A stretch of DNA of 64,000 nucleotides from Vulcanococcus sp. Clear-D1 (GTDB lineage Bacteria > Cyanobacteriota > Cyanobacteriia > PCC-6307 > Cyanobiaceae), in contig NZ_JACVZV010000037.1 in assembly GCF_014654725.1 (NCBI RefSeq), positions 62,001-126,000 on the forward strand. Direction: 5' to 3'. The notes beneath the pieces were generated by a model. It made no database searches. It was not told the DNA's origin and worked only from the letters and a program-made list of their open reading frames with translations. Numbering within the stretch: position 1 is the stretch's first letter; every line of letters starts with the position of its first letter. Positions 1 to 64,000 of this stretch are shown here, piece after piece. Both the position numbers and the translations under genes were made by a program.

Positions 1-945
1 GTGCGGCGCCTCGCTCACACGGAACCGCGCCTGCGCTTAATCCGGCGCGTGGGGCGATCTGGCCTGGCCAGCGCGATCAAAGAGGGATTGCTGGATGCCA
101 CTGGGGATGTGGCTGTGGTGATGGACAGTGACGGTCAGCACGAGCCCGCGTCCGTGCGACGCGCCATCGACACACTGGTGCAGGGTGATCTTGATCTGGT
201 GATCGGAAGCCGTTTTCACCCTGAGGCAGAAATTCTCGGTTTGAGCGGCCGGCGTGAACGCGGATCCAACTGGGCCAATGCCAGCGCGCGCTTCAGCCTG
301 CCGCGGGGCTACGCCGGCCTCTCCGACTACATGAGCGGCTTCTTCGCCCTGCGGCTTGAAGCGGTGTTGCCGTTGATTCGTGCTGTGGATGTGAACGGAT
401 TCAAGTTTTTGTATGAACTCCTCGCTGTGAGCAAGGGCCGGCTGCGCACGGCGGAGGTGCCGCTGAGCTTCCAGCCCCGCACCTACGGCAGCTCCAAGCT
501 TGATCTCGCCATCTTTTGGGACTTTCTGATCTCGATCCTGCACAGTCTCAGCTTGCGGCTGCTGCCTCGCCGGGCCATCAGCTTCGGCCTGGTGGGCGTC
601 AGCGGTGTGGCTGTGCAGCTGGTGGTGACCCAGCTGCTGATGCTCAGCGGCCTGGGTTTTGAGCAGGCTCTGCCGTTCGCGGTGGTGGCGGCGGCCAGTT
701 CCAACTACTTGATCAACAACGCCCTCACCTTCCGCTTTCAGCGCCTGAAGGGGTTGGCGCTGTTCCGCGGCTTGCTCAAGTTCCTGCTGGTGGCGTCGCT
801 GCCGGTGCTGGCCAATGTGGGGCTGGCTTCGGCCTTCTACAGCCTTGTCGCCCGCGACACGCTCTGGGCGCAACTCTCCGGAATCTTGGTGGTGTTCGTG
901 TGGAACTACGCCGCCAGTAGCCGTTTCGTGTGGAACACCCCCTAA
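1..945 (+). CDS. Polyprenol-phosphate glycosyltransferase (GT2) with C-terminal GtrA-like domain, 5' truncated
   Basis: The visible 314 residues hold the latter part of a GT-A family 2 domain: the DxD-type motif MDSDGQHEP (residues 41-49) binds the nucleotide sugar and metal, and the downstream region resembles dolichol/polyprenol-phosphate mannosyl- or glucosyltransferases. From about residue 188 a GtrA-like unit of four membrane segments follows (RRAISFGLVGVSG, SSNYLINNALTFRF). Such fusions load a sugar onto undecaprenyl phosphate and may help flip it. The frame is open at base 1 and the family's N-terminal VVIPxYNE strand is missing, so the true start lies outside the window. The next gene begins 9 bases downstream, suggesting one operon. 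The sugar is not readable from sequence. Confidence 0.85.
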   Translation: MRRLAHTEPRLRLIRRVGRSGLASAIKEGLLDATGDVAVVMDSDGQHEPASVRRAIDTLVQGDLDLVIGSRFHPEAEILGLSGRRERGSNWANASARFSLPRGYAGLSDYMSGFFALRLEAVLPLIRAVDVNGFKFLYELLAVSKGRLRTAEVPLSFQPRTYGSSKLDLAIFWDFLISILHSLSLRLLPRRAISFGLVGVSGVAVQLVVTQLLMLSGLGFEQALPFAVVAAASSNYLINNALTFRFQRLKGLALFRGLLKFLLVASLPVLANVGLASAFYSLVARDTLWAQLSGILVVFVWNYAASSRFVWNTP

Positions 946-954
946 TTTCTCGCC

Positions 955-2715
955 ATGCAACGCTTCAACGCCTGGCTTGACCGGGACGAACGCCGCAGCC
1001 TGCTGCTGGCCCTGCTCACTTTGGCAGCCCTCTGCGGCTTGGTGTTTGGTCAGCAGCTCGGCGCGCTGGGCCTGATGGACAAGACCGAGGGTCTGTTCGT
1101 GGAGATCCCTCGCGAGATGCTCGTCAGCGGCGACTGGGTCACTCCCCGCTGGAACGGTGAGCTCTTCTTCGATTACCCCGTGTGGGGCTATTGGATGGTG
1201 GCCCTGAGCTTCCGTCTCTTCGGGGTGAGCGAATGGGCTGCTCGGTTGCCGGTGGCCCTGGCCGCCAGCGCCACCGTGTATGCCGTGTTTGCCGTGTTGC
1301 TGCTGGTGGCCCCGGCCGCCGAAGCCATCCATCAGCGCCTGGGCCGTTCGCTGCTCGGAGCCACCGTGTTGGCCCTCAGCCCAGGCTGGCTGGGTTGGGG
1401 GCGTTCTTCGGTTACCGACATGTTTCTGGCCAGTGGCATCACGCTCGCCCTGCTCGGTTTTGTGCTGGCGCACAGCGCCCCACCTGAGCGGCCTTGGCAG
1501 CGCCCACTGGGCTTTGTGGCCCTGGCGGTCTTTTGCGGCATCGCCGTGCTGGCGAAGGGGCCGGTGGGTCTCCTGCTGCCGGGGCTTGTCATGTTGAGCT
1601 TCTGGGTGTTGAAGGGAACCCTGGTTCAGGACCTGCGCCGCACCCCCTGGCTGCCTTTGGTGCTGCTGTTTCTCGGGGTGGCGGCTCCCTGGTATGGCAT
1701 GGCCACCGCCGCAAACGGCAGTGAATTTCTGGGCCGCTTCCTGGGCTTCAGCAACCTGGAGCGCTTCACCTCAGTGATCTACGACCACCCCGGCCCCCCG
1801 TGGTTCTATCTGCCCTGGGTGCTCCTATTGCTTCTGCCCTGGTCGCTGTATCTGCCAGTGGCAGCGATTCGCCTGCGCTTCTGGCGGCTCCATGTTTGGC
1901 GCGAAACGCCTCCTGGCGCCGACCTGCCGCTACTGGCCCTGCTGTGGTTGGTGTTGATGGTGGCCTTCTTCTCAGCGGCTGCTACCAAATTGCCGGGTTA
2001 CATCTTGCCTGCTCTCCCGGGAGGAAGCCTGTTGGTGGCCTTGCTGTTCCTGCCTCTGCAGCCGGCAACCCACCCCCTGGCGGCTGGCCAGCGCATCACC
2101 GGCTGGTGCAATGCGGCGCTGCTCGCTCTGATGGCTCTGGCGGCTGTTCTGGCGCCCCGATGGATGGAAACCGATCCCGCCTATCCAGCATTTGCCGATG
2201 CAGTGCGGGCCTCGGGGTTGCCGTGGTTGTTGGCCCTGCCGCTGCTTCTGGCGGCCTGTGCGCTGGTGGTGTTGCTGTGGCGCTCCTGCTCAAGCCTGAG
2301 CTGGTTGTGGGTTCCGAATGCCGCTGGGTTGGCCGCTGCACTGGCTCTGGTGTTGCCCGTGTTGGTTCCCCTAGTTGATCGCGAGCGCCAGTTGCCGATT
2401 CGCGCGCTGGCTCGTTTGGCGGGTGAACAGGCCTTGCCGAATGAGCCGCTGCTGGTGGTGGGCTACAAGCGCTACAGCGTGGTGTTTTACAGCGGTCGCC
2501 CTGTGTTGTTTGTCAGCTCTCCACGCAAGGCGAGCCGCACCCTCAGTCAGGGTCAGAACACGTCTCAGCCGGCCAGTGTGCTGCTGCTGGGCAGCGACGC
2601 TGAACTGCTCGAGTTTGGGCTGGGTCCGGGAGATGGCACTCCCCTCGGTCGGCGAGATGCCCATCGCCTGCTCCGGCTGCCGCTGGAGCGCCTTCAGCAA
2701 CTGGAGCCGCGCTGA
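955..2715 (+). CDS. ArnT/PMT-like membrane glycosyltransferase (GT39/GT83 type)
   Basis: A 586-residue protein with about twelve hydrophobic segments. The first periplasmic loop carries the family hallmark FVEIPREMLVSGDWVTPRW (from about residue 48), where an acidic residue acts in transfer of a sugar from polyprenyl phosphate to a lipid or protein acceptor. ArnT of enterics moves aminoarabinose to lipid A; here the acceptor is unknown. The last roughly 100 residues look soluble and periplasmic. It follows the GT2-GtrA gene, which could make its polyprenyl-phosphate-sugar donor, and its TGA overlaps the ATG of the PAP2 gene by one base (TGATG), so translation is probably coupled. Confidence 0.85.
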   Translation: MQRFNAWLDRDERRSLLLALLTLAALCGLVFGQQLGALGLMDKTEGLFVEIPREMLVSGDWVTPRWNGELFFDYPVWGYWMVALSFRLFGVSEWAARLPVALAASATVYAVFAVLLLVAPAAEAIHQRLGRSLLGATVLALSPGWLGWGRSSVTDMFLASGITLALLGFVLAHSAPPERPWQRPLGFVALAVFCGIAVLAKGPVGLLLPGLVMLSFWVLKGTLVQDLRRTPWLPLVLLFLGVAAPWYGMATAANGSEFLGRFLGFSNLERFTSVIYDHPGPPWFYLPWVLLLLLPWSLYLPVAAIRLRFWRLHVWRETPPGADLPLLALLWLVLMVAFFSAAATKLPGYILPALPGGSLLVALLFLPLQPATHPLAAGQRITGWCNAALLALMALAAVLAPRWMETDPAYPAFADAVRASGLPWLLALPLLLAACALVVLLWRSCSSLSWLWVPNAAGLAAALALVLPVLVPLVDRERQLPIRALARLAGEQALPNEPLLVVGYKRYSVVFYSGRPVLFVSSPRKASRTLSQGQNTSQPASVLLLGSDAELLEFGLGPGDGTPLGRRDAHRLLRLPLERLQQLEPR

Positions 2716-3413
2716 TGACTCCCGTGTTCCATCGGTTTCCAGGTTGGCTGGCCCACTGGTTGGTCGCTCTGGGCCCCTGGCGCCTTGGCTTCGCGGTGCT
2801 CACAGCGCTGCTGCTGGGCTGGGCTGGTCCTCAGCTGGCGGCGATTCGCCACCCGCGCCTTGATGAGCAGTTGCTGGATGGCGTGCATGGCCTGATTCCC
2901 GAGTCGCTCGGCAACCTGCTCCTGCGGGTGTATCAGATGAGTGGCGTGCATCTCACCGCTGTGTTGGTGCTGGCGGTGCTGATCTTCCTCAGCCTGAAGC
3001 GCCTCTGGCCTGAGTTGATCTGCCTGATGGTGGGCACCGGCGGCATTCTCCTCATCGTGGATCGCTGGCTCAAACCGCTGTTTGATCGGCGCCGTCCCAG
3101 TGGCCGGCTCCTCGATGACATCAGCGGCCGCAGCTTTCCCAGTGGTCATGCAGCCGGCTCGGTGGTCTTTTATTTCCTGACCTGCTGCCTGCTTTCCGCC
3201 CACTACCCGAGGCTGCGACGCCCATTGTTTGTGTTCTCCAGCTGCTGGGTGGCTCTGGTGTGGCTCAGCACCCTCTACTGCCGTGCCCATTGGCTGAGCG
3301 ACATCGCCGCCGGAGCCGCCGTGGGGTATGTGTGGCTGAGCTTCTGCCTGGCGGGCTTCACCGTCTGGGAGCAGCGCTGCCGACCCTCTTCGCCTCCCTC
3401 CCCCCATGGCTGA
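2715..3413 (+). CDS. PAP2-family membrane phosphatase
   Basis: This 232-residue membrane protein has all three parts of the PAP2 phosphatase signature: K120-x6-R127-P128, S143-G144-H145 (the general acid histidine) and R190-A-H192 with D196 (the nucleophile histidine). Such enzymes remove phosphate from phosphatidic acid or undecaprenyl pyrophosphate on the outer face of the membrane. Placed behind two polyprenol-sugar transferases, a role in recycling the lipid carrier is a sensible inference, but phosphatidate or lipid A phosphate removal is equally possible. About six membrane helices are visible. The 3' end overlaps the next gene by 8 bases. Confidence 0.85.
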   Translation: MTPVFHRFPGWLAHWLVALGPWRLGFAVLTALLLGWAGPQLAAIRHPRLDEQLLDGVHGLIPESLGNLLLRVYQMSGVHLTAVLVLAVLIFLSLKRLWPELICLMVGTGGILLIVDRWLKPLFDRRRPSGRLLDDISGRSFPSGHAAGSVVFYFLTCCLLSAHYPRLRRPLFVFSSCWVALVWLSTLYCRAHWLSDIAAGAAVGYVWLSFCLAGFTVWEQRCRPSSPPSPHG

Positions 3414-3813
3414 CGCCTCGGTTTCTCTGGCCGACCTGCGCGGTCTGCGCTCGGCTCCCGAGCTCGATGCCGCTGGGCGCCAAGCCCTACGCGCGGCGTT
3501 GATGCCGCTGATCGAGCGTTGCGATTGGTTCACCGTGGGCGTGATGGCTCCCTCGGCGGATGCCGCGGTTCTGGCACTGCGCGCTCTGGAAAGCGCTCTG
3601 GGCTGGCCAGCCCATGAGCTCGATCCGGCGGGGGAAGCCCTCGGCAGCATCGAGGGGCCCGTCTTCCTCAAGGCCAATCAGAACAGCGGGCGTTTCCTGG
3701 TGCGCCGGGAGGCTGGCCTAGGTGAAGGGCTGTTGATCACGGGCCATAGCCCCGCAGATCCCGAGGCGGAAGACACCTGGGGCCCACTGCCCCTCAACTT
3801 TTTTGCTGCCTGA
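3406..3813 (+). CDS. DUF1824 family protein
   Basis: A 135-residue soluble protein of the cyanobacterial DUF1824 type: an N-terminal helix (VSLADLRGLRSA), a central WFTVGVMAPSADAAVLALRA strand-helix unit, and the closing GEGLLITGHSPADPEAEDTWG followed by PLPLNFF. No catalytic motif or known function. Its ATG lies inside the last codons of the PAP2 gene (8-base overlap), so it is co-transcribed with the glycan module even though a shared job is not evident. A doubled TGATCACGAC starts at its stop codon. Confidence 0.75.
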   Translation: MADASVSLADLRGLRSAPELDAAGRQALRAALMPLIERCDWFTVGVMAPSADAAVLALRALESALGWPAHELDPAGEALGSIEGPVFLKANQNSGRFLVRREAGLGEGLLITGHSPADPEAEDTWGPLPLNFFAA

Positions 3814-3833
3814 TCACGACGACTGATCACGAC
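3811..3833. repeat. Tandem TGATCACGAC decamers
   Basis: TGATCACGAC occurs at 3811-3820, overlapping the stop codon of the DUF1824 gene, and again at 3824-3833, with a 3-base spacer (13-base period). It lies about 90 bases before hemC. The core TGATCA is palindromic. It could be an operator for hemC or a simple slippage duplication; nothing else in the sequence decides. Confidence 0.5.
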
Positions 3834-3921
3834 TTGGCCGTTCTCAACCGGCCCAGGCACACCGATCCTTAGGCTTGGCGGCTGTACTTCGGCGGCCCAG
3901 CGCTGCCTCCTCCCGCTTCCG

Positions 3922-4875
3922 ATGGCCGCTTCCCAACTGCGCATTGCCTCCCGCCGCAGCCAGCTGGCCATGGTGCAGACCCACTGGGTGCGCGATGAGC
4001 TGGCCAAGGCCCACGACGGCCTCGAGATCACGATCGAGGCGATGGCCACCCAGGGCGACAAGATCCTGGATGTCGCCCTGGCCAAGATCGGCGATAAGGG
4101 CCTGTTCACCAAGGAGCTGGAGGCTCAGATGCTGGTGGATCGGGCCGACATCGCCGTCCACAGCCTCAAGGATCTGCCCACCAACCTTCCTGAGGGCCTG
4201 ATGCTCGGCTGCATCACCGAACGGGAAGATCCCGCCGATGCGCTGGTGGTGCACGAGAAGCACAAGGACAAGACCCTCGCCACCCTGCCCGAGGGTGCGG
4301 TGGTGGGTACCAGCTCCCTGCGTCGCCTGGCTCAGCTCCGCCACCACTTCCCGCACCTCACCTTCAAAGATGTGCGCGGCAACGTGATCACGCGCCTGGA
4401 GAAGCTGGATTCCGGCGAGTTCGATTGCCTGATCCTGGCTGCTGCCGGCCTGGGCCGCCTCGGCCTGGGCGACCGCATTCATGAGCTGATTGATCCTTCG
4501 ATCTCCCTGCATGCCGTAGGGCAGGGTGCCCTGGGCATCGAGTGCCGCGACGGCGATGCAGCTGTGCTGGAGCAGATCAAGGTGCTTGAGCACCTGCCCA
4601 CCGCCCGCCGTTGCCTGGCGGAGCGCGCCTTCCTGCGGGAACTGGAGGGTGGTTGCCAGGTGCCCATCGGCGTGAACACCCGTTTCGAGGGCGATGAGCT
4701 TGTGCTCACCGGCATGGTGGCCAGCCTCGATGGCCAGCGCCTAATCCGCGATGAGGCCCGCGGCGATCAGAACGATCCGGAAGCCATCGGCATCACCCTG
4801 GCCCACGCCTTGCGGGCCCAGGGTGCTGGCGAGATCCTGGAGGAGATCTTTGCCACCGTCCGGCCTGAGGCCTGA
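3922..4875 (+). CDS. hemC: Porphobilinogen deaminase (hydroxymethylbilane synthase)
   Basis: Joins four porphobilinogen units into hydroxymethylbilane, the precursor of heme, chlorophyll and bilins. The 317 residues match the usual length. The opening [15 protein letters not shown], the active-site HSLKDLP (D84), the substrate-binding [13 protein letters not shown] (151-163) and C245 in [10 protein letters not shown], which carries the dipyrromethane cofactor, are all present. The ATG at 3922 sits directly before the conserved ASQLRIASR start. The next gene, a ClC transporter, begins inside or just at the end of this gene. hemE of the same pathway lies about 16 kb away on the other strand. 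Confidence 0.97.
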
Positions 4876-6838
4876 TTCGCCCGCTGAGGTCAGCCACGAG
4901 CCTGCGGCGGTTGAGCCGCGGGTTCTGCCGTTTCAGTGGAGCCTGCTCGCCTGGGCAGCCCTGGTGGGTGCGCTCACCGGGCTGGCTGTGGTGGGCTTCC
5001 ACTACCTGCTGGGCTTCATCAACAACTTTTTCTATGGCCCGGTGGTGGAAGGCCTGGTTGGTCTGTTCACCTCTGCTCCGCCTGAACCGCCACCGCTGCC
5101 GGAACCTGCACCCGCAGCTGGCACACCCCTCGGTGCCCTGCTGCAGATCGGCCTTGGCGGCCTTGCTTTTCTGCCACCGCCCCCCCCACCGCCGGAGCCG
5201 ATCCCGCTGCCGGGTGATCCGTTGCCGCTGTGGCTGTCGGCCTGGCCCGTGGTGCTGGTGCCGCTGTTGGGTGGTCTGGCGGTGGGTGCTCTGCGCCAGT
5301 GGGGCCGCGACCTGGGCCCGAGCCTGCCGAGCTTGATGGCCATGGCTGATGGCAGCGTGCAGCCCACGCCCAAGCTTCCCTTCCTGCGCCTGATCACCGC
5401 CTCCCTCAGCCTGGGGAGCGGCGCGTCGCTTGGCCCGGAGGGCCCGAGCGTGGAGAGCGGCGGCAACATCGGCCTGTGGGTGGCGGGGAAGGGTGGGCTG
5501 TCGCCCGATTCCCAGAAGGCCCTGGTGGCTGCTGGTGTGGCGGCGGGTCTGGCCGCAGGTTTCAAGGCGCCGATCGCAGGTCTGTTCTTTGCCTTTGAGG
5601 GCAGCTACAGCACGATCCCCGGTCGCCCCAGCGTGCGGGCCGTGCTGGTGGCCGCCGTGGCCTCCTCGCTGGTGACCCAGCTGTCGCTGGGGGATGAGCC
5701 GATCTTCCGCCTGCCGGCCTATGAGGTGCGCTCTCCCTTGGAGCTGCCGCTCTATCTGGGGCTTGGTCTGGTGGCCAGCGGCATGTCGCTGGCTTTGCTC
5801 AACCTGTTTGCGCTCGGGCGCAGCGAGCCCGTGCAGCGTCAGCTTGGGCGGTTGCCCACCTGTTTGGTCACCGGCCTCGGCGGTCTGGCGGTGGGGTTGA
5901 TGGCCCTTGGCTTCCCGCAGGTGTTGGGCGTGGGCTACGACACCATCGGTGCCCTGCTGGGTCGTGATGGCGGCATTGCCCTGGTGAGCCTCTTGGGGTT
6001 GCTGGCAGTGAAGCTGCTGGCCACCGGCCTGAGCAGCGCCACGGGCTTTGTGGGTGGTGGTTTTGCCCCGTCGCTGTTTCTCGGTGCTGTGCTCGGCAAT
6101 GTGTATGGCCAGTTGCTGGGAGAGGGCGGCCTGCAGTTGCCGGTGGCCGAGCCCCCCGCCTACGCAATGGTGGGTATGGCGGCGGTTTTGGCCGGCAGCG
6201 CCCGCGCCCCGCTGACAGCCCTGCTGCTCCTGTTTGAACTCACCCACGACATCCGGATTGTGCTGCCGCTGATGGCGGCCGCCGGTTTGAGTGCACTGCT
6301 GGTGGAGCGCTGGCACGGTATGGCTGATCCGGGCCTAGTGGGCCCGGATGTGCAGGAGGAGCAGCGCCGCGGGCGGCTGGCCTCCATCGCTGTAATAGAC
6401 GCGCTCGAGCCGGAATCTCCCCTGGTGTTGGCGGCCTCCACCACGGCGGAGGTTGCCCTGCAGCAGCTGCTGGCTGCCCATGGCCATTGCCTGGTGGTGG
6501 AGGAGGAGGGCTGGGTGCTGGCACTGGTCACCCTGGAGGATCTGCAGCGGCCGATCTCCGCTGGCCTGGCCCAGCAACCACTGCGCGACTGCCGCCGCTC
6601 CGAGTTGATCTGGCTCTCGATGGACGCCAATCTCTCCCAGCTCGAGGATCAGCTCCAGCCCAATGGCCTGCGCCAGGTGCCGGTGTTTCGCCTGGAGGAT
6701 CAGGCCCTGCCCAAGTTGCCCGTTGGCATCCCGAGCTCCGGTTTACCGCTGGTGGCCCTGCAAGGCCTCGCCAGCCGCGATGGCATGGCCCGTGCCCTGG
6801 CTAGGGCGGCGGCGCTACCGTATGAAAAAGCCCCCTGA
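4823..6838 (+). CDS. ClC-family chloride channel/antiporter with C-terminal CBS-like domain
   Basis: A ClC-type anion transporter. The selectivity elements are clear: [14 protein letters not shown] (the glutamate of GxEGP is the gating residue that marks H+-coupled exchangers) and [12 protein letters not shown]. Beyond the membrane part, residues reading [11 protein letters not shown] onward lead into a CBS-like regulatory region ([14 protein letters not shown]). Odd feature: between the first helix and the core is a very proline-rich loop of about 50 residues, including a run of seven prolines near 5180. The start is uncertain: ATG 4751, GTG 4823 and CTG 4865 are in frame and all overlap the end of hemC; GTG 4823 is my choice. 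The gene end overlaps a terminator that serves ppa on the other strand. Confidence 0.88.
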
Positions 6839-6845
6839 CGGGGGC
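6825..6845 (-). terminator. Rho-independent terminator of ppa
   Basis: Read on the - strand: stem GCCCCC, loop GTCA, stem GGGGGC (6830-6845), then a run of five T (6829-6825). It lies 44 bases past the ppa stop codon and sits inside the last codons of the convergent ClC gene. Confidence 0.85.
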
Positions 6846-6888
6846 CTGGGGGATCGATCTCGCCGGTGGATCGCTTCTGCAGCCGAGC

Positions 6889-7476
6889 TCAGTTGACCAG
6901 CTTGGGGTCGATGACCTCCATGTAGCGGGCTTCGCACTCCTTGATGATCTTCACGGCTTCGGCGGAATCGAAGAAGCCGTTCACGCGGCAGGTGCCGGGC
7001 TTCTTCAGATCCTTGTAGTGCTCCCAGTAGTACTGGGTTTCCTTCAGCCAATGGTCGCCCAGCTGGGTGTAGCTGGTGATGTGATCCATGCGCTTGTCAT
7101 CGGCGAGCACGGCGATCACCTTGTCGTCGACTTCACCGCCGTCGTCGAATTTCATGATGCCGATGATGCGGGCCTCCACCAGGGATCCGGGCACCAGGGG
7201 TTCGGTGACACCCACGATCTCGATGTCGAGCGGGTCGCCGTCTTCGTCCCAGGTGCGGGGAATGCAGCCGTAGGCGAAGGGGTAGGCCAGCGAGGAGTAG
7301 CCCACGCGATCGAGCTTGAGGTGACCGGTTTCGGTGATCAGCTCGTACTTATTGATCGTGTTGCTGTTGAGCTCCACGATCGTGTTGAGGCGCAGCTCGG
7401 CTTCATCGGCAAAGGCCGGCAGCACGTGCAGCAGGTTGAGCATCGTGCGGCTCGGGGCGTGGTCGATGTTCGCCAT
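6889..7476 (-). CDS. ppa: Inorganic pyrophosphatase (soluble, family I)
   Basis: Hydrolyses PPi to phosphate, pulling biosynthetic reactions forward. With the ATG at 7476 the protein is 195 residues and starts MANIDHAPSR. The family I signature DEDGDPLDIEIV (77-88) supplies the metal-binding aspartates, and NKYEL (42-46) supplies the substrate lysine. An in-frame ATG at 7506 would add ten residues (MPPTSLAAAL); I prefer 7476 because the family's conserved sequence starts shortly after. The gene ends before a good terminator. Confidence 0.95.
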   Translation of the reverse strand: MANIDHAPSRTMLNLLHVLPAFADEAELRLNTIVELNSNTINKYELITETGHLKLDRVGYSSLAYPFAYGCIPRTWDEDGDPLDIEIVGVTEPLVPGSLVEARIIGIMKFDDGGEVDDKVIAVLADDKRMDHITSYTQLGDHWLKETQYYWEHYKDLKKPGTCRVNGFFDSAEAVKIIKECEARYMEVIDPKLVN

Positions 7477-7520
7477 CAGGGCAGCGGCAAGGGATGTGGG
7501 CGGCATCCTACGGATCGCAC

Positions 7521-9047
7521 TCAGCGCGCCAGTCGCTCCAGCTTCTGGTGCAGGTAGCCCACGAAGGGCTCGTGGCTGAGGCGGCGTCCGCTCACCTGCT
7601 CCACCAGTTCCGCGGCGTTCACACTGCGCCCAAGGGGATACACCCGCTGCTGCAACCAGCTGCCGAGCTGCGCATCGTTGCCGGCTTCCAGGATCGCCTC
7701 GATCGGCCCGAGCTCTGATTCGAGTGTTTCGCTCAATTGCGCACTGATCAGGTGGCCCAGGGCATAGGACGGGAAGTAGCCGAACAGGCCCTCGCTCCAG
7801 TGCACGTCCTGTAGGCAGCCCTCGGCATCGTTGGTGGGTGTCACGCCGAGGAGTTCCTGCATGCCGCGGTTCCAGGCCTCGGGTAGCTCCGCCACGGGCA
7901 TGCCCCCCTCCACCAGTGCCAGCTCCAGTTCGTAGCGCAGCAGCACGTGCAGCCCGTAGCTCACCTCATCGGCCTTCACCCTTGTGAGGCCGGCGCGGAT
8001 CGGGTTGAGATCCCTCCAGAACCGCTGAGCATCGCCCCAGACATCGCTGCCGAGGGCAGCTGCAAAGCGGGGATACCAGCGCTTGGCCAGCGCAGCACTA
8101 CGCCCGAGGCGGTTTTCGTAGAAGAGGCTTTGGCTTTCATGCACCCCCATCGAGGTGGCTTCCCCCAGGGGCCAGGGGAACCAGTGATCACCGCGGCGCG
8201 GCAGACCCTGTTCGTAGAGGCTGTGGCCCCACTCATGCGCTGTGGCCAGAAAGGCTGAGAAGGGCTGCCCTGGCACCACCCGGGTGGTGATCCGGAAGTC
8301 GTTGGGGCCGAGGGTGCTGGAGAAGGGATGAGGGGACCGGGCTCGGCTGCAGCGCTCGCTGCTGTAGCCCCAGTCCTCCAACAGGGAGCTGCAGAGCCGC
8401 TCCTGGGCCTCGTCGCTGAGATCCCAGGCGGATGGGCTGCCGGAGGGGATGGTTTTGGCCTGCTCCAGCAAGGGCGGCAGGGCCTGCCGCAGCGGCAGCA
8501 ACCACTGGCTCAGCTGCGCCTTGCTGATGTCCGGTTCAAACGGTTGGGCCAGGATTTCCCAGGGGCTGCGCTCGGCTCCGCTGCCGTTGCGCTCCACCGG
8601 TGCCAGTTGCTGCGCCTGCTCCAAGCGCAGCGTGATCAGCTGCTCGAGGGCCGGCGCGAAGCTTTGGAAGCTGTTCGTGCGCTTCGCCTCTTGCCAGAGG
8701 GCATACCCCTGCGCCTGCGCCTGGGCTAACTGCCCCACCAGGGCTGGGTCGAGCCTCGATTCACGCTCGAACTGCTGACGCAGCAGCTGCAGATTGCGGA
8801 TCTGCTGGCCTGGAGCTCCCGCCGGCAGCTCCTGTTCGGCAGCAGCCAGCAGCTCCGCATAGGCCGCGGAGGTCTGCCGTTCGTGGAGCTGCAGCGCCAG
8901 CAGGGCCAGTTGTTCACCGCGCCAGCCCGCTGAGGCTGAGGGCATGGCGGTGTTCTGGTCGTAGTAGAGGGTGCTTTGGATCCCTCCCAACAGTTGGGTG
9001 GTGTGCAGGTGATCGCGCAGCTGTGAGTAGGCCTGTCCTGCAGCCAC
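7521..9047 (-). CDS. M32-family metallocarboxypeptidase (Taq type)
   Basis: A 508-residue zinc carboxypeptidase that removes C-terminal amino acids from peptides in the cytosol. The zinc motif HEWGH is at 271-275 (ATAHEWGHSLYEQG), and the family-specific HESQSLFYEN follows at 303-312 with a further glutamate ligand. The length matches the Thermus aquaticus-type enzyme. The start is GTG at 9047 (MAAGQAYSQL). It ends 44 bases before the likely ppa start, so the two may be co-transcribed. Confidence 0.93.
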   Translation of the reverse strand: MAAGQAYSQLRDHLHTTQLLGGIQSTLYYDQNTAMPSASAGWRGEQLALLALQLHERQTSAAYAELLAAAEQELPAGAPGQQIRNLQLLRQQFERESRLDPALVGQLAQAQAQGYALWQEAKRTNSFQSFAPALEQLITLRLEQAQQLAPVERNGSGAERSPWEILAQPFEPDISKAQLSQWLLPLRQALPPLLEQAKTIPSGSPSAWDLSDEAQERLCSSLLEDWGYSSERCSRARSPHPFSSTLGPNDFRITTRVVPGQPFSAFLATAHEWGHSLYEQGLPRRGDHWFPWPLGEATSMGVHESQSLFYENRLGRSAALAKRWYPRFAAALGSDVWGDAQRFWRDLNPIRAGLTRVKADEVSYGLHVLLRYELELALVEGGMPVAELPEAWNRGMQELLGVTPTNDAEGCLQDVHWSEGLFGYFPSYALGHLISAQLSETLESELGPIEAILEAGNDAQLGSWLQQRVYPLGRSVNAAELVEQVSGRRLSHEPFVGYLHQKLERLAR

Positions 9048-9089
9048 AGTCGTGGGTTGTTCAGTGGGCGGACCCTACGGCGTTTGCCC

Positions 9090-9491
9090 TCAGTGCCAGT
9101 GCAGCTGCATCGGCACGGATCCCTCCAGGCTCAGCTTCACCGGGCAGGTCTCCCCTGCTTTCTGCAGGACTTTGCGCGCCTTTTCATCGAGATGTGCAGG
9201 CAGCTCAATCCACACCTCCAGCAGCGCAATGCGCCGGGGTGGTTCCTGGGTCATCGATTTCTCCACCCGGGCAGAGCAGCCGCTCAGATCCCAGCCGTGG
9301 CGTTCGGCCACGATGCCCATGATCGTGAGGATGCAGGTGCTCAGGGCCGTGGCTACCAGATCGGTGGGGGAGAAGCGCTCGCCCTTGCCCTGGTTGTCGA
9401 TGGGGGCATCGGTTTCCAGCAGCGTGCCGGAAGGCTCATGGTTGGCCTGGCAGCGCAGTTGTCCCTCGTAGCGGCTGTTGATGACGGTCAC
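9090..9491 (-). CDS. OsmC/Ohr-family peroxiredoxin-like protein
   Basis: A 133-residue protein with the OsmC fold. The two redox cysteines expected for thiol-dependent reduction of organic hydroperoxides are in ATALSTCILT (C53) and AGETCPVKLS (C116), and the central GKGERFSPTDLVATAL is typical. It is closest in style to the short YhfA-like OsmC proteins rather than true Ohr. It is divergent from the DUF2721 gene, with about 50 bases between the starts. Confidence 0.88.
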   Translation of the reverse strand: MTVINSRYEGQLRCQANHEPSGTLLETDAPIDNQGKGERFSPTDLVATALSTCILTIMGIVAERHGWDLSGCSARVEKSMTQEPPRRIALLEVWIELPAHLDEKARKVLQKAGETCPVKLSLEGSVPMQLHWH

Positions 9492-9539
9492 GGCCTCTGG
9501 GATCAGTGCTGGCAGCTTGGCAGTTTCAGCTCGGGTCGC

Positions 9540-10007
9540 TTGAGTGAGGCTTCGGTGCCCTCGATCGGTGTGGCCTTGCTTGCAGTGATCTCCACCCCCG
9601 GTGCCGGTTCGCCCGTGCTGGGTTTGGCCAAGGCCATTCAGCTCTCGGTGGCTCCGGTGTTTTTGCTCACCGCCATTGCCGGGGTGCTGGGGGTGATCAG
9701 CAACCGGTTGGCCCGTGTGCTCGATCGAGCCCGCGATACCAGCGCTCAGGCCAGCGACAGCCAGGAACTGCTGCTGCTGCGCCGGCGCATGGTGTTGTTG
9801 TCGCGGGCGATTGAAACGGTCACGGTCACTGGGGTGCTCGTGTCGGCCGTGGTGGCGGTGACCTTCATCAGTGCCATCGCCGTGATCGATCTGGCGGCGA
9901 TTGTGGTGCCGCTGTTCGTCACAGCGATGCTCGCTTTGATGCTCGGCCTGGTGTTGCTCTTGCTCGATACCCGCGTGGCTTCACGGATGATCCGGCGTCG
10001 CTTCTGA
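9540..10007 (+). CDS. DUF2721 family membrane protein
   Basis: About 155 residues with three hydrophobic segments: VAPVFLLTAIAGVLGVISNR, a second pair near VTVTGVLVSAVVAVTFISAI, and the C-terminal VVPLFVTAMLALMLGLVLLL. NRLARVLDRARD and the charged linker after it are typical of DUF2721. Function unknown. I chose TTG 9540 (MSEASVPSIG) as start; GTG 9555 is an alternative, and codons further upstream are antisense to the OsmC gene. The gene converges on the DCC gene with a 27-base overlap. Confidence 0.72.
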   Translation: MSEASVPSIGVALLAVISTPGAGSPVLGLAKAIQLSVAPVFLLTAIAGVLGVISNRLARVLDRARDTSAQASDSQELLLLRRRMVLLSRAIETVTVTGVLVSAVVAVTFISAIAVIDLAAIVVPLFVTAMLALMLGLVLLLLDTRVASRMIRRRF

Positions 10008-10436
10008 TCGACAGCGGCAGAGCTGATCGAGATCGGGCCGGCGGGTGAGCGGCAATCGCCAGCGCGCCCAGAGGCCATACAAGCCATCGGCAACCTGCCG
10101 CAAACCAGGCCAGCCGCTTGGCGCATAGAGCCAACCCAGGCCGATCAATTGATAGGCAGCTCGGAACACCTCCACGTCGTGCAGAACGGTGCCGTCGGCG
10201 CGCAGCGCATGGATCCGCCCCATGGCTTCGCGGTAGCTGATCCCCCCATGCAGGGCCGGGTTGTAGTCGGTGGCATCGATATCCACAAAGGCCAGCCGCT
10301 CGGACCCGGGGTGCAAGCGCTGATCCCTCCCGCGTAGGAAGGTCACTTCCCGCAGGCAGAGCGGGCAGCCACCGTCGTAGAGGAGGGTCAGTTCTGGACG
10401 TGGGGCTTGGCTCATGTCTTGCAGGAGGGAAGCCAT
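9981..10436 (-). CDS. DCC family (DUF393) thiol-disulfide oxidoreductase-like protein
   Basis: A 151-residue protein starting with the DCC signature LLYDGGCPLCLREV, a thioredoxin-fold-like CxxC near the N-terminus, followed by FVDIDATDYNP and GISYREAMGRIHAL, the usual second block. Members are predicted thiol oxidoreductases of unproven substrate. The C-terminus has two extra cysteines (QLCRCRS). The start may be ATG 10436 (MASLLQD) or ATG 10415 (MSQAPRPELT). Its 3' end overlaps the DUF2721 gene on the other strand. Confidence 0.85.
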   Translation of the reverse strand: MASLLQDMSQAPRPELTLLYDGGCPLCLREVTFLRGRDQRLHPGSERLAFVDIDATDYNPALHGGISYREAMGRIHALRADGTVLHDVEVFRAAYQLIGLGWLYAPSGWPGLRQVADGLYGLWARWRLPLTRRPDLDQLCRCRSEATPDHP

Positions 10437-10525
10437 TGAGGTGTTGAGCCATCCTGCAGACCATGCGTTCAGCCTGCGGGCTCTGGTCTGGCGATGGGGG
10501 TTGCTAGTTATGGACGCAACGGGCC

Positions 10526-10984
10526 TTGGCTGTCGTGCGGCAAGTTCTCGACCAACTGCAGTTCACAACCAGCGGTCAGGGGTTCACGCGCTTAAACGAA
10601 GCGCTCAACCGCTGGATTGCCAGCACGGGCTTCACCCTGGGCGTGCTTCATCTGAGCTGTCTCCACACCAGCGCCAGCCTCACCATCAACGAGAATGCAG
10701 ATCCAAGGGTGTTGCAAGATCTTCAGGCATGGATGGATGCCGTGGTTCCGCAGGACGGCCTGGGACCTCTCGATGGACACGGCCAGCGCAGCCGTTATCG
10801 GCATGACGATGAGGGGGATGACGACATGCCGGCCCACATCCGTACTGCTTTGACGGCCCAGACCATGACCCTCAGCGTGGTGAAGGGCCGCCTGCTCCTA
10901 GGGACCTGGCAGGGCGTTTATCTGTGGGAGCACCGGGCGAGCGCCCATCAGCGTCGGCTCAGCCTTCATCTCATCGGCGAGTGA
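10526..10984 (+). CDS. YjbQ family protein (UPF0047)
   Basis: A 152-residue YjbQ/UPF0047 protein, a family with reported thiamine phosphate synthase side activity and uncertain main role. The family blocks are all present: LHLSCLHTSASLTINENADP, the acidic HDDEGDDDMPAHIR, and LLLGTWQGVYLWEHR. The usual EGxxNxxAH motif has aspartate in place of asparagine. The start is TTG at 10526; no better ATG precedes the conserved part. It is followed after 8 bases by the cupin gene. Confidence 0.88.
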   Translation: MAVVRQVLDQLQFTTSGQGFTRLNEALNRWIASTGFTLGVLHLSCLHTSASLTINENADPRVLQDLQAWMDAVVPQDGLGPLDGHGQRSRYRHDDEGDDDMPAHIRTALTAQTMTLSVVKGRLLLGTWQGVYLWEHRASAHQRRLSLHLIGE

Positions 10985-10992
10985 ACCCAGCT

Positions 10993-11271
10993 ATGTCCAG
11001 CCCCATCAGTTTCGTCCACAACCCATCAGCTGCTCACCTGCAGCAGCTGGGCGTGGTGGATTGGCCGATCTGGAGCTGTGGCGTCAGCTGCTTCCCGTGG
11101 ACCTACGACGAGCGGGAAATATGCCTCTTGTTGGAGGGCGACGTGACGGTGACGCCCGATGGCGGTCCGCCCGTTCGCTTTGGGGCCGGGGATCTGGTGA
11201 CGTTCGCTGCTGGCCTGAGCTGCAGCTGGGATGTGCACGTCGCCGTGCGTAAGCACTATCGCTTCGGTTGA
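10993..11271 (+). CDS. Small cupin protein (Cupin_3/DUF861 type)
   Basis: A 92-residue single cupin barrel. The Cupin_3 pattern is visible: WSCGVSCFPWTYDEREICLL, LEGDVTVTP and the GAGDLVTFAAGLSCSWDV block, ending in VRKHYRFG. In related proteins this small barrel is found near ureide or amino acid metabolism, but histidine metal ligands are sparse here and the function is unknown. ATG 10993 starts MSSPISFVHN. It lies between yjbQ and the pterin dehydratase gene in one direction. Confidence 0.8.
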   Translation: MSSPISFVHNPSAAHLQQLGVVDWPIWSCGVSCFPWTYDEREICLLLEGDVTVTPDGGPPVRFGAGDLVTFAAGLSCSWDVHVAVRKHYRFG

Positions 11272-11301
11272 GCCAGGCTGGTTGCAGTTCAGCGCAGGCT
11301 G

Positions 11302-11589
11302 ATGGCTGCCCTTCCCCTGACCGCCGATCAGATCGCGGCTTTGCCCGAGCAACTCCCGCATTGGAGTCTGGTGGGCGGGAAGCTGCGGCGTGAGCTGCGC
11401 TTTGTCGACTTTGTGGAGGCGTTCGGCTTCATGGCCCGGGTGGCGCTGATCGCGGAGGCGATGGGGCACCATCCGGAGTGGAGCAACGTGTGGAACCGGG
11501 TGACGATTGAGCTCACCACCCATGACACCGGTGGCCTCTCCGATCTCGATCTTCAACTGGCGCATCGCATCGATGCCCTGGCCGGCTGA
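11302..11589 (+). CDS. 4a-hydroxytetrahydrobiopterin dehydratase (pterin carbinolamine dehydratase)
   Basis: A 95-residue enzyme that dehydrates 4a-hydroxy-tetrahydropterins. The signature with paired histidines, [16 protein letters not shown], and the third histidine in [10 protein letters not shown] are intact, and [20 protein letters not shown] forms the preceding helix. Many cyanobacteria carry this gene without phenylalanine hydroxylase, so the substrate may be a pterin from folate or molybdopterin metabolism. folB lies 23 kb downstream. Confidence 0.93.
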
Positions 11590-11600
11590 GCTTCCACGCA

Positions 11601-13217
11601 TCACCCACGGGGCGGGATCGTTAAACCGATGCCTTCGCGTTGCACTTCATAGGCCGGGGAGAGGATCTCAACGCCGGCGTCGGCAAAGCTGTCCTGGATG
11701 GCAGCAAGCAACAGCGAGAGAATCGTGCGGTATTGATTGGCATCGTGGATTCTGGCGTCGAGTTCGTAGCTCACATGCCAATCATTCAGGCTGGTTTGCA
11801 CTACGCTGGGCGCCGGTTCTTGGCAGATGCCGTCAACCGTTGAGGCGGCCTGCAGTAGCAACGCGTGTACCTGGCGCCAGGGCACCTCGTAGCCGATGGT
11901 GATGCAGGCACTCACCGCAACGGGCTGCCCCAGTTCACGGCTGGCCAGGTTGAAGTTGGTGACTGGGTTTGCGATCACCATCGCGTTGGGGATGCTCACC
12001 AGTTCATGGCGTGGCGTGAGGATGCGCGTCACCAGCAACGCCCGCTCTTGCACCGTGCCCACGATGCCGTTGATCTCCACGCGATCTCCTTCCCTGAATC
12101 CACGCGTGTAAATCAACATCAGGCCGCTGAGAATATTGGTGGTGATGGCGCTGGAACCCAGCGCAGCCAGGATGCCCAGAAACACACCGGCCCCCTGAAA
12201 GGCGCGGCTGGTGGAGCCGGGAATGTAGGGAAGGGCAAGGGCTAAGCCTGCAGCGGTGATCAAGATCGTGGTGATCCGCGCCGTGGGCAGAGCCCATTCG
12301 GGATAGAACCATTCGAAGCGGATTTGCTCCGTCTCCAGCGCCTTGAACACGCGCTGATTCAGCTTGTACAAGGCCGTGGTGACAGCACCAATCACCACGA
12401 GGGCGATCAGGTTGGGCACCACATTGAGCACGCCATTCCACAGCTGCTCAACGGCCAACAGCATCTGTTCGCGCAGATCAGCCGCCAAGCCCATCGTTGG
12501 CGGAAAGAAGCTCAACAGCAGCGGCAGCATCAGATAACTGATGGCTGCCAGGGCTGCCCAGTGCAGGGCGGTGCGGCCCAGCTGCAGGCCGCGCTGGATG
12601 TGCACCCTGCTGATCAAGCGGTTGCCCGCCAAGTTGATGTCGGGAAGTCTGCGGCTGGCCTCGATCCCCAACCAACGGCGCGCGCGTTGATTGAGGCGAC
12701 GTTCCAGTTGAAGCAACAGCACGTAGCCAAGCAGCACCAGCAGGGCAATCGCGGTGCCGCGCAGCCAGGCTCCCGGTGTGCGTTGCACCCTGTAGCGCTT
12801 GATGCCGGTTTGGATGGCGCGGGCATCGCGCTTGGCAAGTTCGCTCTGGCTGGTTTTGGCCAGGGCAGCAGCCCGCTCATCCACGGCCATCAGCGCCTTG
12901 AACGTGCCGTCGTCATTGCTGATGCCAACCATCACGTAGGGAGGATCAGCCTTGGTGGTGATGCGGGCGGGATCGAAGCTGTAGTCCTCCGCCAGGCTGG
13001 TGATCTCGTTGGAGAGATGGCCGGCCAGCCGTTCAGGGCTCTGGGCTCCGGCCGCTGATTGCACCACCAAGATGGCTTCCCCCCCCAGCCGCACAACGCC
13101 GCCCTGAGGTTGCTCAACAGCTGCCTGCAGTGGAGGGGCCCACAGCAGCTGCAGCACCACAATGATCCCTGTTAGCCAGAGCCCCATCGACGTCAAGGTG
13201 GAAGCCGTCGCTTCCAC
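11601..13217 (-). CDS. MscS-family mechanosensitive ion channel with N-terminal periplasmic extension
   Basis: A 538-residue protein. An N-terminal signal-like segment (LTGIIVVLQLLWAPPLQAA) precedes a soluble domain of about 120 residues (AEDYSFDPARITTKADPPYV), then several membrane helices, then the MscS core: a glycine/alanine-rich pore helix (GVFLGILAALGSSAITTNIL) and the beta domain DRVEINGIVGTVQERALLVT followed by ELVSIPNAMVIANPVTNF. It would release solutes under osmotic downshock. The soluble extension is longer than in plain MscS. It converges on the pterin dehydratase gene with an 11-base gap. Confidence 0.9.
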   Translation of the reverse strand: MEATASTLTSMGLWLTGIIVVLQLLWAPPLQAAVEQPQGGVVRLGGEAILVVQSAAGAQSPERLAGHLSNEITSLAEDYSFDPARITTKADPPYVMVGISNDDGTFKALMAVDERAAALAKTSQSELAKRDARAIQTGIKRYRVQRTPGAWLRGTAIALLVLLGYVLLLQLERRLNQRARRWLGIEASRRLPDINLAGNRLISRVHIQRGLQLGRTALHWAALAAISYLMLPLLLSFFPPTMGLAADLREQMLLAVEQLWNGVLNVVPNLIALVVIGAVTTALYKLNQRVFKALETEQIRFEWFYPEWALPTARITTILITAAGLALALPYIPGSTSRAFQGAGVFLGILAALGSSAITTNILSGLMLIYTRGFREGDRVEINGIVGTVQERALLVTRILTPRHELVSIPNAMVIANPVTNFNLASRELGQPVAVSACITIGYEVPWRQVHALLLQAASTVDGICQEPAPSVVQTSLNDWHVSYELDARIHDANQYRTILSLLLAAIQDSFADAGVEILSPAYEVQREGIGLTIPPRG

Positions 13218-13270
13218 CTTGATGACGCCCGGTGCCCTTGGCCAGGGATCGTTGCGGTTGTTTCAGGCCG

Positions 13271-15901
13271 CTACACCAGCACCGGCAACTTGCTGGGATC
13301 CATCTGCTGGAAGCGCAGCTGCCGTTGTTCGCCGACGGACTCCACATCCACGGCCACGGTGTGGCCTCCGATGAACTGGCCGCCGAGGATTCCCTTGGCG
13401 ATCGGTGTTTCCAGCTCGCGCTGGATGGCCCGCTTCAGTGGGCGGGCGCCGTACACCGGGTCGTAGCCGACGCCGGCCAGCCAATCGAGGGCATCGGCGT
13501 TGAGCTGCAGCCCCAGCTTCTTCTCCTCGAGGCGCTTGGCCAGGCGCTGCACCTGCAGTTCCACGATCTGCCGCAGCTCCTCCTGTTTGAGGCTGTGGAA
13601 GATGATCGTTTCATCCAGGCGGTTGAGGAATTCGGGCCGGAAGTGGCCGCGCAGGGCGTCATTCACCCGCGCTTCCATCTCGCTATGTCGCGCTGGATCA
13701 CCGGCGAGATCGAGGATCGACTGGCTGCCGATGTTGCTGGTGAGGATCAGCACCGTGTTGGTGAAATCCACAGTGCGGCCCTGCCCATCGGTCACGCGGC
13801 CGTCATCGAGGATCTGCAGCATCACGTTGAACACATCGGGGTGGGCCTTCTCCACCTCGTCGAACAGGATCACCGCATAGGGCCGGCGCCGCACGGCTTC
13901 GGTGAGCTGGCCGCCTTCCTCGTAGCCCACATAACCGGGAGGCGCTCCGATCAAGCGGCTCACGGCGTGCTTCTCCATGTATTCCGACATGTCGATGCGC
14001 ACCATCGCTTCGTCGCTGTCGAACAGCTGGGAAGCCAGGGCCTTGGAGAGCTCGGTTTTGCCCACACCGGTGGGGCCGAGGAACAGGAAGCTGGCGATCG
14101 GGCGGTTGGGGTCGCTCAGCCCGGCGCGGGAGCGCTGGATCGCATCGGCCACGGCCGTCACGGCCTGGGCCTGACCGATCACGCGGGTGTGCAGCTCGTC
14201 TTCAAGATGCAGCAGCTTCTGCATCTCGCTCTGCACCAGCTTGGCCACGGGGATGCCGGTCCACTTGGCGATCACCTCGGCGATGTCGTCTTCGGTGACT
14301 TCTTCGCGCAGCAGTGATTTGTCGCTACCGCCGGCGCTGAGCTCCTCTTCTTTGGCCGCGAGTTTCTTGTGCAGCCCCGCCAGGGTGCCGTACTCAAGTT
14401 CGGCGGCCTTGTTGAGGTCGTAGCTGCGCTTGGCCTGCTCGATCTGCAGCTGCACCTGCTCGATCTCCTCTTTGATGGAGCCGAGTTCATCGATCGAGCC
14501 CTTTTCCTTCTGCCACTGGGCATTGAGGGTGCTCTGCTGCTCGCTCAGATCCGCCAGCTCTTTTTCCAGGCGCTCCAGCCGGTCGCGGCTGGCGGCATCG
14601 GATTCACGCCCCAGCGAGAGCTTTTCCATCTCGAGCTGCAGGATGCGGCGATCGAGTTCATCGATCTGCTCCGGCTTGGAGGTGATTTCCATCTTCAGGC
14701 GGGCGGCCGATTCATCCACCAGATCGATTGCCTTGTCGGGCAGAAAGCGATCGGCGATGTAGCGGCTGCTGAGCACGGCGGCAGCCACGAGGGCGTTGTC
14801 CGCGATGCGCACGCCGTGGTGCACTTCGTAGCGCTCCTTCAGGCCCCGCAGGATCGAGATCGTGTCTTCCACCGTGGGCTGATCCACGAACACTTGCTGG
14901 AAGCGGCGCTCCAGGGCCGGATCCTTCTCGATGTGCTGGCGGTGCTCATCGAGGGTGGTGGCACCGATGCAGCGCAATTCGCCGCGGGCCAGCATCGGCT
15001 TGAGCAGGTTGCTGGCATCCATGGCGCCGCCGGTGGCACCGGCACCCACCACGGTGTGGATTTCATCGATGAACAGCACGATCTGGCCTTCGGAGGCGGT
15101 CACCTCCTTCAGCACCGCCTTGAGCCGCTCTTCGAATTCACCGCGGTATTTGGCACCGGCGATTAGGGAACCCATGTCGAGCGCGATGAGCTGACGGTTC
15201 TGCAACGCCTGCGGCACGTCGCCGTTGACGATTCGCTGGGCTAGACCCTCCACGATCGCGGTTTTGCCCACGCCGGGTTCCCCGATCAGCACCGGGTTGT
15301 TCTTGGTGCGGCGGCTGAGGATCTGGATGGTGCGGCGGATCTCTTCGTCGCGGCCGATCACCGGATCGAGCTTGCCGTCGCGGGCGGCCTGGGTGAGGTC
15401 GCGCCCGTACTTTTCGAGCGATTCGTAGGTGCCTTCGGGGTTCTGGTCGGTCACGGTCTGGGATCCACGGATCGCCTGCACGGCGTCTTTGAGCTTGGTT
15501 GCATCAGTGCCAGCCTGCGAGAGCAGTTGCTTGCCGCAGCGATCATCGATGGCCAGGGCTAGCAGCAGGTGCTCGATGGCGATGTAGCTGTCGCCATAGG
15601 TGTCTTTGAGCGCGTTCGCCTGATCGAGAACGCTGTTGAGCCCCTTGCCCAGGTAGACGTTGTCGGGCGAGGCGCTCAGGCTGGGCTGGGTAGAGATGAA
15701 GGCATCAACCCGCTGGCTGAGGGTGCCTACATCCACACCCGCCTTCTCCAGGATGCGCCCGGCCAGTCCCTGTTGAGCCAGCAGCGCTGCGAATAAATGC
15801 TCGCTCTCCATCTGCTGCTGGCGGCGCTGCTGCGCCAGCTGTTGAGCAGCCACAACGGCGCCCCAGGCTTTTTCCGTAAACAGCTCGGCAGTTGGGTGCA
15901 T
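13271..15901 (-). CDS. clpB: ClpB disaggregase chaperone
   Basis: An 876-residue Hsp100 ATPase that, with DnaK, rescues aggregated proteins after heat or light stress. Order: Clp N-domain pair (1-150), first AAA+ domain with Walker A GEPGVGKT (207-214) and the [12 protein letters not shown] Walker B, a long coiled-coil middle domain with [10 protein letters not shown] at its end, and a second AAA+ domain with GPTGVGKTE near 608 and [14 protein letters not shown]. The M-domain and length mark it as ClpB rather than ClpC. A strong ribosome site (GGGAGG) lies just before the ATG at 15901. I see no clear CIRCE element upstream. Confidence 0.97.
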
Positions 15902-16011
15902 GAAGACCTCCCTCTCTGGGTGGGTTGCCAGAACCGTATGGCCGTTGTTCGACGCCGGAGGAGAGGAGAACCGAATCGCTTCAGACGGTCCTCCTCCCTG
16001 TAGTGGTACAG

Positions 16012-16030
16012 ACCGGCACGCGCTGCCGGT
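16012..16030 (-). terminator. Hairpin after the small secreted protein gene
   Basis: ACCGGCA (16012-16018) and TGCCGGT (16024-16030) form a perfect 7-base stem with a 5-base loop, 7 bases past the stop of the - strand gene ending at 16037 and about 110 bases before clpB. No T-run follows, so termination is only possible; it could instead be a clpB leader structure. Confidence 0.45.
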
Positions 16031-16036
16031 TAACCG

Positions 16037-16399
16037 TCAGCGCGGCGTGCCGTTGTAGCCAACGTTGGTGATGGTGCGGCCGTCTGGAGAGACGGTGACT
16101 TCGGTTTCGGTGGTGGGCCGCAGGCCTTCCTGCTGCCAGCCGGGGGCACCGCCGAGGAAGCGGAAGGTGTAGCCGGGGTTGTTGGTCTGAATCAGGCAGG
16201 AGCCGCCGCCGTCGCTGGTGTTGAACATGCAGGCGGCAGGGCGATACACCGACAGACCACCGTTGTTATTCACCGCCCAGTTGCGGGCCAAGTTCACAGC
16301 TCGAACATTGGAATCACTCACCTGAGCCAGTGCGGCACCTGCGGAGAGTGCGGCAGTGGCAGCTGCCATGAGAGTGAAACGCAGAGGTTTGATGGCCAT
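16037..16399 (-). CDS. Small secreted protein of unknown function
   Basis: 120 residues. The ATG at 16399 gives a clean signal peptide (MAIKPLRFTLMAAATAALSA, cleavage after ALA-Q). The mature part is about 95 residues with two cysteines (RPAACMFNT and GSCLIQTN) that could form one disulfide, and a C-terminal VTVSPDGRTITNVGYNG that looks like beta strands. I do not recognise the family. It is divergent from the Gly/Asn/Trp-rich gene at 16516, leaving about 115 bases for promoters of both, and is one of four exported proteins in a 2.7 kb block. Confidence 0.7.
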   Translation of the reverse strand: MAIKPLRFTLMAAATAALSAGAALAQVSDSNVRAVNLARNWAVNNNGGLSVYRPAACMFNTSDGGGSCLIQTNNPGYTFRFLGGAPGWQQEGLRPTTETEVTVSPDGRTITNVGYNGTPR

Positions 16400-16515
16400 C
16401 ACGGCATCGTTCACGCTTGTCCACTGTGGCGATCTGCTGCAGCTTCTGCAGCGCCCATGACGCACCCCGTTACGCAACTGCTACCACTACACGCGTGATC
16501 AGCTATTCACCCGTG

Positions 16516-17535
16516 ATGGGAATGTCCCCGATCCGCCGGCGTGGCCTTCGTGCCTTGGCTCCGGCCTTAGTGCTCGCTGTTTTGCTTCCGGTAGCTGGCC
16601 TGGCGCGTGATGGTGGCGGTGGCCATGGTGGAGGAGGCCACGGAGGTGGCGGTGGTTTTCACGGTGGCGGCGGGCATGGCGGTGGTGATCGCGTCCGCGC
16701 GGGTGGCGGCTACCACCATGAGTACGGCGGTGGGTCGCGCACGCCTGCTCTCCACCACAACATCAGCCGCGACGACTACAACCGCGCCACCAACGGTGGC
16801 CGCGATCGCTTTGATGCCAACCGCCTCGGTTGGGGTAATCGCAACTGGAATCAGGGTGATTGGCGTGGTGATAACTGGCGTGGCGGCAATTGGGGTGGCA
16901 ATAACTGGCGCGGGGATAACGGGGGCTACAACAACTGGGGTAACCGCTGGAATGGCGGTTGGAACAACAACTGGAACAACGGTGGTTTCTGGGGCGATCG
17001 CCAGTGGAGCTATGGCTGGTACAACTGGCAGCCCAACACTTGGAGCTGGTGGGGGAACAACTCAGCCGCCTGGGGCCTGGCGGGTCTGGCTACAGGTGCT
17101 GCCATCACGGATCTCGTGAACGACGCCAGCGATCAGCAATCGCCGGTGATTGACGTTCCCGATAGCAACTATCAGCTCAACTACGGCACGGTGGACGCCG
17201 TTGGTAACAGCGGTGCCAATTTCAGTTATTCCGTGGCGAGCAGCTCACCGGAGCAGGGTGGTGCCAATTCCTCGGGGGCCAGCAGTCCGCCGGTGCAGGG
17301 CGGCGCCAACTGCCAGGAGGGTCTCCTGGATGGCCAGGTTCCCTCCACCGCTGCTCAGGCGCAGCTGCTTAACGCGGCTTGCCAGGTGGCTTACGGCCCC
17401 GATCCCCAGGGCAGCCCTCTGCCAAGGCTGTGGTCGCCGTCGCCGGCGGTGCGGGAGTGGCTGATTCTTCTGCTGGGAGGGGGCATTGGTTTTGGTGGTT
17501 ATGCCCTGTTCAAGCACACGCGCAAAGCCACCTGA
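16516..17535 (+). CDS. Secreted Gly/His/Asn/Trp-rich protein with C-terminal membrane anchor
   Basis: 339 residues, unknown family. Layout: signal peptide (RALAPALVLAVLLPVAGLA), a Gly/His block of about 40 residues, then roughly 80 residues dominated by Asn, Trp and Gly (WRGDNWRGGNWGGNNW), a small hydrophobic AAWGLAGLATGAAITDLV glycine-zipper-like segment, a VPDSNYQLNYGTVDAVG strand region, a Cys-containing module (GANCQEGLLDGQVPSTAAQ, QLLNAACQVAYG) and a C-terminal membrane helix LILLLGGGIGFGGYALF with basic tail. Start ATG 16516; GTG 16495 and ATG 16522 are alternatives. The next gene is a shorter paralogue lacking the anchor. Repeat-like codons make the region low complexity, but both paralogues keep frame, so I take them as real. 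Confidence 0.78.
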   Translation: MGMSPIRRRGLRALAPALVLAVLLPVAGLARDGGGGHGGGGHGGGGGFHGGGGHGGGDRVRAGGGYHHEYGGGSRTPALHHNISRDDYNRATNGGRDRFDANRLGWGNRNWNQGDWRGDNWRGGNWGGNNWRGDNGGYNNWGNRWNGGWNNNWNNGGFWGDRQWSYGWYNWQPNTWSWWGNNSAAWGLAGLATGAAITDLVNDASDQQSPVIDVPDSNYQLNYGTVDAVGNSGANFSYSVASSSPEQGGANSSGASSPPVQGGANCQEGLLDGQVPSTAAQAQLLNAACQVAYGPDPQGSPLPRLWSPSPAVREWLILLLGGGIGFGGYALFKHTRKAT

Positions 17536-17651
17536 AGCGCATCCTCTGAGCCAAGGCTGTTGTGTGACAGTCCACTGCAGCAATCTCCCCGATCTGCATC
17601 ACTGGTGTCCACGATTGGGGGGTTGTTGTGCTGGTTCCACAGCTCGATTCG

Positions 17652-18377
17652 ATGCATCGATCTTCACGCCTGTCTGCTGCGGTTCTTTCGGCCCTATTGC
17701 TTGGCACCTTGGCCTCGCCACTGGTGGCCGAGGCCCGTGGCGGCGGTGGTGGCCGCGGGGGCGGTGGCTTTCATGGCGGCGGGGGCCGCGACTGGGGTGG
17801 TGCTGGTCGTGATGGCCGCAGTTGGGGTGGTGGCGACTACCACTTCCAGAACAACGATGTGGATCGCGGTTACAAGGGCGATCACCCCATGTATGGACCT
17901 GGCACCCGCGACAGCTTCAACAACGATCGGGTGAATGTCAACAACAACTTCTATCGCCGTGATTACAACGGCTGGAACAACAACTGGCGCAATGGCGGCT
18001 ATTGGAACAACCGCCCCTGGAACCACGGCTGGTACAACAATGGCTGGGGTGGCTGGGGCTGGTGGGGCGCCAACGCTGCAGCCTGGGGTGTCGCTGGCCT
18101 GGCCACCGGAGCTGCCATCACCGGTCTGGTGGATGCCGCTTCCAACAACAGTTCACCGGTGATCGTGGTGCCCAATACCAGCTACGAGCTCAACTACGGC
18201 TCCGTGGAAGGGGTGGGCAGCTATGGCGTCAGCTTCAACTACAACGTAGATGGCAGCAGCCTGATGGGTGCAGCCAACTGCCAGCAGGGTCTGCTCAACG
18301 GTCAGGTGCCAGGCACCGCCGATCAAGCCCAGTTGCTCAACGCTGTGTGCCAGGTGGCTTACGGCTCAGGCAGCTGA
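17652..18377 (+). CDS. Secreted Gly/Asn/Trp-rich protein, paralogue of the preceding gene
   Basis: 241 residues beginning at ATG 17652 with a signal peptide (MHRSSRLSAAVLSALLLGTL, cleavage near VAEA). A short Gly-rich block (RGGGGGRGGGGFHGGGG) and an Asn/Trp/Gly block (WNNNWRNGGYWNNRPW) lead to AAWGVAGLATGAAITGLV, VPNTSYELNYGSVEGVG and the two-cysteine module GAANCQQGLLNGQVPGTADQ with LLNAVCQVAYG. These last parts match the upstream gene almost block for block, so the two arose by tandem duplication. Unlike it, this copy stops after the Cys module, with no membrane anchor, and may be released or bound to the anchored partner. Function unknown. Confidence 0.8.
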   Translation: MHRSSRLSAAVLSALLLGTLASPLVAEARGGGGGRGGGGFHGGGGRDWGGAGRDGRSWGGGDYHFQNNDVDRGYKGDHPMYGPGTRDSFNNDRVNVNNNFYRRDYNGWNNNWRNGGYWNNRPWNHGWYNNGWGGWGWWGANAAAWGVAGLATGAAITGLVDAASNNSSPVIVVPNTSYELNYGSVEGVGSYGVSFNYNVDGSSLMGAANCQQGLLNGQVPGTADQAQLLNAVCQVAYGSGS

Positions 18378-18742
18378 GGTTGTTGGCTAGCTGATCCCCC
18401 TGCTAGCGGCAGGGGGACGGCACCGCTGGATTGACCACACAGCCGTGTGGGACACCCATCCTTGCCGTAAATGGCGTCGTTGGGCGATAGGCAGCCGAGC
18501 TTGTTCTTCGCGGCTACCTCCGACGGCGCGAGGCGCATGGGTTGCACGTTGCCAACACCCACGATCGCCGGGCAGCTGCTGGCAGGCAGGATTGGCTGCC
18601 CGGGTTTGAACACCGCTGGCGTTCCACCGCCTCGAATCAATTGCAGCGCGGGATCGTTGACCGCGGGTTGAGCCTTCACGCTGCTGCCGAGCAACAGCAG
18701 CGGCAGTGCCAGTTTGCCCAGGTGTTGGGATGCGATCGCCAT
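18359..18742 (-). CDS. Small secreted Cys-containing protein of unknown function
   Basis: 127 residues from ATG 18742. A signal peptide (LGKLALPLLLLGSSVKA) is followed by a proline-rich mature part with four cysteines (ASSCPAIVGV, KLGCLSPND, GKDGCPTRLCGQ), enough for two disulfides. No family recognised. Its last 19 bases overlap the 3' end of the convergent Gly/Asn/Trp-rich gene, and a perfect hairpin (TCCCCCTGC/GCAGGGGGA, about 18393-18415) lies within its 3' coding part, possibly ending transcription from the other side. It adds to the run of exported proteins here. Confidence 0.65.
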   Translation of the reverse strand: MAIASQHLGKLALPLLLLGSSVKAQPAVNDPALQLIRGGGTPAVFKPGQPILPASSCPAIVGVGNVQPMRLAPSEVAAKNKLGCLSPNDAIYGKDGCPTRLCGQSSGAVPLPLAGGSASQQPQLPEP

Positions 18743-18774
18743 GATGGCGCTGCAGTGCGGCCCCAGTGTGGCGG

Positions 18775-18987
18775 ATGGATCAGGAATCACGGTTGGAACT
18801 GCTGAGGCGACTCGCCGAGGAATCGTTTGCGTTTGATGGCACCGCCAGCGATCCAGAACGCAATTGCTGGCTGGTGGTGCATCGGCATATCCATGGTGTG
18901 CTGCCGAGTGAATACGACATCCGCGAGATTGATGAGGAGCTCTATCTCGAGGTGCTCAACGAGCGGCGGGCCCTTTCGGCCAGCTGA
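18775..18987 (+). CDS. Small acidic conserved hypothetical protein
   Basis: 70 residues, MDQESRLELLRRLAEESFAF at the start, predicted helical and acidic, with a central hydrophobic CWLVVHRHIHGVLPSEYDI and a C-terminal EELYLEVLNERRAL helix. No membrane segment or catalytic motif; I do not recognise a function. It is divergent from the secreted Cys protein (32 bases between starts) and reads towards the terminator shared with petJ. Confidence 0.6.
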   Translation: MDQESRLELLRRLAEESFAFDGTASDPERNCWLVVHRHIHGVLPSEYDIREIDEELYLEVLNERRALSAS

Positions 18988-19161
18988 TCAGGGGAGCGAT
19001 AGCCGGCAGAGCCGACTGCCGCAGAAAGCGAGCCGCCGCCGCGGCTTGCTGCGTGGATGCTTCGGCAGGTGTGGGCCGTTGGGGGGAGCCCGGCATGGTG
19101 ATGAGGGCGGTGGTCTTCACCATGACGCTCGATCCTGCCGCTGACAAGCAGATCGGGGCAC

Positions 19162-19189
19162 AAAAAAGCCGCCCCTCGGGGCGGCTTTT
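19162..19189. terminator. Bidirectional terminator (petJ and upstream + strand gene)
   Basis: Stem GCCGCCCC (19168-19175), two-base loop, stem GGGGCGGC (19178-19185), flanked by A6 on the left and T4 on the right, so it can act on both strands. On the - strand it lies 25 bases past the petJ stop. The stretch 18988-19161 before it holds no gene I can support. Confidence 0.88.
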
Positions 19190-19213
19190 GAGTGAGTGGG
19201 AGAGCCGAAAGAC

Positions 19214-19555
19214 TCAGGCCCAGCCCTTCTGGCTCATCGACTCCACGTAGGCAGCCACATCGGCGATGTCATCGGCGCTGAGCTTGCCGCCGAAGGCGGG
19301 CATGGCGTTCTTGCCGTTGGTCACCTGGTACTGGATGGCCTCTTCGTGGCCAGCGCTGTAGTTGGCCAGGTAGGCCTCGAGGGCATCTTTCTTGAGGGTG
19401 CGCTCAGCGTTCACCACGTTGCCGCCGCCCATGTGGCAAGCAGCACAGTTAGCGGAGAACACCTGAGCACCGTGATCGGCATCAGCGGCGAAGCTGGGGG
19501 CAGCACCCAGCACCAGCGCCAGGCAAAGGGCAATGACAGAGAGAAGACGGCGCAT
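19214..19555 (-). CDS. petJ: Cytochrome c6
   Basis: A thylakoid-lumen heme protein carrying electrons from cytochrome b6f to photosystem I. The 113-residue precursor has a signal peptide ending near PSFA-ADAD (residue 23/24), the heme site C37-A-A-C40-H41, and axial methionine M85 in [12 protein letters not shown]-terminal [17 protein letters not shown] is typical of c6. The mature form of about 90 residues is of normal size. It is a single-gene unit with its own terminator. Confidence 0.96.
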
Positions 19556-19670
19556 TGGAGCTCGTGCAACCTGGCCAAATTAGAAGGCCACTGTTCCCTG
19601 TGTGCGGGATGCTGCAGAGGTTCGCAACATTTGAAACGTCTGCTGCTGTCAGGGTTGCTAGCTATTGGGA

Positions 19671-20675
19671 CTAACCCCGATGGGGCAGTCCAGCGTCTTC
19701 AAACACCGCTTCGAGCGTGGGGGCATGGCTCACGAGGCCAAACCGCTCCGGCGGACTGATCGGATCATGCACAAAGTGGCGTTGGCGGATCGAGAAGCGA
19801 TCCCAGGCGTTCACTTCGATCCGAAGGAGTTTGATCAGTCCTTCGATCAGCCACCCCTGCAAGTCCACGCCCACGGGCGGTAACCAACTGCGGCGCCAGC
19901 GGCAGAGCCGTTTCACTGTGTCATTCACGGTGACGGCGGGTTGGCCGAGCACCAAACGCCGCACCGCACCTTGACCCACCTCGGGATTGGCTTGGTGGGG
20001 GCTTGTGGCCAGGTGGACGCACACCCGCGCGATGTCAGCGGCGTGGATGAAGTGGAAGGAGGCATCGGCCCGCAGCCATTTGGCCAGCCACAGCCAACGG
20101 GCGCCTTCTTTCAGCCCTTCGGTGAGATAGCTGGTGGGGAAGGGGCCGCCACGATCCACCCGCCCTCCGAACACCAGGGTGGGGAACACCGCCACAATCC
20201 GCTTGGCCAGCGGGTGCTGCTCGAGTTCTCCCAGGCACTGGGCTTTGGTTTGGATGTATTCCGTGCCGTAGGCCATCGCCTCCGGCAACAGTTCCAGATC
20301 GCGATTGAGGATGCTGGCGGTGGAGAAGTACACCACCTGCTCCAGCACGGCCGGATCGGTGGCGGCCAGCATCTGCTTCACCGCCACCACATTCACCTGC
20401 TGGGCCCGTTCGGGATCGCCCCAGGCCGTAGCCGTATGAATGATGCGCGTGGCTGAGGCGATGGCGGCGCGATGGGGTTCGGGATCGCGCAGGTCGCCCA
20501 CCAGCAAGGTGATGCGCGGATGGTCAGCCGGCACCGCGGTGAGCTTGGCGGGATCCCGCAGCCAGAGCAGCAGCTGGGCATCGGTTTCCCGCAGCAGCTG
20601 CTCGGCGATGTGTTGACCAACGCAGCCAGAGGCGCCGGTGATCAGGATCCGGGCTGGCGACGCCTGCGGGCTCAA
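19671..20675 (-). CDS. NAD-dependent epimerase/dehydratase family protein
   Basis: 334 residues with a Rossmann start [19 protein letters not shown] (GxxGxxG) and an extended-SDR active site, STASILNRD for the serine and EYIQTK for the YxxxK pair. Extended SDRs act on nucleotide sugars, sterols or flavonoid-like ketones; the substrate here cannot be read. The ATG at 20675 overlaps the hemE stop by four bases (ATGA), so it is translated from the hemE message, although no role in tetrapyrrole synthesis is evident. Confidence 0.87.
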
Positions 20676-21730
20676 GCGGCAGCTCCGAGGCGCTCCATCA
20701 CGCTCTTACCGGCTTCAAAGAAGAACTGACCGTTCTCTTCAGGCGTGCCGGGCAGGATGCCGTGGCCCAGGTTGAGGATGTGCTTACGGCCGCGGGCTTT
20801 GCGCACGGTGTCATCGATGCGGGCCTGGATCGCTTCTTTGCTGCCGAATAGCAGGCCGGGGTCCACGTTGCCCTGCACGCCCACGTGCTCCGGCAGGCGT
20901 GCCAGGCCCTCGGCCATGTCGACGGTCCAGTCGAGCGACACGATGTCGACACCGGTGCGGGCCATGCGCTCAATCACACCAGCGCTGCCGGAGATGTAGA
21001 GGATGAAGGGGGTGTCTGGGTGGGTTTGCTTCACCAGATCCACCACCTTCTTCTGATAGGGCGCCGCAAAGGTGTCGTAGTCGGCAGGGCTGAGCTGACC
21101 GGCCCAGGAATCGAACATCTGCACCACCTGGGCACCGGAATCGATCTGGTAGCGCAGGTAGGCGGCGATCGATTCGGCGAAATGATCGAGCAGCTTGTGC
21201 AGCAGTTCGGGCTCGCGGAAGGCCATGGCCTTGATCACCGCGTAGTTCTTGCTGCTCTTTCCTTCCACCACATAGGCGGCCAGGGTCCAGGGGGCTCCCA
21301 CAAAACCAAGAACAGCGGCCTGGTTGCCAACGGCGCTGCGCAGACGGGTCAACACCTCACCCACGAACGGCATGCTCTCGGCAGGGTTGAGGGGGCGCAG
21401 GGCCTCCACCTGGGCCATCGAGCGGATCGGGTCGTGGATCAGCGGGCCCTTGCTCTCGACGATGTCGAAATTGATCCCCATCCCCGGAAGCGGGGTGAGA
21501 ATGTCGGAGAACAGGATCACGCCATCGGGCTTGAAGGCCTCGAAGGGCTGCATCGAGATCTCAAAGGAGAGATCCGGGTTCTCGGAGCGTTCGCGGAAGC
21601 CGGGATGGCGGTCGCGCAGGTCGCGGTAGACCTTCATGTAGCGACCGGCTTGGCGCATCATCCAGACCGGGGGCCGCTCCACCTGCTCACCTCGGGCGGC
21701 GCGCAGCAGCAGGGGGGCGGTTTCGGTCAT
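20672..21730 (-). CDS. hemE: Uroporphyrinogen decarboxylase
   Basis: Converts uroporphyrinogen III to coproporphyrinogen III on the way to heme and chlorophyll. The 352 residues begin with the family block [20 protein letters not shown], and the active-site aspartate follows in [31 protein letters not shown] and [14 protein letters not shown] are further conserved blocks. It is the first gene of a two-gene unit with the SDR gene (4-base overlap). The 89 bases upstream hold no other gene. Confidence 0.97.
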
Positions 21731-21819
21731 GAACGATGGGGACGCGAAGCGCGAACTTACCCGAAGGCGCCCCCGTTCAAGACCTGCCGGCGGCAGGGTT
21801 CTGCCGCTTCGTCACACAG

Positions 21820-24111
21820 CTAGAGAGCGGCGGCTGCCTCCAGCTCCTGGCTGCGCTTCTCATCGCGCTGGAACACCAGCACAGAGAGGGGGGGTAGGCA
21901 GAGGTCGAGGGAGTGCTCGTAGCCGTGAATGCCCCACTCCTCGGTGAATTTGCCGCCCAGGTTGCCGAGGTTGCTGCCGCCGTAGCGCTCGGAATCGGTG
22001 TTGAACACCTCGCTGTAAAAGCCGCTCACCGGCACACCGATGCGGTAGTGGGAGTGGCTTTGGGGGGTGAAGTTGGCAACCACTACCACCCAACGGCCGG
22101 TGGTGCTCTCGCGGCGCATGAAGCTGATCACCGAGTGGCGGTTGTCGTTGCAATCGATCCACTGAAAGCCGAAGTCGCTGAAGTCATCGCCCCAGAGCGC
22201 CCGCTCGGATTTGTAAAAGACGTTCAGGTCGTCCACGAGGCGCTGCAGGCCCTGGTGCGGCTCGTAATGGAGCAGGTCCCACTCCAGGTCGCCCCATACG
22301 TTCCATTCGCCGCGCTGGCCGAATTCCATCCCCATGAAGATGGTTTTCTTGCCGGGGTGGGTCCACATGTAGGCCAGCAGGGCTCGCACATTGGCGAACT
22401 TCTGCCAGTCGTCGCCCGGCATCTTGTGCAGCAGGTTGCTCTTGCCGTGCACTACTTCATCGTGGCTGAGGGCGAGCATGAAGTTCTCGGTGTAGGCGTA
22501 CCAGATCGAGAACGTCACATTGTTCTGGTGGAACTGGCGGAACCACGGATCCAGCTCGAAGTAATCGAGCATGTCGTGCATCCAGCCCATGTTCCATTTG
22601 AGGTTGAAGCCCAGGCCGCCCATGTCGGTGGGCTTGGTCACCATCGGCCAGGTGGTGGATTCCTCGGCAATGGAAAGCGCGCCGGGGAAGTGCTGGAACA
22701 GCACGTGGTTGGCTTGTTGCAGGAAGCGCACGGCTTCCGTGTTCTCGCGGCCGCCATGCTCATTGGGGATCCACTCCCCGTCGGGGCGCAGGTAGTCGCG
22801 GTAGAGCATCGAGGCCACCGCATCCACGCGGATGCCGTCGATGTGGAATTGCTCGAACCAATACACCAGGTTCGCCACCAGGAAGTTGCGAACTTCGTTG
22901 CGGCTGTAGTTGAAGATCAGCGTGCCCCATTCCTTGTGCTCGCCGATGCGCGGATCGGCGTGCTCATACAGATGGGCGCCATCAAAGAAGGCCAGGCCGT
23001 GGGCGTCTTTGGGGAAATGGCCTGGCACCCAGTCGAGGATCACGCCGATGCCTTCGGCATGGCAGCGATCCACGAAGGCGCGGAATTCATCGGGCGTACC
23101 GAAGCGGCTGGTGGGGGCGTACCAACCCGTGACCTGATAGCCCCAGGAGCCATCGAAGGGATGCTCCGAGATGGGCATCAGCTCGATGTGGGTGAAGCCG
23201 CGCGCCTTCACGTAGGGGATCACCCGATCCGCCAGTTCGGGGTAGGTGAGCAGGCGGGCGCCGGGCTTGAGGTCGGCGGCGGGCACGGGCACGCGCGGCG
23301 TGCCGTCCGGCTCGATGTAGGGCTGATCGGCGCTGGCGTGCATCCAGCTGCCCAGGTGCATCTCGTACACCGCAATCGGCTGATCGAGCGGGTTGCGGCT
23401 GTCGCGCTCCTGCATCCAGGCGAGATCGCTCCAGCTGTAGCCCTCCAGGGCTTCCACGATCGAACCGTTGTTGGGGCGCACCTCGTGGCGGAAGCCGTAA
23501 GGGTCGGCTTTCTGATAACAGTGCCCCTCCTGGGTGCGGATCTCGTATTTGTAGATCTCGCCGGCCTTCAGGCCTGGGATGAACAACTCCCAGCCGCCAC
23601 CCAGCCGGGCCTGCATCGGGTGATGGCGCCCGTCCCAACCGTTGAAGTTGCCGAGCACCGACACGCTGCGGGCGTTCGGGGCCCACAGGCAGAACATCAC
23701 ACCGGCCACGCCGTTGCGGCTCACCACATGGGCGCCCATGCGCTCCCAGATGTGGTGGTGGTTGCCTTCGGCGAAGAGATGGCGATCCATCTCGCCCATC
23801 CACTCCTCGCGGAAGGCCCAGGGATCGTGGGCCACGTGCTCGATGCCGCCGCGCAGCACATGCACCTGGTAACCGCTGCCGGGGTCGCTGGGCAGTTCCG
23901 CTTCGAAGATCCAGGGGTGATGGGGGGTGGCCATCGGCATCGCCACCCCGCCAGTCATCAGCTCAACCCGCTCGGCCTCGGGCATCCACACCCGCACCAC
24001 CCAGTTGCCGCTGTCCAGTGGCTGGGGCCCCAACACGGCGAAGGGGTGGTCGTGCCGGCATTCCGCCAAGCGCTGGGCATCGTCCACCATCCAGTCGAGC
24101 TGAGCCAGCAC
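21820..24111 (-). CDS. glgB: 1,4-alpha-glucan branching enzyme
   Basis: Introduces alpha-1,6 branches in glycogen. 763 residues with an N-terminal CBM48-like domain repeated in two parts ([39 protein letters not shown]), then the GH13 barrel: [24 protein letters not shown] (nucleophile Asp near 429), [12 protein letters not shown] (acid Glu near 483) and [12 protein letters not shown] (near 550), and a C-terminal beta domain. The doubled N-terminus is usual in cyanobacterial GlgB. A long antisense frame over this gene is a composition artefact. Confidence 0.96.
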
Positions 24112-24165
24112 AGGCGTGAGTGCAAGAGCGTGGCTGGGAGCTTAAGGCCGTTTTCCCTTCCCCGA

Positions 24166-24939
24166 TCAGCTCGGTCCGGCGGGGTTTTCAGGGAAGTCCA
24201 CACCGGTGATCTGGTTCTCGCTGTTGAGGATCACGTAGAGGTTGTCGGCGAGGCGGTTGAACTGCACATTCACCAGCACCAGGCGGGTGTCGGGGGTGGT
24301 TTCTGCCTCCACGGCGCGGCCCACTTTCACGAAGGTGCCGGTTTCACGCTGCAGCTCCAGCCACTTGCTCTGCAGCACAGCTGGAGTGAGGTCTTCCTGC
24401 ACACCAGGGCTGAGGAAGCTCTGGGCGGTGATGAAATTGCCTGTGCTGACGGCCTGCACGAATTGGAGCGCTACCTGGCTGCTGGCATCGTCGGCGCGAT
24501 CGATGTAGTAGCGATCGATCTTGCCGCTGTTGTTCAGCACCATGAACACCACGCGTTTGCCGGCCTTGGTGGTGAGCTCGGCTTCCACGGTGCTGCCGCT
24601 CATGCCGCTGCGCACGCTGAGCAGCTCGTAGCTGAGCACCTTGGGTTGGGTGCGCATCGTGGCCGCGATCATCGACGGGCTGGTGACCGCCTGAAGCTGC
24701 GGTGAAAACTGGGCAAAGCGCGCCTTCGCGTCGCCATCTTTCACCGCATTCAGGATGCGCACCGCTGCAGCACGGGCCTGTTCCACAGAGAGTGCGGTGC
24801 CACTGTTCGATGCTGCAGGTTTGCCCGCAGCGCCCGCCTGGGCCGGGAGCAGAGGCGCGGTGGCAGCGGCACCGATCAAGCTGGCGGCCAGCAGAGCCGG
24901 CAGGGCGGAGCGCAGCGGGCGCAGCATCTCAGGAAGCAA
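24166..24939 (-). CDS. Exported protein with DUF3887-like domain
   Basis: 257 residues. An N-terminal signal or anchor (LPALLAASLIGAAATAPLL) precedes two related halves: AVRILNAVKDGDAKARFAQF with TVEAELTTKAGKRVVFMVLN, and ALQFVQAVSTGNFITAQSFL with LVLVNVQFNRLADNLYVIL. Both are helix plus sheet units of the NTF2-like DUF3887 type, which elsewhere bind small ligands or precede hydrolase domains. Here no enzyme domain is attached, but the next gene upstream on the same strand is a CocE-type hydrolase, 9 bases away, so a partner role is conceivable. Confidence 0.72.
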   Translation of the reverse strand: MLPEMLRPLRSALPALLAASLIGAAATAPLLPAQAGAAGKPAASNSGTALSVEQARAAAVRILNAVKDGDAKARFAQFSPQLQAVTSPSMIAATMRTQPKVLSYELLSVRSGMSGSTVEAELTTKAGKRVVFMVLNNSGKIDRYYIDRADDASSQVALQFVQAVSTGNFITAQSFLSPGVQEDLTPAVLQSKWLELQRETGTFVKVGRAVEAETTPDTRLVLVNVQFNRLADNLYVILNSENQITGVDFPENPAGPS

Positions 24940-24948
24940 CAGTGGGCC

Positions 24949-26592
24949 TCAGTTTGCCCCAACCATCGGCTGGATGCTGAGGCTGGCCGTGCGTAGCTCA
25001 AGCTCGACGCTGATCACCCGATGCTGCGGCCCGGCGGCACCACGGGGCTGGGTGCCATCGCCGGGATTGACCGCGATCTGAGGCCAGGCCGCCAGGCCCA
25101 GCGAGAGGCGCAAGCGTTCACCCGGCTGCAATGTGAGCAGCAGGGGCTGCAGCTCCACCATGCGGCGGGCCATCGTCTGGCAGTTTTCACCCAGCCAGCG
25201 GGCCACGCCGGTGCTGCACTGGCGAACCTGGCCATCGCGTTGCACCACCGACAAGGCGGCGCAGAGGTCGAAGCCCGGCTGATCAGCCATCGCCTCCAGC
25301 TCCAGCACGGGGCGGCCCAGCAGCATCAGGGGCTGATCCAACACCGCGCTGTTGAAACAGGCCACATCGGTGCGTTGATCCAGGTCGGTGCGCAGCACTG
25401 CGCCGGCATCGAGGCCCAGATGCCCACCACGCCCGGGCAGCGGGCGCCAGGGATCATGCACGACCGTGATGCGGCCGCCCGCGCGGCTGACCGCGCTGGC
25501 ATCGGATGGGATCAGTTGTCCCTCCGTTGCGTCTACCGCTGCCAGGCCCCCGCTGCTCAGCACCCAGCGCTGATCGCTGCAATCCGAGGGTTCAAGCGGC
25601 TGCCAATCCTCATGGCCAAGGTCCTGTAACGCCGTGGTGATCTCAGGGTTTTGCGGCAGCGGCAGCGGCAGCGGCAGTTGCAGGGGCCCGGGGCTCGCCG
25701 TCTTGGCTTCGCGCGTTTCGATCAGGTGGCGGCGGAAAAACGCCAGCTGCAGCTGATCGAGGCCCCCCTTCCATTGGAGATGGCTCCAGGCCCCCAGCCG
25801 CAGCCAAGGCTCAGCGCCGGCGGCGCGGGCCCGCTGCCACAGCTCCAGCACACCGAGAAGATGGGGATCGTGCCAGCCGCCGATCAGCAGCATCGGCTTG
25901 CGCCAGATCGCCGGCGGCGGCTCATGCCGCCTCCAACCCCCCGGTTCGGCCGGATCGAGCTGCAGCCAAGCCGCCGCCATGCCTTCGGGATCCAGCCGCT
26001 CCAGCAGCGCCTGGCCATCCCGCACGAAGTCGCCGCACTCCAGGCTGCGGCGAATCTCCCGCCAGCCCTGCTGATCGCCCCGGCGTTGGCAGGCCTGGGC
26101 CGCCAGCTGCAGCCCCCAGCCCAGGCCGAGGGCCCACCAGTGGCAGTCCCCTTCACTGGCCCAGTGCCGCCGCTCATCCAGGCCGGCCATGGCCGGCGCC
26201 AGGGCATCCGGCAGGTGCTGCTCATCGGTCAGCAGCAGCTGGGTGAGCCCTTGGTAGGAGAAGCCATAACTCCCAACCCGCCCATTGCACCAGCTCTGGG
26301 CCCGGAGCCAGGCGAGGGTTCTGCTGCCATCGGCGGCCTCCTGGCGGAATCCGCGGAACTCGCCATCGGAGTCACCGCGTCCGCGCACGTCCTGCACCAC
26401 CACGGCAAAGCCATGCCCGGCGTACCACTGCGGATGGGCGTAGGTCACCGTAGAGGCGATGGCTCGCCCATAGGGCTGCCGCATCAGCAGCACGGGCCAG
26501 GGGCCTGGGCCTGGGGGCGTCCACACCCGGCAGCAGAGGTTCAAACCGTCGGCCGTCTGGATCCAGTGGTCGCTCACCCCGCTGGTGCGCAC
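24949..26592 (-). CDS. CocE/NonD family serine hydrolase
   Basis: 547 residues of the X-Pro dipeptidyl-peptidase (S15)/cocaine esterase class. The N-terminal alpha/beta hydrolase domain has GHGFAVVVQDVRGRGDSDGE and the nucleophile elbow YGFSYQG (S112). A cap helix region follows and the C-terminal jelly-roll domain begins near GRPVLELEAM. Substrates of this class are acyl esters, amides or peptides; which one is unknown. It is transcribed between a small secreted-protein gene and the DUF3887-type gene with very short gaps. Confidence 0.87.
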   Translation of the reverse strand: MRTSGVSDHWIQTADGLNLCCRVWTPPGPGPWPVLLMRQPYGRAIASTVTYAHPQWYAGHGFAVVVQDVRGRGDSDGEFRGFRQEAADGSRTLAWLRAQSWCNGRVGSYGFSYQGLTQLLLTDEQHLPDALAPAMAGLDERRHWASEGDCHWWALGLGWGLQLAAQACQRRGDQQGWREIRRSLECGDFVRDGQALLERLDPEGMAAAWLQLDPAEPGGWRRHEPPPAIWRKPMLLIGGWHDPHLLGVLELWQRARAAGAEPWLRLGAWSHLQWKGGLDQLQLAFFRRHLIETREAKTASPGPLQLPLPLPLPQNPEITTALQDLGHEDWQPLEPSDCSDQRWVLSSGGLAAVDATEGQLIPSDASAVSRAGGRITVVHDPWRPLPGRGGHLGLDAGAVLRTDLDQRTDVACFNSAVLDQPLMLLGRPVLELEAMADQPGFDLCAALSVVQRDGQVRQCSTGVARWLGENCQTMARRMVELQPLLLTLQPGERLRLSLGLAAWPQIAVNPGDGTQPRGAAGPQHRVISVELELRTASLSIQPMVGAN

Positions 26593-26596
26593 GACC

Positions 26597-26890
26597 TCAA
26601 CGCACGTCGGGGCAGTAGAGGCCCACCACGTAGGTCGAGAGAATTTCAGCGTCTGTGTTGCTTAATCCCTGCCGTGAGGCGATCTGAGCCACAGCTTGAG
26701 GGGATGTGTAGGAAAGCCCCTGGGCGTTGAGCGCTTTGAGTTCGCTGCAGAGGGCCTTGGCCCGCTGGGGATTGTTTTTCACCGATTCGAGCAGCGGTGA
26801 ATTGGCAAGGGCAGGGGCCGCGATCAGGAGCGGTGAGGCCAGGGCGAGGGCGATCGCCAGCCCTGGGCCGCTCAGGCGGATTGGGGTCAT
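26597..26890 (-). CDS. Small secreted protein of unknown function
   Basis: 97 residues with a signal peptide (GLAIALALASPLLIAAPALA, cleavage before NSPLL) and a helical mature part with two cysteines (KALCSELKAL and GLYCPDVR) that could pair. ALSYTSPQAVAQIA-like repeats of small helices are visible (actual text GLSYTSPQAVAQIAS), similar to short cyanobacterial DUF732-like secreted proteins, which I cannot confirm. It starts a - strand unit with the CocE-type hydrolase 4 bases downstream. Confidence 0.65.
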   Translation of the reverse strand: MTPIRLSGPGLAIALALASPLLIAAPALANSPLLESVKNNPQRAKALCSELKALNAQGLSYTSPQAVAQIASRQGLSNTDAEILSTYVVGLYCPDVR

Positions 26891-26965
26891 GGCAGTGCAG
26901 CCGTCGGCGCAGAAGGTTCCAACTCCATTTCAAGGATGCTGTCGCCCCCTGCCGGGCTGTTGGGG

Positions 26966-27370
26966 TCACTTCCCCGAGCGACCGGAAGCCTGCTGGGCCC
27001 GTTGGATCCAGAGCCGAACCGTGCTGGCATCAATCCTGGCCGGGGCCATGCCGGTGAGCGAACGCTCCAACCGCCCCAGTTGCGTGAGCAGCTGCTGCGG
27101 CGAGGCCTGCGCCAAACCCCGGCTGGAGGCGATACCGGCATAGAGCAACAGCGCGGCTTCATGGGGTTGCAGTTGCAGCTCCACCACCAGCTGAGCCTGG
27201 CCGCGCAGCTTGCGCAGCTGGCGCTCCAGGGCACCGCCCTGGCTGGAGAGCACCCGCAGCTGGGCATCGCTGAGGGCGGCCAGCTCTTCCCAGCTGGCTA
27301 CACCGTGTTGCTGCAGCACCTGCTCTTCCTTGCGGAAGTGGTTCGGCAGTGGGCCTAGAGGATGGCTCAA
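26966..27370 (-). CDS. DUF4332-like helix-hairpin-helix protein
   Basis: 134 residues, all helical. The start has a helix-hairpin-helix-like arrangement (VLQQHGVASWEELAALSDAQ), and a second unit lies near LLLYAGIASSRGLAQASPQQ. This pattern is that of DUF4332 proteins, thought to bind nucleic acid or protein without enzymatic function. No metal or catalytic residues are seen. It lies downstream of the Ycf51-like gene on the same strand, 18 bases from its stop. Confidence 0.65.
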   Translation of the reverse strand: MSHPLGPLPNHFRKEEQVLQQHGVASWEELAALSDAQLRVLSSQGGALERQLRKLRGQAQLVVELQLQPHEAALLLYAGIASSRGLAQASPQQLLTQLGRLERSLTGMAPARIDASTVRLWIQRAQQASGRSGK

Positions 27371-27388
27371 CGGCCCACGGCTCCCTGT

Positions 27389-27850
27389 TCAGCCCTGGAG
27401 GCTGACGCTGCCATCGGCCAGGTTGCGAATGGCTGTGGCGAGCACCACGGGAGTGTCTGTGCCTGGTGCAGTGGCCTCAACCCGGCGCAGACGCACTTCC
27501 ACCAGCTGGGTGCCGCGGCCGCTGCCCCGCAGATTGAGGGCAACCTGCTGCACCGAAGGCCCAAAGGCTGCAGGGTCGAGGTCTGCCGGTGCTGCAGCGA
27601 TCACCAGATCGGTGCCGTTGTCGAACACCACCGGCACGCTCACCGCACCCTCCACCAGCTGGCGCGGTGCGTAGCTCACGGCAAAGGCCAGACACGACAG
27701 CGACAGCAGCACCGTGAAGCTGGTGACCCCTACCAGGCGGAAGCGGATGCCCCAGCGCACCACGAAAGCCACCAGGGTGAGCAGCAGCAGCGCAGCCGAT
27801 GCAACACCCAGCCACTCGCCGGCGGTGAGCAGCAGGGGATCAGCGCGCAT
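27389..27850 (-). CDS. Ycf51-like (DUF2518) membrane protein
   Basis: 153 residues from ATG 27850. Two N-terminal membrane helices (WLGVASAALLLLTLVAFVV; VTSFTVLLSLSCLAFAVSY) are followed by a soluble beta-rich domain (PVVFDNGTDLVIAAAPADLD) ending ATAIRNLADGSVSL. The size and layout fit Ycf51, conserved in cyanobacteria and some plastids, of unknown function. An upstream in-frame ATG at 27928 would add 26 unlike residues, so I reject it. Divergent from the TamB-like gene. Confidence 0.72.
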   Translation of the reverse strand: MRADPLLLTAGEWLGVASAALLLLTLVAFVVRWGIRFRLVGVTSFTVLLSLSCLAFAVSYAPRQLVEGAVSVPVVFDNGTDLVIAAAPADLDPAAFGPSVQQVALNLRGSGRGTQLVEVRLRRVEATAPGTDTPVVLATAIRNLADGSVSLQG

Positions 27851-27988
27851 GGGGGCTCGGCGGGTCGAAAGATCACCTTTATATTGCGGCCTGCTCAGCC
27901 GCTGAGACCCACGGGCCGCCGGATCCACCGATCCCTTCGCCGATCAGGCCGCCCTGTTGGCGTTCCATCGCTGGCCGCATCGCGGCCG

Positions 27989-30900
27989 GTGTTAGTGCTT
28001 GCTGGCTGCGGATTGATCGGCCTGGCCACTGCTGGTTGGATCGGCGCCGACCGTCTGGCTGAACGCCTTTACAACGCCCAGCGCCCCTGGCTGGAGCGGA
28101 TTGTGAGTGGCGCTCTCGGGCAGCCGCTGCAGCTGGGGCCTTACGCGGGCCTGCGCCCCCTGGGCTTGGCGGCGGGCCGTAGCCGTTTTCTGCCAGCGCC
28201 CAACAACCCCTCCAGCGTGGATGCGCCGGCGGTGGAACTGGCGCTGGATCCCCTCGGCAGCCTGCTGCAACGCGCCTTGGTGCTGCAGATCCGGGTGCTG
28301 AGGCCCACCGTGGAGCTGCGCCGCAATGCCCGCGGTGCCTTCTGGGAGTTGCCCACCCAGAAGCCCGGACGGGAACCACCGAGGGTGGCCTTGCGGATTC
28401 AGGTGCCCCAGCCCGGGCGGGGCGTGTTTCACAGCCTGGCGGGATCCATTCCGTTCACGCTGCGGGGTGAAGCCGATCTGCCGCTGTGGCGCCGTGAGGT
28501 TGATCTGCGTGGCACGCTCAGCCCGCAGGCTGGCGGGCAGTTGCCGTTCCAGTTGCAGGCCAATTGGCAGCAGCGTTCTTGGCGCCTGCAACTTCAGCCG
28601 CAGCGGCTTCCGCTCAAGCCCCTGGTGCCTCTGCTGCCGGTGGGTCTGCATGGCCAGCTGGTGGGACGCCTCGATGGCTTGGTGGAGGGGCAGCTGCTGC
28701 TGCAGCGCCGCTCCGGAGTTGGCAGCTGCTCCGGTGGCCTGAAGGCCACGGCTGTGCACTGGCGCCCCCAGGGCCTTCCTGATCCGCTGACGGCGCAGGC
28801 ACTGCCGCTGCAATGTTCCGAGCGTGGTTTGCGGCTGGCACCCTCGGCCCTGACCTGGGGTGATTGGCGCGGACGGCTGCAGGGTCAGCTGGCGTTGCCC
28901 AACGGAACGCTGCAGCTGCAGCTGCAGGCCCGAGAGCCCCGTGCAGGGCATCAGCTGCAGGCACTGTTGCGGGGGCCGTGGCAACAGCCCAACCTGCAAC
29001 TGTCCGCCGCGGTGCAGGGGCTACGTCTTGCTCAGCGGCCAGCCCAGCCCCTGCGGTTGGAGTCATTGATCGCGATTCGCAGTCAGCCCACATTCCGGCT
29101 CACGGTGCCGCGGTTGCAGCTGCGCTACGGCGATGCCAGCCTCCAGGCCAGTGGGGCACTCTGGCCGCTGCTTGAGCTGCGCAGCGGGGCGCTGCAGCTG
29201 GGCCGTGAGCTCAAGCCCGTTCTGGCTCCCCTGCTGGGAGATGCGCCGCGTCTGAGCGCTCTGTTGCAACAGCAGGGCGGTTGGACTCGCCCGCAGTTGC
29301 TGCTGGATCTGCGCCAGCAGGCCAATCCGCTGCTGGGCGATTGGCTCGCCCAACTGCGCTTGCAGCCGCAGTTGGTGGAACTGCAGCACTTCCAATCCCC
29401 TGTTTTGGAGGCATCAGGGAGGCTGCCTCTGCGCTCCGCCTCGCGCTCGGGTTGGAGCGTCGGTGCCCTGCAGCTTCAGCTCGATCTGCGCAGCTATCCC
29501 CTGGAGCGGCTGAGTGCACTGTTGGGCACCCGTTTACGCGGGCAGCTGGATGCCTGGGGAACAGTGGAGGGTCCTTTGGCGCAGCTGCACCCCAATCTGC
29601 AGCTGCTCGTGCGCGATCCAGGTGTTGGGCCGCTGCAGTTGCTGGAGAGCTGGCGAGGTGTGCTCCAGGGCTCACGCCTTGGCGGGGGCAACCTGGCGCT
29701 TGAGGCGCTGGCGCCGGCTCAGCCTGGCCAGTTGCAGGCCCAGCTGGATCGCCGCTGGTTGCCCCAGGCCGTGAGCCTGCAGCGTGAGGGCGGTTCGCTG
29801 CGCTTTGCCGGTGATCCACGCCGCTACCGCTGGAGCGCTGACGCGTTCCCCCTGGCGGGCCTGGAATTTGCCCTGGGGCCCAGCGGTCGCTTCCAGCCGT
29901 TGGGCGGTGCCTTGAGCGGTACGGGACAGCTGGATCTCCAACCGCTTTGGATCAGGGGCGAGATCCGCCTGGATCGCCCTCACGTGTTGGGTCTTTACGG
30001 CCGCCGCCTCACCGCCAGCGGCACCTACCGCCAGGGCCGCTACAGCGCCGAGGGGAACTGGCAGGGCGAACAGGACGACAGCGTGGCCATGCGCCTGCGG
30101 GGCGAGCAGGGTGGTCCGCTCTGGGCTCGTTTTGAAGCGCGCCGCTTCGGCTCCCAAACCCTGCAGGAGTTCTGGAGATCAGCCCAGCTCTGGCGCAGTG
30201 GGCCGCCTCGCCTGGCGGGCTCCTCTGCTGATCTCCAGGGCTTGGTGATCGACACCCTTGGGTTGAGCCTCAACGATCAGCTGCAGGCTCTGGAGCAGGC
30301 TCAGCTCCAGGTCGCCGCGGCGTTGGCCCGCCAGCGCCGCGCCTCTGAACGCCTCGATCCACGCCAGCTGCAGGGCCTTGTGGATGCCGACCTCACCCTC
30401 ACGGGGCCATCGATCGAGCGGCTCTCGCTGGATCTTGAGGCCAGTGGCCACCTGTGGTTGCGGGGCACCGATCGCGACCAGGCCCTCACGGCGGCTCCGG
30501 TGCAACTCACTCTGCGGGGGCCCCTCGGCGGTGCCACCACCTTTTCGGTGGAGCATCTGCCGCTGGCGCTCCTGGCCCTCTTCACCACCGTTCCCGACGG
30601 CCTCAGTGGTGGTCTGGCCGCAAGCGGCCGCTTTGCCCTCGGGGATGGCCGCCGCCGCCCCGAGCTTCAACTCGCCCTCGCCCTGCAGGATGCCTCCTTG
30701 GCAGGTGCACCGCTGCGGCTGGAGCGGGGTGATCTGGCCCTGGACAACGGCAACATCAACATCGATTGGTCGCTGCGTAGCGACGGAGCCGCCAACAGCG
30801 TTGATGTGAAGGGCACGCTGCCGCTGCAGCCCACCAGCGACGCGTTGGAGTTGCGGGTGGCCAGCCGCGGCGATGGGTTGCAGTTCCTCTCGGTGCTTGG

Positions 30901-32347
30901 GGGGCCCGGGGTCCAGTGGCAGCAGGGCAGTGTCGACCTGCAGCTGCTCGTGCGGGGCTCCCTGCAAACCCCGGTAGCCAATGGCTTCCTGCGCTTCCGC
31001 GACGGCGTGTTGCAGGTGGCCGGGCAGACCATGCGCGAGCTGGAGGCCACGGTTCTGTTTGATTTCAGTGAGCTGGAGCTGCAACAGCTCACCGCCCGCA
31101 TCGGCGATCAGGGGCAGATCAGTGGCAGCGGCCAGCTCGGGTTGATCGAGCCGTTGGCTCAACCCAAGCGCCGGCTGGCGCTGCAGGTGCAGCAGGCCCC
31201 GTTCAAGGTGCCGCGCATGCAGGCCATCGCCAGCGGCGAGGTGCAGGTGGGGGGCTCCTTGCGCTCGCCGGAGCTATCGGGTGAGCTGCAACTGAGCCGC
31301 GGCAGCCTGAATGTGCAACCCGGCCAGCTCTCCACCGAAGACGAGCCCACCCGACCCGTGACGGTGCGGGAGCTGGTGGAAGCCAAGTGGGACTTCAAGC
31401 AACCGCTGCTGGTGATGGGCCAGCAGCTGGAAAGTTCTGCCAGCCAGGACCTTCGTGCGGCGGTGCCGGATCTGCCCTTCCTCCGCTTCAACGCCCTGCG
31501 CCTGCGGCTGGGGCCTGATCTGAAGGTGGGCGTACCCAACGTGCTCAACTTCAACACCGGTGGGGTGCTCACCCTGCGCGGTGCTCTCGATCCATCGCTG
31601 CAGGTGAGCGGTGTGGTGCGGCTGCTCAACGGCCGCCTCAGCTTGTTCACCACCAACTTCAGCCTCGATCCCGACGCCCCCAACGTGGCGGTGTTTACCC
31701 CGAGTCTTGGCCTGATTCCCTACGTCGACATCGCCCTGCGCACCCGGGTTTCCGACACGCTCGTGGCCAACGAAACCAATCGCTCCAATCTCTACGACTG
31801 GAACGTGAATGCGCCGGCCAATTCCATCGATCAGCTGCGCCTGGTGAAGGTGCGGGTGGAGGCCTCCGGTCCGGCTGATCGCCTCGCTGACAACATTCGC
31901 CTCACCAGTTCACCGCCGCTGCCGCAGGAGCGGTTGGTGGCGTTGATCGGTGGCAACTCTCTGGTGGGTCTGGCCGGGGGCAATGCCGGTGCGGCCCTGG
32001 CCACGGTGCTGGGCCAATCGCTGCTCTCGCCTGTGGTGGGCGGCCTCAGCGATGCCTTCGGCCAAAGGCTCACCTTTGCGCTCTATCCCACCTACTTCGC
32101 GCCGGAGGAGGTGGTGGCTTCCGAGAACCGCTCCCGCCGCTTGCCTTCGCAGCTGGTGTTGGGCTCGGAGATCGGTCTGGATGTCACCGAGCGCTTCAAT
32201 TTCTCGGTGTTGGCAGCGCCCAACCGCAGCGATATCCCTCCTCAGGTCACGCTCCGCTATCAAGCCAGTGATCGGGTGGGCGTACAGACCTCGATTGATA
32301 CCCAGGGCCGTTGGCAAAGCCAGTTGCAGTTGCTCTTCCGCTTTTAG
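27989..32347 (+). CDS. TamB-like translocation and assembly module protein (DUF490)
   Basis: About 1452 residues. An N-terminal helix (VLVLAGCGLIGLATAGWIGA) anchors the protein in the inner membrane and the rest is a long repetitive beta-taco fold spanning the periplasm, ending in the TamB domain: NFNTGGVLTLRGALDPSLQV, LNGRLSLFTTNFSLDP, RLVKVRVEASGPADRL and LPQERLVALIGG. TamB-like proteins carry phospholipids to the outer membrane or assist its proteins. Cyanobacterial members are usually this large. Start is GTG 27989 (or GTG 27995); there is no ATG, and codons upstream are out of homology. No TamA/BamA gene is in the window. The ROK gene follows after 9 bases. Confidence 0.88.
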   Translation: MLVLAGCGLIGLATAGWIGADRLAERLYNAQRPWLERIVSGALGQPLQLGPYAGLRPLGLAAGRSRFLPAPNNPSSVDAPAVELALDPLGSLLQRALVLQIRVLRPTVELRRNARGAFWELPTQKPGREPPRVALRIQVPQPGRGVFHSLAGSIPFTLRGEADLPLWRREVDLRGTLSPQAGGQLPFQLQANWQQRSWRLQLQPQRLPLKPLVPLLPVGLHGQLVGRLDGLVEGQLLLQRRSGVGSCSGGLKATAVHWRPQGLPDPLTAQALPLQCSERGLRLAPSALTWGDWRGRLQGQLALPNGTLQLQLQAREPRAGHQLQALLRGPWQQPNLQLSAAVQGLRLAQRPAQPLRLESLIAIRSQPTFRLTVPRLQLRYGDASLQASGALWPLLELRSGALQLGRELKPVLAPLLGDAPRLSALLQQQGGWTRPQLLLDLRQQANPLLGDWLAQLRLQPQLVELQHFQSPVLEASGRLPLRSASRSGWSVGALQLQLDLRSYPLERLSALLGTRLRGQLDAWGTVEGPLAQLHPNLQLLVRDPGVGPLQLLESWRGVLQGSRLGGGNLALEALAPAQPGQLQAQLDRRWLPQAVSLQREGGSLRFAGDPRRYRWSADAFPLAGLEFALGPSGRFQPLGGALSGTGQLDLQPLWIRGEIRLDRPHVLGLYGRRLTASGTYRQGRYSAEGNWQGEQDDSVAMRLRGEQGGPLWARFEARRFGSQTLQEFWRSAQLWRSGPPRLAGSSADLQGLVIDTLGLSLNDQLQALEQAQLQVAAALARQRRASERLDPRQLQGLVDADLTLTGPSIERLSLDLEASGHLWLRGTDRDQALTAAPVQLTLRGPLGGATTFSVEHLPLALLALFTTVPDGLSGGLAASGRFALGDGRRRPELQLALALQDASLAGAPLRLERGDLALDNGNINIDWSLRSDGAANSVDVKGTLPLQPTSDALELRVASRGDGLQFLSVLGGPGVQWQQGSVDLQLLVRGSLQTPVANGFLRFRDGVLQVAGQTMRELEATVLFDFSELELQQLTARIGDQGQISGSGQLGLIEPLAQPKRRLALQVQQAPFKVPRMQAIASGEVQVGGSLRSPELSGELQLSRGSLNVQPGQLSTEDEPTRPVTVRELVEAKWDFKQPLLVMGQQLESSASQDLRAAVPDLPFLRFNALRLRLGPDLKVGVPNVLNFNTGGVLTLRGALDPSLQVSGVVRLLNGRLSLFTTNFSLDPDAPNVAVFTPSLGLIPYVDIALRTRVSDTLVANETNRSNLYDWNVNAPANSIDQLRLVKVRVEASGPADRLADNIRLTSSPPLPQERLVALIGGNSLVGLAGGNAGAALATVLGQSLLSPVVGGLSDAFGQRLTFALYPTYFAPEEVVASENRSRRLPSQLVLGSEIGLDVTERFNFSVLAAPNRSDIPPQVTLRYQASDRVGVQTSIDTQGRWQSQLQLLFRF

Positions 32348-32356
32348 GTTGCTGCC

Positions 32357-33247
32357 ATGGCCCAGTTGATCGGTGTGGATCTGGGCGGCACGGCGATCAA
32401 GCTGGGCCGCTTCACGGTGGAGGGGCAGCTGCTGGCTGAGCTGGAGGTGCCCACGCCCCAGCCGCCGATGCCCGGCGCGGTGGTGATCGCCCTTGTGGAG
32501 GCCGTGCAGCAGCTCGATCCCGATGGCCTCGCGACCTGTGTGGGGGTTGGCCTACCGGGCCCGATGGATGGGGCGGGCCGGGTGGCGCGGATTTGCATCA
32601 ACCTGACGGGTTGGGAGCAGATTCCCCTGGCCGAGTGGCTGGAGCCGCAGCTGCAGCGGCGCGTCACCCTCGCCAATGACGGCAATTGCGCCGTGGTGGG
32701 GGAGGCCTGGCAGGGCGCAGCCAGGGGCTACCGCGATGTGCTGCTGCTCACCCTCGGCACGGGCGTGGGCGGTGGGGTGTTGCTGGGCGGCAGCTTGTTC
32801 ACGGGGCACGGCGGTGCGGCGGCTGAGCCTGGTCTGATCTGCATCGATCCTGAGGGGCCTGCCTGCAACAGCGGCAACCGTGGATCCCTGGAGCAGTTCT
32901 GCAGCATCGGCGCGCTGGCTCGCGAATCTCCCCTGACCCCTCAGGAGCTCTGCCGTCTTGCCGGCAACGGCGATGCAGAAGCCCTGGCGATCTGGCGGCG
33001 TTACGGCCGGCATCTGGGGGTTGGGCTGAGCTCGCTGATCTATGTGCTCACCCCCGAGTTGGTGTTGATCGGCGGTGGCCTCAGTGCCGCGAGTGAGCAT
33101 TTTCTGCCTGCAGCACTGGCGGAAGTGGAGCAGCGGGTGCAGCGTGAGAGCCGCCAGGGCTTGGAGCTGCGTCGCTGCGCCCTGGGCAATGGGGCCGGCC
33201 GTCTCGGTGCTGCCCGCCTCGCTCTTGATCGGCTGCTCAACGCCTAG
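32357..33247 (+). CDS. ROK-family sugar kinase (glucokinase-like)
   Basis: 296 residues. The phosphate loop [16 protein letters not shown] is at 4-19, the ROK signature [20 protein letters not shown] at 65-84, catalytic D108 in [14 protein letters not shown], and [13 protein letters not shown] at 133-145. The zinc site is altered: H151 is kept, but the usual CxCGxxGC is C170-NSGNRGS, with one cysteine left of three. Many ROK kinases use glucose, mannose or N-acetylglucosamine. A second, unrelated glucokinase gene lies at 44344. It is in the tight + strand unit from TamB to proA. Confidence 0.87.
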
Positions 33248-33252
33248 CTGGG

Positions 33253-34584
33253 ATGATGCGCCCAGTGCCCGCCGCGCCTGTGAGCGTTCCCGATCCCACC
33301 CCCGATCTGCTGCAACGGGCCGCCGCTGTGCGTCGAGCGGCCATGGGGCTCGGTCGCCTCAGTGATCCCATGCGCCGGCAGGCCGTAGAGGCCATGGCTG
33401 CGGCACTCGAGACTGCTGCGGATCAGATCCTTGCTGCCAATCAGGCGGATCTTGAAGCGGCCGCCGCTGATGGTCTGGCACCGGCACTGGTGGCTCGCCT
33501 GAAGCTGGATGCGGGCAAATTGGCCGGTGGAATCGAGGGTGTGCGCCAGGTGGCTCAGCTGCCTGATCCCCTGGGGGTGCGTCAGTTGCACCGCGAGCTG
33601 GATCAAGGCTTGATGCTCGAGCGCGTCAGTGTTCCGCTCGGTGTGCTTGGGGTGATTTTCGAAGCCCGCCCCGATGCGGTGATGCAGATCGCCTCGCTGG
33701 CGATTCGCTCGGGCAACGGCGCGATGCTGAAGGGTGGCCGGGAAGCCAGCCACAGCTGCGCGGCCATCCTGGAAGCCTTGCGCGCCGGGCTCGCCACCAG
33801 TGCCGTGGATCCCGCGGCGCTTGAGCTGCTCACCTCCCGCCAAGAGAGCCTTGGGCTGCTCAAGCTCGATGGTCTGGTGGATCTGATCATTCCTCGCGGA
33901 TCCAACGAGCTGGTGCGGTTCATCCAAGACAACACCCGCATTCCGGTGCTGGGCCATGCCGATGGGATCTGCCACCTGTATGTCGATCGGGAGGTGGACA
34001 TCGAGCAGGCCCTGCGCATAGCCATCGATGCCAAAACCCAATACCCCGCTGCTTGCAATGCCATCGAAACGCTGTTGGTGCATCGCGAGGCTGCGCCAGC
34101 CTTTCTGGCTGCTGCACTGCCGGCCATGGCCGCAGCCGGTGTGGCCCTGCGCGGCGATGCCGCTGCCCAGGCGCTTGGTGTGAGTGAAGCCGCCAGCGAC
34201 GACGACTGGCGCAGCGAATACTCCGATCTGGTGCTCGCCGTGCGGGTGGTGGATTCGCTCGAGCAGGCTCTGGATCACATCAGCCGCTATGGCTCCCGCC
34301 ATACCGATGCCATCTGCACCACCAACGCCTCCACGGCGGAGGTATTTCTCCGCAGTGTGGATAGCGCCGGTGTGTATGTGAACTGCTCCACCCGTTTTGC
34401 CGATGGCTTTCGCTACGGCTTCGGCGCTGAGGTGGGCATCTCGACCCAAACCCTGCCTCCCCGCGGCCCTGTGGGGTTGGAGGGTTTGGTCACTTATCGC
34501 TACTTGATGCGCGGCGATGGCCATATCGCCGCCGATTACGCCAGTGGCGTGCGCAGTTTCACCCACCGCGATCTGCCGCTGTGA
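33253..34584 (+). CDS. proA: Gamma-glutamyl phosphate reductase
   Basis: Second step of proline synthesis: reduces glutamyl-5-phosphate to the semialdehyde with NADPH. 443 residues with the family blocks [33 protein letters not shown], active-site cysteine in [12 protein letters not shown], and the C-terminal [15 protein letters not shown]. The start could be ATG 33253 or a GTG a little downstream ([10 protein letters not shown]). The end overlaps folB by four bases (GTGA). Confidence 0.97.
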
Positions 34585-34955
34585 GCGCTCCGGCGGATCG
34601 TGTGCTGGTGCGGGGCCTGCGCCTCTGGGCCCATGTGGGGGTGCTCGAGCGCGAGCGGGTAACAGGCCAGTGGTTTGAGCTGGATTTCAGCTTGGGCTGC
34701 AACCTCAGTGTCGCCGCCGCCGCGGATGCGCTCGAGCACAGCCTCGACTACAGCCTGGCGATCCAGGACCTGCAACGTCAGGCCCGCATGATCCGTTGCC
34801 TCACCTTGGAACATTGGAGTGATCAGATCTTCAGCCTGCTGGAGGAGATCTACGGCGACGTGCCGATCTGGCTGGAATTGCGTAAATGTCAGGCCCCAGT
34901 GCCTGGCTTCTGCGGCATCGTGGCGGTGCAACGCTCGCGGCGCTGGCCGACATGA
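34581..34955 (+). CDS. folB: Dihydroneopterin aldolase
   Basis: Cleaves 7,8-dihydroneopterin in folate synthesis. 124 residues; GTG start at 34581 overlapping the proA stop. Visible family elements: [19 protein letters not shown] at the start, the active-site glutamate region [14 protein letters not shown], and the ending [20 protein letters not shown], where lysine is the conserved base. It overlaps the next gene by four bases (ATGA), so proA, folB and the hydrolase are translationally linked. Confidence 0.93.
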
Positions 34956-35548
34956 CCCGTCCGCTTGTGCTCCTGCATGGGCTGTGGGACACGCCACGCT
35001 TATTCCGGCGCCTTGAAGAAGAGCTGCTGCGGCGCAGCCCTGCGCTGGAGTTGTTTGCTCCCCATCTGCCCCATCGGTTCGGGGCGGTGCCGATCCGTGA
35101 ACTCGCGGCTCAGCTGGCTTCTTTGATCGAGGCCCGGTTCGGCTTCGACACTCCGTTGGATCTGTTTGGATTTTCGATGGGCGGGGTGATCGGTCGCACC
35201 TGGCTCCAGGAGCACCGGGGCTGTCAGCGCACCCGTCGCTTTGTCTGCCTGGGTAGTCCTCAGAACGGCACGCTTGCGGCTCAGTTGGTGCCGCGCTCCC
35301 TGTTGGCAGGCATTGCCGATATGAAGATCGGCAGTGCACTGCTGCGCGATTTGCAGCGGGATCAGGTTCTGCTTGCGTCACTGGAGTGCCACAGCCTGTT
35401 CACCCCCACCGACATCACCGTGTTCCCCGGTTGGCGGGCGGTGTTGCCGCTGGGCACTCGTCGGCCGTTGCCGGTGTTCACCCACCGCCAGCTCATCATT
35501 CACCCAAGGGCCGTGTGCGCTGTGGCTGACATTCTCCTGGCTCCCTAA
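34952..35548 (+). CDS. Alpha/beta hydrolase, lipase-like
   Basis: 198 residues from ATG 34952. LVLLHGLWDTPRLFRRLEEE carries the oxyanion HG, the nucleophile elbow is LFGFSMGGVIG, and RFVCLGSPQNGTL is typical of triacylglycerol lipase-like hydrolases; the histidine may be in FTHRQLIIHP. It probably acts on a lipid or acyl ester. It overlaps folB by four bases. Cyanobacterial relatives are often annotated as permuted papain or lipase proteins, with no proven substrate. Confidence 0.83.
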   Translation: MTRPLVLLHGLWDTPRLFRRLEEELLRRSPALELFAPHLPHRFGAVPIRELAAQLASLIEARFGFDTPLDLFGFSMGGVIGRTWLQEHRGCQRTRRFVCLGSPQNGTLAAQLVPRSLLAGIADMKIGSALLRDLQRDQVLLASLECHSLFTPTDITVFPGWRAVLPLGTRRPLPVFTHRQLIIHPRAVCAVADILLAP

Positions 35549-35636
35549 TCGGCAACAGATCCTTACCGCTCCCGGCTGATCACTTGCCTCGAGGCTGCCT
35601 CGGAATTAACAGTGCGCTTATCACTACACGCAAGCC

Positions 35637-36341
35637 ATGTGCTTTTCGGCCTCTGCCAGCTTTACAGCCTCCGCAGTGCTGATGCCCCTGGGCCTTTACA
35701 GCACCCACCTGGCCCGCACGAATCGGCAGCCTAATTACGTTCCCTTGGCGCTGGTTCCTTTTTTCTTCGGTGTTCAGCAGTTCATTGAAGGCCTGGAGTG
35801 GACGGCCCTCGATCACGGCCGCACCGAGCCGCTCACAACGCTGGCGGGTTTGGGATTTCTGTTTTTTGCCTATTGCTTCTGGATGGTCTGGATCCCTTGG
35901 AGTGCCTGGTCGATCAGTCGTAGCACCGATTCCCGCGGCCTGCAAAACCGGCTGCGTTGGGTGGCGATCGTGAGCACGGTGCTTGGCATCGCCTTCTACC
36001 TGCCGGTGCTGTTCAATCCTCCTGCCGTTCAGCCGGCGGTCCACAGCACTGGGCGACTGCTCTACGACGTTTCCAATTTGCACAGCATTGTTCACAACTT
36101 TGTGAACACCGAGCCTGTCGGTGAGCTCGTTTACTGGGGCTTCATTGTTCTGCCATTGATTGCTGTTGCTGATCAGGCGGTGAAGCTGTTCGGTGTGCTG
36201 ATCTTCGTGTCGATCTTCCTCACCTGGCTCACCTACAGCGCCACCTTTAATTCGGTCTGGTGCTTCTATTGCGCGGTCCTCTCGATTGTTGTGATCTGGA
36301 TTGTCAACCGTCCTCATCTGCGCAGCTCGCCTCAGGTTTGA
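35637..36341 (+). CDS. DUF6629-like membrane protein
   Basis: 234 residues with the distinctive MCFSASASFTASAVL start and about seven membrane helices (for example PLALVPFFFGVQQFIEGLEW and ALVPFFF before it; VFYCAVLSIVVIWIV-like end reads CFYCAVLSIVVIWIVN). FGVQQFIEGLEW is a conserved block of this poorly studied bacterial family. Function unknown. It heads three consecutive + strand genes of membrane or hydrolase type. The 88 bases upstream contain no gene. Confidence 0.75.
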   Translation: MCFSASASFTASAVLMPLGLYSTHLARTNRQPNYVPLALVPFFFGVQQFIEGLEWTALDHGRTEPLTTLAGLGFLFFAYCFWMVWIPWSAWSISRSTDSRGLQNRLRWVAIVSTVLGIAFYLPVLFNPPAVQPAVHSTGRLLYDVSNLHSIVHNFVNTEPVGELVYWGFIVLPLIAVADQAVKLFGVLIFVSIFLTWLTYSATFNSVWCFYCAVLSIVVIWIVNRPHLRSSPQV

Positions 36342-36365
36342 TCGGGCGCCTGAGGGCTCGCCGCG

Positions 36366-36908
36366 ATGTTGCTGGAACTGGAGCGTGTTCTGAATGGCCT
36401 GGGCAGCTGGCTGATCCGTGCTGACCTGGGCCTTGGCCTGCTGTTCGTGGTGGGGATCTCGATGTCGCTCTCCCATGTGTTTGGCCTGTTCGCCAACCGC
36501 TTGGGTGCTCGGCAGATCCTCTGGCGGCTGGTGTTTGATGCGCTGGTGCTGGCCTCGGCCTTTCTGTTGAGCAGCTCCATCGACATGGTGCTGCTCAATC
36601 TCTATGGATCCAACCCGGTTCACCCCAGTGCTTTTGTGGACGGAATCGCCAGCTGTTTGCTACCAGCCTGTTTCTATGTGTGCGTCGCCGCTCCTTACAT
36701 CGGCGAAACCATTGGCTTGGTGATCTGGGTGTTGACCCATCTCAATGTGGTTACCTTTGTGCACGTGCGCTTCGATCTCCCGTGGGATCAGGCGCTTGGG
36801 CTCACCACGCCCGGCTATCTCTTGGCGCTTCTGCTGGTGGCCTTGCTGTTTCGTCAGAGCTGGCAACGGGGCTACGCGATGCTCGCCTCGGAGCTGGCTG
36901 AACCATGA
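36366..36908 (+). CDS. Multi-spanning membrane protein of unknown function
   Basis: 180 residues, about five hydrophobic segments (LGLGLLFVVGISMSLSHVFG; ALVLASAFLLSSSIDMVLL; IGETIGLVIWVLTHLNVVTF; GYLLALLLVALLF). The loop segments are short. It is reminiscent of Yip1-like or small permease-like membrane proteins, but I cannot place it. Its ATGA stop overlaps the start of the next gene, so the two are probably made together. Confidence 0.65.
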   Translation: MLLELERVLNGLGSWLIRADLGLGLLFVVGISMSLSHVFGLFANRLGARQILWRLVFDALVLASAFLLSSSIDMVLLNLYGSNPVHPSAFVDGIASCLLPACFYVCVAAPYIGETIGLVIWVLTHLNVVTFVHVRFDLPWDQALGLTTPGYLLALLLVALLFRQSWQRGYAMLASELAEP

Positions 36909-38005
36909 AGGCCGCCGCTCGCCTGCATCCTTGGAGCCAGCGCTTCAACCTCAAACTGCTGCTGCTCGTTCTGGCGATTGGCCTCGGCATCAACCTGGTG
37001 GGCCTGGGGCATCTAGCCCTGGTTGTGCGCTCCGCCCTGTCGCCCGCGGATCTGCTGCTGTTGCTGCAGCTGATCGGTTTGCTGCTGATGGTCTTGATCG
37101 CGGCAGCCGGGATCTATTCGCTGGTGAGCGAATTTGCTTTCTGGGAAGGGTGGCTGCAGGGCTTACCCGCCCCAGGCACACTCTTTGATCGCGGGCCACC
37201 GGCAGCAGGCTCGCATCGTTGCTATCTGGTGTATCTCGATGGCATCCACCAGTTGGAGCGTGATCACCCGCCGCGGGTCTCCGCCTTTCTGGAACTGCTG
37301 GAGCAGCAGCTGGCCGCTGAAATCCTGCTGGTGCGTGGCCTGGAAACTTACACCGTGATGCCGGTGGCCTTGGCTGAAGATGCCGGCAGCGAATGGTTCT
37401 GGCGGCGGCTGTTTGCCCTGCAGGAACAACATCCCAATGGCCTGGTGCAGCTGTTGGCTGCGGTGCTGGTGCAGGCCAACAACGTGATCAAGGTGGGGAT
37501 TTCCTCGGATCGGCGCTACGGCCCGATCCTCAATTACGAGCTTGCGTTGAAAATCAGCTTGCGATTGGCCGAGGCTGGATTCCGCCCGGATGCCGGCAGC
37601 CGCATCGTGCTCACCGGCTACAGCGGCGGAGCCGAGATGGCTATGGGTGTGGCTGATTACTTGCGCCGAATTACTCGGGCACCGGTGAGCATCATCAGCT
37701 TCTGCGGTGTGTTCAGTGGCAATCAGGAGCTGCATCAGCTCGCAGGGATCACCACGATTGTGGGCAGCAAGGATCCCGTTGCGGCCTTTGGCCGCATCGC
37801 CTACCCGGGTCGATCACCCCTGCTGCCCCTCTCCAACTGGAACAAAGCTCTTGCTGCAGGCCAGATCCAGCGTTCGCTGATCGAGGGAATGAATCACAAC
37901 GGCAGCCACGGCCCGTTTTCCGAAGCCTTCCGCCAGCGCGTGATCAAGGCGATTCTGGCTGCACTGGATGCGCCAATTGCTGCACCAACACAAACGGGCT
38001 GTTGA
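36905..38005 (+). CDS. Membrane-anchored protein with GxSxG hydrolase-like motif
   Basis: 366 residues. Two N-terminal membrane helices (LKLLLLVLAIGLGINLVGLG; LIGLLLMVLIAAAGIYSLV) lead to a soluble domain with YLVYLDGIHQLERDHPPRV, the nucleophile-elbow-like VLTGYSGGAEMAMGVADYL, a strand IISFCGVFSGN and a plausible histidine in GMNHNGSHGPFSE. This is the order of an alpha/beta hydrolase, so a cytoplasmic or lumenal ester hydrolase is likely, but no close family comes to mind. It overlaps the previous gene by four bases and the convergent gene at 37944 by 62. Confidence 0.7.
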   Translation: MKAAARLHPWSQRFNLKLLLLVLAIGLGINLVGLGHLALVVRSALSPADLLLLLQLIGLLLMVLIAAAGIYSLVSEFAFWEGWLQGLPAPGTLFDRGPPAAGSHRCYLVYLDGIHQLERDHPPRVSAFLELLEQQLAAEILLVRGLETYTVMPVALAEDAGSEWFWRRLFALQEQHPNGLVQLLAAVLVQANNVIKVGISSDRRYGPILNYELALKISLRLAEAGFRPDAGSRIVLTGYSGGAEMAMGVADYLRRITRAPVSIISFCGVFSGNQELHQLAGITTIVGSKDPVAAFGRIAYPGRSPLLPLSNWNKALAAGQIQRSLIEGMNHNGSHGPFSEAFRQRVIKAILAALDAPIAAPTQTGC

Positions 38006-39344
38006 GCGGCTGGCAGGCCAACAGCCGTTGCTGGGCGCTGGCTGCAGCGCTTCCGTGCAGGCTGCCGTCGTGGGGTAGGTCGTGCAGCGCCTGCCGGTAC
38101 GGCTCCAGCCAGGGATCTGTCGCTGATCCCAGCTGGTTCACCCGGCGCAGGAGGCGTTCCCGCCAGATCCCTCCCATCAGCACCGGGAATAACTGGCAGC
38201 GGCCCTCCATCACTTGCTGGATCAGCGCTGAGCTGTCGATGCAGAAGCCCAGGGATCCATAGCCGCCCTGGAGCAGCTGCCGTTCACTGGCCTCAAGGTT
38301 GTGCACCAGGGCGATCAGCTCCAACAGATCAAACAGCCGCTGGAGCCGTTCGCCTTCATAGGGCTCTCCGAGGTAGTGAACGGTGCCGTTGTGACGATCG
38401 TTTTGCCAGGGACGCTGCAGATCGTTCAGGGCTTCCCAGCCGCAGAGCCCTTCGGTGCCCTGGTAGTACTGCAACCGCAGGAGTTGGTTGGAGCGGCGCA
38501 GCTCCAGCTCCAGGCAGCTGTGGGGCAGCAGCGATTGCATTTCCTCGCCATTCGCACCAAGTAGGCCGGTGCGGATCGGTAAAGCCAGCGGCACCTGGCT
38601 CCAGCCCCCTCCCTCCAGGGGCAGGCTGGCCCCGAGGCCGAAGCTGGCCACGCTGCAGCGCAGTTGTGCCCGGGTCTGCCAGCCGCTGGCTTGCAGTTGT
38701 GCCAGCCAGCGGCTGCTGGTGGTGCAACCTTCAAAGCTCCAGGGATCATCGCCGAGGCGATTGGCCGCCAACCGGTTCAGCACCCGGGCCACCAGGGTGT
38801 TGAGCTGCCTTTCCGGGGGCGATTGCTCAAAGCCGAGCCCAACATTGCGCCACACCAGCCCGCCACTGAGGGCTGCTCCGGTGGGGGCTGTCTTGACGTT
38901 GGATGCGGGATCAGGCACGGCTGAAGCGGCCTGCTGCAGCGCCTCAAGATCTTGGGGAAGCGGCGGCCGGTGGCGATTGCTCCACAGGCTCAGGGCATCG
39001 GGTTGATCGGGGCTGGGTGGCGGCAGCAGATGGGGGAGATCGTCGGCCAGGGCCGCCAGCAGCGCCGGGGTGAGCAGGCCCCGTTCCAGCACTCCTGCCA
39101 GAGCCTGAAGCTTGGGCGGCAGTTGCGCCGGCGAGAGCGTCCAGCTCCGCGGCAGCAGCCAGAGCAGGGGCAGCAGCTGCGGTTTGTGCAGATCGTTCGC
39201 CAATCGCTTGAGCCAGTCGGAGCGGCTCAGGCCCGAGCGGAACACACTGCGCTCCAGCGCTGCTTCGAACCCGACCAGTGGCACTGGGCAGGTCCACTGA
39301 TCAGCCAGGGCGAGGGGATCGCTGTTGGGCCAACGCAGAGCCAT
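37944..39344 (-). CDS. Conserved cyanobacterial protein of unknown function
   Basis: 466 residues, no signal peptide or membrane helix. Composition is Leu-, Gln- and Trp-rich. An N-terminal helical half (SDWLKRLANDLHKPQLLPLL) is followed by a beta-rich second half (SQVPLALPIRTGLLGANGEE, LELELRRSNQLLRLQYYQG) and LHDLPHDGSLHGSAAASAQQ at the end. No known motif. Its last 62 bases overlap the 3' end of the membrane hydrolase gene on the opposite strand, which is long for a convergent pair. Codon use matches neighbours, so I call it real. Confidence 0.65.
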   Translation of the reverse strand: MALRWPNSDPLALADQWTCPVPLVGFEAALERSVFRSGLSRSDWLKRLANDLHKPQLLPLLWLLPRSWTLSPAQLPPKLQALAGVLERGLLTPALLAALADDLPHLLPPPSPDQPDALSLWSNRHRPPLPQDLEALQQAASAVPDPASNVKTAPTGAALSGGLVWRNVGLGFEQSPPERQLNTLVARVLNRLAANRLGDDPWSFEGCTTSSRWLAQLQASGWQTRAQLRCSVASFGLGASLPLEGGGWSQVPLALPIRTGLLGANGEEMQSLLPHSCLELELRRSNQLLRLQYYQGTEGLCGWEALNDLQRPWQNDRHNGTVHYLGEPYEGERLQRLFDLLELIALVHNLEASERQLLQGGYGSLGFCIDSSALIQQVMEGRCQLFPVLMGGIWRERLLRRVNQLGSATDPWLEPYRQALHDLPHDGSLHGSAAASAQQRLLACQPLNSPFVLVQQLAHPVQPESP

Positions 39345-39382
39345 GCCGCCCTGAAGCTCTACCCATGCTGCGCCGGTTCAGC

Positions 39383-41518
39383 TCAGACGGCTACCAGGCC
39401 GGAATGGCGGATCAGTGCTTCGCTGCTGGGTTGGCGGCCCCGGAAGGCTTCGAACACCTGTTTGGGATCGAGGCTGCCCCCCAGGCTGAGCACCGTGTCG
39501 CGGAAGCGGCGACCCGTCTCGCGGATCTGCTCCTCGTTCTCCAGCCCCACCTCTTCAAAGGCGCTGAAAGCATCGGCGCTGAGCACCTCGGCCCACTTGT
39601 AGGAGTAGTAGCCCGCGGCATAACCGCCGGCGAAGATGTGGCCGAAGGAACACAGGAACGCGTCTTCATCGATCGGTGCCAGCACGGTGGTGTTGGCACC
39701 GATCTGGCGGCGCAGTTCTTCAGGGCTTTGGCTACTGCCAGGGTGCCACTGGCTGTGGAGCTTGAGATCCACCAGGGCGAAGTGCACCTGGCGCAGGGTG
39801 GCGGCACCACCCATGAAGGTGCGAGCCGCTAGGAGCTTGCGAAACTCCGCTTCGGGCAGCGCCTCGCCGCTCTGCCAGTGGCGGGCCATGCCCATCAAGG
39901 TGGCTTGGTCGTAGCACCAGTTCTCCATGAACTGGCTGGGTAGCTCCACGGCATCCCATTCCACGCCGTTGATGCCCGCCGCCTGGGGACGCTCCACCGT
40001 GGTGAGCATGTGCTGCAGGCCGTGGCCGAACTCGTGGAAGAGGGTCTCCACTTCCTCGAAGGTCATCAGGCTTGGCGTTGCGCCCACCGGTGGGCTCTGG
40101 TTGCAGATCAGGTAAGCCACGGGCAGCACGGCCGTGCCATCGGCGCGGCGCGAGCGCACCAGGCATTCATCCATCCAGGCGCCACCACGCTTGCTGCCGG
40201 GCCGGCTGTAGGGATCCAGGTAGAAGGCGGCCAAGGGTGTGCCGGCGCTGGATCCCGCCTGTGCTCCTTCCAGGATGCGGAAGTAGCGCACATCGCCGTG
40301 CCACACCGGTGCCTCGCCGTCAGCGGCCTCGATCGTGATCCCGAAGAGTCGGCTGCACAGGGCAAACAGGCCCTCCAGCACCTGGGGCAGGGGGAAATAG
40401 GGGCGCAGCGCTTCGCTGTCGAGCTCGAAGCTCTCCTGGCGCAGCTTCTCGGCCCAGAAGCTCACATCCCAGGGCTGAAGGTCGTCGGCTTCAACGGCTC
40501 CATGGCGGCTGGCGCAGGCGGTCAGGGCCTCCAATTCCTGCTGGGCCACGGGGTAAGCCGCTGCCCGCAGCTCCTCAAGCAGCGCTTCCACGGCGGATTC
40601 GGAGTCGGCCATTTTGGCGGCCAGGCTCACCTCGGCCCAGTTGGCATAGCCGAGGCGCCGGGCTTGTTCGCCCCGCAGCGTGAGGATGCGCTCGATCAAG
40701 GGCCAGTTGTTGAGCTCACTGCCTTCCTGGCCGGAAGCGCGGCTCACGTGGGCGCGATACACCTGCTCCCGTAGATCGCGGCGGCGGCTGTACTTGAGGA
40801 AGGGCGCGTAGCGGGGCATATCCAGCCCCAGCAGCCACGGGCCCGCCTCTGCTGTGGCCTCGCTGTCTCCGGCTTGGCGGGCGGCTTGCGCCAGCTGATC
40901 CAGCAGGCTGGCGGGCAGGCCATCCACCTGCTCGCGCTCGCTGAGCTTCAGGGTCCAGCCATTGGTGGCATCGAGCACCTGATTGCCGAAGCGGGTGGAG
41001 AGCTCTGCTAGCTCCTGGCTGGCGCTGTTGAAGGCCTCCTGCTCGCTGCCGCTTAAGCCCACACCGCGCAGCTGCATATCCCGCAACTCCGCCGCGAGGA
41101 TCCGTTGCTGGGCTCCATCGAGCTCAGCGCTCTGCTGCTGCAGCTGCTCCAGCGCTTTGTAGATCACCTGGCTCTGGCCAGCGCGGTTGCCGAACTGCAC
41201 CACCGCGGCCTGCTGGGCCGCATGGGCTTCGCGCAGCTCCGGGCTGTTGCACACCCCGTTGAGATGGCTCACAACGCCCCAGCTCCAGCGCAAGCGCTCG
41301 CCCAGCCGCTGCAGCGGATCCATCACCGCGCTCCAGCTCAGGGGATCGCCGCTCTCCAGGGCAGTGCCCAGCTGTTGCTCCAGAGCTGTGAGGTCGCCAT
41401 CGAGCTCGTGGATCAGCTGGGGGATGTGGGCGGATACCGCCTCAGGTGTGATCGCTTCAAATTCAGGGAGGCCCTCGCCCCGCAGGATCTCAGGGAGGGC
41501 TGCGGTGGAGCTGCTCAT
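39383..41518 (-). CDS. Oligopeptidase A-like M3 metallopeptidase
   Basis: About 711 residues from ATG 41518 (MSSSTAALPEILRGEG). The zinc motif is LFHEFGHGLQHML (HEFGH near residue 493), with the third ligand downstream in GVEWDAVELPSQFMENWCYD. Together with MGGAATLRQVHFALVDLKLH the protein fits the M3A thimet/PrlC group, which degrades peptides released by proteases or cleaved signal peptides. An upstream ATG at 41554 would add twelve residues. It follows ndhD on the same strand after about 65 bases. Confidence 0.93.
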   Translation of the reverse strand: MSSSTAALPEILRGEGLPEFEAITPEAVSAHIPQLIHELDGDLTALEQQLGTALESGDPLSWSAVMDPLQRLGERLRWSWGVVSHLNGVCNSPELREAHAAQQAAVVQFGNRAGQSQVIYKALEQLQQQSAELDGAQQRILAAELRDMQLRGVGLSGSEQEAFNSASQELAELSTRFGNQVLDATNGWTLKLSEREQVDGLPASLLDQLAQAARQAGDSEATAEAGPWLLGLDMPRYAPFLKYSRRRDLREQVYRAHVSRASGQEGSELNNWPLIERILTLRGEQARRLGYANWAEVSLAAKMADSESAVEALLEELRAAAYPVAQQELEALTACASRHGAVEADDLQPWDVSFWAEKLRQESFELDSEALRPYFPLPQVLEGLFALCSRLFGITIEAADGEAPVWHGDVRYFRILEGAQAGSSAGTPLAAFYLDPYSRPGSKRGGAWMDECLVRSRRADGTAVLPVAYLICNQSPPVGATPSLMTFEEVETLFHEFGHGLQHMLTTVERPQAAGINGVEWDAVELPSQFMENWCYDQATLMGMARHWQSGEALPEAEFRKLLAARTFMGGAATLRQVHFALVDLKLHSQWHPGSSQSPEELRRQIGANTTVLAPIDEDAFLCSFGHIFAGGYAAGYYSYKWAEVLSADAFSAFEEVGLENEEQIRETGRRFRDTVLSLGGSLDPKQVFEAFRGRQPSSEALIRHSGLVAV

Positions 41519-41583
41519 GGGGCCGGAACTGGGCTCGGGTTTACCGACGCCCATTCCAGCTTGCCGATGGCTTCAGCCGCTGC

Positions 41584-43206
41584 TCAGCCGAGGGCGGGAA
41601 GCCGAAGGGCCACAACAGCCACCTGTGCCAGGTTGTCGGAGAGGGCGGTGGTGGAGGCCTCATACAGATCAATGGCCACCCGCGGCCAGAAGCCGATCAC
41701 CAGGGTGGGCACCAGCAGGGTGAGGCCGATCACCAGCTCGCGGGGCTTCATATCGCCGAGCACAGCAAGAGCTGGAATCCTCGGACCGAAGAACACACGC
41801 CGGCAGAGGCTCAGTAGATAGACCGGGGTGAGCACCACCCCGATCGCTGCCAGCACCACGGCGATCACACGGAAGCCCACGGTGAAGTCGGCGTTGCTGG
41901 TGAGGCCGAGGAACACCGTGATCTCACTCACGAAGCCGCTCATGCCCGGCAGTGCGAGGGAAGCCAAGGAGCTGGCCAGGAAGAAGGCGAAGGTGATCGG
42001 CAGCACCTTGGCCAGGCCGCCCATGTTGGGGATCGAGAGGGTTTTGGTGCGCTCGTAGAACACACCGGTCACGAAGAACATCGCCGCGGCGATCAGGCCA
42101 TGGCTGATCATCTGGAGCATCGCGCCGCTCATGCCGAGGCTGTCGATGGCACCGATGCCGAGGAGCACAAAGCCCATGTGGCTCACCGAGCTGCAGGCGA
42201 TGCGCCGCTTCACGTTGTCCTGAGCGAAGGCGTTGAGGGCGCCGTAGACGATGTTCACGATCCCCAGCACCACGAGCGCTGGGGCGAGCACCAGGTGGGC
42301 TTCGGGCAGCATCTGCACGTTGAAGCGCAGCAGGGCATAGCCGCCCATCTTCAGCAGCACCCCCGCCAGCAGCATCGACACCGGCGCATTGGCCTCACCG
42401 TGGGCATCCGGCAGCCAGGTGTGCAGCGGGAACATCGGCAGCTTCACGCCGAAGCCCACCAGGAAGCCCAAGTAGCAGAGCAGGCCAAAGGTGCCGCCCG
42501 GGGAGCGGGCGATCAGTTCGCTGAGGTTGAGGGTGAAGGGGCCGTTGAGGGCCAGGGCCAGGCCGCTCACCAGGATGAGCAGCGAGGCTGTTGCCGTGTA
42601 AAGGATGAATTTGGTGGCGGCGTATTGGCGCTGTTGACCGCCCCAGATGGCGATCAGGAGGTACACCGGCACCAGCTCCAGTTCCCAGGCCAGAAAGAAG
42701 AGCAGGAAGTCTTGAGAGAGAAACACCATTGCCTGGGCAGAGGCCTGCACCAGGAGCAGCGCGAAATAGAGGCGAGTCTTCTTCTGAATGTTCCAGCTGG
42801 CGGCCACGGAGAGCAGCGTCACCAGCCCGGAGAGCACCACCAGCGGTGCCGAGAGCCCATCAGTGGCCAGCGACCACTCCAGGCCGATGGCCGGCACCCA
42901 GGCGAAGCGCTCCACCAGCTGCAGCCCGGCGATGGAGCCGTCGTAGTGCTGGCTGAACACGAACAGCATCAACCCCAGATCCACCAGCAGGGTGACCAGG
43001 GCAATGGTGCGAGGCAGCTTGGGGTCTGTTCCGTCGCCCGGCAGCAGCATCAACAGCGGCGCGACCGCTACGGGCAGAAGCGTGATCAGGCTGAGCCAGG
43101 GGAAGCTTGCAGGCCCGGCCAGCAGACCTTCCGCCACGGCGGTATCGCCGAAGGCCGAGCTCGATAATGCTGTGGACGCGGCCAATAAGGGCATTAGGGC
43201 GTCCAT
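41584..43206 (-). CDS. ndhD: NAD(P)H-quinone oxidoreductase subunit 4 (NdhD)
   Basis: A proton-pumping subunit of thylakoid NDH-1, used in respiration and cyclic electron flow around photosystem I. 540 residues with about 14 membrane helices. Conserved blocks: [20 protein letters not shown] (with the Glu of the first channel), [20 protein letters not shown] (near 258) and [15 protein letters not shown] with the pump lysine. I cannot tell from the sequence alone whether it is the NdhD1 type or a CO2-uptake NdhD3/D4 type; no cupA or ndhF3 is nearby, which leans towards the respiratory form. The 128 bases upstream hold a palindrome. Confidence 0.95.
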
Positions 43207-43289
43207 AAAGACCTCATCACGTTGATGGCTGCTCCCACCCCAGGATCAGGCCATGAGAGGGCGTGAATCTAGCAGCTGAGTATTTCTAC

Positions 43290-43301
43290 TTAGGGCCCTA
43301 A
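43290..43301. promoter_or_regulatory. Perfect 12-base palindrome upstream of ndhD
   Basis: TTAGGGCCCTAA is a perfect palindrome 84-95 bases before the ndhD start on the - strand. The surrounding 43207-43334 holds no gene. An operator is possible but no regulator can be named. Confidence 0.4.
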
Positions 43302-43334
43302 AGCCTGGGGGTTCAAGGGCTCAAGTTTGCGCGA

Positions 43335-44312
43335 TTAATTGCTGCCGCTGGCGGCGTTGCTGGTGGTGCGGTCCGCCAGGGTCTTCCAGCGGCTGCCGCT
43401 CTGCTGAAGCTGCAACACCTCGGCCCTTGAGGCCACCCCCTCGCTTTCCCAGGCCCGAACCATCGCCCGGCGGATGGCGCCGGCATGATCCCGGTTGGTC
43501 AGCGCCAGGATGCTCGGTCCGGCACCACTGATCACGCAGCCCCAGGCGCCGGCCTCCAGCGCCGCCTCGCGTACCTGGCGCCCGCCCTGGATCAGCCCCC
43601 AACGGTAGGGCTCATGGATGCGGTCGTGCATGCCATCGGCGATCAGATCGCCGTTGCCCGTTCGCAGTCCTTGCAGCAACAGGGTGAGCGAGCCCAGGTT
43701 GGTGACGGCATCGGCAATGGAGATCGCCTTGGGCATCACTCGGCGCGCCTCACTGGTGGAGAGGCGGATGGATGGGATCGCCACGACCGCCAGCACCTCC
43801 GGCGACCACTCACAGCGCACCACGCGCCATCGGTGCGAGGCCGCCTTGGCGGTCATGCACAGCCCGCCCAGCAGGGAGGGCACCACGTTGTCCGGATGGC
43901 CTTCGATGTCGATGGCGAGCTCCAGCAGCTTTTCGCGGCTGAGCGGTTCGCCGATCAGGGCATTGGCTCCCATCAGGCCCGCCACAATCGCTGTGGCACT
44001 GCTGCCCAGGCCCCGGGCAGGAGGTACCGCCAGGCGCACCCGGGCTTCGATCGCGATCGGCTGTTCCCCCGCTTCCTTCCACACCCGCTGGGCCGCCCGA
44101 TACACGAGGTTGTCGGGGCCGCCGCGCAGGTGGGAGCCCTCGCTCCCTTCGATCACCAGTTCAAAGCGCTCACCATCTCCTTCGATGCAGCGCATCTCAA
44201 AGCGGTTGTTGAGATCCAGGGCGGCCCCCAGACAATCAAAGCCGGGGCCCAGGTTGGCTGTCGTGGCGGGAACATCCACCACAACCCCCTGGCCGATGCG
44301 GGGGCGGACCAT
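43335..44312 (-). CDS. thrB: Homoserine kinase
   Basis: Phosphorylates homoserine for threonine synthesis. 325 residues of the GHMP kinase fold: substrate region VPATTANLGPGFDCLG at the start, the ATP loop PPARGLGSSATAIVAGL, and the third motif GAWGCVISGAGPSILAL. GMPKAISIADAVTN-type text (MPKAISIADAVTNLG) lies between. It is next to glk and thrS in the same direction, linking threonine synthesis with threonine charging. Confidence 0.95.
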   Translation of the reverse strand: MVRPRIGQGVVVDVPATTANLGPGFDCLGAALDLNNRFEMRCIEGDGERFELVIEGSEGSHLRGGPDNLVYRAAQRVWKEAGEQPIAIEARVRLAVPPARGLGSSATAIVAGLMGANALIGEPLSREKLLELAIDIEGHPDNVVPSLLGGLCMTAKAASHRWRVVRCEWSPEVLAVVAIPSIRLSTSEARRVMPKAISIADAVTNLGSLTLLLQGLRTGNGDLIADGMHDRIHEPYRWGLIQGGRQVREAALEAGAWGCVISGAGPSILALTNRDHAGAIRRAMVRAWESEGVASRAEVLQLQQSGSRWKTLADRTTSNAASGSN

Positions 44313-44343
44313 ACGGTCGGTTCTGCTGGGGCCAGTGTCCCAC

Positions 44344-45342
44344 TCAGCCCATCAGCATCCGGGCGCGGCAGGCGGCGCTGAACAGGCCGGCTTCAGGGTC
44401 GGTGAGGGCATAGACGGGCACCTGCTCCAGCACGGCACTGAGGCGACCCTTCTGCTGCAGCGGACCTAGAAAAGCGGGCGAGCGCAGCTCCTCCAGCAAC
44501 TTCCCAGCGGTGCCGCCTCCCACCCAAAGCCCTCCGCTGCAGAGGGTCTGCAGGGCTAGATCACCAGCGGTGCTGCCGTAGGCCCCCAACCAGAGATCCA
44601 TGGCGCTGCGGGCCAGGGGATCGCCAGCGGCAGCGGCAGTGGCGGTGGCGGCCGGGCGATCGGTGCTGTCCACATCCGCCAGGGGATGGCCGGCGCCGCT
44701 GGGATCGGTGGCCAGCAGCCAGCGCATCACCTCGCCAAGCCCGGTGCCGCTCACCACCCGCTCGATCGACACCCGCTCGATCTGGAGATCTTGTTTCAGC
44801 CAGCACTTCAGCTGCCATTCAGCCTCGCTGCGCGGCGCGAACTCGGCGTGGGAGGCCTCACTGGCCATCGCCTTGAGCCCTGCTCCCGTGGGCATCCCGA
44901 TGGCCACGCCCAGACCTGTGCCTGCCCCAAGGATCGCCACCGGCGCCTGGGGATCGGCCCCGCTGACGGCTGGCCGCAGCAGGGTGTGCTGATCCGGCTG
45001 CACGTGAGGCAGGCCGTAGATCAAGACGGCGAAATCGTTCACCAGGTCCACCTGTTGGAGCTCGCATTGCGCCGCGAGGGCCGATTGCTCCAGCAGCCAG
45101 GGGAGATTGGTGAGCTTCACCCGGCCCTGACGCACCGGCCCTGCCACGGCGAAGCAGGCGTGGGTGGGCCTGGTGCTGCTGGGTTCAGCGGCCAGGAAAT
45201 GGTTCACCAACTCCCCAAAATCCGGCCAGTCCGCCGACACGAACCGCTCGGCACGGCGTTGGCTGAGCCGATCGCCCTCGAGCGCATAGATGGCCAGAAG
45301 GGTCTTGGTGCCGCCGATGTCGCCGGCCAGGAGGGTGGTCAT
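44344..45342 (-). CDS. glk: Glucokinase (Glk family)
   Basis: Phosphorylates glucose with ATP. 332 residues with the Glk phosphate loop LLAGDIGGTKTLLAIYAL (3-20), the FAVAGPVRQGRVKLTNLPW substrate block, VNDFAVLIYGLP and GAGTGLGVAIGM. It differs from the ROK kinase at 32357, being the hexokinase-like Glk type of cyanobacteria. It shares one base with thrS (start 45342 at thrS stop), so they are one transcript. Confidence 0.93.
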   Translation of the reverse strand: MTTLLAGDIGGTKTLLAIYALEGDRLSQRRAERFVSADWPDFGELVNHFLAAEPSSTRPTHACFAVAGPVRQGRVKLTNLPWLLEQSALAAQCELQQVDLVNDFAVLIYGLPHVQPDQHTLLRPAVSGADPQAPVAILGAGTGLGVAIGMPTGAGLKAMASEASHAEFAPRSEAEWQLKCWLKQDLQIERVSIERVVSGTGLGEVMRWLLATDPSGAGHPLADVDSTDRPAATATAAAAGDPLARSAMDLWLGAYGSTAGDLALQTLCSGGLWVGGGTAGKLLEELRSPAFLGPLQQKGRLSAVLEQVPVYALTDPEAGLFSAACRARMLMG

Positions 45343-47204
45343 CAGCCCAGGGGCAGACCTGCACTCCGATCCTGATTCGCCTGGCTCGCCGCTGCCACTA
45401 GATCAGCCAGGGCGACGCTGCCCAGGTCGCCCTCGCGGCGGCTGCGCAGGCTGATCGCACCGGTTTCGGCCTCTTTGGCGCCGATCACCCCAAGCACCGG
45501 GATTTTCATCTGCTCGCCATTGCGGATCAACTTGCCGAGGCGATCACCGGAGTGATCGATGCTGGCGCGCACACCGGCTGCCTTCAGCTGGCTGAGCACC
45601 GCTTCGGCATAGCCACGCACCTCATCGGTGACCGGCAACAACCGGATCTGTTCGGGGGCGAGCCAGAAGGGGAAATCGCCGGCGTAGTTCTCGGTCATGA
45701 TCCCGAAGAACCGCTCCAGCGAGCCGAAGATGGCGCGGTGGATCATGATCGGCCGCTGGCGAGAGCCATCGGCGGCCACGTATTCGAGATCAAACCGCTC
45801 CGGCAGGTTGAAATCGAGCTGGATCGTGGAGCACTGCCACATCCGGCCGATGGCGTCTTCGATCTTGAGGTCGATCTTGGGGCCGTAGAAGGCGCCGCCG
45901 CCTTCATCGATCTTGTACGCCCAGCCCTTGCGATCGAGGGCCTCGATCAGGCCTTGGGTAGCGAGATCCCACACGGCGTCTTCGCCGATGGATTTCTCGG
46001 GCCGGGTGGAGAGGTTGATCTCGTAATGGCGGAAATCGAAGGTGGAGAGAATCTGCTCGGTGAGGTTGAGGATCGCCAGGATTTCATCGCTGATCTGATC
46101 CGGCAGGCAGAACACGTGGGCGTCGTCCTGGGTGAAGCCGCGCACGCGCATCAGGCCGTGCATCACGCCAGGCCGCTCGTAGCGATACACGGTGCCGAGT
46201 TCGGCCCAGCGGATGGGCAGTTCCCGGTAGCTGCGCAGGGTGCTGGCGTAGGTGAGCACGTGGAACGGGCAGTTCATCGGCTTGAGCTGGTATTCCCGCT
46301 CGTCCACTTGCATCGGACCAAACATGCTCTCGCTGTAGAAGTCGAGGTGGCCTGAGGTCTTCCAGAGGCTGATGTCCGCCACGTGGGGCGTGTAGAGCAG
46401 CTCGTAGCCGGCGGCAAAGTGCAACTCGCGCCACAGGTTCTCGATCAGCAGGCGCATGCGGGCGCCACGGGGGTGCCAGAACACCAGGCCAGCGCCGGCT
46501 TCGTCTTCGATGGAGAAGAGATCAAGGTCGGTGCCGATGCGGCGGTGATCGCGGCGCTTGGCCTCTTCCTGACGGCGTTTGTATTCGGCCAGTTGCTCCG
46601 GGGTTTCCCAGGCGGTGCCGTAGATGCGCTGGAGCTGGGCGTTGTTTTCATCACCGCGCCAGTAGGCACCGGCCACGCTTTCCAGCTCAAAGGCCTTGGC
46701 ATTGAGCTCGCCGGTGGTGGCTACGTGGGGGCCAGCGCACAGGTCCCACCACTCCTCACCGAGGGTGTAAAGGGTGATGGGCTCGCTGATGCCCGCGAGG
46801 ATTTCGAGCTTGTAGGGCTCGTTCTGGGCCTTGATCCGCGTCTCCGCCTCGGCGCGGCTCACCTCGAGGCGCTCGAGCGGAAGCTTCTTATTGATGATCT
46901 TGATCATCTCCTTCTTGATGGCCTTGAGATCGGCCTCGGTGAAGGGATCGGGGCTATCGAAGTCGTAGTAGAAGCCGTTTTCGGTCCAGGGACCGATCGT
47001 GACCTGGGCCTTGGGAAACAGGCGCTGCACCGCCATCGCCATCACATGGCTCATCGAGTGGCGGATGCGCAGCAGCTGCTCGCTTTCGCTGGTTTTCGGC
47101 AGGTGGATCGCGGCGGTCTGCCCAGCTTCGCCGGCGGCTGTGGTGGCCGTGGTGGTTGCGACGCTGCCGGATGAACTGGAGGCGGCAGGGCGGGTCGCGG
47201 TCAC
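45342..47204 (-). CDS. thrS: Threonine-tRNA ligase lacking the TGS domain
   Basis: Class II synthetase of 620 residues. A Ser/Thr/Ala-rich tail of about 38 residues replaces the usual N-terminal TGS domain. The editing domain has its zinc-like set: H49 and H53 (RHSMSHVMAM) and C156/H160 (LCAGPHVATTGEL). The catalytic core includes TRPEKSIGEDAVWDLATQGL, motif 3 GSLERFFGIMTENYAGDFPF, and the anticodon domain after WLAPEQIRLLP. Editing of serine should therefore be kept. It overlaps glk by one base and is divergent from the DUF2605 gene. Confidence 0.96.
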   Translation of the reverse strand: MTATRPAASSSSGSVATTTATTAAGEAGQTAAIHLPKTSESEQLLRIRHSMSHVMAMAVQRLFPKAQVTIGPWTENGFYYDFDSPDPFTEADLKAIKKEMIKIINKKLPLERLEVSRAEAETRIKAQNEPYKLEILAGISEPITLYTLGEEWWDLCAGPHVATTGELNAKAFELESVAGAYWRGDENNAQLQRIYGTAWETPEQLAEYKRRQEEAKRRDHRRIGTDLDLFSIEDEAGAGLVFWHPRGARMRLLIENLWRELHFAAGYELLYTPHVADISLWKTSGHLDFYSESMFGPMQVDEREYQLKPMNCPFHVLTYASTLRSYRELPIRWAELGTVYRYERPGVMHGLMRVRGFTQDDAHVFCLPDQISDEILAILNLTEQILSTFDFRHYEINLSTRPEKSIGEDAVWDLATQGLIEALDRKGWAYKIDEGGGAFYGPKIDLKIEDAIGRMWQCSTIQLDFNLPERFDLEYVAADGSRQRPIMIHRAIFGSLERFFGIMTENYAGDFPFWLAPEQIRLLPVTDEVRGYAEAVLSQLKAAGVRASIDHSGDRLGKLIRNGEQMKIPVLGVIGAKEAETGAISLRSRREGDLGSVALADLVAAASQANQDRSAGLPLG

Positions 47205-47267
47205 GGCTGTGGGGTAGCAACCCCGATCCTACGCAGGGGATTTGGGCTCATTCCTACGCTGAGCCTG

Positions 47268-47645
47268 ATGAGTGCTTCCTTCCCGCCGCCATCTGAACCG
47301 GATTCAGAGCCAGCCCAGTTGCTGGATCAGTTGCTGCAGTCGCTGTTTGACGACTTCAGCTTCTGGTTCCAGCGCGGTTTGGTGCTGCTGGAGCTCACAC
47401 CTGATGCGCTGCTTCCGGCTTCCGAGCAGCAATCGTTGCGTCAGAAGCTCGAGGAAGCCCTGCAGGCCATTGCCGCCACCCGCGCCCTGCGGGCCGCCTG
47501 CACCACGCCGATGGCTGTCGATATGGATGCCATGGCTCCCTGGCATCGCCTGATGATGCGCGTGTGGAATCTCTCCTCGATGCTCCGGATCGCCGGTGTG
47601 GCTTTGCCGCCGGATGGGCGCGGCGACGCTGAACCTCAGGCCTGA
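47268..47645 (+). CDS. DUF2605 family protein
   Basis: 125 residues, helical. LLDQLLQSLFDDFSFWFQRG is the DUF2605 hallmark, with LLPASEQQSLRQKLEEALQA next and a conserved DMDAMAPWHRLMMRVWNLSS. Widespread in cyanobacteria, function unknown. The gene is divergent from thrS (63 bases apart) and its 3' end overlaps the convergent muramidase gene by 10 bases within a hairpin. Confidence 0.75.
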   Translation: MSASFPPPSEPDSEPAQLLDQLLQSLFDDFSFWFQRGLVLLELTPDALLPASEQQSLRQKLEEALQAIAATRALRAACTTPMAVDMDAMAPWHRLMMRVWNLSSMLRIAGVALPPDGRGDAEPQA

Positions 47646-47665
47646 ACCCCTAGGGCCTTGAGGTT
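47632..47665. terminator. Imperfect inverted repeat at convergent gene ends
   Basis: AACCTCAGGCC (47632-47642) pairs with GGCCTTGAGGTT (47654-47665), one base bulged. It spans the overlap of the DUF2605 gene and the muramidase gene and could stop transcription from both sides. No T-run, so intrinsic termination is uncertain. Confidence 0.4.
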
Positions 47666-48298
47666 GCTGCTGTAGAAGCGCTGCAGGTCTTCCGCCCGTT
47701 TCACTGGCTGCCCGTAGGCGCTGCGGCCAGCGAGGGTGGGAAATGAGGCCCATTCGCGCGCCAGCACGGCCATCGCTTCGTGGGTGAGCCCCTTTTGATC
47801 GATCTGATCGAGCACGCCGCGCCGATCCACCAGATACAGAGCTGCCTGGTCTTGGCTACTGGGCGCGAAGCTTTCGAGCTGCAGTTTGCGCGCCGCTTCA
47901 CTCCAGGTGCCGGGCAGGAATTGGTAGGCCCCTGCAGCGGCACTGGTGTAGCGCTTCACCACCACAATCTCCGGGTGGCGCTCCAGGCTGCTGAAGCGAC
48001 CTCCCCCGTACAGGGTGCGGTACCCCTCCTTGCCCTGCTTCCACGTGCCTTCGGCGTAGCGGATGGTGTTGAGCAAGGCACGCCGTTGCGGCGTGATCGT
48101 GTAGCTGCCGGGGCCACTTGCCGATGCGTGCCGTGGATCGCCTGTCCGGCTGCCCTCACTCAGTTGCTGACGTCCTTGCGATGGGGAAACCAGCGGGCCT
48201 GCGGCCAGAAGGAGCAGCCCCAGGGCTGTGGCAGCAGACGATGCAGGAGCCGGGTGGGAAGAGGAGGGGAGATGGCGACGCAGACGCAAGGGCAACAC
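47636..48298 (-). CDS. Exported GH104-type muramidase (lysozyme-like)
   Basis: The mature domain matches phage-lambda-lysozyme-like muramidases (GH104): RALLNTIRYAEGTWKQGKEG with the likely catalytic Glu, YRTLYGGGRFSSLERHPEIV, SAAAGAYQFLPGTWSEAARK and DQAALYLVDRRGVLDQI. These cut the glycan strand of peptidoglycan. With GTG 48298 as start (LPLRLRRHLP, then ATALGLLLLAAGPLV) the protein is about 220 residues with a signal peptide; an ATG at 48466 is also in frame but adds unlike sequence. No ribosome site decides between them. Confidence 0.78.
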   Translation of the reverse strand: MLPLRLRRHLPSSSHPAPASSAATALGLLLLAAGPLVSPSQGRQQLSEGSRTGDPRHASASGPGSYTITPQRRALLNTIRYAEGTWKQGKEGYRTLYGGGRFSSLERHPEIVVVKRYTSAAAGAYQFLPGTWSEAARKLQLESFAPSSQDQAALYLVDRRGVLDQIDQKGLTHEAMAVLAREWASFPTLAGRSAYGQPVKRAEDLQRFYSSNLKALGVQA

Positions 48299-48457
48299 GA
48301 CAAGGTCTGGGCAGCCTGCTGCCCGGCGATGGGCAGGTACGAGCCCATCCCAGCCGACCTGGACAAATGAGACGCAGATGTGCTCGACCATCGCCCAATG
48401 GGTTGAGACCGGGCTGGGACTGGCGAGAGAGATGTGTGCCGGTCGTGGCGGCGACCA

Positions 48458-48502
48458 CGTGATCAATCAGGCGTCTTTATGTTTCCTTTGGGATTGATCA
48501 CG
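48458..48502. repeat. 11-base inverted repeat between muramidase and trpS genes
   Basis: CGTGATCAATC (48458-48468) and GATTGATCACG (48492-48502) are exact inverse copies separated by 23 bases, 14 bases past the trpS stop. It may be a transcript 3' structure for trpS or a dyad operator for the muramidase gene. No T-run follows. Confidence 0.5.
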
Positions 48503-48515
48503 CTGCTGCCGGCGT

Positions 48516-49544
48516 TCAGGGGCGTGGCAGGAAGCCGAGTGCCTGGCGGGTGCGCTCCAGGGTGGCTTCGGCCACTGCATTGGCTCGCTCACGGCCCTGC
48601 TGGAGCACCCGATCCAGTTGAGCGGGGTCGTTGCTGAGGTCGCGGTAGCGCTCCTGGATCGGCCGCAGTGCTTCCACCAGCGTCTCGGCCAACAGCGGTT
48701 TGAAGCTGCCCCAGCCCATCGATCCGCATTCACTGGCCGCTGCCTCACGACCTTTGCCGCTCAGCAGGGCGTAGAGCCCCAGCAGGTTGTCGGTTTCGGG
48801 GCGCTCGGGATTGCCGAATTCCAAGCCCATGATTGGGTCGGTCTTGGCCCGCTTCACCTTCTTTGTGATCAGTTCGGGTGGATCGAGCAGGTTGATGCGA
48901 GAGCCCTCGTTGGGGTCACTTTTGCTCATCTTGCTGCGCCCATCGGTGAGGCTCATGACCCGAGCCCCTTCCTTGAGGATCAAGGGCTCAGGCACCTTGA
49001 GCACAGGGATCGGCTCCCCTTCGGCATCCTTGGGAGCGAAGCGTGCGTTGATGCGCTGCTGGGCAATGTCGCGGGCCAGTTCCAGGTGTTGCTTCTGGTC
49101 TTCTCCCACCGGCACCAGGTCGGCGTCATAGAGAAGGATGTCGGCGGCCATCAGCACCGGGTAATCGAGCAGGCCCACCGACACTTGATCGCCCTGCTTG
49201 AGCGCCTTCTCCTTGAACTGGATCATCCGCTCCAGCCAGTTCAGAGGGGTGACGCAATTCAGCAGCCAGCACAGCTCGCTGTGGGCGGGAACATGGCTCT
49301 GGACAAACACCGTGGCTTTGGCGGGATCAATGCCACAGGCCAGATAGAGCGCGGCGGTGCTGCGCGTGTCGGCCGCCAGCTGCTCCGGGTTGTGAGGAAC
49401 GGTGATCGCATGCAGGTCCACCACACAGAAAAACGTGTCGTGGCTGTCCTGCAGATCCACCCAGTTGCGGATGGCGCCAAGCCAATTGCCCAGGTGCAGT
49501 GACCCGGTTGGTTGAACCCCTGAGAGAACCCGGGCCCTTGGCAT
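48516..49544 (-). CDS. trpS: Tryptophan-tRNA ligase
   Basis: Class I synthetase of 342 residues. HIGH-type motif in GVQPTGSLHLGNWLGAI (HLGN 17-20) and KMSKSDPNEG (KMSKS 205-209) are intact, and LMAADILLYDADLVPVGEDQ is the usual tryptophan-binding block. Length is normal for a bacterial TrpRS. The start ATG 49544 precedes PRARVLSGVQ. It is flanked upstream by a small Arg/Gly-rich protein gene, 65 bases away. Confidence 0.97.
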   Translation of the reverse strand: MPRARVLSGVQPTGSLHLGNWLGAIRNWVDLQDSHDTFFCVVDLHAITVPHNPEQLAADTRSTAALYLACGIDPAKATVFVQSHVPAHSELCWLLNCVTPLNWLERMIQFKEKALKQGDQVSVGLLDYPVLMAADILLYDADLVPVGEDQKQHLELARDIAQQRINARFAPKDAEGEPIPVLKVPEPLILKEGARVMSLTDGRSKMSKSDPNEGSRINLLDPPELITKKVKRAKTDPIMGLEFGNPERPETDNLLGLYALLSGKGREAAASECGSMGWGSFKPLLAETLVEALRPIQERYRDLSNDPAQLDRVLQQGRERANAVAEATLERTRQALGFLPRP

Positions 49545-49609
49545 CTGTGATCACTGGCGAGTCGCCGGATTCTGCCTTGAGGCGTTTCCAGCGAACCCGC
49601 CCTGAGTGA

Positions 49610-50110
49610 TCAGGCTTCAGCGGCTGCCGCTTCGGTTGCCGGAGTCTCTGCCGAATCCACTTCAGCGGTGGCCGCCTCAGGGGCCGCTTCCACCGGTGCC
49701 TCAGCTTCAGCAGCTACCTCTGGTGCTGCTGTCACAGGTTTTGCCGGCCGCGCGAAGGGGTTCGGCCGGCTGGAGGCGGGGCGCTCACCACGCTCAGGCC
49801 GGGGGCCACGCCGCTCACCGCCGGGGCGACCGCCGCCGCTGGCGCGGTGCTGCGCCACTACCTCATCGAGTTTGCCGTCTTCCAAAAGCTGGGCAACGGT
49901 GCGGATCGAAAGGCCCAGGGCCGCCACGGTGGAACGAAGGCCGAAAGCCTCCTGCACGGCGCGGGCGGCACGCATTTCGTTGTCGCTCAAGCGGATGCGG
50001 AAGCCACCGGCCTCGCGGCCACCACCATCACGGGAACCACCGCCCTGGCGTGGGCCACGGTCGCCGCGGAAACGTTCGTTCGAGCTGGGTTGGAAATCGC
50101 CGTCGGCCAT
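49610..50110 (-). CDS. Small protein with Arg/Gly-rich N-terminus and Ala/Glu-rich C-terminus
   Basis: 166 residues, no recognised family. Three parts: an Arg/Gly-rich stretch (RFRGDRGPRQGGGSRDGGG, to about residue 35); a conserved-looking helical core RIRLSDNEMRAARAVQEAF and STVAALGLSIRTVAQLLEDG (about 38-85); and a low-complexity Arg/Pro then Ala/Glu tail. The first part resembles RGG boxes of RNA-binding proteins, and the core could form a helix-turn-helix-like unit. Function unknown; I judge it real because the core has clean codon use and both flanks are in one frame. Confidence 0.6.
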   Translation of the reverse strand: MADGDFQPSSNERFRGDRGPRQGGGSRDGGGREAGGFRIRLSDNEMRAARAVQEAFGLRSTVAALGLSIRTVAQLLEDGKLDEVVAQHRASGGGRPGGERRGPRPERGERPASSRPNPFARPAKPVTAAPEVAAEAEAPVEAAPEAATAEVDSAETPATEAAAAEA

Positions 50111-50158
50111 GGCCGCACACCTGAACAGTCAGGCGCAAGTGTGCCCTATGGCTGGTGG

Positions 50159-50641
50159 TCAGGGCCAGCACCAATGCAGCCGGTGGTGTTCCGCGCTGCC
50201 TTGGCGAGCGAGCACCAACAGGGGGATGGGCGTGGGGCCGTCGGCCTCCAGCAGCTGGCGGTAGCGCTCCAGCACTTGCAGATAGGCACTGAGGGTCCAG
50301 CCGTGGTGACCGCGCTCCTGGGCCCGCCAGAAACGCCGGAGCGCCTGGCTGCAGCTCTGGCGGCCGAATTCCTGCCAACAGAGTTCCTGAGCCTGCAGAT
50401 GCTCGACACCCTGTTGGCGCCATTCCCGGAAGCGCACCAGTTCTGGGGCATCGCCGGTGCTGTCCGGGGGCAGCGCCCGGGCCAGGTCTTCGACCCCCAC
50501 CTGCTGGAGCTGCAGCCAGCAGCGATCCAGCAGCAACACCGGCAGCGCGCCATGCCACCGGTCTTGCTGCTGCTGAGCCCTCATCAATCCATCCACCTGC
50601 CGCTGGAGCCGCGGCGTCAATGGCGTCAGCAGCTCAGCCAT
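50159..50641 (-). CDS. Small conserved hypothetical protein
   Basis: 160 residues, Gln-, Leu- and Trp-rich and mainly helical (LQRQVDGLMRAQQQQDRWHG; HHGWTLSAYLQVLERYRQLL). No signal peptide or membrane helix, no metal or catalytic motif I can name. The C-terminus ends with several aromatic residues (HRLHWCWP). It overlaps the CDF transporter gene by 8 bases and is presumably in the same transcript. Confidence 0.6.
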   Translation of the reverse strand: MAELLTPLTPRLQRQVDGLMRAQQQQDRWHGALPVLLLDRCWLQLQQVGVEDLARALPPDSTGDAPELVRFREWRQQGVEHLQAQELCWQEFGRQSCSQALRRFWRAQERGHHGWTLSAYLQVLERYRQLLEADGPTPIPLLVLARQGSAEHHRLHWCWP

Positions 50642-51584
50642 GGGTGCCGCGGAAGGTGATGTCGGCGATGGCGTATTCCCGCGGTTCTAGATGAATCGTG
50701 CAACGCACCGGGCCGAAGCGGGCCTCGAGATGCTCCTCCACCAGTTCCGTGATGCGGTGCGCTGTCGGCAGATCGTTGGCGTCCACCACCATGTGCAGCT
50801 CGATGAACACCCGCTGCCCCAACACCCCCCGGCTGGCGATGTCATGCACGTTCAACACACCGGGCACGGTCATGGCCACTTCGTGAATGGCCTCCGGTGC
50901 GATGGCGATCTGATCCACCAGCCAGGGCAGGTTGCTGGAGAGCACTTGCCAACAGGCCCGCACAAGCAGCACGCAGAGCGGAATGGCCATGGCCACATCG
51001 AGCCATTCGATGCCCAGGGTCAGCACGCCCGCCAGGCCCACCAGCACCACCACCGTGGTCCAGATGTCGCTGGTGGTGTGCTTGGCGTCCGCCAACACCA
51101 GCTGACTGCCCAGCCGGCGGCCTTGGCTGCGTTCGTAGCCAGCGAGCAGCAGATTGCAGCCGAGCACGATCAGCAGGAGCAACAGGTCGTGGCCATCGAG
51201 GCGTAGGGGAGGCAGACCGGCCGCGATGCGCTCCAGGGAGCTTTTGAGGATCTCAAAAGCGGTGAACAAGATGAACCCGGCAATGGCGAGGGCCCCCAGG
51301 CCCTCATATTTGTCGTGCCCATAGGGGTGATCCCGATCCGGTCTGGGATCGGACAGCCCGTTGGTGATCAGGCCGAGCAGGCTGCTCAGACCATCGGTGG
51401 CGCTGTGCATGGCATCGGCCAGCACCGCAAGGGACCCGGTGAGCAGGCCGATCACCAGCTTGAGCAGGGTCATCGACACGTTCACGGCTAGTGCGATCAG
51501 CAGCACGCGCTTCACCGCATCGCGGTTGTCATCGCGCTGCAGCACGGCGGGTGACGATGCCTGACCCGTGCTGGCGAGTCCCAT
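50634..51584 (-). CDS. Cation diffusion facilitator (CDF) family metal exporter
   Basis: 316 residues with six membrane helices and the two CDF metal sites: ADAMHSATD (H60, D64) in helix II and ADAKHTTSD (H169, D173) in helix V. A C-terminal cytoplasmic domain with VHDIASRGVLGQRVFIELHM is the usual regulatory ferredoxin-like fold. It exports a divalent metal (Zn, Fe, Mn or Co) against protons; which one is not readable. The HxxxD rather than DxxxD form of both sites is noteworthy. A Mn/Zn importer lies 7 kb downstream. Confidence 0.93.
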   Translation of the reverse strand: MGLASTGQASSPAVLQRDDNRDAVKRVLLIALAVNVSMTLLKLVIGLLTGSLAVLADAMHSATDGLSSLLGLITNGLSDPRPDRDHPYGHDKYEGLGALAIAGFILFTAFEILKSSLERIAAGLPPLRLDGHDLLLLLIVLGCNLLLAGYERSQGRRLGSQLVLADAKHTTSDIWTTVVVLVGLAGVLTLGIEWLDVAMAIPLCVLLVRACWQVLSSNLPWLVDQIAIAPEAIHEVAMTVPGVLNVHDIASRGVLGQRVFIELHMVVDANDLPTAHRITELVEEHLEARFGPVRCTIHLEPREYAIADITFRGTHG

Positions 51585-51685
51585 GGCCCGGCAGGCTCAC
51601 AACAGTGGACCCAAGGTATTGGGTCTGGGCAGTGCACACCAGCTGAGCTAAAGAGAACCGGCGCATCCGCAGGACCCTGCAGCCG

Positions 51686-53065
51686 TTGATCCCGCCATCG
51701 CCCCTGCTCAGTGCCGCCTTGCTGCCTCAGCTGCGTCGTTTTTGGCCCCTGGCTGCAGGCCTGGGTGGTGGCGTGATCCTTTTGGAGAGCAGCCACGGCG
51801 CCCTCTCCTCGGTGATCAGTCTCAGCGCGGCGGCCGCGGGCTTTTGGCTGCTGAGCGGCCGTCTCCGCCCTTCGGGGCGGTCACTGCCCACGAGTGTGGA
51901 GGGCTGGCTGGAGCGCTGCCAGAGCGTGCTGGAGAGGTTTGAGCGGCTTGAGTCGGATGCCGATCCGCTGGAGCAGCAGCAGCGCCGCGAGCAATTGGAG
52001 CAGCTGCGCCAGAGCCAGAACAATTCCCATCTGCAGGTTGCCCTGGTGGGTCAGGCCGGCTGGAGTGAAGCTCTGCAGGCCCAGCTGCTGCAGCACTGCC
52101 CATCGCCGCTGCCGCTGCGGGTGCTGCGCAGTGAGCCGCTGCCCCCCAGCAGCGCGGCCTGGCACTGGCCCGATGCCTTCCGGCGTTGCGATCTGATCGT
52201 GTATCGCCTCAGCCTGCCTCTCTCAGCGGCAGACCTGCGCTGGCTTGAAGCGCTGCCCAAGGGCCAGCAGGTGTTGTTGCTGGTGGATCGTCCGCTGGGG
52301 GATTGGCAACTGGCGTTGCAACAGCTGCAGCACCAGCTCCCGGAGCATCTGCGGCAGCACTGCTGGCCTTGGTCGCCTGAGCTGAGTGAGGCCTGTGCAG
52401 CTGATCTGCAGCCTCTTGCCCAGGCCTTTGCCGCCCTTGGCCCCGAGCGTTTGCGCTTCACCCAACAGCGCTGCCTCGAAGAGCTGCACGCCAGCTGGCA
52501 GGTGGCCCTGGAAACGCTGCGCCGCCGGCAGTGGCAGCAACTGATGCAACGCACCCAGTGGACCGTTGCTGCCGGGGTGGTGGTGGCCCCTCTGCCGAGC
52601 TTGGATCTGCTGGTGTTGGCTGCTGCCAATGGGCTGATGTTGCAGGAGATGGCACGCCTGTGGGATTGCCCTTGGTCGCTGGAGCAGCTCCAGGCGGCAG
52701 CGCTCCATCTCGCCAAAGCCTGCCTGGCGCTGGGGGTTGTGGAGTGGAGCGCGCAGTCGCTTGCTGCGCTGGTGAAGCTGCATGGGGCCACATGGCTGGT
52801 GGGCGGTGCCCTCCAAGCCCTCAGCGCTGCCTATCTCACCCGTGTGGTGGGGCGGGCCATGGCCGACTACATGGCACTGGCTGCAGGGGTTCCCGAGGCG
52901 GAGCTGGAACGCTTGCTGCAACAGCAGGCGCCTCTGCTGGTGGCCCGGGCAGCGGAGGAAGAAAAGCTGGATTGGGCAGGCTTCCTGCAGCAGGCGCAGC
53001 AGTGGGTGCTCCAGAGCGGCACCGCGGGTGCCCTCAAAACTGCATCCGCCTCATCAACGGCTTGA
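51686..53065 (+). CDS. DUF697-type membrane protein with degenerate GTPase domain
   Basis: 459 residues. N-terminal membrane helix (WPLAAGLGGGVILLESSHG), a coiled-coil region, then a Ras-like fold whose P-loop is degraded: VALVGQAGWSEAL (118-130) has no GK[S/T], and LLLVDRPLGDW (197-207) stands where NKxD is expected. The C-terminal half contains the DUF697 membrane domain (TVAAGVVVAPLPSLDLLVLA; LHGATWLVGGALQALSAAYL). Related cyanobacterial proteins usually keep an active GTPase. This one is probably not nucleotide-hydrolysing. TTG start at 51686. It ends just before the psbA control region. Confidence 0.78.
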   Translation: MIPPSPLLSAALLPQLRRFWPLAAGLGGGVILLESSHGALSSVISLSAAAAGFWLLSGRLRPSGRSLPTSVEGWLERCQSVLERFERLESDADPLEQQQRREQLEQLRQSQNNSHLQVALVGQAGWSEALQAQLLQHCPSPLPLRVLRSEPLPPSSAAWHWPDAFRRCDLIVYRLSLPLSAADLRWLEALPKGQQVLLLVDRPLGDWQLALQQLQHQLPEHLRQHCWPWSPELSEACAADLQPLAQAFAALGPERLRFTQQRCLEELHASWQVALETLRRRQWQQLMQRTQWTVAAGVVVAPLPSLDLLVLAAANGLMLQEMARLWDCPWSLEQLQAAALHLAKACLALGVVEWSAQSLAALVKLHGATWLVGGALQALSAAYLTRVVGRAMADYMALAAGVPEAELERLLQQQAPLLVARAAEEEKLDWAGFLQQAQQWVLQSGTAGALKTASASSTA

Positions 53066-53072
53066 TGATCAA

Positions 53073-53105
53073 CTTCATGAAGTGTTCATGAAGGCCTTCA
53101 TGAAG
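53073..53105. promoter_or_regulatory. Three phased TTCATGAA palindromes upstream of psbA
   Basis: CTTCATGAAG (53073-53082), TTCATGAA (53085-53092) and CTTCATGAAG (53096-53105) have centres 11 and 12 bases apart, about one helical turn each, about 120 bases before the psbA ATG and 8 bases past the preceding stop codon. A dimeric repressor or activator could bind all three on one face. No clear -35/-10 pair is visible between them and psbA. Confidence 0.65.
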
Positions 53106-53226
53106 TTGCGTTAGGTCTGACGAACTTAATTTTTGCTTCCGAGATTTTTTTGCGCGGCTCCATAGCGTGGCTGTGCCACATCTGTGGCGCTCATTCTCAT
53201 CCGGCTCGTTCAGAGTCAGCTGATTC

Positions 53227-54303
53227 ATGACCACTGCTCTTCGCAGCGGCCGCTCCAGCTCCTGGTCACAATTCTGTGAGTGGGTCACCAGCACCGATAA
53301 CCGCATTTATGTGGGCTGGTTCGGTGTGCTGATGATCCCCTGCCTGCTGGCGGCCACCATCTGCTTCATCGTTGCCTTCATTGCGGCTCCCCCCGTCGAC
53401 ATCGACGGCATCCGTGAGCCCGTTGCCGGTTCTTTCATCTACGGCAACAACATCATTTCCGGCGCTGTGATTCCCAGCAGCAACGCCATTGGCCTGCACT
53501 TCTACCCCGTCTGGGAAGCGGCCTCTCTGGATGAGTGGCTCTACAACGGTGGCACCTATCAGTTGGTGGTGTTCCACTTCCTGATCGGCATCTCCTGCTA
53601 CATGGGCCGTCAGTGGGAGCTCTCCTACCGCCTGGGCATGCGCCCCTGGATCTGCGTGGCCTACAGCGCTCCGCTGTCGGCAGCTTTCGCGGTGTTCCTG
53701 ATCTACCCCTTCGGTCAGGGCTCCTTCTCCGATGGCATGCCCCTGGGCATCAGCGGCACCTTCAACTTCATGTTGGTGTTCCAGGCTGAGCACAACATCC
53801 TGATGCACCCCTTCCACATGCTGGGTGTGGCAGGCGTGTTCGGTGGCTCCCTGTTCTCCGCCATGCACGGTTCGCTGGTGACCAGCTCCCTGGTGCGTGA
53901 AACCACTGAAACGGAAAGCCAGAACTACGGCTACAAGTTCGGCCAAGAGGAAGAGACCTACAACATCGTGGCTGCCCACGGTTACTTCGGTCGTCTGATC
54001 TTCCAATACGCCAGCTTCAACAACAGCCGCAGCCTGCACTTCTTCCTTGGTGCCTGGCCCGTCGTGGGGATCTGGTTCACCTCCATGGGCATCAGCACCA
54101 TGGCGTTCAACCTGAATGGTTTCAACTTCAACCAGTCGATCCTGGATTCCCAGGGCAAGGTGTTGAACACCTGGGCTGATGTGCTCAACCGCGCCAACCT
54201 GGGGATGGAAGTGATGCACGAGCGCAACGCGCACAACTTCCCCCTTGACCTGGCAACCACCCAGTCGATCCCTGTGGCCCTCACCGCCCCTGTAATCGGC
54301 TGA
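53227..54303 (+). CDS. psbA: Photosystem II D1 protein
   Basis: Reaction-center core subunit binding P680 chlorophylls, pheophytin, QB and the Mn cluster. 358 residues; the numbering is one lower than in standard D1. Redox tyrosine YZ is Y160, Mn ligand D169, H189 is its partner and H197 ligates P680. The standard position 130 is Gln (GRQWELSY), the low-light D1:1 form in marine Synechococcus terms. After the mature end NFPLDLA, a 15-residue tail ([15 protein letters not shown]) is removed by CtpA. Preceded by a triple palindrome and followed by a strong terminator. Confidence 0.99.
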
Positions 54304-54340
54304 ACCAGCCATCGCGCTGAGAGCTTCAGCCGTTTTGGAT

Positions 54341-54364
54341 CCCCCGCTGCGGCGGGGGTTTTTT
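54341..54364 (+). terminator. Rho-independent terminator of psbA
   Basis: CCCCCGC (54341-54347), loop TGCG, GCGGGGG (54352-54358) and then six T (54359-54364), 37 bases past the psbA stop. The following gene starts 9 bases later. Confidence 0.95.
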
Positions 54365-54373
54365 AATGCCCGG

Positions 54374-55045
54374 ATGCCTGAAGCCTCCCTACCAGCTCCG
54401 TTGCAGCTGATCGACGGGCCTGCCTTGGCCCCCGCCACGCTGCTGCTCGCTCATGGGGCCGGTGCCCCCATGGATAGCCCGTTCCTGCAAACCATGGCCT
54501 GCGGCCTGGCGGAGCTGGGATGGCGGGTGCTGCGTTTTGAATTTCCATACATGGCCCAGGCGCGTCAGAGCGGCAAGCGCCGGGCGCCAGATCGCCAACC
54601 CGTGCTCCTCCAGAGCTGGCGTGATCAGGTGGCTGCGGCTGCATCCGAGGGGCCGCTGTTCATCGGCGGCAAATCCATGGGCGGCCGTATGGCCAGCTTG
54701 GTGCTCGAGGAGCAGGCCAAGGCTGCCCCAGTGCTGGGATGCCTGTGCTTTGGCTACCCGTTCCACCCGCCGGGCAAGCCCGATGTCCTGCGGATTGATC
54801 ATCTGCAGATCCTGACGCAGCCCACGCTTGTGGTGCAGGGCGAGCGCGACAGCTTTGGGCGTCGCGCTGAGGTGGAGACCTACGGGCTCAGTCCAGCCGT
54901 GCAGCTGCACTGGATCCCTGACGGTGACCACAGCTTCAAGCCCACCAAGCGCTCCGGCCTGAGTGAGCAGGCCAACCTGCAGGAGGCGATTGCCGCTGCC
55001 GATCAGTTCATGGCTTCGGTTTGTCGAGATCGCTCGGGCGGCTGA
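54374..55045 (+). CDS. Alpha/beta hydrolase of the TEX30/KAT8-linked type
   Basis: 223 residues from ATG 54374. LLLAHGAGAPMDSPFLQTMA is the HGxG oxyanion block, LFIGGKSMGGRMASLV the nucleophile elbow (S101), and PTLVVQGERDSFG and IPDGDHSFKP hold the acid and histidine (about 167 and 196). This is the pattern of the short TEX30-like or dienelactone hydrolase-related group, substrate unknown. The gene begins right after the psbA terminator. Its 3' end overlaps a small - strand membrane peptide gene. Confidence 0.85.
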   Translation: MPEASLPAPLQLIDGPALAPATLLLAHGAGAPMDSPFLQTMACGLAELGWRVLRFEFPYMAQARQSGKRRAPDRQPVLLQSWRDQVAAAASEGPLFIGGKSMGGRMASLVLEEQAKAAPVLGCLCFGYPFHPPGKPDVLRIDHLQILTQPTLVVQGERDSFGRRAEVETYGLSPAVQLHWIPDGDHSFKPTKRSGLSEQANLQEAIAAADQFMASVCRDRSGG

Positions 55046-55124
55046 GCACGAACAGCACGCCACCGGTGAGGGCCAGGCCGATCAACACCATGGCCGTGAT
55101 GGCGGTGCTGTAATCCGTCTGCAT
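55008..55124 (-). CDS. Predicted 38-residue single-span membrane peptide
   Basis: A short - strand frame, ATG 55124 to TGA 55008: 38 residues starting MQTDYSTAITAMVLIGLALT and ending in a charged tail (SRPSDLDKPKP). One helix of about 20 residues followed by a polar C-terminus, the architecture of small photosystem or cytochrome b6f subunits (PsbX, PetM and the like), though it matches none that I know. No good ribosome site. It overlaps the hydrolase gene by 38 bases. Codon pattern and the clean helix are the support; treat as probable, not proven. Confidence 0.5.
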   Translation of the reverse strand: MQTDYSTAITAMVLIGLALTGGVLFVLSRPSDLDKPKP

Positions 55125-55151
55125 GGTGGCGTAACGAAGTGTTACTGCACC

Positions 55152-55832
55152 CTACGCGAGCTGCGGCAGCGCCTCCAGAGCTTTCGCCAGGTTGATTGGC
55201 TGGAGCTCCCGGGAGCTCGTGATTTCAAGGATCCTGCCGATGGACGTTGGTGTGGCTAGCGCTTCCACGCAACAGCGCGCCACCAGCCGGCGCGGAATGG
55301 AATCGCTCTCCTGCTGGTCAGCGTTGGTGTAGCGGATTCCCTCCTGCTCGAGATCCGTTTCGCGTTCCGACAGCCCGCCGGGGCGGATCACGGTCCAGTC
55401 CAGACCACTGCGTTCCAGGCTCTGCTCGCCGATGCGCTTCCACACCAGGATCAGGCCGAACAGGTTGAGTGGATGGCGCCAGCGGCCAGCGCACAGCGAG
55501 CTCACCAGCACCACCCGCCGGATCCCCAGCCGCTGGCAGCTCTCCACCTGGTGTTGCACTCCCCAGGCATCCACGCGCATCGGGCCCGTGAGATCCACCG
55601 AAGGCCGGGCCCCGGTGGCGATCACCAGACCATCGCAGCCCGAGAGCGCAGCATCGAGGGCCCCGCGGTCACTCAGCTGCAGCCGACGCTGCTCGCACTG
55701 CGTCAGCGATGCAGGCACCACCGAATCCGGCCGCAACAGCAACCGCGGCTGATCCCCCACCCGCAGGAGTTCTTCAGCGATCCGGAATCCGGTTTTGCCC
55801 GAGGCGCCGCTCACGGCGATGGTGCGGGTCAT
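55152..55832 (-). CDS. NmrA-like NAD(P)-binding protein (atypical SDR)
   Basis: 226 residues from ATG 55832. IAVSGASGKTGFRIAEELL is the NAD(P) loop, and DGLVIATGARPSVDLTG with RRVVLVSSLCAG follow, as in the atypical short-chain family that includes Ycf39 and NmrA. The YxxxK pair is not in place (LVWKRIGEQSLERSG instead), consistent with a binding or chaperone role rather than reduction. Ycf39 proteins help assemble D1 near photosystem II; psbA is 1 kb away, but membership in that subgroup is only a guess. Confidence 0.8.
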   Translation of the reverse strand: MTRTIAVSGASGKTGFRIAEELLRVGDQPRLLLRPDSVVPASLTQCEQRRLQLSDRGALDAALSGCDGLVIATGARPSVDLTGPMRVDAWGVQHQVESCQRLGIRRVVLVSSLCAGRWRHPLNLFGLILVWKRIGEQSLERSGLDWTVIRPGGLSERETDLEQEGIRYTNADQQESDSIPRRLVARCCVEALATPTSIGRILEITSSRELQPINLAKALEALPQLA

Positions 55833-55877
55833 CGGGTGGGTATGGCGTGCAATAGGTGGGCAGTATCGCGGCTCTGC

Positions 55878-56099
55878 ATGAAGCGCTGGCACCCCCCTGA
55901 GCCCGACGATGGCGACTGGCCAGTGGATTGCGGCCGGCCGTTGGGGCTTCGCCTGCTGGCGCTGCTTGGCGCGTTCTCCTTCGTGATGCTGGGGCTCAGC
56001 AGCCTGGTGCCGCTGTTGCATCCGCAGCAGCCCAGGCCGCCCGCCATGCCGGATCGGCCCCGCGATGCTCTGCTGAGCCTGTTGCGGAGCTTGGCGTGA
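55878..56099 (+). CDS. Small single-span membrane protein coupled to a glycosyltransferase
   Basis: 73 residues (MKRWHPPEPDDGDWPVDCGR at the start), one membrane helix (RLLALLGAFSFVMLGLSSLV), then a proline/arginine-rich tail. No family known. Its TGA stop overlaps the GTG of the glycosyltransferase gene (GTGA), so translation is likely coupled, and it may help place or regulate that enzyme. Divergent from the NmrA-like gene with 45 bases between starts. Confidence 0.6.
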   Translation: MKRWHPPEPDDGDWPVDCGRPLGLRLLALLGAFSFVMLGLSSLVPLLHPQQPRPPAMPDRPRDALLSLLRSLA

Positions 56100-57313
56100 T
56101 TGATCTGGCAGCCATCCCTTACGCACCGGCCCTGCTGGTGGCCCTGGCAGCGGCGGCCTGCTTTGGCCTCTTGATTCTGTTGGCCGGCCTTCAGCGGGTG
56201 TTTGCCGTGGCGCCCAGGCTGCAGCCGCTGCCCAGCCAACAGCCGTTCCCGGCAGATTCCCTCACCGTGGTGATCCCGGCCTACAACGAGGCCGGCAACA
56301 TCCAGGCTTGCCTCAGCCATGTGCTGGCCAGTGATCCCCCCAGCGGGGACTGGCGTGTGGTGGTGGTGGATGACGGCTCCACGGATGCCACGACGGCTTT
56401 GGCCACGGCCACCGCTGCGGCCAGTGCTTGCCCGCCGGAACGGTTTCAACTGCTGCAGGCTGGTTCCAGGCCAACGGATCAACGTTGGGTTGGCAAAAAC
56501 TGGGCCTGCACCCAAGCGGCCCAACAGATCCAGAGCGAGTGGCTGCTGTTCATCGACGCCGACGTGCGCCTTCAGCCGGATGCCCTCCGGCGCGCTCTGG
56601 CGCAGGCCCGCAGCGACCAAGCTGATCTGCTCAGTCTGGCGCCGCGGCTGGCCTGCACCTGCCTGGCTGAGTGGATGGTGCAGCCGATCATGGCCAGCCT
56701 GCTGGGCTTGGGCTTTCCGATCGAAGCTGCCAATGATCCCGCTAGCCCAGTGGCTTTTGCGGCTGGGCCGTTCATGCTGTTTCGCCGCGCGGCCTATGAG
56801 CAGATCGGCGGCCACCGTGCCCTGGCCGGTGAGGTGGTGGAAGACCTAGCTCTGGCCCGCCGGATCAAGAGCCAAGGCCTTCGGCTCCGCTACCTGCTGG
56901 GGCTTGATGTGTTGGAGCTGAGCATGTACTCCGATCTCGCCGCTCTCTGGGAAGGCTGGAGCAAGAACTGGTTTCTTGGCCTCGATTCCAGTGTGAGCAA
57001 GGCACTCGGCGCAGCGGCTGTGGTGGTGCTGATGTTCAGCGGCCCTTGGCTGCTGCTCGGCTCAGGCTTGGTGCTGCTGAAGCTGATGCCGCAGCAGGAG
57101 AGCTGGTGGCTGGCCCTTGTGGTCCTATCGGCAGGGGGAATCCTGTTGCAGCTGTTGCTCCGGCTCTGGAGCCGAAGCCAGTTTCAGGTTCCGCTTCGGC
57201 TCTGGTGGTTAATGGGGGCCGGTGGCCTTTTGGTAGGTGCCATCGGTCCCACATCGGTGTGGCGAACCCTCACCGGCCGCGGTTGGACCTGGAAGGGCAG
57301 GCCCCTGGCCTGA
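56096..57313 (+). CDS. HpnB-like GT2 membrane glycosyltransferase
   Basis: 405 residues. An N-terminal helix (LLVALAAAACFGLLILLAGL) anchors the GT-A domain: VVIPAYNEAGNIQACLSHVL, VVVVDDGSTDATT, LLFIDADVRLQPDALRRAL (DxD) and VVEDLALARRIK. C-terminal helices (VVVLMFSGPWLLLGSGLVLL and LWWLMGAGGLLVGAI) follow. The pattern is that of the hopanoid-associated HpnB or carotenoid CruG type. I cannot distinguish a hopanoid, carotenoid or glycolipid acceptor. GTG start at 56096 overlaps the preceding small gene. Confidence 0.8.
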   Translation: MIDLAAIPYAPALLVALAAAACFGLLILLAGLQRVFAVAPRLQPLPSQQPFPADSLTVVIPAYNEAGNIQACLSHVLASDPPSGDWRVVVVDDGSTDATTALATATAAASACPPERFQLLQAGSRPTDQRWVGKNWACTQAAQQIQSEWLLFIDADVRLQPDALRRALAQARSDQADLLSLAPRLACTCLAEWMVQPIMASLLGLGFPIEAANDPASPVAFAAGPFMLFRRAAYEQIGGHRALAGEVVEDLALARRIKSQGLRLRYLLGLDVLELSMYSDLAALWEGWSKNWFLGLDSSVSKALGAAAVVVLMFSGPWLLLGSGLVLLKLMPQQESWWLALVVLSAGGILLQLLLRLWSRSQFQVPLRLWWLMGAGGLLVGAIGPTSVWRTLTGRGWTWKGRPLA

Positions 57314-57317
57314 GAGC

Positions 57318-57494
57318 TCAGTTGCCGAATTGGTTGTTGATGGCCTGATTGGTGTTCGCCTGTTCGCTGAACCAGGCCTTCAGCAGATCTTTCGCCAGGT
57401 GGCGCAGGGCTGCAGCATCGGTTTGGGCATCAATTTCGCGTTTGAGGCGCTCCACCTCAAAGGATTGATTCAGGCTCAGTTCGATGGGGGCCAT
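57318..57494 (-). CDS. NblA-like small protein A
   Basis: A 58-residue protein, ATG 57494 to TGA 57318. It opens MAPIELSLNQSFEVERLKRE, and the middle DAAALRHLAKDLLKAW is an amphipathic helix. The opening resembles NblA (IELSLEQEFxxR), the adaptor that targets phycobilisomes for degradation, but the second helix lacks the usual Met-rich YxQMMxR part. A + strand gene at 58255 encodes a paralogue (QFEIERFTRAIDATADPEQL, then RHLAKQLLQAW). Function is open; NblA kinship is inference. Confidence 0.65.
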   Translation of the reverse strand: MAPIELSLNQSFEVERLKREIDAQTDAAALRHLAKDLLKAWFSEQANTNQAINNQFGN

Positions 57495-57673
57495 CGATCA
57501 ACGGCGATGGGACCCAGCCACCGTATGGAGCCTTGTCTTGCCGGGCGTAGCGGTGGTTACCCAGCCAGGGCGCGCGTCAGCGATCTCAAACGGTGACTGT
57601 TTGTAAAACGCTGCTGCATTTGTCGTGCGCGCCTTGCCAATCCGTTAGGAGTACAACACCGCAGGAGCAGTCC

Positions 57674-57838
57674 ATGCGTCTGAGCTGGAGTCAACACCTG
57701 AGCGCTGCCCGCACTCTTGCGTTGGTGGGTGATGAGCAAGCTGGCACGGCCCTGGCGTTGATGGGTGTGGCTTTGCTGATGCTCCTTCAAGACCTTGCTG
57801 TCACTGTTGATTCGCCCAGCGAGCAGCCCGGTGCGTAA
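57674..57838 (+). CDS. Small protein with C-terminal hydrophobic segment
   Basis: 54 residues from ATG 57674, with AGGAG 6 bases upstream, a good ribosome site that decides the start. Sequence runs MRLSWSQHLSAARTLALVGD and then a hydrophobic GTALALMGVALLMLLQDLAV before a short polar tail, so it is probably a single membrane span. A longer in-frame GTG start at 57593 is unlikely. No family known. Confidence 0.6.
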   Translation: MRLSWSQHLSAARTLALVGDEQAGTALALMGVALLMLLQDLAVTVDSPSEQPGA

Positions 57839-57940
57839 CAAGCGTCACACGTTTACGAAATCTTCCTGATTGAACTGTCGCAATCCGGCAACAGCAGGGT
57901 TTGAAGTTCTTACCGTTGCGCCATCGCAGCCGTTCGTGTC

Positions 57941-58126
57941 GTGTCTGAGCATCCGCCTACTTCACCGGAGCGCTCCCTTCAGCCCGCCAGCTTGAAGTGG
58001 CAGCCCGATGGTGAGCTGTCTCAGCAGGATGTGTTCAACCTGGTGTGCAAGCTGCGTGCCGTTGAGCCAGGACAAACCAGCAATGAGCTCTGGCGTCTCG
58101 GCCAGAAATATCCCAGCCAGCGCTGA
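57941..58126 (+). CDS. Small hypothetical protein
   Basis: 61 residues from GTG 57941. Starts SEHPPTSPERSLQPASLKWQ and contains GELSQQDVFNLVCKLRAVEP, a helix with one cysteine, then NELWRLGQKYPSQR. Soluble and helical, no motif or family known. The neighbouring genes are all under 75 codons. No ribosome site is seen upstream, and translation from GTG is assumed, not shown. Confidence 0.5.
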   Translation: MSEHPPTSPERSLQPASLKWQPDGELSQQDVFNLVCKLRAVEPGQTSNELWRLGQKYPSQR

Positions 58127-58254
58127 CGCTGTTCAACAACCTTCAGCGTTCCATTTTGAGTGGAAGTCCTGATCAGCGGGTCTCTTGGTTGCTGTTGCTA
58201 CGGGTTGATCGCAGCAAATCATTACGTTGCATGGGCTCCTGAACGGTGTGGTTC

Positions 58255-58440
58255 ATGCAGTCCGATCTGCCTCCTGGAGTGGAACTCTCCATCGGCCAAC
58301 AGTTCGAGATCGAGCGCTTCACCCGCGCGATCGATGCCACCGCCGATCCAGAGCAATTGCGCCATTTGGCGAAGCAACTGCTCCAGGCCTGGCACACCCA
58401 GAAGGCGGCCACGCAGTGGGTGACCAGCCAGCAGGCCTGA
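58255..58440 (+). CDS. NblA-like small protein B
   Basis: 61 residues, from ATG 58255 (GTG 58246 is also possible). Reads MQSDLPPGVELSIGQQFEIE, then RFTRAIDATADPEQLRHLAK and a closing WHTQKAATQWVTSQQ. It is clearly a paralogue of the - strand gene at 57318: the LRHLAK-x-LLxAW helix is shared, as is the VELSIGQQFEIE / IELSLNQSFEVE opening. Kinship to NblA is possible from the first helix only. Lies 74 bases before the metal-transport operon. Confidence 0.65.
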   Translation: MQSDLPPGVELSIGQQFEIERFTRAIDATADPEQLRHLAKQLLQAWHTQKAATQWVTSQQA

Positions 58441-58513
58441 CCCTCAGCTGGCCTCAGGGCCGCAGGCTCTTCGTTCCCAGAGCGATCTCCTTAGGGTTGG
58501 GCTTGAGATTCCG

Positions 58514-59500
58514 TTGGGTTTGGCCTGGTTCGCTGCACCCTGCTCTCCTCAGGCCGTCTGCACCCGCTTGCGCTGGGTGGCCGCGCTGCTCTCGGCCCTG
58601 CTCGTTGGTTGCTCCAACCCAGTCCCCCGCTCCAAGAGCAACCCGCCTGCAGCTGCCGCGAAGCCTGTGGTGCTCACCACCTTCACGGTGTTGGCCGATC
58701 TGGCCCGGCAGGTGGCGGGCGATCGGCTGGAGGTGCGCTCCATCACCAAGCCTGGCGCCGAGGTTCACGGCTACGAGCCCACCCCCAGTGATCTTGAGGC
58801 CGCTCAGGGCGCCAGCCTGATTGTGCAGAACGGCCTGGGCCTTGAGCGCTGGGCCGATCGATTCGTGGCTTCATCCGGCCAGGTGCCCACGATCACCCTG
58901 AGCCAGGGGATGGAGCCGGTGCTGATCGAAGGCGATGTTGCTGCCGGCAAACCCAATCCCCACGCCTGGATGTCGCCCAAGCGGGCTGAGTTGTACGTGG
59001 ATCGGCTGGTGGAGGCTTTCTCAGGCTTGGATCCAGCCGGCGCCGCCGGTTTCCGCCAGCGGGGAGAGGCCTACAAGCAGCAGCTCCGCGCCCTCGATGC
59101 CGATCTTCGCCGTGCCCTGGCACAGGTGCCGCCGAATCAGCGGCTGCTGGTGAGCTGTGAGGGCGCCTTCAGCTACCTGGCCCGTGATTACGGCCTCGAT
59201 GAGGCGTACCTGTGGCCCGTGAATGCGGAAACACAAGTGACCCCCAGGCGCCTGGCCCGCTTGATCGACACGGTGAAGCAACGGCGCGTGCCTGCTGTGT
59301 TTTGTGAAAGCACCGTGAGCGACGAGGCGCAGCGGGAGGTGGCCAGGGCAACAGGCGCCAGATTCGGGGGTACGTTCTATGTGGATTCCCTCTCCGGCAG
59401 CGGTGGCCCAGCCCCGAGCCTTCTGGCCCTGCAACGCCACAACGTGAACCTGATCGTGCAAGGCCTGAGCCGGCAGCCAGCAACCGGATCGCCGCAATGA
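58514..59500 (+). CDS. Mn/Zn ABC transporter substrate-binding lipoprotein
   Basis: 328 residues, TTG start. A lipoprotein signal ends in the lipobox LLVGC (C33). The cluster A-I metal site is visible: H85 in GAEVHGYEPT, H150 in NPHAWMSP, E216 in CEGAFSYL and D291 in FYVDSLSG. A His/His/Glu/Asp set points to manganese (MntC/PsaA type) more than zinc, where a third His is usual. First gene of an ABC operon, overlapping the ATPase gene by four bases. Manganese supply would suit the photosystem II cluster. Confidence 0.9.
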   Translation: MGLAWFAAPCSPQAVCTRLRWVAALLSALLVGCSNPVPRSKSNPPAAAAKPVVLTTFTVLADLARQVAGDRLEVRSITKPGAEVHGYEPTPSDLEAAQGASLIVQNGLGLERWADRFVASSGQVPTITLSQGMEPVLIEGDVAAGKPNPHAWMSPKRAELYVDRLVEAFSGLDPAGAAGFRQRGEAYKQQLRALDADLRRALAQVPPNQRLLVSCEGAFSYLARDYGLDEAYLWPVNAETQVTPRRLARLIDTVKQRRVPAVFCESTVSDEAQREVARATGARFGGTFYVDSLSGSGGPAPSLLALQRHNVNLIVQGLSRQPATGSPQ

Positions 59501-60249
59501 GCGGCCGTCTGATCCCACCGGCTGGCCCTCGCATTGAGGTGGAGCAGCTGTGCGTGGATTACAACGGCACCGTTGCCCTCTATGACGCTGATCTGAGCCT
59601 GCCGGCGGGTTGCATCTGCGGGCTGGTGGGTATGAACGGAGCCGGTAAAACCACCCTGTTCAAAGCGCTCACCGGTTTTGTGCGCCCCTCCCATGGGCGG
59701 ATTCGCATCAACGGGCTCACGGTGCTCGCAGCCCAGCGGGATCAGGCCGTTGCCTATGTGCCCCAGAGTGAAGGGATCGACTGCAACTTCCCGATCTCTG
59801 TCTGGGATGTGGTCATGATGGGCCGCTATGGCTCGATGAACGTGCTGCGCTGGCCGCGTCAGTCGGATCGGGTGGCCGTGCGCGACGCGCTGCAGCGCGT
59901 GGATCTGCTCGATTTGGCCCAGCGGCCGATCGGCGCCCTCTCCGGCGGCCAGCGCAAGCGGGCCTTCTTGGCCCGGGCCATTGCTCAGCGGGCTTCGGTG
60001 CTGCTACTGGATGAACCGTTCAATGGCGTGGATGTGCGCACCGAGCAGCTGATGGCGCAGCTGTTTTTGCAGTTCCGCCAGGAGGGCCGCACGATCTTGA
60101 TCTCCACCCATGATCTGGGCCACATCCGTGCGTTCTGTGATCTGGTGGTGCTGATCAACCGCACGGTGTTGGCTTACGGCGAAACCAGTGCCGTGTTCAC
60201 CCCGGAGAATCTGGCCCGAACCTTTGGCGGGATGGTGCCCAAGCCATGA
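59497..60249 (+). CDS. Mn/Zn ABC transporter ATP-binding protein
   Basis: 250 residues. Walker A GMNGAGKTT (45-53), signature LSGGQRKRAFLARAIA (from about 148), Walker B LLLDEPFNGVD (about 170-180) and the switch histidine in LISTHDLGH are intact. It is an MntA/ZnuC-like subunit. It overlaps the binding protein gene and the permease gene by four bases each (ATGA), as expected for a three-part importer. Confidence 0.94.
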   Translation: MSGRLIPPAGPRIEVEQLCVDYNGTVALYDADLSLPAGCICGLVGMNGAGKTTLFKALTGFVRPSHGRIRINGLTVLAAQRDQAVAYVPQSEGIDCNFPISVWDVVMMGRYGSMNVLRWPRQSDRVAVRDALQRVDLLDLAQRPIGALSGGQRKRAFLARAIAQRASVLLLDEPFNGVDVRTEQLMAQLFLQFRQEGRTILISTHDLGHIRAFCDLVVLINRTVLAYGETSAVFTPENLARTFGGMVPKP

Positions 60250-61085
60250 CCTGGCTGCTTGAACCTCTGAGCCATGCCTTCATGGTGAAGGCCCTCCTGG
60301 TGAGTGCCTTGGTGGGCGGCGTGTGTGGCCTGCTCTCCTGCTACATGACCCTCAAGGGCTGGGCCCTGATGGGCGATGCCGTGTCTCACGCCGTGATGCC
60401 GGGTGTGGTGGTGGCCTATGCACTGGGCCTGCCCTTTTCGCTCGGTGCCTTTGTGTTTGGGGTGGGGTCGGTGGCGGCCATTGGCTTTGTGAAGCAGAAA
60501 TCGCGGATCAAGGAGGACACGGTGATCGGCCTGGTGTTTACCGGCTTCTTTGCCCTGGGCCTGGTGCTGGTGTCGAAGGTGCGCAGCAACATCGATCTCA
60601 CCCACATCCTGTTCGGCAATGTGCTGGGGATTTCCAGCTCCGACATTCAGCAGACCCTGCTGATTTCAGCGCTGGTGGTGGGCCTGCTGCTGGTGTTCCG
60701 CCGCGACCTGCTGCTGTTTTGCTTTGATCCCACCCACGCCCGCTCGATCGGGATCAACACTGGCCTGCTGCACTACATGCTGCTGTCGGTGCTCTCGCTC
60801 ACGGCGGTGGCGGGTCTGCAGACCGTGGGCGTGATTCTCGTGGTGGCGATGCTTGTTACCCCTGGTGCCACGGCCTATCTGCTCACCGATCGCTTTGATC
60901 GGATGACATTGCTCGCCATCGCCAGCAGCGTGCTCTCCAGCCTGATCGGTGTGTATGTGAGCTACTGGAGCGATAGCTCCACCGCCGGTTGCATCGTGTT
61001 GGTGCAGACGGGCCTGTTCCTGCTGGCTTTTCTGCTGGCCCCCCGCTACGGCATCCTGAGCTCCCAGCGTTCCCAGGCTCCCTAG
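60246..61085 (+). CDS. Mn/Zn ABC transporter permease
   Basis: 279 residues, about eight membrane helices, of the ABC-3 family. Typical blocks: GVCGLLSCYMTLKGWALMGD near the start, DAVSHAVMPGVVVAYALG, and TAVAGLQTVGVILVVAMLVT followed by PGATAYLLTDRF. It is the MntB/ZnuB-like channel for the upstream ATPase and binding protein. The DUF4336 gene follows after 2 bases, so it probably belongs to the same transcript. Confidence 0.94.
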   Translation: MTWLLEPLSHAFMVKALLVSALVGGVCGLLSCYMTLKGWALMGDAVSHAVMPGVVVAYALGLPFSLGAFVFGVGSVAAIGFVKQKSRIKEDTVIGLVFTGFFALGLVLVSKVRSNIDLTHILFGNVLGISSSDIQQTLLISALVVGLLLVFRRDLLLFCFDPTHARSIGINTGLLHYMLLSVLSLTAVAGLQTVGVILVVAMLVTPGATAYLLTDRFDRMTLLAIASSVLSSLIGVYVSYWSDSSTAGCIVLVQTGLFLLAFLLAPRYGILSSQRSQAP

Positions 61086-61087
61086 GC

Positions 61088-62242
61088 GTGTCGGATCAGT
61101 CCTGGCCCTGGTGGCCGCTGCTGCCGCTCTACCCCTATGGGCGCCGCCGCACCCTTGTGCGTGAGTTGATTCCTGATCAGCTCTGGAGCTTTGAACAGCT
61201 CCAGGGGGTCTTTTATGTGGCCGTGCCGATCCGGATGACGGTGGCCCGGGTGCCGGGTGGCCTGATGCTTTACGCGCCGGTGGCTCCTACCGCTGAAGTG
61301 CGCCAGGCCCTGAGGGATCTGGAGCAGCGCTTCGGGCCGGTGCTCAGCATCGTGTTGCCCACTGCTTCTGGCCTGGAGCACAAGTTGCCGGTGCCGGCCA
61401 TGGCCCGTGCCTTCCCCGAGGCCCAGGTGTGGGTCACACCTGGGCAGTGGAGCTTTCCTGTGCCGCTGCCCTTGGCCTGGCTGGGCTTTCCAGCCCGCCG
61501 CACGCGGGTGCTTGGCGAGGATGGATATCCCCATGGTGATGCCCTGAGTTGGGTGTCGTTAGGGCCGATCGATCTGGGCCTGGGCCGCTTTCAGGAGCTG
61601 GCCTGCCTGCATCAGGCCAGCGGCGCGCTGCTGCTCACCGATGCACTGGTGGCGATCAATGCCACGCCGCCGGAGCTGTTCGAGCTCGATCCCACGCCCT
61701 TGCTCTTTCACGCTCGCGATCGTGGCGATCAGCCCCTGGAGGATTCGCCGGCGCTGCGGCTCAAGGGCTGGCAGCGCCTGGCCCTGTTCGCGTCGTATCT
61801 GCGGCCGGAAGCGCTTGCTGTGCCCAGCCTGCCCACGCTCTTCAGCCAGGCGCTGAAGCCCGGCTGCCGCAATGCCCGCAGCTATTTCGGCCTGTATCCC
61901 TTTCACTGGGCCCGCAACTCAGCTGAAGTGTTCCAGGAGCTGCAACCGCAGCCGGGGCAGCTTCGGGTGGCACCGGTGCTAGAGCGGCTGGTGTTCCCTC
62001 GCACCCAGGCGCTGATCGTGGCCTGGGTGCGGCTCCTGGCCAGCCTGGACGGACTGCGTTGGGTTGTGCCGGCGCACTACGACGCGCCCGTTGCCTGCAG
62101 CGCAGCCCAGTTGCTGGAGCTGGCCGAACAGTTGGAGCAGCGCCAATGGGCTCCAAACGAGGGCAATTGGGCCTATCTGGCCGGAATCGATCGCGCCCTG
62201 TTGAAGCTGAAGGTGGTGCCGGAGCAGCCCCAAGTGGGGTGA
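61088..62242 (+). CDS. DUF4336 family protein
   Basis: 384 residues from GTG 61088. Family features: WWPLLPLYPYGRRRTLVREL, the PGGLMLYAPVAPTAEVRQAL block and SIVLPTASGLEHKLPVPAMA, whose order resembles the metallo-beta-lactamase fold with altered metal ligands. Function is unknown; the family is mainly cyanobacterial and plant. It starts 2 bases after the metal permease stop, which suggests a role linked to manganese or zinc, though this is inference only. Confidence 0.8.
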   Translation: MSDQSWPWWPLLPLYPYGRRRTLVRELIPDQLWSFEQLQGVFYVAVPIRMTVARVPGGLMLYAPVAPTAEVRQALRDLEQRFGPVLSIVLPTASGLEHKLPVPAMARAFPEAQVWVTPGQWSFPVPLPLAWLGFPARRTRVLGEDGYPHGDALSWVSLGPIDLGLGRFQELACLHQASGALLLTDALVAINATPPELFELDPTPLLFHARDRGDQPLEDSPALRLKGWQRLALFASYLRPEALAVPSLPTLFSQALKPGCRNARSYFGLYPFHWARNSAEVFQELQPQPGQLRVAPVLERLVFPRTQALIVAWVRLLASLDGLRWVVPAHYDAPVACSAAQLLELAEQLEQRQWAPNEGNWAYLAGIDRALLKLKVVPEQPQVG

Positions 62243-62261
62243 CTCACCGGCTCGTTGCGGC

Positions 62262-62603
62262 TCAGAGCTTCAGCTCACCGGGGTCGGCGTCAGCCTCGGG
62301 GAAGAGGGTGGCTTCCAGTTCCATGCGCTGCTCCATCTGGCGCAGGAAGTAGCCGGTCATCATCGCGGAGGCCAGCAGTCCGGCCAGGTGATCGCGGTTG
62401 GCCGTGATCTTCACGTCGAAATGCTCGCCGGGCAGCACACCGAGCAGGCCTTGCACGTTGTGGCGAATGATGTCCTGGATGTCAGTGCTGGCGGAGCGAG
62501 CCACGCGCTGCAACACATCCGGAGACTGTTCCTGCAGGTATTGAATCAGCGAGTTGGCGCTGATCGCTTCGCTATCACTCGTCAGGAACTCCGGGTTAAA
62601 CAT
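62262..62603 (-). CDS. DUF760 family protein
   Basis: 113 residues, helical. NSLIQYLQEQSPDVLQRVAR and DIQDIIRHNVQGLLGVLPGE are the DUF760 hallmarks, followed by DHLAGLLASAMMTGYFLRQM and an acidic tail. Found in cyanobacteria and plastids; no function known. Ends 19 bases from the convergent DUF4336 gene, and lies downstream of lepB on the same strand. Confidence 0.85.
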   Translation of the reverse strand: MFNPEFLTSDSEAISANSLIQYLQEQSPDVLQRVARSASTDIQDIIRHNVQGLLGVLPGEHFDVKITANRDHLAGLLASAMMTGYFLRQMEQRMELEATLFPEADADPGELKL

Positions 62604-62632
62604 TCCGGTGTGCTCCGCGTCACGCCTGCACC

Positions 62633-63241
62633 CTACCCCAGCTCTTCGTCTGACTCGAGACGGCTGAGGTCGGAGAACCGAATCGGACCGAGGCGATTCA
62701 ACGGCCAGTAGCGGAACACGGCCGTACCGATCACCTCCTGACGTGGCAACGGCCCCCAGATGTGGGAATCGAGGCTGGCATTACGGTTGTCGCCCAGCAC
62801 AAGCAGTTCTCCTTCGGGCACTGTGAGTGGGCCGAAGCTGTAATCGATCGGCTGCTGTCGCCAGAGTTCAGGCACCGCTGATCCGTTTCGGCGCAGCTCT
62901 CCGCCGCGCACTTCCACTTCATCGCCCGGCTGTCCCACCACCCGTTTAATCAAGGCGGCTTTGGGGTCGTAGCCCGCCTCCACCAGCACTGGTGGTGCGT
63001 GGAACACCACGATCGTGCCGTTGGGCAGGGGCTGCTGCAGGCGCGGGCGGAGCTTTTCCACCAGGATGCGGTCCTGCAGTTGCAGGGTGGGCAACATCGA
63101 GCCGGAAGGAATCCAGCGCGGTTCGATCACCAGCCAGCGCAGCAGCAGCGCCACCGCCAGCCAAAGCAGCAGTGAGCGCCAGCCCTTCAGCAGCGAGCCC
63201 GTTGCAGAGGGTGGTTCGCCTGAGGAGGGGCCGCTTGTCAT
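62633..63241 (-). CDS. lepB: Signal peptidase I
   Basis: Cleaves signal peptides from exported and lumenal proteins. 202 residues from ATG 63241, with one membrane helix (LLLWLAVALLLRWLV). Catalytic serine S48 in WIPSGSMLPTL and lysine K99 in ALIKRVVGQPGDEV, with VLGDNRNASLDSHIWGPL as the third box, are intact. An in-frame ATG at 63259 would add six residues. It is divergent from menD, whose GTG start is 49 bases away. Confidence 0.94.
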   Translation of the reverse strand: MTSGPSSGEPPSATGSLLKGWRSLLLWLAVALLLRWLVIEPRWIPSGSMLPTLQLQDRILVEKLRPRLQQPLPNGTIVVFHAPPVLVEAGYDPKAALIKRVVGQPGDEVEVRGGELRRNGSAVPELWRQQPIDYSFGPLTVPEGELLVLGDNRNASLDSHIWGPLPRQEVIGTAVFRYWPLNRLGPIRFSDLSRLESDEELG

Positions 63242-63290
63242 CGCTGCATCGGTGAGCATGATCGCCACATCCTGAACAACAGCACCACCG

Positions 63291-64000
63291 GTGCCCGCTC
63301 CCCCCGCCCACCCTTGCAGCGCGGCAGCCAACCTCCAGGCCGCCATCGCTCTGCTCGCGGCGTTGCGCAGCATGGGTCTGCGTCGGCTGGTGCTCTGCCC
63401 GGGCAGCCGCTCGGCACCGCTGGCTGTGGCCGCTGGCGTGTTGGAGCGCCAGGGGCTGAGGCTCTACACGGCCATTGATGAGCGTTCTGCGGCGTTTCTG
63501 GCCCTGGGCCTGGGCCGCGCTGATGGGGTGCCGGCAGCGGTGGTGACCACCTCAGGTAGCGCGGTTGCCAACCTGCTGCCGGCTGTGGTCGAAGCCGACC
63601 ATGGCGCCGTGCCCCTGCTGCTGCTCACGGCTGATCGGCCCGCTCGGCTCAAAGGTTGCGGAGCCAATCAAACGGTGAATCAAGAGGCGTTTCTGGCGCC
63701 GTGCTGCCGTTGGTTTGGCGCGGCGGATCCCAGGGGCCTGGCGGCGATGCCACCGGCCGCCATGGCTTCCCTTGCCGAGCGGGCCTGGACGGCGGCCCTG
63801 GGGTCCCCCGTGGGGCCGGTGCATCTCAACCTCCCCTTTGAAGAGCCTCTGCACGCCAGCGCTGAAGAGATCGAAGCGTTGCTGGCCAACGCTGCTGCTC
63901 CGGCTGTTCAGCAGCGTTTTGCCCCTGTAGCGCCGCTGGTTGCGGAATCGGTAGCAGCAGCTGGATCGCTGCTCGATCCCGATCGCCCAGGCGTGGTGGT
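63291..64000 (+). CDS. menD: SEPHCHC synthase (2-succinyl-5-enolpyruvyl-6-hydroxy-3-cyclohexene-1-carboxylate synthase), 3' truncated
   Basis: Thiamine diphosphate enzyme adding 2-oxoglutarate to isochorismate in phylloquinone (vitamin K1) synthesis, the photosystem I electron carrier. The first 236 residues are in the window. Seen: NLQAAIALLAALRSMGLRRL, VLCPGSRSAPLAVAAG with YTAIDERSAAFLALGLGRA (the ThDP-activating Glu), VVTTSGSAVANLLPAVVEA and LLLTADRPARL. GTG 63291 starts PAPPAHPCSA; a stop lies just upstream in frame. The C-terminal ThDP domain is beyond the window. Confidence 0.93.
   Translation, partial: MPAPPAHPCSAAANLQAAIALLAALRSMGLRRLVLCPGSRSAPLAVAAGVLERQGLRLYTAIDERSAAFLALGLGRADGVPAAVVTTSGSAVANLLPAVVEADHGAVPLLLLTADRPARLKGCGANQTVNQEAFLAPCCRWFGAADPRGLAAMPPAAMASLAERAWTAALGSPVGPVHLNLPFEEPLHASAEEIEALLANAAAPAVQQRFAPVAPLVAESVAAAGSLLDPDRPGVV

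Follow-up and report, generated by a model that had tools for sequence, protein, structure and literature searches.

Two neighbouring genes on the + strand of the window, the 64,000-nt stretch of the Vulcanococcus sp. Clear-D1 genome analysed here, encode exported proteins that carry a common module and belong to a real, conserved family without a name in Pfam, NCBIfam or the literature that we found. One protein ends in a predicted membrane helix and the other does not, and we read them as a pair of cell-envelope binding proteins, one tethered and one released, that together may build an adhesive or structural layer, a reading to which we assign a probability of roughly 0.4. What is new is a confidently modelled two-Cys domain for which protein E of Haemophilus influenzae is the best solved structure, according to the predicted models of both proteins. 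The surface proteins of freshwater picocyanobacteria are so far little characterised, and this abundant family, unnamed in Pfam and NCBIfam, offers a natural matched pair of anchored and free forms as well as a domain that is open to structure solution and tests.

Two related exported proteins and their predicted fold

The anchored form is a protein of 339 aa with an ATG start (16516–17535, + strand), in which a signal peptide is followed by a Gly/Asn/Trp-rich stretch, Trp and zipper helices, a two-Cys domain and a transmembrane (TM) tail, and the free form, of 241 aa and also with an ATG start (17652–18377, + strand), has the same layout up to the end of the module. Two small exported proteins encoded on the − strand flank them, a divergent neighbour of 120 aa with two Cys (16037–16399) and a convergent neighbour of 127 aa with four Cys (18359–18742). 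All four genes had been noted in a preliminary description of this DNA, and all lie at the positions given there; read by eye, each protein starts with an apparent signal peptide that lacks a lipobox Cys. The free gene converges with the four-Cys gene so closely that their 3' ends share 19 nt (18359–18377), and similarly tight ends occur in several relatives. The preliminary description had taken the four genes as one block. Among 29 named loci on the clpB side (a count that excludes L113, where the clpB match of 34% is spurious), a gene of the 18359 type is present in 28 and one of the 16037 type in 5, so the convergent neighbour is a constant companion and the divergent one no fixed part of the block. 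A promoter and terminator scan returned signals no more numerous than in shuffles.

BLASTP aligns the anchored and the free protein with 80 of 140 residues identical (57%, E 2e-33) over a span from NGG[FY]W to CQVAYG, which, with a signal peptide on each, bears out the claim of two exported + strand genes with a common module. This module consists of a Trp-rich segment, an Ala/Gly zipper helix and a C-terminal two-Cys domain. Ahead of it, after the signal sequence, both proteins have a Gly-rich start and then a stretch of about 30% Gly, 16% Asn and 10% Trp; in the anchored form this low-complexity stretch (16609–17040, + strand; G 31%, N 16%, W 11%) is modelled as disordered, and 15-nt repeats lie within it at 16828–16943. 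The Trp-rich turn and zipper helices follow at 17041–17133 in the anchored form (model helices 176–185 and 193–206) and at 18057–18146 in the free form (model helices 136–145 and 152–165), and the two-Cys, protein E-like domain occupies 17146–17394 (residues 211–293; Cys266 and Cys289) and 18159–18362 (residues 170–237; Cys210 and Cys233), respectively, all on the + strand. Both module Cys are kept in 134 of 134 aligned rows, at a spacing of 22–23 residues. In a loop of the domain of the anchored protein, the alignment places an insertion of about 14 residues ahead of the first Cys (17237–17278, + strand, limits approximate), and most relatives are without it. A C-terminal membrane anchor had been claimed for the first protein only, and the predictions agree, with a TM helix at residues 310–337 (17443–17526, + strand) and a basic tail behind it in the first protein and a stop 3 residues past the module in the second.

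Purifying selection acts on all four genes. With genomes that are represented twice counted once (L008/L088, L007/L089, L009/L090, L010/L107 and L011/L098), dN/dS against close relatives is about 0.04–0.16 for both + strand genes, and because of these values neither copy is decaying; the preliminary description had raised the possibility that one of them is a pseudogene, and neither is. For the flanking genes dN/dS is mostly 0.08–0.3, with a value of 0.58 in a single distant comparison of the 18359 gene over 61 residues.

AlphaFold2 gives a confident fold only for the C-terminal domain of both proteins (pLDDT about 90–95). In the free-form model, strands at 170–172, 178–188, 192–199 and 202–209 are followed by a helix at 223–237, and the anchored-form model has the same order of strands and helix plus the TM helix, at pLDDT of about 73–75. 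Outside the C-terminal domain, most of both models falls below pLDDT 50, and the low-complexity part and the zipper are poorly modelled. Protein E is an adhesin of H. influenzae that binds host matrix proteins. It is placed first by VIA-align for the free form (3zh6, Z 6.3, rmsd 3.1, 77 residues aligned), where it makes up all four entries that exceed Z 3 (6.3, 5.8, 5.5 and 4.7) and the next entry has Z 3.0. For the anchored form the list has five entries, every one of them protein E, at Z 5.8 to 4.0 (3zh5, Z 5.8, rmsd 4.5, 89 residues aligned); Z values below 8 can reflect a common arrangement, and the matches here are all to one protein. Foldseek alone returned no significant match (best E 0.73). 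The parts of the protein E literature that we consulted describe a disulfide, Cys81–Cys130, that ties the main C-terminal helix to the end of strand 4 (PMC6652776, PMC11278874) and a sheet of six antiparallel strands (PMC11278874). In both window models one Cys directly follows the fourth strand and the other lies inside the C-terminal helix, which are the positions of the protein E disulfide, and these predicted positions suggest a disulfide between the module Cys as well. The two-Cys domain thus probably folds like protein E, by which we mean a likeness of predicted fold and not membership of Adhesin_E.

Distribution of the anchored and free forms

The source genome has four copies of the module, the window pair and two on other contigs. 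More widely, the module is found in 16 of 25 genomes of the genus, 103 of 251 genomes of the family Cyanobiaceae (with up to seven matches per genome), 19 of 386 genomes of a phylum sample and 26 of 388 genomes of a class sample that was searched with a longer profile (four of the 26 weak), these samples overlapping one another. A scan across 84,980 species gave 144 candidate stretches, of which 139 were confirmed; 80 were kept, 78 of them cyanobacterial and 2 from Thiocapsa. The cyanobacterial holders are Vulcanococcus, Cyanobium, Synechococcus, Aphanothece and their kin, mostly freshwater and brackish picocyanobacteria, and a holder outside the family was also found (G604, with two copies). 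Thiocapsa roseopersicina and Thiocapsa sp. KS1 each have a free-type copy that is 65–67% identical to the window module (L127 and L128, both at 5001–5339), and because these copies nest among the free copies of cyanobacteria, beside two Cyanobium strains (support 99/87), horizontal transfer from a picocyanobacterium to this purple sulfur bacterium is likely. A mobile or phage origin of the family was dropped after searches of plasmids with the free protein, of phages with the anchored module and of viral contigs with the module alignment returned no match.

In a tree built from 134 distinct modules, two sides can be told apart, branches A and B, on few alignment columns and with a bootstrap that had not settled. 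Branch A, which contains the window pair, is mainly found between clpB and cytochrome c6. In branch B, an exported four-Cys protein is encoded directly upstream in 38 of 39 named loci (e.g., L123, 3994–4401) as against 0 of 41 branch A loci by tblastn, and this protein is a likely functional partner of the branch B module gene; Pfam returned nothing significant for it or for the flanking genes. The copy on contig 24 of the source genome has a similar four-Cys protein upstream, as seen by eye (L003). Where branch A has the Asn/Trp stretch, branch B has Arg/Asn repeats such as NRNVNRDV, and long Arg/Asn/Val tetrapeptide-like repeats were seen in the low-complexity part of several members (L136, L138, L146 and L158). 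Cytochrome c6 was considered as an ancient neighbour and dropped: a c6-like gene lies beside a module gene in G295 (L186), and inspection by eye of two G604 regions (L187 and L188) showed none. Clusters of open reading frames that by eye resemble sulfatases and formylglycine-generating enzymes lie near several module genes (L096, L097, L122, L147, L149, L152–L154 and L166).

Across the named loci, most proteins stop 1–5 residues past the module and a subset extends for 42–62 residues, an extension in which a linker leads into a hydrophobic helix and the end is usually basic. The 19 tailed rows group in a single clade (support 100/99); with one change on this tree, the C-terminal tail arose once. 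Matches to a tail profile occur in 27 of 251 family genomes, 18 of them full (E 5e-20 or better) and 9 weak or partial. Two or more module genes are present in each of the 18 full-tail genomes, compared with 64 of the 103 module-bearing genomes overall, a result with a chance of 6.6e-5 if the relatedness of the genomes is ignored. At the clpB side, the 25 named loci with clpB in view have both forms in 8 cases, the free form only in 16 and the anchored form only in 1. In four assemblies the anchored gene is elsewhere, beside a gene read as queA, and the free copy is at the clpB locus (L100/L112, L102/L131, L105/L135 and L115/L151, free copy first). Because the forms co-occur in 18 of 18 genomes while only 8 of 25 loci have both, and because unlinked pairs exist, the presence of both forms in one genome is a firmer association than their adjacency. 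An adjacent pair is not obligatory.

Possible roles of the pair

If the two proteins are a pair of envelope binding proteins, both would be exported through Sec. The Gly/Asn/Trp-rich low-complexity part could then be a flexible stalk; the Ala/Gly helix, with Trp on its flanks, could pack against its own copies or against a membrane; and the C-terminal domain, tethered by its disulfide and folded like protein E, would be the binding head. The C-terminal TM helix would keep the first protein in the plasma membrane, and the second would be released to the periplasm, the outer membrane or the cell surface. The anchored form would probably dock or recruit the free form, which would give freshwater picocyanobacteria a layer with an adhesive or structural role. 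The stalk and docking roles are guesses because the low-complexity part and the zipper are poorly modelled, and surface exposure and adhesion, like docking, are putative. Support for a surface-binding role comes from the protein E-like fold, the Cys positions, the single tail clade, the co-occurrence in 18 of 18 genomes and the purifying selection. Against it stand Z values below 8 for what is always the one protein, the Foldseek result, the absence of a sequence link to Adhesin_E, the four main strands in place of six, and the free form without an adjacent anchored form in 16 of 25 clpB-side loci. The preliminary description had proposed an anchored and a free form of one adhesive protein, and the division into anchored and free is supported by the tail clade, the predicted TM helix and the 18 of 18 genomes, while for the word adhesive the support is the modelled likeness to protein E. 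A fuller version, in which anchored and released proteins with a protein E-like head form a two-part surface system, a coat that adheres and is assembled through the zippers, with a head derived from a cyanobacteria-wide exported domain and a free form passed on to a purple sulfur bacterium, seems to us doubtful.

The main rival to binding is a structural role in the envelope that involves no outside ligand, in which the Trp/Ala/Gly helices would sit in the outer membrane or on peptidoglycan and the anchored form would link them to the plasma membrane. We consider this a real possibility, though a less probable one. The zipper helix is close to TM hydrophobicity (19-residue means of 1.2 and 1.5) and is flanked by Trp; elsewhere the layout of signal peptide, Gly-rich part, repeats and zipper ends in DUF6515 (L183 and L184); and an SH3-like domain, a type often tied to cell walls, is attached to relatives of the two-Cys domain. 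On the other hand, a zipper helix of the anchored form that crossed the plasma membrane would leave the basic tail outside, against the positive-inside rule, and would put the two-Cys domain in the cytoplasm.

It is unlikely that the free form works in cell-to-cell recognition or in regulation, either as a soluble signal or in competition with the anchored form. A head domain common to both forms, and a further module gene in all 18 anchored genomes, would suit such an arrangement, but hardly any of the anchored protein is cytoplasmic, which leaves it no means of inward signalling, and the neighbours (clpB, cytochrome c6, an epimerase and hemE) point to no pathway. We also find it improbable that the tail is a processed sorting signal of the PEP-CTERM or GlyGly-CTERM type, such that both forms would in the end be released: while 17 aligned tails have a linker, a Gly-rich hydrophobic stretch and a polar or basic end, no exosortase was found in the source genome, its best rhombosortase match scores 42.4 bits against a curated cut-off of 84, and three anchored proteins have no NCBIfam match. 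Redundant duplication with no separate role for each copy, which the tandem arrangement and the identity over the module might suggest, is equally improbable given a separate tail clade that spans several genera, the constraint on both copies and the persistence of both forms where they are unlinked.

Relatives and comparison with known systems

Pfam and NCBIfam scans of the four window proteins and searches of PDB sequences with two profiles returned nothing significant. With Pfam PF16747 (Adhesin_E), 0 of 18 family members score over the curated cut-off and the window pair gives none, the best match in the source genome (E 0.25) lying at a place other than this locus. The preliminary description had allowed that the shared module might be a known family, and it matches none among Pfam, NCBIfam, PDB sequences and PF16747. 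A search of literature listings on the family, on Adhesin_E/PF16747 and on protein E with cyanobacteria found no naming of these proteins. In direct profile comparison with 20 cyanobacterial Adhesin_E members (20 of 30 loci were used), the family, represented by 52 domains once near-copies had been removed from the 127 that were obtained from 134 rows, has a probability of about 2% (2.2) and a score of 15.4 against a shuffled maximum of 13.3.

The likeness to protein E lies in the predicted antiparallel sheet with its C-terminal helix, in the placement of the Cys and in export. The differences are that the window domain has four strands of three or more residues as against six in protein E, is shorter and is without the last hairpin, that its Cys are 22–23 residues apart as against 49, and that the window proteins have no lipobox and carry the domain behind a low-complexity stretch and a zipper helix. 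Should the head be truly related to protein E, the adhesin fold of a human pathogen would be extended to an exported family of cyanobacteria, and the Thiocapsa copies would represent its transfer between two kinds of phototroph.

A nearer relative by profile emerged from one weak match (L182), which led to an exported two-Cys domain in 56 of 291 cyanobacterial class genomes. Compared with a profile of this domain (from which 3 of 30 sequences were left out, the extraction pattern having missed them), the window family gives a probability of 93.5, E 2.3e-7 and a score of 38.3, against a maximum of 21.2 in 50 shuffled controls; the match covers the whole domain with the Cys aligned (L182 and L222–L251), and by this profile evidence the window two-Cys domain is related to the exported two-Cys domain of other cyanobacteria. 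Against the Adhesin_E profile, the L182-like domain scores a borderline 19.0, with a shuffled maximum of 18.2, and Pfam has no family for the two-Cys part of these proteins (L222–L251). Unlike the window proteins, the L182-like proteins shown have neither the Gly/Asn/Trp stretch nor the zipper, and many continue into the SH3-like domain (an SH3_3 match of E 0.0007 that does not reach the Pfam cut-off); the source genome has 0 matches to them.

The front part of the window proteins, in turn, resembles that of cyanobacterial DUF6515 (PF20125) proteins, two of which (L183 and L184) have a signal peptide, a Gly-rich start, polar repeats and a Trp/Gly zipper as in the window proteins. Their C-terminal domain is DUF6515 (E 1.2e-30 and 1e-12), whereas the window proteins are without PF20125. 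Because this layout also precedes DUF6515 in other cyanobacteria, the family appears to be a variant on exported envelope proteins, one in which the layout leads into a two-Cys domain that probably folds like protein E.
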